A stretch of DNA of 32,816 nt from Candidatus Epulonipiscium sp. (GCA_012520595.1 JAAYNZ010000017.1:1-32816); one strand, 5' to 3'. Shown: positions 1 to 32,816, numbered from the stretch's first letter. Translations and numbers: made by a program. The notes: generated by a model from the sequence alone, not told the origin.

Positions 1-134
1 ATTTTTTTGTACTTCTCAAAACCTTCCTCTCCATCACTCGCAAAATCAATTTCAACGGACTGTAAATGTTTTTTTAATAAATTGGCTGTTATTTTTTGAG
101 AAAAACTAGAGTCATCAACAATTAATACCTTCAT
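1..134 (-). CDS. CheY-like response regulator receiver, 5' part only
   Basis: The gene runs off the left edge, so only the first ~44 codons are visible. The N-terminus reads MKVLIVDDSSFSQK. This is the first beta strand of a receiver domain followed by the acidic DD pair that binds Mg2+, and a later FASDGEEGFEKY segment fits the region before the phosphoacceptor strand. The phospho-Asp itself lies outside the window. I place the start at the ATG of MKVL. An in-frame ATG three codons upstream (143) sits only 2 nt from the GGGAGG and is less likely, although the spacing to the chosen start (11 nt) is a little long. It could be a stand-alone CheY or a receiver plus an output domain. Confidence 0.8.
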   Translation of the reverse strand, partial: MKVLIVDDSSFSQKITANLLKKHLQSVEIDFASDGEEGFEKYKK

Positions 135-208
135 TTTGTACATTGCCTCCCTTAAAATACTACTCTTATTTTACTAATAAAATGAAGATAAAGCAATCTT
201 TTTTCCTG

Positions 209-1288
209 TTATCCCTTTCTACCAATAAAAAGTCTTTTTATAACAGGATAAATCACTTCTGCCATACGCATGAAACCAAGATCATTAGGATGGCATCCAT
301 CTACTGTACATGAATCTCTGTTTTCTTTTCCAAATAAAGTTTCTCCATCAATAAAATAAACACAAGAATCGCCAGCTTTTATGGCATTTTCATAGGTTTT
401 ATAAATCACACTTCTTCTTTTTTTATTTGTTTCAGCACCAATATCAAAATCTGGCTTACTAATTATAACAATCGGAAGGGAAGGCTTTGCTTCTCGAATG
501 ATCTTAAAAAAAGGCTCATGGGTTTGCGCCAAAAACTCTACATCAGGAGCATTATGATCATAGTCCATTACAAACAGGCTCATATCAATACCTGCAATGT
601 ACTCAGCCATTTCTGTTTCACCTTTGGCATTGCCACTAAAGCCTAAATTGTAAATATCCGCATCTAGCCACCTTGAAAGAATATTGGAATACGAATTCCC
701 AGGGCGAGACGCACAACCTCCTTGGGTTATGGAAGATCCATAAAATACAATGGGCTTGGCTATGGAATACATAGGTGCTAAATTAATCACAGATCCTTCC
801 TGTATCCCAATCCACAGTTTTTTGACGCCATTATATAATGGAAAATGAATGGTCCATTCCTGAACTCCTTTTTGATGTCCATATGCAATCCCTTCATAGC
901 AAGTCACTCCATAGTCGGGTATAGCCGAAGCAATATATGTTCTATTTTCTTTGCTTCCAACATAAAAATCAAAACCTGAAATCCCACTCCTAGGCATATG
1001 AGACATATCTTTACCTGAAAGAATTTCAGCCTTAATGGATACAAAAGGAGAATCTGTCATAAATCTGACCCGCCCTCCTGCTGTATTCCATGCAGAATAT
1101 TGTACAGCTTGAGAAAGTTTCTTTAATGGATTTTTAGGTATCCTACAATATGTCCTTTCTTCCTCTATGGCTGGTAACCCATAGATTTTAAAAGGGGACT
1201 CCAAAGGATCCATATATACTATGTTTTTTTCCTGAACTTCCTTGCTTGCAAAATTCTTATCAATCTCTTGTATTCTCTTTTCCTCCAT
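209..1288 (-). CDS. SGNH/GDSL-family hydrolase with N-terminal beta domain
   Basis: A predicted esterase/acylhydrolase of the SGNH fold, 359 residues. Residues ~1-175 form a beta-rich N-terminal module of the kind found before GDSL-like domains. The catalytic domain starts at KPIVFYGSSITQG (178-190), with Ser186 as nucleophile in block I. Gly/Asn of block II/III are seen in GFSGN (216-220) and DYDHN (242-246). The Asp-x-x-His of block V is DGCHP (D330, H333), so the triad is complete. There is no signal peptide, so it is probably cytoplasmic, acting on an acylated or sugar-ester substrate I cannot specify. The start is supported by AAGGAG 8 nt upstream. It stands alone: the neighbour to the left is a receiver gene, and the next gene to the right runs the other way. 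Confidence 0.88.
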   Translation of the reverse strand: MEEKRIQEIDKNFASKEVQEKNIVYMDPLESPFKIYGLPAIEEERTYCRIPKNPLKKLSQAVQYSAWNTAGGRVRFMTDSPFVSIKAEILSGKDMSHMPRSGISGFDFYVGSKENRTYIASAIPDYGVTCYEGIAYGHQKGVQEWTIHFPLYNGVKKLWIGIQEGSVINLAPMYSIAKPIVFYGSSITQGGCASRPGNSYSNILSRWLDADIYNLGFSGNAKGETEMAEYIAGIDMSLFVMDYDHNAPDVEFLAQTHEPFFKIIREAKPSLPIVIISKPDFDIGAETNKKRRSVIYKTYENAIKAGDSCVYFIDGETLFGKENRDSCTVDGCHPNDLGFMRMAEVIYPVIKRLFIGRKG

Positions 1289-1476
1289 AATACCCTCTCC
1301 TTTTTCAAAGTAGATCCTTTCATTTTTATCTTAGTATGGATTCAATTTTTAATTTTGTCTTATTATAACTGATAAATAACAAAATCTCTACCATTTTAAT
1401 GCTTGTTAAGGCCAAATGGATACTTCGTCAAAATCCTGAAATAATTAATACTATTTTCTTCTATAAAAACAAATGT

Positions 1477-1505
1477 TTGAATTGATAAACAGATTTGGTT
1501 ATAAT
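1477..1505 (+). promoter_or_regulatory. SigA-type promoter of the RNA methyltransferase gene
   Basis: TTGAAT (1477-1482) and a perfect TATAAT (1500-1505) are separated by exactly 17 nt. They lie about 40 nt before an AAAGGAG ribosome binding site and the plus-strand start at 1544. Confidence 0.7.
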
Positions 1506-1543
1506 AATAAACATACTTACGAAAAAAATCAAAGGAGATTTTT

Positions 1544-2695
1544 ATGAAAACATTTGAATTAATTGCAACAACAACTTTTGGAATAGAATCTGTTGTTCGT
1601 CGTGAAGTGGAAGAACTAGGATATGATGTTCATCATGTTACAGATGGTAAAATTACCTATATTGGCGATGTAGAAGCCATTGTGCTTTCAAATCTTTGGC
1701 TACGTAGTGCCGATCGTGTTCTTCTTAAAATGGGTGAGTTTGAAGCTAGAACTTTCACAGAACTTTTTGACCAGACAATCGAATTGCCTTGGGAACACTG
1801 GATCACTCCCAAAGCTAAATTTACCGTCAATGGTAAATCAGTAAAGTCAGATTTATTTAGTATTTCCGATTGTCAAGCCATTGTAAAAAAAGCCATTGTA
1901 AAACGCTTACAAAAACATTATGATATTGAATGGTTTGAAGAAACCGGACCCGAATATACAGTTGAAGTCTCTCTTTTAAAAAACATAGCTACTCTTACCA
2001 TTGATACAACTGGTAAAGATGGACTTCACAAACGAGGTTATCGTAAACATACAGTAGAAGCTCCCATAAAAGAAACGTTGGCTGCTGCCCTGCTACAGAT
2101 TAGTTATTGGAAAAAAGGGCGTATTTTTTACGATCCTTTTTGCGGATCAGGCACTTTTCCTATTGAAGCAGCTATGATTGCTAAAAATATTGCACCTGGG
2201 CTTCATCGTTCTTTTGCCTCTTGTGCATGGCCTCAAATCCCTAGGGATCTTTGGGATGAACTACGTGAAGAAGCCCAAGAAAGTATAGACGAAAAGGAAA
2301 AACCCAGCATTTATGCTTCTGATATTGACCGCAATACCATTTTAAATGCTAGAGAAAATGCAGCAGCCGCTGATGTGGGTGAATACATTCAGTTTTTTAC
2401 AAAACCTTTGCATAAAACTTCTTTACCCCATGGTGATTATGGATTTGTCTTCTGTAATCCTCCTTATGGTGAACGAATTGGGCAACAAAAGCAGGTAATT
2501 CGTTTGCATAAAGACCTGCGTACTTTGTTAGATACCAATCCTACGTGGGCTTTGTATACGATCACTGCTTCCACAAATTTCGAAAAAGAATATGGTAAAA
2601 AAGCCAATAAAAAACGTAAACTCTTCAATGGTCGTATTCCTGTTACCTTCTATCAATATTTCGGCCCAACACCACCGAAAACAGATAAAAAGTAA
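1544..2695 (+). CDS. THUMP-domain class I SAM-dependent RNA methyltransferase (RlmL/YpsC family)
   Basis: This belongs to the COG0116 family of N2-guanine rRNA methyltransferases (RlmL N-terminal-half type; YpsC in Bacillus), 383 residues, close to the family length. Residues ~1-160 hold the ferredoxin-like plus THUMP RNA-binding region. Residues ~165-380 form the Rossmann methyltransferase. The SAM-binding motif is DPFCGSGT (197-204), the acidic SAM-ribose site is ASDIDRN (258-264), and the catalytic NPPY motif is NPPYGER (305-311). The expected substrate is a guanine in 23S rRNA, but I cannot tell the exact position. It is the only plus-strand gene in the first 29 kb, is monocistronic, and has its own promoter. 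Its stop lies one base from the stop of the converging natB-like gene. Confidence 0.92.
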   Translation: MKTFELIATTTFGIESVVRREVEELGYDVHHVTDGKITYIGDVEAIVLSNLWLRSADRVLLKMGEFEARTFTELFDQTIELPWEHWITPKAKFTVNGKSVKSDLFSISDCQAIVKKAIVKRLQKHYDIEWFEETGPEYTVEVSLLKNIATLTIDTTGKDGLHKRGYRKHTVEAPIKETLAAALLQISYWKKGRIFYDPFCGSGTFPIEAAMIAKNIAPGLHRSFASCAWPQIPRDLWDELREEAQESIDEKEKPSIYASDIDRNTILNARENAAAADVGEYIQFFTKPLHKTSLPHGDYGFVFCNPPYGERIGQQKQVIRLHKDLRTLLDTNPTWALYTITASTNFEKEYGKKANKKRKLFNGRIPVTFYQYFGPTPPKTDKK

Positions 2696-2696
2696 G

Positions 2697-3902
2697 TTAC
2701 GATCTAAAAATCACTGATTCCTTATTAAACATAAATCGGGTAAAGAATAAAGATAAAACAACTAAAATAATAGATATTGAGAAAGTGAGAATAATGTGAA
2801 GAGGATTGATAATCCCTACCAAAGCTTCTTTCATTACCAATACAGAATTTAATAAAGGAATAAAAAACAATGAAGTTGATAGAGTACGAATATCCATAAA
2901 CATCGTAAGATAAACAGGTACCATCAAGACAATAGTAACAGGACTTAAATACGTTCCCGCTTCCTTATATGACCTAGCAAAAACACTGATGGATAACATA
3001 AGTCCACTTAAGATCATCGCAATTCCTAAGGAAGTTGCCACTAAAATGAAGATAGATAAGGGCGAAATACGTACTCCTAAAGGTATCGCATCAGGAGCAA
3101 TTTTAGATGCTGCTACAACTCCCATAAGAGAAGTAATGGTTCCAATAATAGATGCTAACAAGATGGCTAGGTATTTCCCCGTTAAAATGGATAATCGTCC
3201 AGCACCTGTTGAAAGTAAAGGTTCTAGAGACATCCTTTCTTTTTCTCCAGATCCTAAATCAATAGCTGCTGGCATTCCTCCTACAACAGGATAGAGCATA
3301 AGTAAAAATGGTAATAGGAACGTTATCATAAATAAAGCTCCTTGATCTCCTTTGGCCTCTTCTCCTTCCGGTACATAAGCTTCCCTCGTAATAATCATAG
3401 GTTGTAGTATTTCTGGATTGATTCCTAGTTTTTCTAATCGTTGGAATCGAATTTTTTCGCTATACGCATTAATCTTATTTTCTATCATCGAAGCAGCCAT
3501 ACTTGATTCATTACTAACTTCATCAAAAATAATTTTAAGGCTTGCAGGTTGTTCTTTTTCAATTTTTTCTTGGAAATCTTCATCGATTACAAGAATGAGT
3601 TTTAACTTCCCTTCTTGTAATGATTCATAAGGTTTTTCTTCCTCTACTACTTGAATTCCTTGGCTATTATTTAAATAATGGATGATGTCCATTTCCTGAT
3701 TGGGCGTTTCAATGTAAATAGGAATGTCTTTTTCCATGTTCTTTTCCATATTCTTCATTCCCATGTTCATGAAAAAAAACAAAAGGGGAAAAACTAACAT
3801 TGGGATTAATACGCTAGCAATCCATGTTCTTCGATCTCTAAAAATATCTTTTACTTCTTTTTTAAAAACAATCCATACATGCCTTTTATTCACCTCTTTC
3901 AC
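2697..3902 (-). CDS. natB: ABC-2 type exporter permease, NatB-like
   Basis: Membrane subunit of an ABC exporter, 401 residues, with the COG1668 (NatB) layout. It has a first membrane helix at ~27-48, a long external loop (~50-185) and a cluster of five or six helices from ~190 to 395. NatAB in Bacillus extrudes Na+; substrate assignment here rests only on family resemblance. The motif GEKERMSLEPLLSTGAGR (~219-236) on the cytoplasmic side is typical of this permease group. The gene overlaps the ATPase gene by 17 nt, so the pair is translationally coupled. The start is a GTG. A second in-frame GTG three codons later is also possible, because neither has a strong Shine-Dalgarno. No terminator lies between it and the convergent methyltransferase gene. 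Confidence 0.88.
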   Translation of the reverse strand: MKEVNKRHVWIVFKKEVKDIFRDRRTWIASVLIPMLVFPLLFFFMNMGMKNMEKNMEKDIPIYIETPNQEMDIIHYLNNSQGIQVVEEEKPYESLQEGKLKLILVIDEDFQEKIEKEQPASLKIIFDEVSNESSMAASMIENKINAYSEKIRFQRLEKLGINPEILQPMIITREAYVPEGEEAKGDQGALFMITFLLPFLLMLYPVVGGMPAAIDLGSGEKERMSLEPLLSTGAGRLSILTGKYLAILLASIIGTITSLMGVVAASKIAPDAIPLGVRISPLSIFILVATSLGIAMILSGLMLSISVFARSYKEAGTYLSPVTIVLMVPVYLTMFMDIRTLSTSLFFIPLLNSVLVMKEALVGIINPLHIILTFSISIILVVLSLFFTRFMFNKESVIFRS

Positions 3903-4611
3903 CTACCATTTCTACAAACAAATTTTCTAAATCCATATTATGTTTTGCTTTTAAAGATTCAATGGAATCATAAGCTAAAACTTCTCCTTTATGAATAATA
4001 ACAATCTTTTCACATAATTTTTCTACTTCCCCCATTGAATGGCTAGAAAAAATAACTGTTTTTCCTTCTTGTCTACACTCATCAAGAAATCGATGAATCA
4101 CTCTTGCCGCACTAACATCTAATCCAGAAGTAGGTTCATCAAATAACATAATGGGTGGATTATGAACAATGGATCGAGCTATGGAGACTTTTTGCTTCAT
4201 TCCTTTTGAAAATTTACCGACCCGACGATCAATATATTCTCCCATCTCTAATATATCTGTTAGATAATCGATTCTTTTTTCAATGTCTTCCTTGGACATA
4301 TCATTAAGCTCTCCATAGTAACATATATTTTCCCTCGCCGTTAAACGATCATACAATCCACTTTCTCCCCCAAATAAAATACCTAGGTTCTTCCTTACCA
4401 TATGGGGCTGCTCTAAAATATCATAACCATTTAAAATAGCTGTACCTGAATTAGGTTTTAACATAGTTGCAAGGATCCGCAATGTAGTGGTCTTCCCTGC
4501 TCCATTTTCTCCAAGCAAACCCAGCACTTCTCCTCTAGGAACAAAGAAATCAATTCCTCGAAGAGCCTCTACATCTTTAAAAGACTTCTTTAACCCTTTT
4601 ACTTCAATCAT
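3886..4611 (-). CDS. natA: ABC transporter ATP-binding protein, NatA-like
   Basis: Nucleotide-binding subunit that powers the adjacent permease, 241 residues, cytoplasmic and membrane-associated. Walker A is GENGAGKT (34-41), the ABC signature is the variant FSKGMKQK (134-141), Walker B is IMLFDEPTSGLD (154-165), and the switch histidine is H191. The FSKGMKQ signature and the short length fit the NatA/CcmA-type exporter ATPases. A strong GGGAGGAG lies 6 nt before the ATG. It is the first gene of a two-gene operon; the 3' end overlaps the permease start. The substrate (sodium, antimicrobial or other) cannot be read from sequence. Confidence 0.92.
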   Translation of the reverse strand: MIEVKGLKKSFKDVEALRGIDFFVPRGEVLGLLGENGAGKTTTLRILATMLKPNSGTAILNGYDILEQPHMVRKNLGILFGGESGLYDRLTARENICYYGELNDMSKEDIEKRIDYLTDILEMGEYIDRRVGKFSKGMKQKVSIARSIVHNPPIMLFDEPTSGLDVSAARVIHRFLDECRQEGKTVIFSSHSMGEVEKLCEKIVIIHKGEVLAYDSIESLKAKHNMDLENLFVEMVGERGE

Positions 4612-4774
4612 AATAAGCTCCTCCCATTTATTCTCTTATTGTATTTATCTTCTCATCATACGATATACAAATGGTAAAGTCTTATATTTTTTCAGTTTCA
4701 AAATTTATTTGTTATTTTATCAATTTCTTTCTTTTAAAAATGAAGGTTTAAACTTGATATCGGTATTACGTTAT

Positions 4775-5671
4775 TTAGTCATAGGCAATTCCTAAATAAC
4801 CCATATTCTCTTCAAAAGTTTTTTTGTAAAACTCCTTTTCAAACTGAATCATACCAAAAGCACGAACCGAACCCCCTAAAGATTCACCAACATCAGCAGG
4901 CAAACGAAGAATATATTCTTTTGCAGACACTACTTTCATTAACTCTACTAATCCTCGATAAAATTGATGTTCTGGTAGCAAAAACTCTTTTATCATTACT
5001 TTATCCTCATGAATCCTTTCTACAGTTGCACAACCTTTAAAGATCCCTATATTAATTCCATAGATATCAGCTCCTGAAAGTTGAGATAACTTTTTTTGAT
5101 AAGCAATCTTTTCATCATCATAAGCCATGTAAAGCCTACCTTTCAATTGCTGATTCCTTCGTTTGTTATAATCACTTGGACCTATGGAAGAAATATCCAT
5201 AGGCAGGATCATATCTTCTTGGTATAGTTTAAATTTTTCAATCTGTTGATCCGTTAATAATACCTCTCTGATATAAAAACCAGCCTCATATCCTCTTTTA
5301 TGATAAAAAGCAAAAAGAGAATTCTCTGCCGGCACGAGAACAGATATGTTCACTTTATGCTTTTGAAGATACTTCCAAGTGTAATCCATAATTTGAGTTG
5401 AAAATCCTTTCCCTTGATAATGAGGGTGAGTTCCTATAGCATAGAGCATCACAGACGGATAATGTTGCTGATCTGGTGTGACTACTTGAGTGGGAAACAT
5501 CGTAAGCATAGATACAATTTTTCCATTATACAATGATAAAAAAGTTTGATTTGGTTTGTATTGATGATCAAAGAAGAACTCGATATATTCATCTTCATCT
5601 CTAAAACAACTTTTCCACATTTCCTTTAAATAAGGAATATCATCTATTTTTGAAAGTCGAATTTTTAACAT
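4775..5671 (-). CDS. GNAT-family N-acetyltransferase (Eis-like layout)
   Basis: An acyl-CoA-dependent N-acetyltransferase, 298 residues. The N-terminal GNAT domain (~1-150) shows the acetyl-CoA pyrophosphate loop region at IGTHPHYQGKGFSTQIM (~84-100), followed by a beta-bulge strand and FYHKRGYEAGFY. The C-terminal ~140 residues are longer than a simple GNAT domain and resemble two-domain Eis-type proteins. I chose the ATG at 5671, 6 nt after AAGGAGG. The TTG one codon upstream sits too close to that site. The ATG overlaps the stop of the upstream gene (TGATG), so the two are coupled. The substrate is unknown. Confidence 0.82.
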   Translation of the reverse strand: MLKIRLSKIDDIPYLKEMWKSCFRDEDEYIEFFFDHQYKPNQTFLSLYNGKIVSMLTMFPTQVVTPDQQHYPSVMLYAIGTHPHYQGKGFSTQIMDYTWKYLQKHKVNISVLVPAENSLFAFYHKRGYEAGFYIREVLLTDQQIEKFKLYQEDMILPMDISSIGPSDYNKRRNQQLKGRLYMAYDDEKIAYQKKLSQLSGADIYGINIGIFKGCATVERIHEDKVMIKEFLLPEHQFYRGLVELMKVVSAKEYILRLPADVGESLGGSVRAFGMIQFEKEFYKKTFEENMGYLGIAYD

Positions 5672-6579
5672 CAACGGCCTCCTTGATAAGTCGCTGTATA
5701 TTTTTCCTCCATCTTATCTGGATAATAGGATTGTTTGGCTTTTCGCAAACCTTCATCTCCAACATCTTCTTCACGATTCACATAAACAATATGAGGATAG
5801 CGATCTTTTATCCAAGCTGCAAACTCACGATTAATCATCGGATAAGCTCCTTGAATATCTCGGAATGCTTTTTCAAGATGAATTACATAAGTATCTGAAT
5901 TTAAGATTTCACCCATGGTATAAGCGATCACCTGACCACCTGATCGAAGTAGACCACCTTCCATTTTTAGTTGTGAAAAATACTTGAAATATTGTCGAGT
6001 AGCACAATTTTCTTGTTTTAATCCATTGTCGTCACTACATCCCATTTCTTTACACCAAGCCTCGTTCATCTCCCAACATTCCTGTAAATTTTCAAGTGTA
6101 ATGGGCTCAAAACTCCATTGATGATTTTTTTTAAACTGATTAATATGGTTTCTTTTTCGATGAAGTTTTTTGCCTGATAAGGATACCATTTTGTCTAATA
6201 AATAAACGTAATCAAAAGCATCTCTTACTTCTTCATAGGAAAATTGTCCAGGAAATAAAATATCGAGAGCTTCCATGTTTTCTGGTGATATACCATTCAG
6301 TATAAAGTCATGTCCACAGTCAGCTGCATCTTGTATCATTTCTTCAATCACTGGTTGAATAGTACCACTGCCTGCCGGATAAAAATACCCCTGTTTATTA
6401 ATTTCTGTTCCACCCTTAACTACTAAATAATCATTGATCTTTGCAACCCGCGTCTTATGAACTTTGGACCATGCAAATAAATTGCCAAAGTTTTGATGAC
6501 ATCCACTTAAGTCAGAAGCTACTAATAATGGATCGATCCATTTTTTATCTTCGATTTCTATTGTTTTAAAATTAATCAT
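5671..6579 (-). CDS. DUF2156-type protein (phosphatidylglycerol lysyltransferase C-domain-like)
   Basis: 302 residues without membrane helices, matching the stand-alone DUF2156 form (GNAT-like fold related to the catalytic half of MprF). Recognisable parts are FGNLFAWSKVHKTRV near residues 32-46, the basic KKLHRKRNHINQFKK block (~137-151) and a late segment with YVNREEDVGDEGLRKAK (~269-285) followed by SYYPDKMEEKY, a C-terminal signature I associate with DUF2156 proteins. Members of the stand-alone group are cytoplasmic and mostly uncharacterised. An aminoacyl- or acyl-transferase role is inferred from the fold. It is the first gene of a coupled pair with the GNAT protein, which suggests the two modify related substrates. 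Confidence 0.82.
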   Translation of the reverse strand: MINFKTIEIEDKKWIDPLLVASDLSGCHQNFGNLFAWSKVHKTRVAKINDYLVVKGGTEINKQGYFYPAGSGTIQPVIEEMIQDAADCGHDFILNGISPENMEALDILFPGQFSYEEVRDAFDYVYLLDKMVSLSGKKLHRKRNHINQFKKNHQWSFEPITLENLQECWEMNEAWCKEMGCSDDNGLKQENCATRQYFKYFSQLKMEGGLLRSGGQVIAYTMGEILNSDTYVIHLEKAFRDIQGAYPMINREFAAWIKDRYPHIVYVNREEDVGDEGLRKAKQSYYPDKMEEKYTATYQGGR

Positions 6580-6635
6580 AGTATAACTCCATTCTTTTAT
6601 TATATTATTGCGTTTTTATACTATTATAGACTACT

Positions 6636-6651
6636 TTTTCAAACTTGAAAA
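6636..6651. promoter_or_regulatory. 16-bp palindrome over the -35 region of the DUF2156/GNAT pair
   Basis: The plus strand shows TTTTCAA-AC-TTGAAAA, a perfect 7-bp dyad. On the minus strand its right half supplies TTGAAA, a candidate -35, with TATAAA 16 nt further on. It could be a repressor site overlapping the promoter, or chance AT-rich symmetry. Confidence 0.35.
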
Positions 6652-6714
6652 CCCCTACTGATAACATATTCATAACGAAAATACACCAATATAAAAGCAA
6701 GGGCATATGATTGG

Positions 6715-6780
6715 AGCGTGAGACAAGAGATATGCACTTGAAAAATTTACATTATGAAATTAGAATCTATGTATAAAAAG
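6715..6780 (+). repeat. Dispersed intergenic repeat, copy 1
   Basis: Compared with the sequence at 28881-28955 it shares GCGTGAG, then GATATGCACTTG, AAAATTT, ATTATGAA and ATCTAT in the same order and near-identical spacing. The two intergenic regions are otherwise unrelated. It sits just beyond the dfrA terminator. I do not recognise the element and see no ORF in it. Confidence 0.5.
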
Positions 6781-6819
6781 GAATTGACACAAAATTTAAT
6801 CTTGCGTCAATTCCTTTTT
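6775..6819 (-). terminator. Intrinsic terminator of thyA-dfrA
   Basis: A perfect 14-bp stem (AAAAAGGAATTGAC pairing with GTCAATTCCTTTTT) with a 17-nt loop. A U-tract follows on the minus transcript. It is AT-flanked on both sides and could work in either direction. The dfrA stop codon lies inside the first arm. Confidence 0.8.
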
Positions 6820-7292
6820 TCATAAATAGAAAATGTGATTTTTATTCCACTTGTTTCATCCAATTCTTCTTTACTTGCTACTTTTACAAAGTCCTTTATC
6901 TTTTCTATGGGAAAAAAAACATCTCCACAAAATTCATGATGTACCCAAGTTATATAAAGCTTATTACATTTATGAAAAAGCTGATGATACAGTTCTCCAC
7001 CACCAATCAAAAAAACTTCTTCCTCTAAATCAATATATGGAGTTACTTGTTTTAAATCGTGGATTACTTTTACTTCTTTGGGTGCTTGATATGTTTGATC
7101 CCTTGTTATTACAATATGTTCTCGTCCTGGTAATAATCTTGGAAAGCTTTCAAAAGTTTTTCTTCCCATTATAATTTTTTTACCTATGGTTTTTTCCTTA
7201 AAATACTGTAAATCTTTCGGTATTCTCCAAATCAAACCATTGTCTTTTCCAATAACACCATTGTCAGCTACTGCAACAATAAGACTTAGCAT
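6807..7292 (-). CDS. dfrA: Dihydrofolate reductase
   Basis: NADPH-dependent reduction of dihydrofolate to tetrahydrofolate, 161 residues, normal length for a chromosomal type I enzyme. The N-terminus [20 protein letters not shown] is the standard first strand and Met20-type loop. W22, the conserved RIPKDLQYFKEKT, the IIMGRKTFESFP pyrophosphate-binding segment and VFLIGGGELY (second Gly-Gly site) follow. The ATG overlaps the thyA stop by one base (TAATG), so it is translated from the same mRNA. This makes sense because thymidylate synthase generates dihydrofolate that this enzyme recycles. Confidence 0.95.
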   Translation of the reverse strand: MLSLIVAVADNGVIGKDNGLIWRIPKDLQYFKEKTIGKKIIMGRKTFESFPRLLPGREHIVITRDQTYQAPKEVKVIHDLKQVTPYIDLEEEVFLIGGGELYHQLFHKCNKLYITWVHHEFCGDVFFPIEKIKDFVKVASKEELDETSGIKITFSIYEKRN

Positions 7293-8080
7293 TAAATAGC
7301 TACCTCCATTTTTATTTTTCCAAGATGTTTATAGTCCACAAGCTTAATATCATCCACCGTAAAATTATAAAAATCCTTGATTCTTGGATTGATCCAAAGT
7401 TTAGGAGCTTCTGGAGCTTCTCCCCTAGATAATTGTTCCCTTATTCCTTCTATCTGGTTTTCATAAATATGTGCATTATTAATTACATGAGTAAATAGTC
7501 CAGGTTGTAAGCCAGTAACTTGACTTACTAGGTGAACCAAAACAGCATATTGGGTCATATTAAAAGGAACACCCAAAGGCATATCCCCTGATCGTTGAAC
7601 CAACATACAATTAAGCCGTCCATCCGTTACATCCCACATAGTCATAAAAGCACAAGGGTAAAGAGACCCTCCATCTAAATGAGGAATTTGCCATAAACTC
7701 ATGACCATTCTGCGATCTTGGGGATTGGTTTTTAATGTATGAATTAATTGATCCACTTGATTGTATTTTTTTACCACCCATCCATAAGAAGTTCCAATGG
7801 TGCCATCTTCTTTCATCCATTGATCCCATATGTGAACATTCTCGTCTTGTAGTTTTACTACTGAATTAGACTGATCTCGATAAATCCAAAGTAATTCTTT
7901 AACTGCTGTTTTAAATGCTACAAATTTTGATGTTAAAATTGGAAAATCCTTCGAAAGATCAAACTGCATCATCTTGTGGGGAAGTTTATAGGTAGCAATG
8001 CCCGTTCGATTCTGATCGTAGTACCCATGATCTAAAATATCCTTTATAATAGAAAGGTATTGTTGATCTGCTGAATTCAT
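7292..8080 (-). CDS. thyA: Thymidylate synthase (ThyA, Bacillus ThyA/phi3T-like branch)
   Basis: Converts dUMP and methylene-THF to dTMP and dihydrofolate. 262 residues from the chosen ATG, which has AGGAGG 8 nt upstream. A GTG at 8089 would overlap that Shine-Dalgarno and is rejected. The catalytic cysteine is in [10 protein letters not shown] (C143). The phosphate-binding RRM (124-126) and [13 protein letters not shown] (162-174) are present, and the C-terminus is KMEVAI, like the ...EVAV end of Bacillus ThyA. The usual PCH motif reads PCA, as in the Bacillus ThyA/phage phi3T type rather than the E. coli type. It forms an operon with dfrA. Confidence 0.95.
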
Positions 8081-8094
8081 CAATCCCACCTCCT

Positions 8095-8182
8095 AAAATC
8101 CTAATCTATTTATAGATATCCATAATTGAAAATACGCTAATTACGAAGTACGTGCATATTATCGGCAAACACGCGACTTTTG
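8095..8182 (-). repeat. Dispersed intergenic repeat, copy 2 (more diverged)
   Basis: Read on the minus strand it carries GCGTG, GATAATATGCAC, AATTATG and ATATCTATAAATAGAT in the order seen in the copies near 6715 and 28881. It adds an internal stretch (TTCGTAATTAGCGTATTTTC). Part of that stretch recurs as CGAATTAACGTATTTTC on the minus strand near 14269-14285. It lies between the DUF3160 gene and thyA. No promoter hexamers are clear here. Confidence 0.4.
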
Positions 8183-8199
8183 TTTTCCTGCTATATTGT

Positions 8200-10461
8200 T
8201 TATTGACCTACTTTATATTCTACAGGAGTAATCTCCACTTGATTGCTATCAAAAGACTTGAAAGAGCTAATCCATTGAGGCTGCAAAGGAGCATCCTTCA
8301 ATAAGCGCTCTGGATTAATACGTTCATAGTGCCATTCATTTTCTTCTACTCTTTCCACTCCTAACATCTCATGCCACTGCTGATCCGTTAAAGGTTTATC
8401 TCCTACAAATTCATAATAACTATAGACTGAACCTCTAGCTAAATAGACTTTACCTTCGTAATGAATGGCTACTAAAATTTCATTTGGTAACCCCGTTCCG
8501 ATTTCTAAAAATGCTCCTGCATCTGCGATTCCAGCAACATCAGAAATGACTGCAGAAGAAATGGATTGCTTGTATTGATCTGATAATGTATCATCAATAA
8601 ATTCCATAGTTCCACCTATGTATTTTAAAGCCTTGTTTTCTTCTTCTGAAATCGGAATATTTTCAAGTTCTTTAACAGAACACTTCCTAAATAATTCATA
8701 TATTTCTTCTAAGCGTTCTAAAGCAAGAGAACTTCTTTCTAGTAATAAACCCCTTTTTTCGAGATTAGTCTTTGAATATTGCACTAACCATAATAATCGA
8801 TCATATACTTCAACGGCAGGTTCTACATAATTAGGGTACGGCTCTTGCCATTCTTCCCCTCCTCCCATTTCTGCTACTGGCTGTTTTGCATAAAGTACAG
8901 TGTCATGTTTTAATTCGGCATAACTACCAAGCCCTGTATGGATATTTTTATCTTCCCATGCTTGGCTTTTCATGAAAAAGGGAAGGCCTTCTACTTCTTC
9001 AATAGAAGTCCAAATGGACCTAAGAATCCACAACCAGCCATTGTATAGATTTTGTTGCCAATCCTTTTGTTCTAGAGATTCTACTTTCTTCCTCATTGTT
9101 TCTAGCTTACTTACATACTTTTCAGGATCTAAATCCTCCAAATAACCTTCCTTTACAAGGGTTTCTGCCCTCTCACTTCCAAAGGCCCCTACTACATCTA
9201 ATCCTGTAGGAACAGGTCTAAGTATGGGAAACATCAATTCTTGCATAATATTGGCATCCAAAGTATACCTCTGCCCCATAAACCGAAATTGTTTTTCTGT
9301 AGGAGTATCGATTCCGGTTACTAGTTTATGTTGAATTTGAGGTCCTGGTAATTTTTCAATTTCTTTTATCAGTTTACTACGGTATTTTTCATTTCTAATA
9401 TCTTCAGGTATCACATCTTCCCCATAGACTTTAATGATTACTTCTTTTAACTCAAAAAGGGTAATGTCATCTGACTGACCTACAAAAAAGTTAGTTGGAG
9501 CATAGATTTTATCCCAAAGAGCAATATCATCCACCCCATCTTTTTCAAGAAAAGCAATGTAGGTAAGCAACATGCTTTTTGCAATGGAATCATAGTCAAA
9601 ATTTCCTTCTTGATCGTAAAAAGGAAAACCAATCAATCCATACCACATCATGGTTCTAAAATAAGATTCTAATATTTCATCCCCTGTATAATGACCTCGA
9701 ACTACAAATTGCTCATAATTAATGTCAAACCCCAAGAGAGGTGACTTGATATAACCTTGTGCATTTTCAATTTGTTTTATTTCTTTTTCTGCAATGGAAA
9801 CAAGGTCTTCTGGTATATCTCCATAAGAACCGTTAATTAACTTATTACCTACTGAAAAATATACCATAATATCTGCTAAATCCTTTTTTATTGCTTGATT
9901 TCCCACTGTTGAATATAACCCAATTGTTTTTTGCAACATATTTTCTGTTAATTGTTGCAATGCTTGGAATAATTGTTCCTTTTCTACTGATTTTAATGTT
10001 TCATCAAAAAATTTATGATATAAATGAAGAGCCACATCCACTGTAACAAAATTAGGAATTTGATTATATTCATTTTCTTCATATAGATCATACATTTTCA
10101 TATAATAATGTGCTTTTTGGGGATTGGGTTCTAATATTACAAACCCATTATTGGTTAATTGATCGATTTGTCCTTGAGAAAATCCATGAAATCGATGAAG
10201 ATTTTCGATGTTTTGTAACTGGGGTGCCACATGATAGTTTGGAACCTTAGGTGTGTAGGTTGTTGGCGAAAAGGGAATTTTTTCATTTGAATATTCCAAT
10301 GCGTCTTTCCATACTAAAACATTTTTATTGGCCGTCATATCAACAACATCTTTCATCCTCTGATCTTGCATTGACCCTGGATTATTCTTATTGCCCATTT
10401 CCTTACATCCCGTCAACAATAGAATCATACACAAAAATATGACTACGTTCCCTTTTTTCAT
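8200..10461 (-). CDS. DUF3160 family lipoprotein
   Basis: 753 residues with an N-terminal lipoprotein signal: basic start, hydrophobic core, then LLTG-C with Cys19 as the acylated residue. It should therefore be anchored on the outer face of the membrane. The remainder matches the DUF3160 family in length and motifs, for example the VTVDVALHLYHKFFDETLK segment (~143-161) and the late EVAVIHYEG-like strand (here EILVAIHYEGKVYLARG). Function is unknown; I see no catalytic motif I can name. The GAGGAG site before its ATG lies within the last codons of the upstream gene, and the two genes are one base apart, so they are one transcription unit. Confidence 0.88.
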   Translation of the reverse strand: MKKGNVVIFLCMILLLTGCKEMGNKNNPGSMQDQRMKDVVDMTANKNVLVWKDALEYSNEKIPFSPTTYTPKVPNYHVAPQLQNIENLHRFHGFSQGQIDQLTNNGFVILEPNPQKAHYYMKMYDLYEENEYNQIPNFVTVDVALHLYHKFFDETLKSVEKEQLFQALQQLTENMLQKTIGLYSTVGNQAIKKDLADIMVYFSVGNKLINGSYGDIPEDLVSIAEKEIKQIENAQGYIKSPLLGFDINYEQFVVRGHYTGDEILESYFRTMMWYGLIGFPFYDQEGNFDYDSIAKSMLLTYIAFLEKDGVDDIALWDKIYAPTNFFVGQSDDITLFELKEVIIKVYGEDVIPEDIRNEKYRSKLIKEIEKLPGPQIQHKLVTGIDTPTEKQFRFMGQRYTLDANIMQELMFPILRPVPTGLDVVGAFGSERAETLVKEGYLEDLDPEKYVSKLETMRKKVESLEQKDWQQNLYNGWLWILRSIWTSIEEVEGLPFFMKSQAWEDKNIHTGLGSYAELKHDTVLYAKQPVAEMGGGEEWQEPYPNYVEPAVEVYDRLLWLVQYSKTNLEKRGLLLERSSLALERLEEIYELFRKCSVKELENIPISEEENKALKYIGGTMEFIDDTLSDQYKQSISSAVISDVAGIADAGAFLEIGTGLPNEILVAIHYEGKVYLARGSVYSYYEFVGDKPLTDQQWHEMLGVERVEENEWHYERINPERLLKDAPLQPQWISSFKSFDSNQVEITPVEYKVGQ

Positions 10462-10462
10462 G

Positions 10463-11305
10463 TTATTTTCTCCTCTCTCTTAACAGATAAACCCCATTTT
10501 TTGTTTTCTCACTGGAAGGTTCTAAAAAAATCCTTCTTGTTCTATTGTTATTTTCTATCCTTACTTCTAGAAAGATGTCCTCTCCTATCTGTCTTGACCT
10601 AAGCAAATGAATCTTATCATAGCTTGGGCTTTCTGCTTGTAAAACAAATCCAAATCCAAACCAATAATAAAGGGCTACAACAAATCCACCTTCTTGTGCT
10701 TCTTCAATGACAACAAATTCATCCCGTCCATTTTTATTTAAATCTATAAAATAGGCATCTATAAAAGGTGCCCTTACTTTTGATCCTGTCCATTTTTTTA
10801 CTAGTATATCATTTTTGAAGTTAAAAAAGAAGGGGCGATTTTCAATTTTAGTATAATAACGGGTAGCTTTATTAACAGCAATAAAAATTTCTAACTCATT
10901 GTCACCGTCAATATCACAAATTTCTATTTTCCAAGGTTTTACTGCAGCTATATGATTACGATATCTTTCCTCTACCTGCAATCCATCTGAATTCCATTGT
11001 AGATCATAAACCACTAACTCTTCTCCATAAGGTCTCTTTTCTCCTTGTAATACCAAAAGATTGGCATCACCATCTGCATTTATATCGCCTATAGCTACGT
11101 CTATAAATACCTTATTTTCTTCTGGCAAAAGGCGAAATATCCCTTTCTGATTGTGAATATGGATTTGGGTAGCCCTATAATAAACATCATACTTTTGGTT
11201 TTTTACAAAAAACTCCATGTGCTTATAGGATATCCATTTTTTGCATATTAAAATCACCGTCAGCAAGCTGACAATAAACATAGAATACATTATTTTTTTC
11301 TTCAT
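10463..11305 (-). CDS. Membrane-anchored protein with VCBS/FG-GAP-like Ca-binding loops
   Basis: 280 residues from the chosen ATG, which has GTGGAG 7 nt upstream. The open frame extends 24 codons further, but a promoter-like pair (11361-11387) lies inside that extension. Residues ~5-23 form a signal anchor. Three Asp-rich loops, DINADGDANL (74-83), DIDGDNELEI (131-140) and DLNKNGRDEF (188-197), match the DxDxDGxxD calcium loops of VCBS/FG-GAP blades. The protein is probably a small extracellular beta-propeller fragment tethered to the membrane. It is coupled to the DUF3160 lipoprotein, so both likely act in the cell envelope. No specific function can be given. Confidence 0.75.
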   Translation of the reverse strand: MKKKIMYSMFIVSLLTVILICKKWISYKHMEFFVKNQKYDVYYRATQIHIHNQKGIFRLLPEENKVFIDVAIGDINADGDANLLVLQGEKRPYGEELVVYDLQWNSDGLQVEERYRNHIAAVKPWKIEICDIDGDNELEIFIAVNKATRYYTKIENRPFFFNFKNDILVKKWTGSKVRAPFIDAYFIDLNKNGRDEFVVIEEAQEGGFVVALYYWFGFGFVLQAESPSYDKIHLLRSRQIGEDIFLEVRIENNNRTRRIFLEPSSEKTKNGVYLLRERRK

Positions 11306-11360
11306 GTCATATCTCCACATTTGGAAAATAAAGATCATTATGAAATCCTTTTTCAATTCT

Positions 11361-11387
11361 AGTATATCATATTTCATAGAATGTAAA
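11361..11387 (-). promoter_or_regulatory. Candidate promoter of the VCBS/DUF3160 operon
   Basis: Minus strand: TTTACA (11387-11382), a 15-nt spacer, then TATACT (11366-11361) preceded by TG-N, an extended -10. The short spacer is partly offset by the extended -10. Its place within the longer open frame supports the downstream start at 11305. Confidence 0.5.
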
Positions 11388-11391
11388 ATAT

Positions 11392-11432
11392 AAAAAGATA
11401 TGCTTAGAAAAATCCTCTAAGCATATCTTTTT
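11392..11432 (-). terminator. Terminator of the pspA-ydjGHI operon
   Basis: A long near-perfect hairpin: AAAAAGATATGCTTAGA pairs with TCTAAGCATATCTTTTT around a 7-nt loop. It ends in a U-tract on the minus transcript, directly after the ydjI stop. Confidence 0.9.
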
Positions 11433-11437
11433 TCCTT

Positions 11438-12388
11438 TTATATTAGTTTTTGACCACAATTGGGGCAAAAATTTGCATCACCTGTCTTTTGACCACAATT
11501 GGGGCAAAAATTAGGTTTTAATCCATTTTTTGAGCCACTTTGATTTTGATTCATATTTTGCATCATCTGGTTGGCTACATTCATCCCCATCATCATTCCT
11601 GCCATATCAGAAGCAACACCGCCTCCTTTTACCTTCCCTGAAGAAATACCATCCACCATAGATACCTGCTGATATTTATTAAGATCACCAATCATACTGT
11701 GGGAAGCTGTCTTTGTAATCATATTCTGAATTTCTTCTGGATAATTAAAACTCATAATAGTAAAGCCAGTAATGGTCATCCCACTATCCATGACCTCCAT
11801 ATCAAGATCTTCTTGGATCCCTTTTGCGATATCAAAAGCATTGGCTTGAAGATTGAACATATCTTTCCCCTCTTTAGAAATCCACTTCATTAAAAGTTGA
11901 TCGAGAATGGAAATAATCCTTAACTTCACGTCTTCTACAAGATAACTATCTTTTATTCCCGCAATTTTATCAATCAATGCGATATAATCATTCACTTTAA
12001 AATGAAAGGTACCATTGGCACGAATCGGCATTCCTCCTGGCAGCTCTTGTGTTGGAATCAGAACAGCATTTTTTGTACCCCATTTAACCGTAAATTCTTT
12101 TGTATTTACAAATAATACTTCTGCTCGCATACCACTGTTAAACCCAAATTTAAAACCTTTTAAAGTAGATAAAAAAGGAATGATCTGCGACTCGATATCA
12201 TACTCGCCTTCATCTTGAAAAATACCTTCAATCTTGCCATTATACAAAAAAATAGCATCTTGACCAGGGCGAATGATTAATTTACTTCCTTTTTTAATCT
12301 CTCGATTACTCCACTTCCAAAAGATCATATCATCTCTGAATTCTTCCCACTCTACTACATTGGCCCATTGTTTTTTTAAAAAAGACAT
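11438..12388 (-). CDS. ydjI: YdjI-like SPFH-domain protein with C-terminal zinc ribbon
   Basis: 316 residues from ATG 12388, which has AAGGAAGG 6 nt upstream. An earlier ATG at 12427 directly abuts the previous stop and lacks a good site. Residues ~15-230 form an SPFH (stomatin/flotillin) domain of the COG4260 type. A Met/Gln-rich linker follows (GMMMGMNVANQMMQNMNQNQ). The tail has two Cys-x2-Cys knuckles, both FCPNCGQK, giving one zinc ribbon. The two knuckles are also near-identical at DNA level (11452-11477 and 11491-11516), suggesting recent duplication. In Bacillus YdjI works with PspA at the membrane; last gene of the operon here. Confidence 0.88.
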   Translation of the reverse strand: MSFLKKQWANVVEWEEFRDDMIFWKWSNREIKKGSKLIIRPGQDAIFLYNGKIEGIFQDEGEYDIESQIIPFLSTLKGFKFGFNSGMRAEVLFVNTKEFTVKWGTKNAVLIPTQELPGGMPIRANGTFHFKVNDYIALIDKIAGIKDSYLVEDVKLRIISILDQLLMKWISKEGKDMFNLQANAFDIAKGIQEDLDMEVMDSGMTITGFTIMSFNYPEEIQNMITKTASHSMIGDLNKYQQVSMVDGISSGKVKGGGVASDMAGMMMGMNVANQMMQNMNQNQSGSKNGLKPNFCPNCGQKTGDANFCPNCGQKLI

Positions 12389-12429
12389 ATGAATCCTTCC
12401 TTTCTGTAATCCAATTTTATTGTTCATAC

Positions 12430-13221
12430 CTAAAAGCTTCCCCTGCTACCACTATGAGAATGACCACCTGATGAAATTCCACCACCCCCACCACCTCCGC
12501 TGCCTCCACCAGAGTTATTATTGGATGGTTTTTTATGCTTTGTAACAGTGGATTTTATATAGTGATCCCTACTTTGAATGACCTTTGAATGCCCCGGATC
12601 CCGATAGGTATTTTCATTAACTGTTATTTTTCCACCAGAATGATATGCCATAATACCAACAGCAATACCCGCTATTCCAAGGGAAACAAGAACTTGAAAC
12701 CCCCAATAAAAAAATATGTTATCAGGATTTACTCCCGGTCTTACTCCCATATATCGATAGGATATTTTTATAAAAGAACGAAAAGCTTCATAATAATTTC
12801 CTTGGGATAGATCAGGAGTAATTTTGTGACGAACCAGGTCACATCGATGATTGTCAAGATATTTTTCTGCTCGATAGAAACCTGCAACATACACTTCTCG
12901 ATGCTGCATATCAATGGTTACTATGGCTGTGTTACCATGAGGCTTATCATATCCTAAGGCTTGTTCATCATAAAAATCTTCCATGTACTCTACTACATCT
13001 CGGTCTTTTGTATCGTTGGTTGTTAGAATAATAATATCTGTTTTTCTTTTGGAACTATATTTATTGGATAAAACTTCTAACTCATGGATTTCTTCTGAAG
13101 TTAAAAGATTAGCAAAGTCATACACTCTTTGTTTTGTCTCTGAAGCCAATGCTGTTACTTTAAATACAAAAGGGAATAATAAAAATACAATCAGTACTAC
13201 ATGTATTTTATTTCTCACCAA
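12430..13221 (-). CDS. ydjH: YdjH-like TPM-domain membrane protein
   Basis: 263 residues: a cleavable-looking N-terminal signal (~5-27), a TPM domain (~30-165) with VYDFANLLTSEE at its start, one membrane helix (~168-192) and a low-complexity Gly/Ser/His tail ending SGSRGSF. This is the usual YgcG/YdjH architecture, with the TPM domain outside and the tail inside. There is no ATG: the frame opens with TTG (13221), 6 nt after GGGAGG, or GTG one codon on. The start overlaps the ydjG stop by 7 nt and the stop lies just before ydjI, so the gene is tightly coupled on both sides. Confidence 0.85.
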   Translation of the reverse strand: MVRNKIHVVLIVFLLFPFVFKVTALASETKQRVYDFANLLTSEEIHELEVLSNKYSSKRKTDIIILTTNDTKDRDVVEYMEDFYDEQALGYDKPHGNTAIVTIDMQHREVYVAGFYRAEKYLDNHRCDLVRHKITPDLSQGNYYEAFRSFIKISYRYMGVRPGVNPDNIFFYWGFQVLVSLGIAGIAVGIMAYHSGGKITVNENTYRDPGHSKVIQSRDHYIKSTVTKHKKPSNNNSGGGSGGGGGGGISSGGHSHSGSRGSF

Positions 13222-14246
13222 AGACCACCTCCCATGATCAATGAAATAAGTCTCAGTATAATAAAAGTGGCACTAGCAATACCACCAAACCAAGCTGCTA
13301 TTTTACCGAAACTAAGGGGAGGTGTTCCAACTACTTTGCCTGTTTGACCGTTCATAGCAAAAGTATGCTCTGATTGATTATAGTCATAATAAACCATCCA
13401 AACTGGAAGAAGGGTATAATAAGCATCTTTCTGTTTAATGTCGATTTGCTTGTTTTGATAGCGAATGGTCGTATAACCTAACAGAGTCGATCGTATATAG
13501 GATTCTACATACTCTTCGATTCTAGCTGTAACTCTTGGTAAAAGATCTTTGTCCGTAAAATTGTATTTTTCTGCAATGTATCCTGCAAGATAAGGCATAT
13601 TAAAATCCTTTAAGTAACGATAATCATAAGGTTCTAATTTATCCATAAGTTCATCATTCATTTTTTTAGAAGCATCAACAGGTACTTTCACATAGGTGAG
13701 ATCTACATCTCGGTATACATCATAGTATTTTGTTTCTGTATAAATATAATCGCCTCTTGTGTATGTTCTAACTTTTGTGCAAAGGGCATTAACTTCAACT
13801 TGGCTGTTTATATCATATAACCAAAAGGGGACATACATTCCTACGATCCCTTTTACTCGGTCAGCTGTCATAAATCCCCTTGGAGTAAGGAGACCTTTCT
13901 TACACCAAGATTGAAAAGCTTTCATTGCTTCTTCTTTGCTAATGGTAAAGGGAATAACCTTGGCTGGAGCCATGTCCCCAGATAATCGATCCCCAAGAAC
14001 AACGCCTGCCCCACAAAAACTACAAGTAGTAGCTGTTGTATCTGCATCTGTGATAAGAATAGCCCCACAATTTTTACAATGATATTCCTTTGCTTCTTCT
14101 TTAGAAAAAGCAGTCCTGATAAATTCTTTAGGAAAATTTTCTATATTGTCCTTTCTTCCACAACTATCACAAGATAGCATTCCTGATTTACTATCAAATA
14201 CCATATCTGCACCACAATTAGGACATTTGTAATGTATGACCATCAT
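13215..14246 (-). CDS. ydjG: YdjG-like double zinc-ribbon membrane protein
   Basis: 343 residues. Two N-terminal zinc ribbons are clear: C8/C11 with C26/C29, and C57/C60 with C75/C78. A middle beta-rich region (~95-300) is followed by one C-terminal membrane helix (~318-340). The arrangement and position match YdjG of the Bacillus pspA (ydjF) operon. There it and YdjH are implicated in membrane handling of PspA, so a role as membrane partner is inferred from that family. GAGGTG lies 5-8 nt before tandem ATGs; I used the first. A ~98-nt gap containing a hairpin separates it from pspA. Confidence 0.82.
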   Translation of the reverse strand: MMVIHYKCPNCGADMVFDSKSGMLSCDSCGRKDNIENFPKEFIRTAFSKEEAKEYHCKNCGAILITDADTTATTCSFCGAGVVLGDRLSGDMAPAKVIPFTISKEEAMKAFQSWCKKGLLTPRGFMTADRVKGIVGMYVPFWLYDINSQVEVNALCTKVRTYTRGDYIYTETKYYDVYRDVDLTYVKVPVDASKKMNDELMDKLEPYDYRYLKDFNMPYLAGYIAEKYNFTDKDLLPRVTARIEEYVESYIRSTLLGYTTIRYQNKQIDIKQKDAYYTLLPVWMVYYDYNQSEHTFAMNGQTGKVVGTPPLSFGKIAAWFGGIASATFIILRLISLIMGGGLW

Positions 14247-14304
14247 TAATTCACCTCTTCCTGTTAAGGAGAAAATACGTTAATTCGTTTTTTCACACAT
14301 GAAA

Positions 14305-14331
14305 GCTGTAGCTAAAGCGAAGCTACAGCTC
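14305..14331 (-). other. Intercistronic hairpin between pspA and ydjG
   Basis: AGCTGTAGCT and AGCTACAGCT form a perfect 10-bp stem around a 7-nt loop in the minus-strand mRNA. No U-tract follows, so it is not a standard terminator. It may cap and stabilise the pspA message after processing, or cause partial attenuation so that PspA is made in excess of the downstream proteins. Confidence 0.6.
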
Positions 14332-14344
14332 ATACAAATGACCA

Positions 14345-15016
14345 TTACTTGTTTAATCTTGCCTTAAGAGCAGCTAATTCTTCATCTACACTTGTACTAT
14401 TATCATATTTAGTCGCTAACTCTTTTATATCATCCTGAGGACTTGCATTTAATTCTGCCATTGCGTTAGCCTTATCCAGAGCTTGATTTGCTTTTTCTTC
14501 CATTCGATCAAAAGCTGATATGGAACGGTTGGAACTGTTTACAGAAGAACCTATTTTATTAATTCGTTCTTGGGTTTTAGCTACAGCCATTTTTCCTTTT
14601 ATCATGTCTTTTCGTGCTTCTAGTTCACCGATATCCCCAACTAATTTATCATGCATCTGTCTCATCTGGCTAACATTGGAAGCTGCTAAGATATGGGCTT
14701 CTCGTAAGCCATTTTCCTTTGTTGTTAAAGCTACTTTTTTCTCTAAGAACTTTTTCGCATCTTCTTCATTTCCTGCTTCCAGGGCTTTAATTGCATAGGT
14801 TTCCATTTTATTAATTTCTGCTGTACATTCATCGAGTGCTCTTTTGGCTCTCTGCTCTTCTGCCATAATAGAAGCTGTTTCAGATTTTACCTTTCCTAGA
14901 TCACTATTAAGATTTCTTAAACATTGTTCAATCATTTTTTCTGGATCCTCTGCTTTATCCAATAAAGCGTTGATGTTACTTGTCATAATATCTCTAAATC
15001 TTGTTAAAATCCCCAT
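14345..15016 (-). CDS. pspA: Phage shock protein A (PspA/IM30 family)
   Basis: 223 residues and almost wholly alpha-helical, the standard PspA length. MGILTRFRDIMTSNINALLDKAEDPEKM is the family's amphipathic N-terminal helix that senses membrane damage. A long coiled-coil region (~25-185) with PEKMIEQ and KVALTTKE segments follows, and a short C-terminal helix (DEELAALKARLNK) closes it. PspA oligomerises on stressed membranes, stabilises them and limits proton leak. I chose the ATG 7 nt after AAGGAGG; the ATG two codons earlier is too close to it. First gene of a pspA-ydjG-ydjH-ydjI operon. Confidence 0.93.
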   Translation of the reverse strand: MGILTRFRDIMTSNINALLDKAEDPEKMIEQCLRNLNSDLGKVKSETASIMAEEQRAKRALDECTAEINKMETYAIKALEAGNEEDAKKFLEKKVALTTKENGLREAHILAASNVSQMRQMHDKLVGDIGELEARKDMIKGKMAVAKTQERINKIGSSVNSSNRSISAFDRMEEKANQALDKANAMAELNASPQDDIKELATKYDNSTSVDEELAALKARLNK

Positions 15017-15168
15017 TTTCATTCCTCCTTCTATTTTACAAAGACTATGTCTATTGTTTTCTTGCTATTTATTTTCTTTGCTTTCTATTATATACGTAGG
15101 TACCTTCCATTTTGTCTTTTTCTAGTTCTATGGTTCTATAAAAATCTTCATAAAAAATATCCTTTCCT

Positions 15169-16425
15169 CTATAATAAAAAATAATAGGACTCCAAAAGAT
15201 AAGATTGATCGTATTTTATAGCCATTTTCCACAAATAATTTTTAACTGTTTTTAATTGGGCTTTCCCTTGTTTATATTCTTCAATGATCTTAGAAAATTT
15301 CTTTTTTTCAGCCTCTGTAGAACTATTTTTAAAATACCCCCAAATATGTAATACGGCGTTTAAAGCACTTCCAGTACTTTCTTTTTTCTTTAAAGCCCCT
15401 TCTATTAGACCATAAAAATCAATAGCAGGGTAGCTGTTTTTGTCATTCAACAAATTTCGTATGGCTATATAATCAGAAGCCGAGTTCTCTAAAACTTTAT
15501 ATTTATACCTACCCCATTCTTTTTCCAACTGTTGAATTTTTTTCTCCTTTTGGGTGCAATGAATACACTTTATGGCTGATAAATTTTTATCTTTAACTTC
15601 TAACATAATATCAATATCCTTACAAGATAAACGGGAATAAAAACCTATAAACTCATGAATATCGATAGTATCTGAATGAGCTCCCGGATTTTTCCCAAGA
15701 GCTTGTTGAGCATAATGGATCTTTTGTTGACCATCCCCCTGCCCCCATGTTTCTTTACATTGATCAATCCAATCGTAATCATCCTTTTCTTTATCAACAG
15801 GATTGATTTTGTTATGCAAATTATCATAAACAACAGGTATTTTTAACCTTATTCCAATGTCTAAAACCTCACCAATGGTATAACATTTATCATCATTTTC
15901 TATAACAAGACGTTGTTTTATAGTTTTATCTAATTCACCATAGTTAGCGACAAATCTCTCCATGGCCTCTTTTTTATTATTATAGATACCTCCAATATGC
16001 AGTACAATTTTATGTTCTTTGCTCAATCCTAAACAATCCAACACTTTAGCGTGATAATGAAGATCATCGATGGCCTTTTGAACCACTTCATTACGATTGG
16101 AATTTAAAACAGTATACTGCCCTGGATGCATGGATACTCGCATATGAGCATCTTTAATTTTTTTCCCTATAGATTGAAAAGTAGAATCAAAAATATCCCA
16201 CCAAGGAAGACGGTTTGCAGGACTTGACCCAAATGCAATCAAATCAGAGCTAATTCGAAAAAGGTTTATATGGTTTTCTCTATTATACTCAATGACATGA
16301 TCCAAAGAATTTAAATTGTATTGTATTAAAGCTAACAATCTTTCTTCTTCTGCATTTTTAAGCATACATCTCTTATAATCTGTGTTAGGAACCCCTACTG
16401 TTAAGCATGCATAGCCTATCCCCAA
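15169..16425 (-). CDS. uvsE: UV DNA damage endonuclease UvsE with C-terminal DUF1722-like extension
   Basis: Nicks DNA 5' of UV photoproducts. 418 residues against ~300-320 for a minimal UvsE. The TIM-barrel core occupies ~1-285. Residues that correspond to the metal site of the Thermus enzyme are H100 (SMHPGQY), H143 (LHIGG), E176 (VIEND), D201 and H204 (YDNLH), K235 and H237 (QKIHY), H250 and E276. The last ~65 residues (ALNAVLHIWGYFK, then IIEEYKQGKAQL and a final YYF) resemble the YbgA/DUF1722 domain. Translation starts at TTG, 6 nt after GGAGG; no ATG is available. It is the last gene of a five-gene operon, 15 nt after the SDR gene. No clear terminator follows. Confidence 0.9.
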   Translation of the reverse strand: MGIGYACLTVGVPNTDYKRCMLKNAEEERLLALIQYNLNSLDHVIEYNRENHINLFRISSDLIAFGSSPANRLPWWDIFDSTFQSIGKKIKDAHMRVSMHPGQYTVLNSNRNEVVQKAIDDLHYHAKVLDCLGLSKEHKIVLHIGGIYNNKKEAMERFVANYGELDKTIKQRLVIENDDKCYTIGEVLDIGIRLKIPVVYDNLHNKINPVDKEKDDYDWIDQCKETWGQGDGQQKIHYAQQALGKNPGAHSDTIDIHEFIGFYSRLSCKDIDIMLEVKDKNLSAIKCIHCTQKEKKIQQLEKEWGRYKYKVLENSASDYIAIRNLLNDKNSYPAIDFYGLIEGALKKKESTGSALNAVLHIWGYFKNSSTEAEKKKFSKIIEEYKQGKAQLKTVKNYLWKMAIKYDQSYLLESYYFLL

Positions 16426-16440
16426 ATAAATCCTCCTCCA

Positions 16441-17139
16441 TCATTTACTTTTTCTCACGATCCGATGTTTTTGTGGTTTTATAGTAATATCTGTCATTAT
16501 AATTCCTTCTCTTTGTTTTAATACCATCTCTACTGCCTGAGCAATTTCTTCTGGTATAATATAACTTTCTGGAATGTCTCCTTCTTGGAAATCGGCATTT
16601 CGATAGAAATTAGACTTAGTAATATCTGGATGTATCGTAATAACCTTCACTCCATATTTTCGAGTTTCATCAAATAGATTATTGGAAAAGTGGGTCAATC
16701 CTGCTTTCGTAGCTCCATAGACACATCCATGGGTACAGGACTGTTTTGCTGTAACAGACGATATATTTATGATAAATCCTTTATTATTCTTTAAATCTCT
16801 AAGAAGTAACTGAGTAAGAACCAAAGGAACTTCCAAATTTGTTACAACCATTTCATGTATTTTTTTAGGATTTAATTCTTCATGGGGACCAAAATAACCA
16901 ACACCTGCGCTATTTATTAATAGATATACTTTTTCTTTTTTTTTGATTTCTGTAATTTTTTTACACAAATAAGACATGTCCATTATATCACAAACCATAG
17001 GTATAAAATAGTCACTTTCAATACAGACTTTAGAAAAATCCCTTCCTATGCCATACACCCTATACCCTAAGGTAACCAAGGTTTTGCTGATGGCAAAACC
17101 AATTCCTGAAGAAGCTCCGGTAACAATGGCAGTTTTCAT
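16441..17139 (-). CDS. Short-chain dehydrogenase/reductase (SDR)
   Basis: An NAD(P)-dependent oxidoreductase of the classical SDR fold, 232 residues from ATG 17139. That start follows AAGGA by 8 nt and begins directly with the Rossmann strand MKTAIVTGASSGIG (glycine motif 7-14). The frame extends 22 codons upstream into the SPL gene without a better site. NSAG (76-79), the Ser of NISS (127-128) and YGATK (Tyr141, Lys145) complete the active site. The substrate is unknown. It sits 13 nt after the SPL-family gene and 15 nt before uvsE, so a function tied to DNA damage or spore chemistry is plausible but unproven. Confidence 0.85.
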   Translation of the reverse strand: MKTAIVTGASSGIGFAISKTLVTLGYRVYGIGRDFSKVCIESDYFIPMVCDIMDMSYLCKKITEIKKKEKVYLLINSAGVGYFGPHEELNPKKIHEMVVTNLEVPLVLTQLLLRDLKNNKGFIINISSVTAKQSCTHGCVYGATKAGLTHFSNNLFDETRKYGVKVITIHPDITKSNFYRNADFQEGDIPESYIIPEEIAQAVEMVLKQREGIIMTDITIKPQKHRIVRKSK

Positions 17140-17152
17140 CCTCTTCTTCCTT

Positions 17153-18163
17153 TCAAATATATATTTTTTCTTTTGACACATAGTTTGCAGTCCATTGGTA
17201 AACATGATTTATCATTTTCTGTGTTTGTTGCACATCATAGCTAGATATTCCATTTTGAGTCTCAAAGGGATAGCTTAGTAAAAGAGACTCTCCTCTTTGT
17301 TTTCTCATTCTTTTTAAATAATCTTTGGAAACCCGAAAAACACCTATACTAATGTCATAAATCTTTTCTGCTGCTACTTGGCTAAAAGTATATTTAATCA
17401 TCTCCTTGTAATGTTTTTGCCATTCTTCTATAGAAAGGAGAGGATCAAAACACAATCGAACTTTCCATCCTCTATCTAGGGCTCCCTTTATACTTATTAA
17501 TCGATCTTTTAAAAAGGGAGTTTTATTTTCATATTTCTTTATTATTGGATCAGGTGATACGGTCCAGGCTAAAATCATATTTTCTAAAGGTTCTATGTCT
17601 TGAATAGCTTTAAAGTTAGCACTTTTTGTTCTTAATTCAATGGTTAGGTTTTGATGTTTTTGTGCAAAAGCCATCCATTCTCTTCCGTATCCAATGACAT
17701 TTTCAAAAGCCAAAATATCTGTGTCATAGGAAATACAAAGATATATAGGATGTTTTTTTAAAAGTTTTTCTACTTCACCAAAGATTTCTTCAATATTAAC
17801 AAAAACAACTACATTGGCTGAAGTATACATCCCTTGAAGATAACAATATTCACAATCATAAATACAATTCATCATGGTAGAAGTATAGTAAAAATAAGGA
17901 TGACCAAAATCTTCACAAACCTCTGCTCCTTTATAAATCAAATGATCTTTTTTAAGAGCTAGAATCAATTTAGGACTTTTCTTTTGTAACCCATAATGCT
18001 GATGGCTTCTGGAAAATATATCTTTATAGTGGTTGATCTCTATGATTTGTGCATTGCTAAAATGATTTAAAATTTTCTTCGTATTGGGATGGTTCATGGC
18101 TTGTTTTTCAATATATACGTGAGAAAAAGAAGGACTATATAAGCTTTTGTCTAAGTTCTTCAA
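17153..18163 (-). CDS. Spore photoproduct lyase (SPL) family radical SAM protein
   Basis: 336 residues, close to SplB length. The N-terminal SPSFSHVYIEKQAMNHPNTK region matches the SPL family start. The radical SAM cluster is C100-x3-C104-x2-C107 in MNCIYDCEYCYLQGMY, which binds the [4Fe-4S] and SAM that generate the 5'-deoxyadenosyl radical. Downstream is YLCISYDTD (141-149), where I believe classical SPL carries its hydrogen-donor Cys. Aligned from memory, that position is Tyr146 and the nearest Cys is C143. It may therefore be a distinct subfamily rather than true SplB. Translation starts at TTG (18163); an in-frame ATT precedes it and no ATG is near. The start overlaps the upstream gene by 29 nt. 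Confidence 0.85.
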   Translation of the reverse strand: MKNLDKSLYSPSFSHVYIEKQAMNHPNTKKILNHFSNAQIIEINHYKDIFSRSHQHYGLQKKSPKLILALKKDHLIYKGAEVCEDFGHPYFYYTSTMMNCIYDCEYCYLQGMYTSANVVVFVNIEEIFGEVEKLLKKHPIYLCISYDTDILAFENVIGYGREWMAFAQKHQNLTIELRTKSANFKAIQDIEPLENMILAWTVSPDPIIKKYENKTPFLKDRLISIKGALDRGWKVRLCFDPLLSIEEWQKHYKEMIKYTFSQVAAEKIYDISIGVFRVSKDYLKRMRKQRGESLLLSYPFETQNGISSYDVQQTQKMINHVYQWTANYVSKEKIYI

Positions 18164-18959
18164 AATGTTTTTTTCCCTCCTTCTTGGATTGGCACTCTAT
18201 ATCCATATATTGCTTTAAAATTTCTTCTACTGTACCATATTGTAGCCAATAAAACTTCAATAACTGTTTTAATTGATGTTCCATGGTAGATGATAACTTT
18301 AAATTTTTTACTACTTGATTTAACATTTCCTTTTCTTTCTCTGTGAATTCCTTTTTATTGTTTAAAAGTCCACTTTCTACTTTGTGGCTCCATGATAGAA
18401 TGGGTATAGCTTGATCTTCTATGGATTTTGAAATACTATCTTTACTTATATTGTCCGTATATAAATAATCAGAAACTATTTTTATAAAAAAGACTTGATG
18501 GGCCTTTAAAAACAAAGTAGACGATTGATAAATTCCAGATGCTTCCATATCTACTAAATCCCCTTCCAAATCCATATTATTATCCTTTACTAGTGTAGAA
18601 AAAGTTTCAACACTGGCTTCTTTGAAGGGATGAGTAAAAAGAATATCAGGATAAAAGGCTCTTTGGGTTTCATGATCAATGATTTTATTGCAAAGAAATG
18701 TAGTTCCCAAAGGTATATTGGTATTGTTAGTGCCGCATACGCCTATATTGATCAATAAATCAGAGGCGTTCACTGTCCCATTGGAAAGTAAATAAGTAAC
18801 GGCAATGGCTCCTTTCAACTTCCCTACGCCTGTAATAATCAAGGTTATTTCTTCACTTTTAAATACCTGAAACTTTTGATGGGATGTATCTTTTCTTAAA
18901 TTAAATTGCTTAATAAAAGGATACGCTTCATTATACATGGCTGTACATAAAAAGATCAT
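18135..18959 (-). CDS. MTA/SAH nucleosidase-like protein (PNP_UDP_1 fold)
   Basis: 274 residues. The first ~200 are a nucleoside phosphorylase/MTAN-type fold: E11 in NEAYPF near the place of the MTAN catalytic glutamate, ITGVGKLKG (42-50), NIGVCG (71-76), DMEASG (137-142, the ribose-binding Met-Glu) and IVSDY (161-165, with the purine-binding Asp164). An extra ~70-residue helical tail follows. The family cleaves adenine from MTA, SAH and 5'-deoxyadenosine. It sits directly before the radical SAM gene, so 5'-deoxyadenosine removal is an attractive role (inference). Gaps are 2 nt upstream and a 29-nt overlap downstream. The Shine-Dalgarno (AAGGAG) is rather far, 14 nt from the ATG. Confidence 0.8.
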   Translation of the reverse strand: MIFLCTAMYNEAYPFIKQFNLRKDTSHQKFQVFKSEEITLIITGVGKLKGAIAVTYLLSNGTVNASDLLINIGVCGTNNTNIPLGTTFLCNKIIDHETQRAFYPDILFTHPFKEASVETFSTLVKDNNMDLEGDLVDMEASGIYQSSTLFLKAHQVFFIKIVSDYLYTDNISKDSISKSIEDQAIPILSWSHKVESGLLNNKKEFTEKEKEMLNQVVKNLKLSSTMEHQLKQLLKFYWLQYGTVEEILKQYMDIECQSKKEGKKHFEELRQKLI

Positions 18960-18961
18960 AC

Positions 18962-19441
18962 TTAATATCCCATCTCCTTTAATATTCTAGATAAAGTACG
19001 TAGACGTTCTCCAATAAGCTCATCATCATCACTTAATACTTGGCTGAATAATTGGATATCTTCCTTTATTTTTTCATTATCTGTACACACAGCCACTGTC
19101 ATTGCATCTCCTTGCAAACCTACTCGATCGATAATAGGCTTGTCTACATCGTATAAATTCTCATATCGATAAGCTTCTCGAAAATGGAGCTTGGTTCTAC
19201 AAATAAGAATAGCTAGATCAAGAACTCGGTGGAGAGGCAGTTCCTCCGACTGTCTTGACCATTTTTCTCCTGTATATCTCCAAACTTTAGCTGAAATATC
19301 CACCTTCCCCCGATCATTCCATTGAGCTAATCCTAGGGATAATCCCTTAGCATCAGAATCATAAGCATATCGGCCATCTACATTTTCATAATTTTCAGAT
19401 ACAATTACAGGTTTGTGTTTTAACGTTGTTGGTATTTTCAT
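18962..19441 (-). CDS. DUF6530-like protein, first gene of the UV-repair operon
   Basis: 159 residues, no signal or membrane helix. The segment HKPVIVSENYENVDGRYA (8-25), then SDAKGLSLGLAQWN (29-42), looks like the DUF6530 family, recalled from memory. The middle holds WRYTGEKWSRQSEELPLHRVLDL, and the C-terminus is helical (LIGERLRTLSRILKEMGY). No known function. It has an ideal AGGAGG 7 nt before the ATG, is first behind the operator-containing promoter, and ends 2 nt before the nucleosidase gene. It is therefore co-expressed with the SPL, SDR and UvsE genes. A role in sensing or handling damaged DNA is only a guess from location. Confidence 0.7.
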   Translation of the reverse strand: MKIPTTLKHKPVIVSENYENVDGRYAYDSDAKGLSLGLAQWNDRGKVDISAKVWRYTGEKWSRQSEELPLHRVLDLAILICRTKLHFREAYRYENLYDVDKPIIDRVGLQGDAMTVAVCTDNEKIKEDIQLFSQVLSDDDELIGERLRTLSRILKEMGY

Positions 19442-19459
19442 TACAGTACCTCCTACTAC

Positions 19460-19490
19460 TTTACTAGTTTAGTAAATTACTAATTTAGTA
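19460..19490. promoter_or_regulatory. Tandem operator dyads of the UV-repair operon
   Basis: Two similar dyads: TTTACTA-N3-TAGTAAA (19460-19476, perfect 7-bp arms) and TACTA-N3-TAGTA (19478-19490). Their centres are 16 bp apart. The second overlaps the -10; the first covers roughly +4 to +20. This position fits repression. It is not a LexA box. No candidate regulator gene adjoins. Confidence 0.6.
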
Positions 19491-19515
19491 TACCCTTATA
19501 TGAATTCTCTGTCAA
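19487..19515 (-). promoter_or_regulatory. SigA promoter of the UV-repair operon
   Basis: Minus strand TTGACA (19515-19510), 17-nt spacer, TATACT (19492-19487). The -35 is perfect and the -10 has one mismatch. It lies ~46 nt before the AGGAGG and ATG of the first gene. This vegetative type differs from the forespore SigG control known for splB in Bacillus. Confidence 0.8.
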
Positions 19516-19533
19516 TCTGTCGAATACGTATTT

Positions 19534-19576
19534 AAAAAGCCAGTTATGGTGATTTTTTACCATAACTGGCTTTTTT
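19534..19576 (-). terminator. Terminator of the ferritin-like gene
   Basis: AAAAAGCCAGTTATGGT pairs with ACCATAACTGGCTTTTT around an 8-nt loop, followed by a U-tract on the minus transcript. It insulates the repair operon promoter from the upstream gene and is symmetrical enough to be bidirectional. Confidence 0.9.
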
Positions 19577-19581
19577 ATAGA

Positions 19582-20109
19582 TTACTCTTCTTTTTCTTCA
19601 TGACATTCATTTTTTGAATATAATAAGTTATACAAATTGGCATGTCGTAGTTCATCTGTAATAATTTCTGTTAACATATTAATATGCCTTCTATTTTGCA
19701 GGGCAAATAATATTTTTCGATATTTTTCTACTGCTGCTAATTCACCTAGCAATGCCTGTTTTATCCCTTGACAATAAGACGAAGGCCTTTTAAATTCACC
19801 TTGCTGTGAAGGAGAAATCATTTGACCTGTTAGCTCAAAATAAATCTGTCTAAACAAACCAAAATGTTTCATTTCGTCATTTCGAATGCCAGTAATAATC
19901 TTCTTATCTTCTTGGGTAGGAGCTATACTTATTAGATAGCTATAAAACATTTGATCTTCCCTTTCACCTGACACAGCTTCCCGAATCAGCTGAAGTGCCA
20001 TAGGAAAATTTTGCGGATAAGTATATGGATCCACTTGCATTATGGGCCTTTGATAGAATTCGGGATCCATATCCATATAATTATATGAGTAATTATTATA
20101 GTATTGCAT
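19582..20109 (-). CDS. Ferritin-like (rubrerythrin-type) protein, probably spore-associated
   Basis: 175 residues. After a Tyr/Asn-rich leader (QYYNNYSYNYMDMDPEFYQRP) come two helix pairs with the di-iron pattern: Glu49 with E79-x2-H82 in NDEMKHFGLF, and E123 with E153-x2-H156 in TDELRHANLY. The fold should bind two metal ions and could detoxify peroxide or store metal; there is no rubredoxin Cys pair. The Tyr/Asn-rich leader resembles spore-coat proteins, and a SigK-like promoter lies upstream, so expression in the mother cell is inferred. GGAAGGA precedes the ATG. Monocistronic, with a strong terminator. Confidence 0.8.
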   Translation of the reverse strand: MQYYNNYSYNYMDMDPEFYQRPIMQVDPYTYPQNFPMALQLIREAVSGEREDQMFYSYLISIAPTQEDKKIITGIRNDEMKHFGLFRQIYFELTGQMISPSQQGEFKRPSSYCQGIKQALLGELAAVEKYRKILFALQNRRHINMLTEIITDELRHANLYNLLYSKNECHEEKEE

Positions 20110-20164
20110 AGAATCATTCCTTCCAAAATCAATGTATTTAATCGTTACCTCTGTCTTCTATTAC

Positions 20165-20191
20165 TATTCTATGCAAATACAAATGAAGTGT
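20165..20191 (-). promoter_or_regulatory. SigK-like sporulation promoter of the ferritin-like gene
   Basis: Minus strand AC (20191-20190), 16-nt spacer, CATAGAATA (20173-20165). This matches the AC-N16-CATAnnnTA mother-cell consensus. It lies ~56 nt before the start codon. The same pattern occurs at 28959-28985. Confidence 0.5.
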
Positions 20192-20215
20192 TCTCTTAGA
20201 AGTAAATACTGCTAC

Positions 20216-20785
20216 TTACTTGAAAATAACCTTTCCCTCTGAAAAGCCCTCAATAATCCCTAATGACTCTACTCTTACCCCTAAAGCTTCTATGGATTTT
20301 CTTCCATTTTGAAATCCTTTTTCTATGGCAATACCTACTCCCTGAACCTTTGCTCCTCCTTGGTTACAGATTTCAATAAGCCCTTTTGCCGCATTTCCAT
20401 TTGCAAGAAAATCATCAATGATCAATATCTTATCACTACTCTTTATAAATTCTTTTGATACCTTTATTGTATAATACTGCTTTTTTGTAAATGAATATAC
20501 TTTCGCTTCATATACATGAAGGCTCATATTAGCTCCTACATGTTTTTTTGCAAAAACTACTGGTGCATCAAAATACTGAGCAGTAATACAGGCAATACCA
20601 ATGCCTGAGGACTCAATAGTTACTATTTTATTGATTTCTTTATTTTTGAATCTTTTCTTAAACTCTTTGCCCATGGCATTAAACAACTGTATATCCATTT
20701 GATGATTTAAAAAGCTATCTACCTTTAAGATGTTTCCATCTATAACAGCTCCTTCATCCATTATCTTTTCCTTCAAAAGCTGCAT
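20216..20785 (-). CDS. xpt: Xanthine phosphoribosyltransferase
   Basis: Converts xanthine and PRPP to XMP in purine salvage; cytoplasmic. 189 residues, the usual Xpt length. The sequence begins MQLLKEKIMDEGAVIDGNILKV, a family hallmark, and the PRPP loop is LIIDDFLANGNA (121-132). FAKKHVGANM (78-87) and VTIESSGIG (55-63) are also typical. AGAGGA lies before the ATG. Only 56 nt separate it from the chemoreceptor gene. That is too short for the purine riboswitch plus terminator that often precedes xpt in Firmicutes, and I see no such aptamer. No pbuX follows. Confidence 0.95.
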   Translation of the reverse strand: MQLLKEKIMDEGAVIDGNILKVDSFLNHQMDIQLFNAMGKEFKKRFKNKEINKIVTIESSGIGIACITAQYFDAPVVFAKKHVGANMSLHVYEAKVYSFTKKQYYTIKVSKEFIKSSDKILIIDDFLANGNAAKGLIEICNQGGAKVQGVGIAIEKGFQNGRKSIEALGVRVESLGIIEGFSEGKVIFK

Positions 20786-20841
20786 TGATTATTCCTCTTT
20801 TCTTTTAGATCCATTGATTGATTTTAAAATATAATTTAAGT

Positions 20842-22923
20842 TTATCTTGTTAGCTTACTTATGCTTTCAGTAAGACTTTCAGATAATTCTTCCAAGTCCT
20901 TAACATAGCTATTTATCTCTTCCATTGAAGCGAGTTGCTCTTCTACAGAAGCTGATACTTCTTCGGTTGCGGCAGAGGTTTCTTCCGATAGTGCCGAAAG
21001 ATTTTCTATCATCACTATAATTTCATCTTTGTTTTTAGCTATATTTTCAGTTCGATGATTAATCTCAATAATTTCTTGATTAAGTTTTATTATGGATTTA
21101 GCTATGTTTTGGAAAATATCTTCTGTTTCTTCTACTTGAATATTTTGTTTTTCCACGACTCTTTCTGTTTCTTTAACTGCATGAACTGCTTCCTTAGATT
21201 GCTCTTGAATTCTATCTATGAGATATTTAATATTACTAGCAGAATCAGAAGACTCTTCTGCCAGTTTTCTAATTTCATCAGCCACTACGGTAAAACCTTT
21301 CCCCGCTTCTCCCACTCTAGCAGCTTCAATCGCCGCATTGAGGGCAAGTAAATTAGTTTGGTCTGCAATTTGGCTGATAGTATTTGTGATATCACCAATT
21401 TCTGTAGAACTTTTATCCATTTCTTCAATTACATTATTTAACTTTTGAGCTGTTACCACATTGTCTTTTGAGCTATCTTTCAATAAACTCATGACTTTCA
21501 TGCCCTTGCTACTTAATTCATTAGTTTCACTAGAAACTGACTTAATTTGATTAATAGATCCTTTTACCTTTTCAATCATATCTGCTAATTCATTTATCTT
21601 TGTTGCACCCAGTTCTGTATTGTGGGCTTGATCAATGGCTCCTTTTGCAATTTCTTCAACTGCTTGAGCTACTTCACTATTAGCAATTGATGTTTGTTCA
21701 GTTATTTTAGCTAAGGAACCAGAATTTGTCAATACTGTATTCCCAGCTTCTCTTACATCTTCAACTAAACTGCCTATATTATCTAGCATATGATTAAAGT
21801 TTTCACCTGCTTGTCCAAACTCATCTTTAGCTTTAATAATAGCTTGAACTGTTAAATCCCCTGCTGCTGCTTTATCAAAGGCTTTATTCAATATATTAAG
21901 TGGTGTGGTAACTTGTTTTGCTAGCATGAAGGATAATAAAATTATAATCCCTATTAATCCAATCGCCAATAATAAATTAGCATTGATTATATTACTAACA
22001 AATGCAAATGCATCTTTTTTGTTTTGTACAGTAAGAATTCCCCAAGCTTCTGACTCTCCTGGTAGGCTTACTGGTGTATAGGCGCTAACTATTTTGTCAC
22101 CATCTAAATTTGTATATTCTATATATCCAATTTCTCCATCCAAGCATTTTTCAGTTGCTTCTTGCAATTCTTTTGGTATATGAATGTCTTCACTTATAAT
22201 TTTTTGATTTCCATTGATGTCTAAGACAACAGTGCCTTTTTCATCTCTTTGAAGAACATTTTTTTGAGAATGTACATAATTATATTGCTCTAAGACTTGT
22301 ACTTTATCTGGATGAGCGATTACAACACCTTTACTATCAATTACATAAGCAATAATTCCTTCCTTGGAACTAAGGTCTTCAACAATTCTTTGAAGGGCAT
22401 CAAGTTTTAGATCCGTTCCCATAACCCCAATAAATTGATCTTGTTGATTATATAATGGAATAAATATAGAAGTAACAGGTATATTTCCAGTTACCGAAAA
22501 ATAGGATTCACTTATGAAAGGCTGTCTATCTTGGATAATCTTTTTAAACCACCATCTTTCAGATCTGTCACCTAGCTCACCTGAAGACTTGGCTGTTTGT
22601 TTGCCATTAGTTCCCTGTATGTAATAGAGATCAATATCTGGATTTCTTTTGGCACTATCTCCTAATATTGTTTTCTGAGCAGCTATATTAAAACTTTTTA
22701 CTTCCTTATTATTTGCAATTTCCTCCGTTAGTTTATAATAATTAGTCATGTAAGATGAAACATTTGCTGATAAAGACTTTGCAAAGGTTAAATGATGTGA
22801 TTCAATTGTTTTTTGGTATCCTTTAGAAATTAAATAGTAATTTGATAAATTTAAGACTAAGAAAGGTACAAGAACAATTAATAACATTATTAAGACCAGT
22901 TTACTTTTAATACTTTTTGCCAT
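20842..22923 (-). CDS. Methyl-accepting chemotaxis protein
   Basis: A membrane chemoreceptor that controls CheA, 693 residues. First membrane helix at ~5-30, an external dCache-like ligand domain (~35-300, with DIDLYYIQG and [14 protein letters not shown] pieces), second helix at ~310-335, then HAMP and a long cytoplasmic coiled coil. The signalling tip contains [20 protein letters not shown] and [18 protein letters not shown], which are diagnostic. I chose the ATG 6 nt after GGGAGGG; an in-frame TTG five codons upstream overlaps that site. The ligand is unknown. A short decayed fragment of a second receptor gene lies ~350 nt upstream. Confidence 0.95.
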
Positions 22924-22938
22924 TGAAAGCCCTCCCAA

Positions 22939-23274
22939 TGTTTTTTGAATTGTTTACTTTACCTATATAATACTATGTTTAGATAAACATTCCAATAGAT
23001 GAAGAAGAAAGAGTTTTTATTCTGTTAAAATAAATAAAGACTAGCAATAATTATTAGCCAGTCTTAGATTGTTTTTTCCATTACAATTAATATTTTTTCG
23101 ACAGGTATCTCAACATATAGGATAGTGACTTAATTGGTCTGTCCTGATTAAACTGAATATACAACTGCGTTAGTTTACTGCCTTATTCTCAAAATTTCAC
23201 TATCTTTCATTTGACCAAATGTTTGTTTCTGGAGTGCCCTTGACAACAAGCATAGCCCTTATAATTATGGCAGC
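22939..23274. other. Intergenic stretch with no recognisable gene
   Basis: AT-rich, stops in all frames. It should contain the chemoreceptor promoter, but no convincing SigA or SigD pair is visible. Two short arms (AAGACT ... AGTCTT, 23037-23067) could form a weak hairpin. The stretch 23100-23274 has a less AT-rich, coding-like texture and may be further relic DNA, but I cannot assign it. Confidence 0.4.
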
Positions 23275-23453
23275 CAAGGTGGAGTTCTATACGCAATCTC
23301 TTGTATCCCTTTTGATATCTCATCACTTGATTTACTAATATTATCGGTAGATCCAACAACCTCATTCGCCACATTTTGTAAGCTTTTTTCTGTTTCTTTT
23401 ACGCTAGATACTAATTTTCCTTGTCCTTCAAGCATTTCATAATTATCTTTTGC
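23275..23453 (-). pseudogene. Fragment of a chemoreceptor (MCP) gene
   Basis: The minus strand reads KDNYEMLEGQGKLVSSVKET and then EVVGSTDNISKSSDEISKGI followed by QEIA. This is helical-bundle sequence typical of an MCP signalling domain. It is bounded by a stop codon upstream (23454-23456) and terminates after a non-MCP tail. There is no start, membrane or ligand domain. It is a remnant of about 50 codons from a receptor different from the intact neighbour. Confidence 0.7.
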
Positions 23454-23466
23454 TTATTTTAAGCAT

Positions 23467-23495
23467 TAAAAAAAGAGTTACTTTATGTAACTCTT
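23467..23495 (-). terminator. Terminator of the TRAP transporter operon
   Basis: AAGAGTTAC and GTAACTCTT form a 9-bp stem with a 5-nt loop, followed by seven or more U on the minus transcript. Confidence 0.85.
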
Positions 23496-23550
23496 AATAT
23501 AACAAAAACCTCATACATAGGCTCAAAATAGGATGTACCTACTGTTATCC

Positions 23551-24540
23551 TTATTTTACAACACCTATTTCTTTATAATATTTAATCGCACCATCATGCA
23601 ATGGGAGCCCGGCTAAATCTGAGATAGCCTCTTCTACTTTTATGTTTTTTAACGCATTATTGGATGTTTTTAAGGTTTCAATGTTTTCCCAAAAGGCTTT
23701 TGTTAGATCATAGACTACTTCTTCTGAAAGATCCGCTGTCGTAAACAATGCCATTTTGATAGCAGTCGTGGTAATATCTTGATCTTGTCCATCATAGGTT
23801 CCGGCTGGAATTGTAAATTTTGCATACCAAGGGTATTTTTCTTGCAATTTGGCAATAACATCTTCGTCTATTGAAATTAACTTTCCATCTGCCGTGGTAG
23901 TCATTTCTGTTACTGCAGCCGTTGGTAAGCCTGCCATAATCCAAGCCCCATCTAATTGTTTATTTCTCATTAGATCAATGGCTTCTGTAAAACCAACAAA
24001 TTGTGCTTTTAATCCATCTGGATAGTTTACACCTGCTTCTTGTAAATGTAGTTTGGTTTCTACTTCTGTAGTACTACCTGGTGCTCCTGAAGCAAAACTT
24101 TTTCCTGCAATATCTTGTAACCCATCTATACCTGATTCTTTTCGTACGACTACTTGGTTGGGATTATAGTATAAACCTGCAATGACTCGCAATTTATCAT
24201 TAGGTCTTCCTGTAAAGGTTCCTTCGCCTTTAAAAGACTCATGCATAACACTGGTTACAGCCATACTCACTTGTGCTTCTCCACTTTGTAATAAATTCAA
24301 GTTGTCAATTCCTCCGTTGGAAGCTTGGGCACTGGCCTTTATATAATCTAACTGAGTTGTCCATAAGTTAGCAATAGAAGAACCTAATGGATAAAGGGCC
24401 CCTGTCGTTGCTGCCGTAGGAATATTAATCGTTACTTTTTCTTTTCGTTCTGTCTTTTTTGTATTACCGGTTTGTGATGTGCAACCAACTAAAAACACCA
24501 TTGCAACCATGACTATTAAAAATAATTTCTTCGTTTTCAT
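23551..24540 (-). CDS. TAXI-family TRAP transporter solute-binding lipoprotein
   Basis: The extracytoplasmic receptor of a tripartite transporter, 329 residues. A lipoprotein signal ends at LVG-C (Cys20), so it is membrane-anchored outside. The mature part has the TAXI features: INIPTAATTGALYPLGSSIANLW (start of the binding lobe), DGLQDIAGKSFASGAPGSTTEVE in the hinge region and AWIMAGLPTAAVTEM. Related TAXI proteins bind glutamate or other carboxylates; the ligand here is not evident. AGGAGG precedes the ATG. It follows the fused permease gene by 98 nt in the same operon. Confidence 0.93.
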   Translation of the reverse strand: MKTKKLFLIVMVAMVFLVGCTSQTGNTKKTERKEKVTINIPTAATTGALYPLGSSIANLWTTQLDYIKASAQASNGGIDNLNLLQSGEAQVSMAVTSVMHESFKGEGTFTGRPNDKLRVIAGLYYNPNQVVVRKESGIDGLQDIAGKSFASGAPGSTTEVETKLHLQEAGVNYPDGLKAQFVGFTEAIDLMRNKQLDGAWIMAGLPTAAVTEMTTTADGKLISIDEDVIAKLQEKYPWYAKFTIPAGTYDGQDQDITTTAIKMALFTTADLSEEVVYDLTKAFWENIETLKTSNNALKNIKVEEAISDLAGLPLHDGAIKYYKEIGVVK

Positions 24541-24638
24541 ACTTTCCTCCTATTATATTTTCAACTTTATTTTTTAAATTTATTATAGATATGCCTCTTG
24601 TAGAATTTTGATTATGAACTTAGACATCTCTATCCACC

Positions 24639-26621
24639 TTAAACTTTAGATATTTGCTCTACCTCTTGTTCTTTGGTTTTCTTTTGTACAATGATTACTA
24701 AAGCCAATAAAGCAATGCCTAAAAGGTCCGTTTGCAATTTAGGATCAATAGCTAAAAACCCAACAATCATTAATAAAATTCTTGTGATCATCGAACATTT
24801 TTTAACCAACATTCCTTCTAACCCTGCTGATAAACTAACAACTCCAATAGATGCCGTAAGTAATGCTCGAAGAGTTACTAATAGTGGAGTATTCTCCACA
24901 CTTCCTAATAGTAAGATAGGATTGTTTAAGAAGAAAAATGGAAGAATAAATCCGGTAATACCTAATTTTACAGCAATCAAGGATGTTTTTGTTTGATTGG
25001 ATTTAGCTATACCTGCTGCCACATAAGAACTCATGGCTACTGGTGGAGTAATATTGGATAAACATGCATAAATTAGGCAAAACATATGAGCGGCCATGGG
25101 GGTTGCACCTACATTCATTAATACTGGTACTGCTACAGCTGCCACAATCACGTAAGCAGCCACACCTGGAACACCCATTCCTAAAATAGTACTCATGATC
25201 ATTACCATGAAACCTCCTAAGAAAAGTTGTCCTTCTCCCACTACTTTTAAAATCACATATCCAAAATTTAATCCCAATCCAGTTAAAGATACAGTTCCAA
25301 TAATTAAGCCAATGATTACACAAGAAATCCCTACTCCAATAGCTCCTTTAGCACCTTCTACAATGGCCATTACAATTGTATTTAAATCCATTCTTGTTTC
25401 TTTTCGAAACCAAGATGCTAACACAGTAGAAAAGATGGCAGCAACGGCTGAAAAAAGAGGCGTATAACCAGCTAACATCATCCCCATCAATACAAGTAAG
25501 GGAGTAATTAAATGCCCCCTTTCTTTCATTACCTTCATAGCATTAGGAATATTTTCCTTAGAAAGTCCTTTTAACCCTAATTTTTTTGCTTCCAAATGAA
25601 CAGAAACAATAATGCCTAAATAGTACAAAAAAGCTGGCAAAAAGGCTGCAATCATTACCTGAACATAATTTACGCCTAAAAATTCTGCCATAACAAATCC
25701 TACAGCTCCCATAATAGGTGGTGCAAACTGCCCCCCTGTAGAAGCCACTGCCTCTACGGCCGCAGCAAACTCGGGCTTATAACCAGTCTTTTTCATTAAA
25801 GGAATAGTAATGGTTCCTGTCGTGGCTACATTGGCAATGGCACTTCCATTGATCATACCCAAAAGAGCACTAGCCAATACAGCTACTTTTGCTGGCCCGC
25901 CAGGTGAACGTCCTACCAAAGTCAACGCAATATCATTAATAAACTGACTAAATCCACTGTATTTTAAGAAACTACCAAAAAGAACAAAAAGAAAAATATA
26001 AGTGGCACTGACCCCAATCCCCACTCCAAAAATCCCTTGGCTGCCCCAAAACATATGACTTAACACTCTTTTCATACTAAAACCAGAGTGCCCTAAAGTT
26101 CCTGGTACAAATTTTCCCCAGAAATTAAATAATAGGAAAATAAGTGCTAAAAGTGCTAGATTTCCACTAGTTCTTCTCCCAGCCTCTAATACCAAAAGAA
26201 TCCCTACTCCTGCTACGATTAAATCCATGGTACTTAGAAATCCACCTGTCATTGCGACTCTTTGATAATTCATAATCATATAACTAAAAATAATAATAGT
26301 CAACAAACATAGTAATATGTCATAAATCGGTGGAAAGTTTCTTTTCTTTTTTTCCTTTTTATATGTAGGATAGAGTAAAAAAGTGAAAAAAAGTAAGAAC
26401 ATGGCATGGTATGCTCGTAAGGTAATGGCATCCATCACCCCTATGGTAGTAAAGTATAACTGGAAAATTGTCCATGCTACTAAAAGTATGACTATACTCC
26501 AATTAAAAAATCCATCATAACTTCTCATGCGCATATCTGCATCTTTTTCTTCTAATAATTTCTGAGCTTCTTTCTCTATTGCAGTCAACTCTTTTTCCTC
26601 TACTTCTGTCAAGAAAACCAT
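24639..26621 (-). CDS. TRAP transporter fused permease (4TM/12TM)
   Basis: 660 residues with ~16-17 membrane helices. The N-terminal ~160 residues correspond to the small DctQ-like subunit fused to the large DctM-like subunit, as is normal in TAXI systems. Diagnostic motifs are LLGMINGSAIANVATTGT (253-270) and ASTGGQFAPPIMGAVGF (293-309). It should be a Na+-coupled importer of an organic anion. The start is uncertain: the ATG at 26621 touches AAAGG with no spacing, whereas a TTG three codons later (26612) would be 8 nt from AAGGA. It is followed by the TAXI binding protein. Confidence 0.92.
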   Translation of the reverse strand: MVFLTEVEEKELTAIEKEAQKLLEEKDADMRMRSYDGFFNWSIVILLVAWTIFQLYFTTIGVMDAITLRAYHAMFLLFFTFLLYPTYKKEKKKRNFPPIYDILLCLLTIIIFSYMIMNYQRVAMTGGFLSTMDLIVAGVGILLVLEAGRRTSGNLALLALIFLLFNFWGKFVPGTLGHSGFSMKRVLSHMFWGSQGIFGVGIGVSATYIFLFVLFGSFLKYSGFSQFINDIALTLVGRSPGGPAKVAVLASALLGMINGSAIANVATTGTITIPLMKKTGYKPEFAAAVEAVASTGGQFAPPIMGAVGFVMAEFLGVNYVQVMIAAFLPAFLYYLGIIVSVHLEAKKLGLKGLSKENIPNAMKVMKERGHLITPLLVLMGMMLAGYTPLFSAVAAIFSTVLASWFRKETRMDLNTIVMAIVEGAKGAIGVGISCVIIGLIIGTVSLTGLGLNFGYVILKVVGEGQLFLGGFMVMIMSTILGMGVPGVAAYVIVAAVAVPVLMNVGATPMAAHMFCLIYACLSNITPPVAMSSYVAAGIAKSNQTKTSLIAVKLGITGFILPFFFLNNPILLLGSVENTPLLVTLRALLTASIGVVSLSAGLEGMLVKKCSMITRILLMIVGFLAIDPKLQTDLLGIALLALVIIVQKKTKEQEVEQISKV

Positions 26622-26666
26622 CCTTTCTTTTCCAAATTAAGAATTATACCTTTTTCAGATAATTAC

Positions 26667-26700
26667 TTATAATTATTTATGCTTATTTATAATTATTTAT
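26667..26700. repeat. Direct repeat in the TRAP leader
   Basis: The 14-mer TTATAATTATTTAT occurs at 26667-26680 and again at 26687-26700, a 20-bp period close to two helical turns. It lies between the candidate promoter and the start codon. It could be a regulator site or A/T simple-sequence duplication. Confidence 0.5.
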
Positions 26701-26712
26701 ATAATAGCATCC

Positions 26713-26744
26713 TTCTTGCATTCTAGCAACATCATTCTTGCATT
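26713..26744. repeat. Direct repeat over the TRAP promoter
   Basis: TTCTTGCATT is repeated exactly at 26713-26722 and 26735-26744, period 22 bp. The upstream copy (minus-strand sense) overlaps the candidate -10. This spacing places both on one DNA face, as expected for tandem binding of a regulator. Confidence 0.5.
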
Positions 26745-26762
26745 ATTTTATTCAAATGTCAA
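26734..26762 (-). promoter_or_regulatory. Candidate promoter of the TRAP operon
   Basis: Minus strand TTGACA (26762-26757), 17-nt spacer, AAGAAT (26739-26734) preceded by TG-N, an extended -10. The -35 is perfect; the -10 is weak and overlaps the direct repeat. This would suit regulated transcription. Confidence 0.5.
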
Positions 26763-26833
26763 AGTTTTTTCTGTTTTTAAGTATTAGCCTGCAATAAATC
26801 ATATTTTAAAAATCAGTTGCTACCTATTTTCAG

Positions 26834-26873
26834 AAAAAGCCGATTGAAGCAAAATTTACTCCAATCGTTTTTT
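26834..26873 (-). terminator. Terminator downstream of the DUF5107 pseudogene
   Basis: CGATTG and CAATCG pair around a 15-nt loop, with A-rich and U-rich flanks that extend the pairing. It is usable in either direction and separates the relic locus from the TRAP promoter. Confidence 0.65.
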
Positions 26874-26900
26874 TCATACTCTATAAAGAATCTTTTTCAT

Positions 26901-27690
26901 TTATTTTTGCATCCTAAAATCAATATGAGCTGGTGACTTTAATGCATGTGGATCAAATTTTCTACCTTCTTTAATAAGTTCTTCTGCTCTTTGGATATGC
27001 CCTGTGCGAAGATATGCAAAGGCTTTATACAACTTTATTCTACCAACCTCTTGAACCTCATCTGATAATTTTTTCGCATACTGTAACATCTCAAGGTACA
27101 TATGGCTATCTAGCATCTTCCTAAGCAAGTAAAATATCATCGAGCTTCATAAGGGATACTCTCATGCCCAACATGGCTGATTTTTTAAGGTCTCCCTCAA
27201 TTCTAGCAAGCCCAGATAAACCATAGAGAGCCCAACAAGAAGGTTGTAATTTCATTGATCGATCTAAGGCTTGCTACGCTTCTATCTATTCCCAAGCTGT
27301 TTTAGGAGGCATTGGCAAACATTCATACTGGGTATGGGCAAGTCCTTGTCCCCATACAAAAAGTTTTCGGCCTTTCAACCTACTTGTGGAAGTCTGGATA
27401 AGACCGTAACCATTTTTATTGAGTTGGCAAATATATTTTCGTTGATTCTTATGGATTTTCCAAAAAAATCTATTTGGTATGTAGCACATCTAATACGTTC
27501 AAATTCATACATACGTAAAACAGGAGTTCCCTCATCTCCAGTCAATGTAGCTATGAAAAGTGGAGAACAAGTATAAGGATGATGCCCTACCACTCCACAG
27601 TTCCATTCAATCCCTCCAGAGAACCAAGCATTTCGAAAGGCAAGATTTCCCAAACGAAAAATGGGATTTGAAAAAGTTAATTCTTACTGC
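26901..27690 (-). pseudogene. DUF5107-type carbohydrate-locus protein, decayed
   Basis: Reading the minus strand in more than one frame gives successive pieces of one large protein. They are FSNPIFRLGNLAFRNAWFSG then GIEWNCGVVGHHPYTCSPLF and VLRMYEFERIRCATYQIDFF, then SRLKGRKLFVWGQG joined directly to LAHTQYECLPMPPKTAWE, then a TPR-like MKLQPSCWALYGLSGLARIE, and a C-terminal GRIKLYKAFAYLRTGHIQRA. Intact members, as I recall them, are about 1000 residues; here ~250 codons remain. There are internal deletions (for example between VWGQG and LAHTQ), frameshifts and stops (27684-27686 among them). Family members are linked to glycan breakdown. Same strand and order as the pseudogene upstream. Confidence 0.75.
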
Positions 27691-27798
27691 ATATGCGATA
27701 AACTGTTTTCATCTTTGATTGTAACACCTGGGATTTTCATCTTTTCGAATGTTAAAATACTCATACTTTTCTTTTTCTATGATGTTTTACATTTATCT

Positions 27799-28722
27799 CT
27801 ATATGACAAAAACTTCCAATTGATTGATTCCTTTTTCAAAAGGTATATCATTTGCAAGCCGTACTCCTTCACCAGCAGCATTATATACATAAAGACCTAG
27901 TACAAAACTACCTTTTCGCTCAGGTATTGGTAACACTGCTTCTATCGAATGTAATATTTGTTGTCTGGTCTGATCCCCTGGTGCATAGCTGGATTACCTG
28001 TTGAAATGCTAGAAACCACCTCGCCCAGTTCATGGATTAAAACAAAGAGACTTTCTTTTAGAGCCAATGGTGCTGCAAACCCATTATTCTTAATCAGCAA
28101 CTGAATCGGCAACAGCCCTTTTTCTTTTTTATTAAAATTAAGAACAAGTTGTATCACTTCAAGATAATAACCTAAATGATCCCTAATGTATTCAAAGATA
28201 GTTCTTTTTATTTCATTTCCATTTTCATGATAATTATGAATTAAGCTGAGAGATGTGTACCGATGATCTGCCAGTCATATTGCAACCCCATATCCATCAA
28301 TGATCCACCCACCCTCTTCTAAAGACCAATAACCCCATGGTAGTTCACCATCAACAAGTAAGAAAGGTGCTTCCTCTAAGATTTGATTGTATTGATCTGT
28401 TCCAGGCCTTAAACCTCCATCCCAATCATGAGGATCTACTACAATAAAGTCATCATGAAAACCTATTCTTTCATATCCAATTCTTTCCTTGGGAATCATA
28501 TTTTTATAAGCAGACAAACGTACCTGAATTTGTAATCCATCTGGAATCATATCAAGAATTCCTTCGAGCACAACTTTTTTATCTGTTTCATATTTGAACT
28601 CATGCCATTCTCCCCATGCACCGATAAAACCAGCCTGATAAACATGGATTACATCTTTATTTTCTTCTAAAAAATGCTTGCATTCTATTAAAAGCAGCTT
28701 GATCTAAATCCTTATTTTCATC
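27799..28722 (-). pseudogene. DUF4874/DUF4832-type glycosidase-like protein, decayed
   Basis: The minus strand encodes VIHVYQAGFIGAWGEWHEF, then LQIQVRLSAYKN, RIGFHDDFIVVDPHDWDG, an IKNNGFAAPLALKE strand region and a C-terminal GVRLANDIPFEKGINQLEVF. These are the DUF4874 plus DUF4832 parts of a TIM-barrel-like protein. Damage is visible at several points. The 5' end is missing, with a stop at 28723-28725. There is a frameshift near 28680-28690 and an in-frame TGA at 28275-28277 in otherwise continuous homologous sequence. A second frameshift lies near 27960-27970 before the C-terminal segment. It is not translated as a whole. Confidence 0.75.
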
Positions 28723-28958
28723 TTACACTCTTAAGTACTGGTATACAATCTAGTATTCTTTACTTCCTTTCCTTTTCTTTACCCCTTTCCACTTAGAAAA
28801 CATCTATTTCTTGTTATATAAGATAACTTAACGCTAAGTACTTGTAGATATTCAAATTGGATGCAATAGAAGAGACAATCAGGGCGTGAGCTGATGGATA
28901 TGCACTTGCAAAATTTGGATTATGAAGTGTGTATATCTATAAATAGATAATAGGACGT
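28723..28958. other. Intergenic stretch between the relic locus and the DUF6143-like gene
   Basis: No gene. Apart from the repeat copy at 28881-28955 and the SigK-like promoter that follows it, I see only AT-rich pyrimidine-biased sequence. Confidence 0.5.
28881..28955 (+). repeat. Dispersed intergenic repeat, copy 3
   Basis: Best-conserved partner of the copy at 6715-6780: GCGTGAG, GATATGCACTTG, AAAATTT, ATTATGAA and ATCTAT are shared in order. With the minus-strand copy near 8100 it shares GCGTG, ATGCAC, and the palindromic TATCTATAAATAGAT. It lies immediately upstream of the candidate sporulation promoter. Confidence 0.5.
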
Positions 28959-28985
28959 ACCTTTAATATTAGGCAGCATATAATA
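28959..28985 (+). promoter_or_regulatory. SigK-like sporulation promoter of the DUF6143-like gene
   Basis: AC (28959-28960), 16-nt spacer, CATATAATA (28977-28985). It matches AC-N16-CATAnnnTA and has the same form as the site before the ferritin-like gene. It starts ~59 nt before the start codon. Confidence 0.5.
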
Positions 28986-29017
28986 AAGTAAATTCAATAT
29001 AAAGGAGAGTCATATGT

Positions 29018-29650
29018 ATGGATAATCATTCTATGTATTGTAATAACCCATCGAACTGCCCTAACAAGCCTTGTATCTATTTTCCTCCTTGTAGCTTGCC
29101 TGACCCATCAATCTATAAACCATCCATCGAATACCAAGTTGCTATCCCCATTAACTTAGCAAAATCTCTGGAAGGAAAATATTTCGTAGGCTATGCTGAT
29201 GAACTTGCCTTTGGAAAAGGGACAAGTGCCTGGGCTAGACTATTTAATCCTCCTCATTCTGGAGTAAACTTGCACGTAACAGTTTGGACTGTGAGTGATG
29301 TTTCTGAATCCCCCTTTCGAGCACAAATTTGGTTCAATACAGAACCTCCTGGAACACCACAGGAATCCACTCTTGTTACGCCATCAAACATGGCACTTTG
29401 TCCTCTTCCAAAACCCAAAATTAAATTAGAGTATGCAACCAATGTATCTGGTAATCCTATGGGTGGTATAAAAGCTTTTGTAAGGAGAGGTCAACCTGAA
29501 ACTACCCTTGTTGATGATGAACAAGGAAAATTTATCTTTTCACCTGGTGGTTCTTTTTTAATATTTTTATCAAATCCAGAGTCACCTGAACTAACAGCTA
29601 GTGGAAGAATTGCTTTTGGTTGGTGGGAAGAACCAATCTGCAGCCATTGA
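29018..29650 (+). CDS. DUF6143-like protein, possibly spore-associated
   Basis: 210 residues, no signal or membrane helix. A Cys/Pro-rich head (MDNHSMYCNNPSNCPNKPC, then IYFPPCSLPDP) precedes a compact beta-rich domain with YFVGYADELAFGKGTSAWAR, LFNPPHSGVNLHVTVWTVSD, and near the end SFLIFLSNPE and RIAFGWWEE. I recall this as the DUF6143 family of clostridia, function unknown. The ATG follows AAGGAGAG by 8 nt; an ATG 5 nt earlier is out of frame. The Cys-rich head and the SigK-like promoter suggest a spore surface protein, an inference. A terminator shared with the converging EamA gene follows. Confidence 0.7.
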   Translation: MDNHSMYCNNPSNCPNKPCIYFPPCSLPDPSIYKPSIEYQVAIPINLAKSLEGKYFVGYADELAFGKGTSAWARLFNPPHSGVNLHVTVWTVSDVSESPFRAQIWFNTEPPGTPQESTLVTPSNMALCPLPKPKIKLEYATNVSGNPMGGIKAFVRRGQPETTLVDDEQGKFIFSPGGSFLIFLSNPESPELTASGRIAFGWWEEPICSH

Positions 29651-29678
29651 TGTAATATTGTATTCTATTCACAAGGAA

Positions 29679-29729
29679 AATAAAGGATAAGAACTTTTTA
29701 CTTGTTTTAAAAAATTCTTATCCTTTATT
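29679..29729. terminator. Bidirectional terminator between the DUF6143-like and EamA genes
   Basis: AATAAAGGATAAGAA pairs perfectly over 15 bp with TTCTTATCCTTTATT. The 22-nt loop is A/T-rich, and U-rich sequence follows on either strand. Confidence 0.8.
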
Positions 29730-29781
29730 TAAAGTTTTATCCTGGCATATTGTATAAACCTATCATTTATTTACTTAGTTT

Positions 29782-30672
29782 TTAAAGAACTTGTTGATTT
29801 TGTGCCCTACCTTGGTTGATATAAAATTGACTAAATGCCGTTCCACCTAATACCAAAAATGCACCTAAGATTTGTAATAATGATAATCTTTCACCCAGAA
29901 ATAGGGCTGAAAAAAACAAAGCTGAAACCGGATCAATATAACTCAATACAGCAATGGTCTGGCCTGGAAGTTTTTGTATCGAAGAAAAATACAAATAACA
30001 TGCAACTCCTGTATGTAATATTCCTACTGTTATAAGCAAAAACATCTCCATCCCACTGTTAAAAGACCACTTATTTTCATGTCTAAGTAGAACATAAACT
30101 GTCATTACAAAGGATGCTATCATCAGTTGGACCAACGTACTTTCTAATCCGGACAAATTCTTTATAAACTTATTGAGTATCATCAATGTAGCATAGAACA
30201 AAGCAGAAAGAACTCCACAAATGAGTCCTAGGTAAGGATTGCTACCTCCTATTCCTAAACCATTAACAATGAGCATGCCTATAATAGCAACGACGATTCC
30301 TACTATCTTGCTCCATGTCAATGATTCTTTAAATAGGATAGGTGATAATAAAAATACAATAATAGGAGCACAATAATATAATAGAGTAGCTCCACTTACC
30401 GTTGTATAGCGATATGCTTCAAACAAAAATACCCAGCCAGCACCAAGAACAAACCCAGACAACATCAGTACTGGAAGATTGTTAAGAATCTTCTTTCTAT
30501 TAATGAATTGTTTACGCGTTATAATAACTAAAATAAGAAATAAACTACCTATGATTGCACGCATTAAAACAATTACTGAACTAGGCATATTAATTGCTTT
30601 AACAAATAAACCAATACTTCCAAATATAAGCATAGAAATAATAAATTTAAATTCTGATTTTTCTTTCATCAT
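29782..30672 (-). CDS. EamA-family (drug/metabolite) transporter
   Basis: 296 residues, ten predicted membrane helices in two five-helix EamA repeats (~8-135 and ~147-285). The second repeat ends with IAVLSYIDPVSALFFSALFLGERLSLLQILGAFLVLGGT, with the characteristic conserved Pro and Glu. Members export or import amino acids, nucleotide sugars or other metabolites; the substrate cannot be told. It follows the Crp/Fnr gene by 48 nt on the same strand and may be co-transcribed with it. AAAGGAAAG lies before the tandem ATGs. Confidence 0.9.
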   Translation of the reverse strand: MMKEKSEFKFIISMLIFGSIGLFVKAINMPSSVIVLMRAIIGSLFLILVIITRKQFINRKKILNNLPVLMLSGFVLGAGWVFLFEAYRYTTVSGATLLYYCAPIIVFLLSPILFKESLTWSKIVGIVVAIIGMLIVNGLGIGGSNPYLGLICGVLSALFYATLMILNKFIKNLSGLESTLVQLMIASFVMTVYVLLRHENKWSFNSGMEMFLLITVGILHTGVACYLYFSSIQKLPGQTIAVLSYIDPVSALFFSALFLGERLSLLQILGAFLVLGGTAFSQFYINQGRAQNQQVL

Positions 30673-30720
30673 AAGTCTTTCCTTTCATCCTAACTAGTAA
30701 ATCATATTTATTTTATCTTC

Positions 30721-31398
30721 CTATAATAAATTTTTTTCTTTAATCCTAATGGTTTTGAAGTCATAATCAATCAGTCCGTCTTTGCGCATTTTATTTAATT
30801 CTCGGCTAAGGGAAGTTCTTTGTATCCCTAATCTTTCAGCTAAATCCTTTTTGGATATATTGAGTTTAATTATAGTACTTTTCTGAATATGATATTCATA
30901 CTTCAAAAAGTCAGTAATCTTTTGCCGGATGGTTTTTAGAGATATTGTATCTATTTTATCTGTTAGTACTACTGTTTTATTTGAAATGACTGTTAATAAA
31001 TTAGTCATAAAAACTGTATTCTTTTGACATAACTCTAAAACTAATTCCTTATTTATATGAAGTATAACTGTTTCTGATTCAGCCACAATGGTCATAGGAT
31101 ATGAATTACTATTAGAAAACAAAAGATTGGCCCCTAGTATATCTCCTCCTGAAAAAACAGCTACTTTTAATATCTTTCCTTCTTCATCGATTTTTTGAAC
31201 AGATAGTGTACCTTTTAATATTAGATCCATGGATTCACAAAGCTCATTTTGAATATGGATCATCTGTCCTTTATCATATTTTTTGATTTTATAATGACAG
31301 GGACTAAATTGCTGAATTAAATCATCTTTTGAAAAACTATTAAAAAGATCAATACTTACGATTGCCTCTATATAATTTTCAATATTTATCTTTATCAC
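30721..31398 (-). CDS. Crp/Fnr-family transcriptional regulator
   Basis: 225 residues. A cyclic-nucleotide-binding-type beta barrel (~15-125; KYDKGQMIHIQ, LILKGTLSVQKID and VFSGGDILGANLLFS) is followed by the long dimer helix and a winged helix-turn-helix at ~182-209 (SKKDLAERLGIQRTSLSREL). The three Cys (34, 54, 124) do not form the N-terminal cluster motif of FNR, so the signal could be a small molecule, haem or redox. The start is uncertain: a GTG at 31398 without a clear Shine-Dalgarno, no nearby ATG. It is divergent from the permease pair and probably regulates it. Confidence 0.88.
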   Translation of the reverse strand: MIKINIENYIEAIVSIDLFNSFSKDDLIQQFSPCHYKIKKYDKGQMIHIQNELCESMDLILKGTLSVQKIDEEGKILKVAVFSGGDILGANLLFSNSNSYPMTIVAESETVILHINKELVLELCQKNTVFMTNLLTVISNKTVVLTDKIDTISLKTIRQKITDFLKYEYHIQKSTIIKLNISKKDLAERLGIQRTSLSRELNKMRKDGLIDYDFKTIRIKEKNLL

Positions 31399-31407
31399 CT
31401 CTAAAAG

Positions 31408-31421
31408 GTTACTTTGGTAAC
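31408..31421. promoter_or_regulatory. GTTAC-N4-GTAAC dyad, candidate Crp/Fnr operator
   Basis: Five-bp arms with a 4-bp centre, the geometry of Fnr-type sites (TTGAT-N4-ATCAA). It sits between the divergent regulator and permease genes. If the permease -10 is TATACT at 31444-31449 and the transcript begins ~7 nt later, the dyad centre is ~41.5 bp upstream, the class II activator position. The -35 there (CTTTTT) is poor, as expected for an activated promoter. Confidence 0.5.
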
Positions 31422-31535
31422 TTTTTTTTTATCTTTTTTAAAGTATACTATAGAAAATTGCAAATGGAAAGGAGTTTTGAAAATAATTGCAAATCACTTT
31501 ATGAATACTATTTTAGGAGGATGGTGGCTGATACA

Positions 31536-32018
31536 ATGGATATTTTTACTTTGAGTTTTTGGTTTATTACACTGATTTGGTTTATCATTTCTATTAGTAA
31601 GGATAAGAAAAAAACTTTTCACGCTGTTAAAATGTCAGGTAGAATGATGAAACATATCGCAGGGGAAATGGTAGGAATTTTATTTTTAATAGGACTTATT
31701 CTGACCTTTCTTCCACCTGAAACCATCAGACAATATGCGGGACAATCAAATTCCATCATTACAACCATTGTTTTTGCAATGGTGGGTTGCATTACTTTAA
31801 TTCCTGCTTTTGTCGCTTTTCCACTTGCAGGCTCTCTTGTCAATGCTGGAGCAAGTATTGTCCCTATCGTAGCTTTTTTAACTACATTGACCATGGTTGG
31901 TATCGTTACCTTTCCTCTTGAGAAAAAAGAGTTTGGTACTAAATTTACTATTATTCGAAATTCTTTAAGCTTTGCCTTTGCTATAACCATTGCTTTCATT
32001 ATGGGGGTATTCTTATGA
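31536..32018 (+). CDS. Permease subunit 1 (DUF318/YraQ-like)
   Basis: 160 residues, four to five membrane helices. The short MDIFTLSFWFITLIWFIIS start matches small clostridial permeases of this type. The frame is open for 58 codons upstream, and an ATG at 31521 abuts AGGAGG with no spacing, so I chose the ATG at 31536 (GGTGG 8 nt upstream). That choice has moderate certainty. TLIPAFVAFPLAGSLVNAGA (~79-98) and FLTTLTMVGIVTFPLEKKEF carry the Pro/Gly-rich permease motifs. The last four bases overlap the next gene (ATGA), so the two proteins are likely made together and form one transporter. The substrate is unknown. Confidence 0.8.
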   Translation: MDIFTLSFWFITLIWFIISISKDKKKTFHAVKMSGRMMKHIAGEMVGILFLIGLILTFLPPETIRQYAGQSNSIITTIVFAMVGCITLIPAFVAFPLAGSLVNAGASIVPIVAFLTTLTMVGIVTFPLEKKEFGTKFTIIRNSLSFAFAITIAFIMGVFL

Positions 32019-32743
32019 ATAAGGTAATTCAATTTAGTAAAAAAAATAAACTTTTGACTGTCGTTGTATTCTCTTATATTGTGTTATTTATCTTCATGCC
32101 GAACAAGGCTATGCTATCACTTCAAAACAGTCTTTATTATGTAAAAGAAATGTTAATGATTATGCCCGTCATATTGTTGTTGACTGCACTCATAACCGCC
32201 TGGATTCCCAAAAAAACAATCGAGAAAAATTTAGGTAAAAACTCTGGCCTTAAAGGCGCTGCTTTTTCTTTTCTGCTTGGTAGTTTTTCAGCAGGACCAA
32301 TATATGCAGCATTTCCAGTATGTAAAGCATTGCTTTCAAAAGGAGCAAGTATTTCTAATATTGTAATCCTACTAAGCACATGGGCTGTTGTCAAAGTACC
32401 TATGCTTCTAACGGAAGCTAAATTCCTAGGACCTAAATTTATGATTACTCGATGGATCCTTACAACAATCTCCATCTTTGTCATGGGTTATATCACATCA
32501 AAGTTAGTAAAGCAAAAAGATCTTCCTTCCTATGATAATAAAGAAATTTCTACAACAAATTCACTCACAATTTCTTCTACGTACTGTATTGGTTGTGGCC
32601 TTTGTGAAAAAATAGCACCAAACTATTTTAAAATTAAAAATAAAAAAGCTGTAGTGCTAAATCAAGATATTAACCAAAAAGACATAGAAACAGTAAACAA
32701 AGCAGTTGAAAAATGCCCAGCAAAAATGATTAAGTCTATATAA
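32015..32743 (+). CDS. Permease subunit 2 fused to a [4Fe-4S] ferredoxin domain
   Basis: 242 residues. Residues ~12-165 hold about four membrane helices with the permease motif FLLGSFSAGPIYAAFPVCKA (~86-105), echoing the first subunit. After a linker (~166-188) comes a small soluble domain: C191-x2-C194-x2-C197 in YCIGCGLCEKIAP, and C234-Pro in EKCPAK. This is the single-cluster ferredoxin pattern. The domain should face the cytoplasm. Coupling of transport to electron transfer, or redox gating of it, is inferred. It may move a metal, arsenic/organic compound or other small solute, as DUF318/ArsP relatives do. No terminator is visible before the window ends. Confidence 0.85.
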   Translation: MNKVIQFSKKNKLLTVVVFSYIVLFIFMPNKAMLSLQNSLYYVKEMLMIMPVILLLTALITAWIPKKTIEKNLGKNSGLKGAAFSFLLGSFSAGPIYAAFPVCKALLSKGASISNIVILLSTWAVVKVPMLLTEAKFLGPKFMITRWILTTISIFVMGYITSKLVKQKDLPSYDNKEISTTNSLTISSTYCIGCGLCEKIAPNYFKIKNKKAVVLNQDINQKDIETVNKAVEKCPAKMIKSI

Positions 32744-32816
32744 TGGTGTAAAAAGAAAAATAATTTGAGCCAAAGCTCATACCTCGGTTAAAATATAGTT
32801 GCAACACAAATACCAA

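Follow-up and report, generated by a model that had tools for sequence, protein, structure and literature searches.

A nucleosidase and an SPL-type radical SAM protein form a widespread gene module, here within a five-gene set of Candidatus Epulonipiscium sp.

In nucleosidases of the MTAN type, the glutamate of a Met-Glu pair holds the ribose 2′-OH and an aspartate protonates the purine. QueL, the queuine lyase of queuosine salvage, is a radical SAM enzyme. Genome annotation routinely labels relatives of spore photoproduct lyase (SPL) as 'DNA photolyase' or 'spore photoproduct lyase'. In the queuosine salvage of gut Firmicutes, the nucleosidase QueK acts and the lyase QueL follows (PMC11130926). 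The SplB of B. subtilis uses a relay of Cys141, Tyr99 and Tyr97, and Cys74 is the donor in the SPL of C. acetobutylicum (PMC5368176). Radical SAM enzymes are inhibited by 5′-deoxyadenosine, which they release as a by-product (PMC8102628), and RudS acts on tRNA with the help of its DUF1722 domain (PMC11417400).

We analysed a 32,816-nt stretch of Candidatus Epulonipiscium sp. DNA (GCA_012520595.1 JAAYNZ010000017.1:1-32816; hereafter the window), which contains a set of five genes for a DUF6530 protein, an MTAN-like nucleosidase (NUC), an SPL-like radical SAM protein, an SDR and UvsE. The analysis revealed a new type of SPL-like radical enzyme that is widespread and has a nucleosidase, NUC, dedicated to it. 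In the open-access literature searched, we found no account of the link between SPL, nucleosidase and SDR, of DUF6530, or of the operator sequence described below.

Organization of the five-gene set and its promoter

All five genes lie on the minus strand, tightly packed behind one promoter, in the order DUF6530, NUC, SPL-like, SDR, UvsE. The DUF6530 protein is encoded at 18962-19441 (-) (Pfam PF20140, E = 3e-88) and NUC at 18135-18959 (-); the Pfam match of NUC is weak (PNP_UDP_1, 4e-8), but it is confirmed by fold and active site. The SPL-like gene (17153-18163, -) has a TTG start, and its product matched PF20903 (2e-18, Pfam). The SDR (16441-17139, -; adh_short, 2e-37, Pfam) lies in an ORF readable to 17205, and its start is most likely the ATG at 17139 rather than 17205. 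UvsE (15169-16425, -; UvdE, 7e-67, Pfam) also has a TTG start and carries a DUF1722/YbgA domain fused to its C-terminus (residues 308-416; E = 4e-24, Pfam). Counted in gene order from DUF6530, the junctions are a 2 nt gap, a 29 nt overlap between NUC and SPL, a 13 nt gap and a 15 nt gap, and a purine-rich ribosome-binding site precedes each of the four internal genes.

The sigma-A-like promoter TTGACA-17-TATACT (19487-19515, -; 11 of 12 matches) was the best of the region, where promoter-like matches overall were not commoner than in shuffled sequences. A bidirectional intrinsic terminator hairpin (19534-19575; -25 kcal/mol, z = -9.7) separates the operon from a ferritin-like gene, and the five genes are presumably carried on a single transcript. 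The first-pass annotation had described five genes running head to tail behind one promoter, and the ORF positions, junctions and family assignments bear this out. An Rfam scan of the window returned no matches, and none of the five proteins matched the anti-phage defence families of PADLOC. Elsewhere in the window, a 753-aa DUF3160 protein is encoded at 8200-10461 (E = 2e-172).

Downstream of the -10 box and before the ribosome-binding site, five TASTA units follow one another at intervals of exactly 8 bp and make up an operator-like array (19454-19490, -). Similar arrays were present before 16 other clostridial DUF6530 genes examined, with a mean of 3.9 units per 110 nt compared to 1.1 in shuffles, and the unit spacing at DUF6530 genes was exactly 8 bp in 41 of 50 cases. 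No TASTA array was found upstream of other NUC genes. The arrays accompany DUF6530 genes and not other NUC genes, so that the regulated promoter is that of DUF6530, behind which the NUC, SPL-like and SDR trio was placed in this genome. Tandem 8-bp palindromic boxes are typical of ribbon-helix-helix repressors (for example MetJ), and from the 8-bp spacing a protein of this kind is predicted to be the repressor. In 24 genomes, every exact core site of the array lay at DUF6530, save one inside a coding gene of another genome; a regulon governed by this operator was therefore rejected as a candidate, which leaves no UV regulon. The octamer operator of DUF6530 offers a second experimental handle, on a candidate single-target regulator.

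DUF6530 genes usually adjoin a gene for a GIY-YIG-like protein of 115-130 aa (17 loci), and in some cases DUF2087 and a ferritin-like protein. The GIY-YIG-like 117-aa protein and DUF2087 were considered as a link to the module and discarded, as no connection was found. The ferritin-like protein of the window (175 aa, 19582-20109) shows weak similarity to encapsulin cargo, and homologues occur near DUF6530 at two other loci (L137, L146).

Conservation of the NUC-SPL module

We surveyed 391 clostridial genomes with an SPL profile and, in a separate search, with a NUC profile. The SPL profile gave matches of 275-510 bits in 54 genomes, followed by a gap, with SplB-type relatives scoring 136 bits and below. 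NUC lay directly upstream of SPL on the same strand at 51 of these 54 SPL genes, and SPL directly downstream of NUC at 51 of 52 NUC genes. A same-genus genome (G001) had no SPL gene.

A cross-phyla scan with the SPL-like protein, using one genome per bacterial or archaeal species, yielded 47 loci, one of which (L048) holds only a distant SPL relative. With L048 left out and the window counted in, 46 of 47 loci had NUC immediately upstream of SPL; an SDR adjoined SPL in 35 of 47 SPL rows, the window again included. About one locus in four has no SDR next to the pair, so this enzyme may be accessory. Beyond the clostridia, the module occurred in Fusobacteriota, Pseudomonadota, Planctomycetota and Campylobacterota, and it was found in non-sporeformers (Fusobacterium, Butyrivibrio and Gammaproteobacteria). 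In at least five genomes, those of Fusobacterium vincentii and of four clostridia examined (G138, G330, G009 and G103), NUC and SPL are fused in frame into one protein of ~620-670 aa. Pairwise distances were correlated between NUC and SPL (r = 0.91, Mantel p 0.001) and between SDR and SPL (r = 0.93). The SDR is of the classical type, with conserved TGASSGIG and YxxxK motifs, and its Arg55 suggests use of NADP(H). NUC, SPL and SDR form a self-contained, horizontally spread enzyme module.

Two database records deserve comment. The permuted order SDR-NUC-SPL occurs on a contig from the human gut whose entry is that of a bacteriophage (L052, MT835514.1), and the 2.1-Mb 'plasmid' record of Fusobacterium vincentii (L050, NZ_CP084075.1) looks like a mislabelled chromosome. 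A scan of IMG/VR with the SPL profile gave 17 pattern matches, none of which was confirmed.

The other two genes of the set did not share this conservation. Of the loci examined, the window alone had UvsE or DUF6530 next to the trio. DUF6530 occurred in 25 of 196 clostridia and adjoined the trio in the window alone, and the UvdE-DUF1722 fusion was present in about 20 other clostridial genomes, in none of them beside the trio. Across the clostridial genomes, UvsE was encoded in 12 of 54 genomes with the trio versus 60 of 337 others (p = 0.45), and SplB-type genes in 11 of 54 versus 59 of 337 (p = 0.57); these counts take related genomes as independent, which would inflate an association more readily than mask one. 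The 97 proteins flanking the module included no recurrent DNA-repair family. UvsE-DUF1722 and DUF6530 are local additions outside the conserved module. The tight packing had been taken as a sign that all five products work jointly, and this holds for NUC, SPL-like and SDR, whose linkage recurs, but not for UvsE and DUF6530, which are their neighbours only here.

Catalytic features and candidate functions

NUC comprises an MTAN/futalosine-hydrolase-type domain (residues about 1-190) and a C-terminal helical domain (about 200-274). Its AF2 model reached a pLDDT of 93.6, and the best Foldseek matches were all MTANs or futalosine hydrolases (E 3e-12). The catalytic triad E11, E139 and D164 was invariant in 30 homologues and aligned with that of a housekeeping MTAN encoded elsewhere in the same genome, and the Met-Glu pair of MTANs is kept. 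NUC scored 15.7 bits (TIGR01704) and 26.6 bits (PRK05584), below the respective cut-offs of 73.8 and 169. Because NUC keeps the MTAN triad, established MTAN chemistry implies a purine ribonucleoside substrate, and the housekeeping MTAN in the same genome indicates that NUC is a second, dedicated enzyme. At the Lachnospiraceae locus L037 (7457-8053), the ORF upstream of SPL appears to keep only the helical domain of NUC. This hints that the C-terminal domain docks to SPL, and since the nucleosidase domain has seemingly been lost there, the SPL partner may be able to do without hydrolysis.

The AlphaFold model of the SPL-like protein (pLDDT 90.5) matched SplB over its whole length in Foldseek (TM 0.82-0.83, E 5e-21). 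The protein scored 81 bits against the 400-bit cut-off of the NCBIfam equivalog TIGR04070, and the SPL proteins of the trio group in a single clade with support 100, to which none of twelve SplB-type proteins belongs. The cysteines of the CX3CX2C cluster (Cys100/104/107) and the equivalent of Tyr97 (Y106) were invariant in all 57 clade members, and the conserved lysine of the SAM site is kept. At the Cys141 position, 56 of the 57 members have a tyrosine (Y146); at the Tyr99 position, 43 have Tyr, 13 have Phe and one has Ile. The region of the SplB C-terminal hairpin (KWGxxGxxKY) is shorter in the clade. Profile alignment placed C83 on the Cys74-type site of the C. acetobutylicum enzyme; this cysteine was present in 46/46 members from Bacillota and Fusobacteriota, whereas none of the remaining 11 members had it. 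All ten members from Pseudomonadota and Planctomycetota instead had C148, which lies two residues beyond the Cys141 position, and the Campylobacterales member (L031) had neither cysteine. Judged from these alignments, the candidate hydrogen-donor cysteine appears to be kept but relocated, as is already known between SplB proteins. An argument that the missing Cys141 means a lost hydrogen donor, and so proves SAM consumption, was dropped, because C83 sits at the Cys74-type site. By sequence and model, the protein is an SPL-type radical enzyme, and a role as spore photoproduct lyase is at most putative.

Tentatively, and at somewhat short of even chances, we favour salvage of a nucleoside by a composite operon, in which a NUC-SPL-SDR core would handle a purine ribonucleoside that carries a modification or an adduct. 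NUC and the SPL-like protein would form one bifunctional unit: NUC would hydrolyse the N-glycosidic bond of the nucleoside, and the SPL-like lyase would cleave a bond of the same molecule by hydrogen abstraction, with a cysteine then returning the hydrogen. The NADP(H)-dependent SDR would reduce or oxidise the carbonyl product. This core would have been captured behind the operator-controlled promoter of DUF6530, with the UvsE-DUF1722 gene added at its 3′ end. The substrate class, the order of the steps and the role of the SDR are what we infer here, as is the action of NUC and SPL on one molecule or in one cycle. Among the 97 genes flanking the module, no metabolic neighbour was found and the flanks were random. 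We consider unlikely a two-enzyme system in which a dedicated nucleosidase and an SPL-type lyase, whether separate or fused, would work in the dark as a single machine, detaching a damaged or modified purine ribonucleoside and cleaving it by radical chemistry, the SDR finishing the product; if true, this machine would be the counterpart of spore photoproduct repair at the level of metabolites or RNA.

In a second explanation, somewhat unlikely in our estimate, SAM would be a consumed co-substrate of the SPL-like protein, in contrast to SplB, and the 5′-deoxyadenosine so formed would be hydrolysed on the spot by NUC. Product inhibition would thereby be relieved, and the SDR would act on the SPL product or on released 5-deoxyribose. 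5′-Deoxyadenosine is a purine ribonucleoside that inhibits radical SAM enzymes (PMC8102628), and NUC has the active site of an MTAN. Moreover, the SAM-regenerating Cys141-Tyr99-Tyr97 relay (PMC5368176) is not intact, because Cys141 is replaced by Tyr in nearly all members and Tyr99 by Phe or Ile in some. However, an alternative active-site cysteine, the invariant Tyr106 and the near-invariant Tyr146 remain, so that recycling of SAM is possible, and the normal MTAN of the genome would serve its other radical SAM enzymes. A biosynthetic role, in which the SPL-like protein and the SDR make a small molecule such as a signalling or antimicrobial nucleoside from a nucleoside and NUC releases the base, seems very doubtful. 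The patchy distribution over five or more phyla, the pairing of a radical SAM enzyme with an SDR, and the MFS transporters or two-component genes adjoining some copies are consistent with it, but the flanks contain no recurrent transporter, carrier or tailoring gene.

A UV/spore-DNA repair cassette, as the first-pass annotation had proposed, would have the SPL-like protein reverse a dipyrimidine photoproduct, UvsE nick other photoproducts and the remaining genes assist. UvsE does share the operon with the SPL-like gene here, the SPL-like protein has the full SplB fold and a retained active-site cysteine, and the source genome has no other SPL gene. The comparative results point the other way. 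Rarity of the full set in other genomes had been named beforehand as grounds to refute the cassette, and among the loci examined the five genes came together only in the window; UvsE and DUF6530 are not linked to the trio elsewhere, and neither UvsE nor SplB is co-distributed with it. Some genomes with the module have a separate SplB-type gene as well, and the trio's presence in non-sporeformers, its flanks free of a recurrent repair family and the shortened hairpin region also speak against the cassette. The active site of NUC is that of a purine-ribonucleoside hydrolase, which is unfit for a pyrimidine dimer in DNA. The five-gene operon is probably not a UV-repair cassette, and we regard joint repair of UV damage by its products as very improbable; UvsE-DUF1722 might act on UV-damaged tRNA. 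Our analysis would place nucleoside salvage slightly above removal of 5′-deoxyadenosine, and UV repair well below both. With its SPL clade tied one-to-one, and even fused, to a purine-ribonucleoside hydrolase, the DNA-repair annotation of these proteins is doubtful. The clade points to an undescribed radical enzyme reaction, which is testable with three small soluble proteins.

Comparison with known systems

The tRNA desulfidase RudS (TudS-DUF1722; PMC11417400) resembles the operon in its DUF1722 domain, which is also found on the operon's UvsE. The DUF1722 of the operon is, however, fused to UvdE instead of TudS and lies outside the conserved module.

NUC shares the fold and the Glu/Glu/Asp triad of MTAN (Pfs) and futalosine hydrolase (MqnB). 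It differs from MTAN in lacking the SGD-x-F segment, in its additional C-terminal helical domain and in scoring far below the NCBIfam cut-offs, and its gene is either coupled in translation to that of a radical SAM enzyme or fused with it.

QueK and QueL combine a nucleosidase and a radical SAM lyase in sequence, as we propose for NUC and the SPL-like protein. QueK belongs to a nucleosidase family unrelated to that of NUC, and the structure of QueL was absent among the best 50 Foldseek matches of the SPL-like model. The module also differs in having no queuosine genes beside it and in its added SDR.

SplB (PDB 4FHC; TIGR04070) is matched in full-length fold, the CX3CX2C motif, a Tyr97-type tyrosine, the SAM-site lysine and an active-site cysteine in each main sub-clade. 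The SPL proteins of the module differ from it in their low identity (~15-20%), their separate clade, a tyrosine at Cys141, a shorter hairpin region and an obligate nucleosidase partner.
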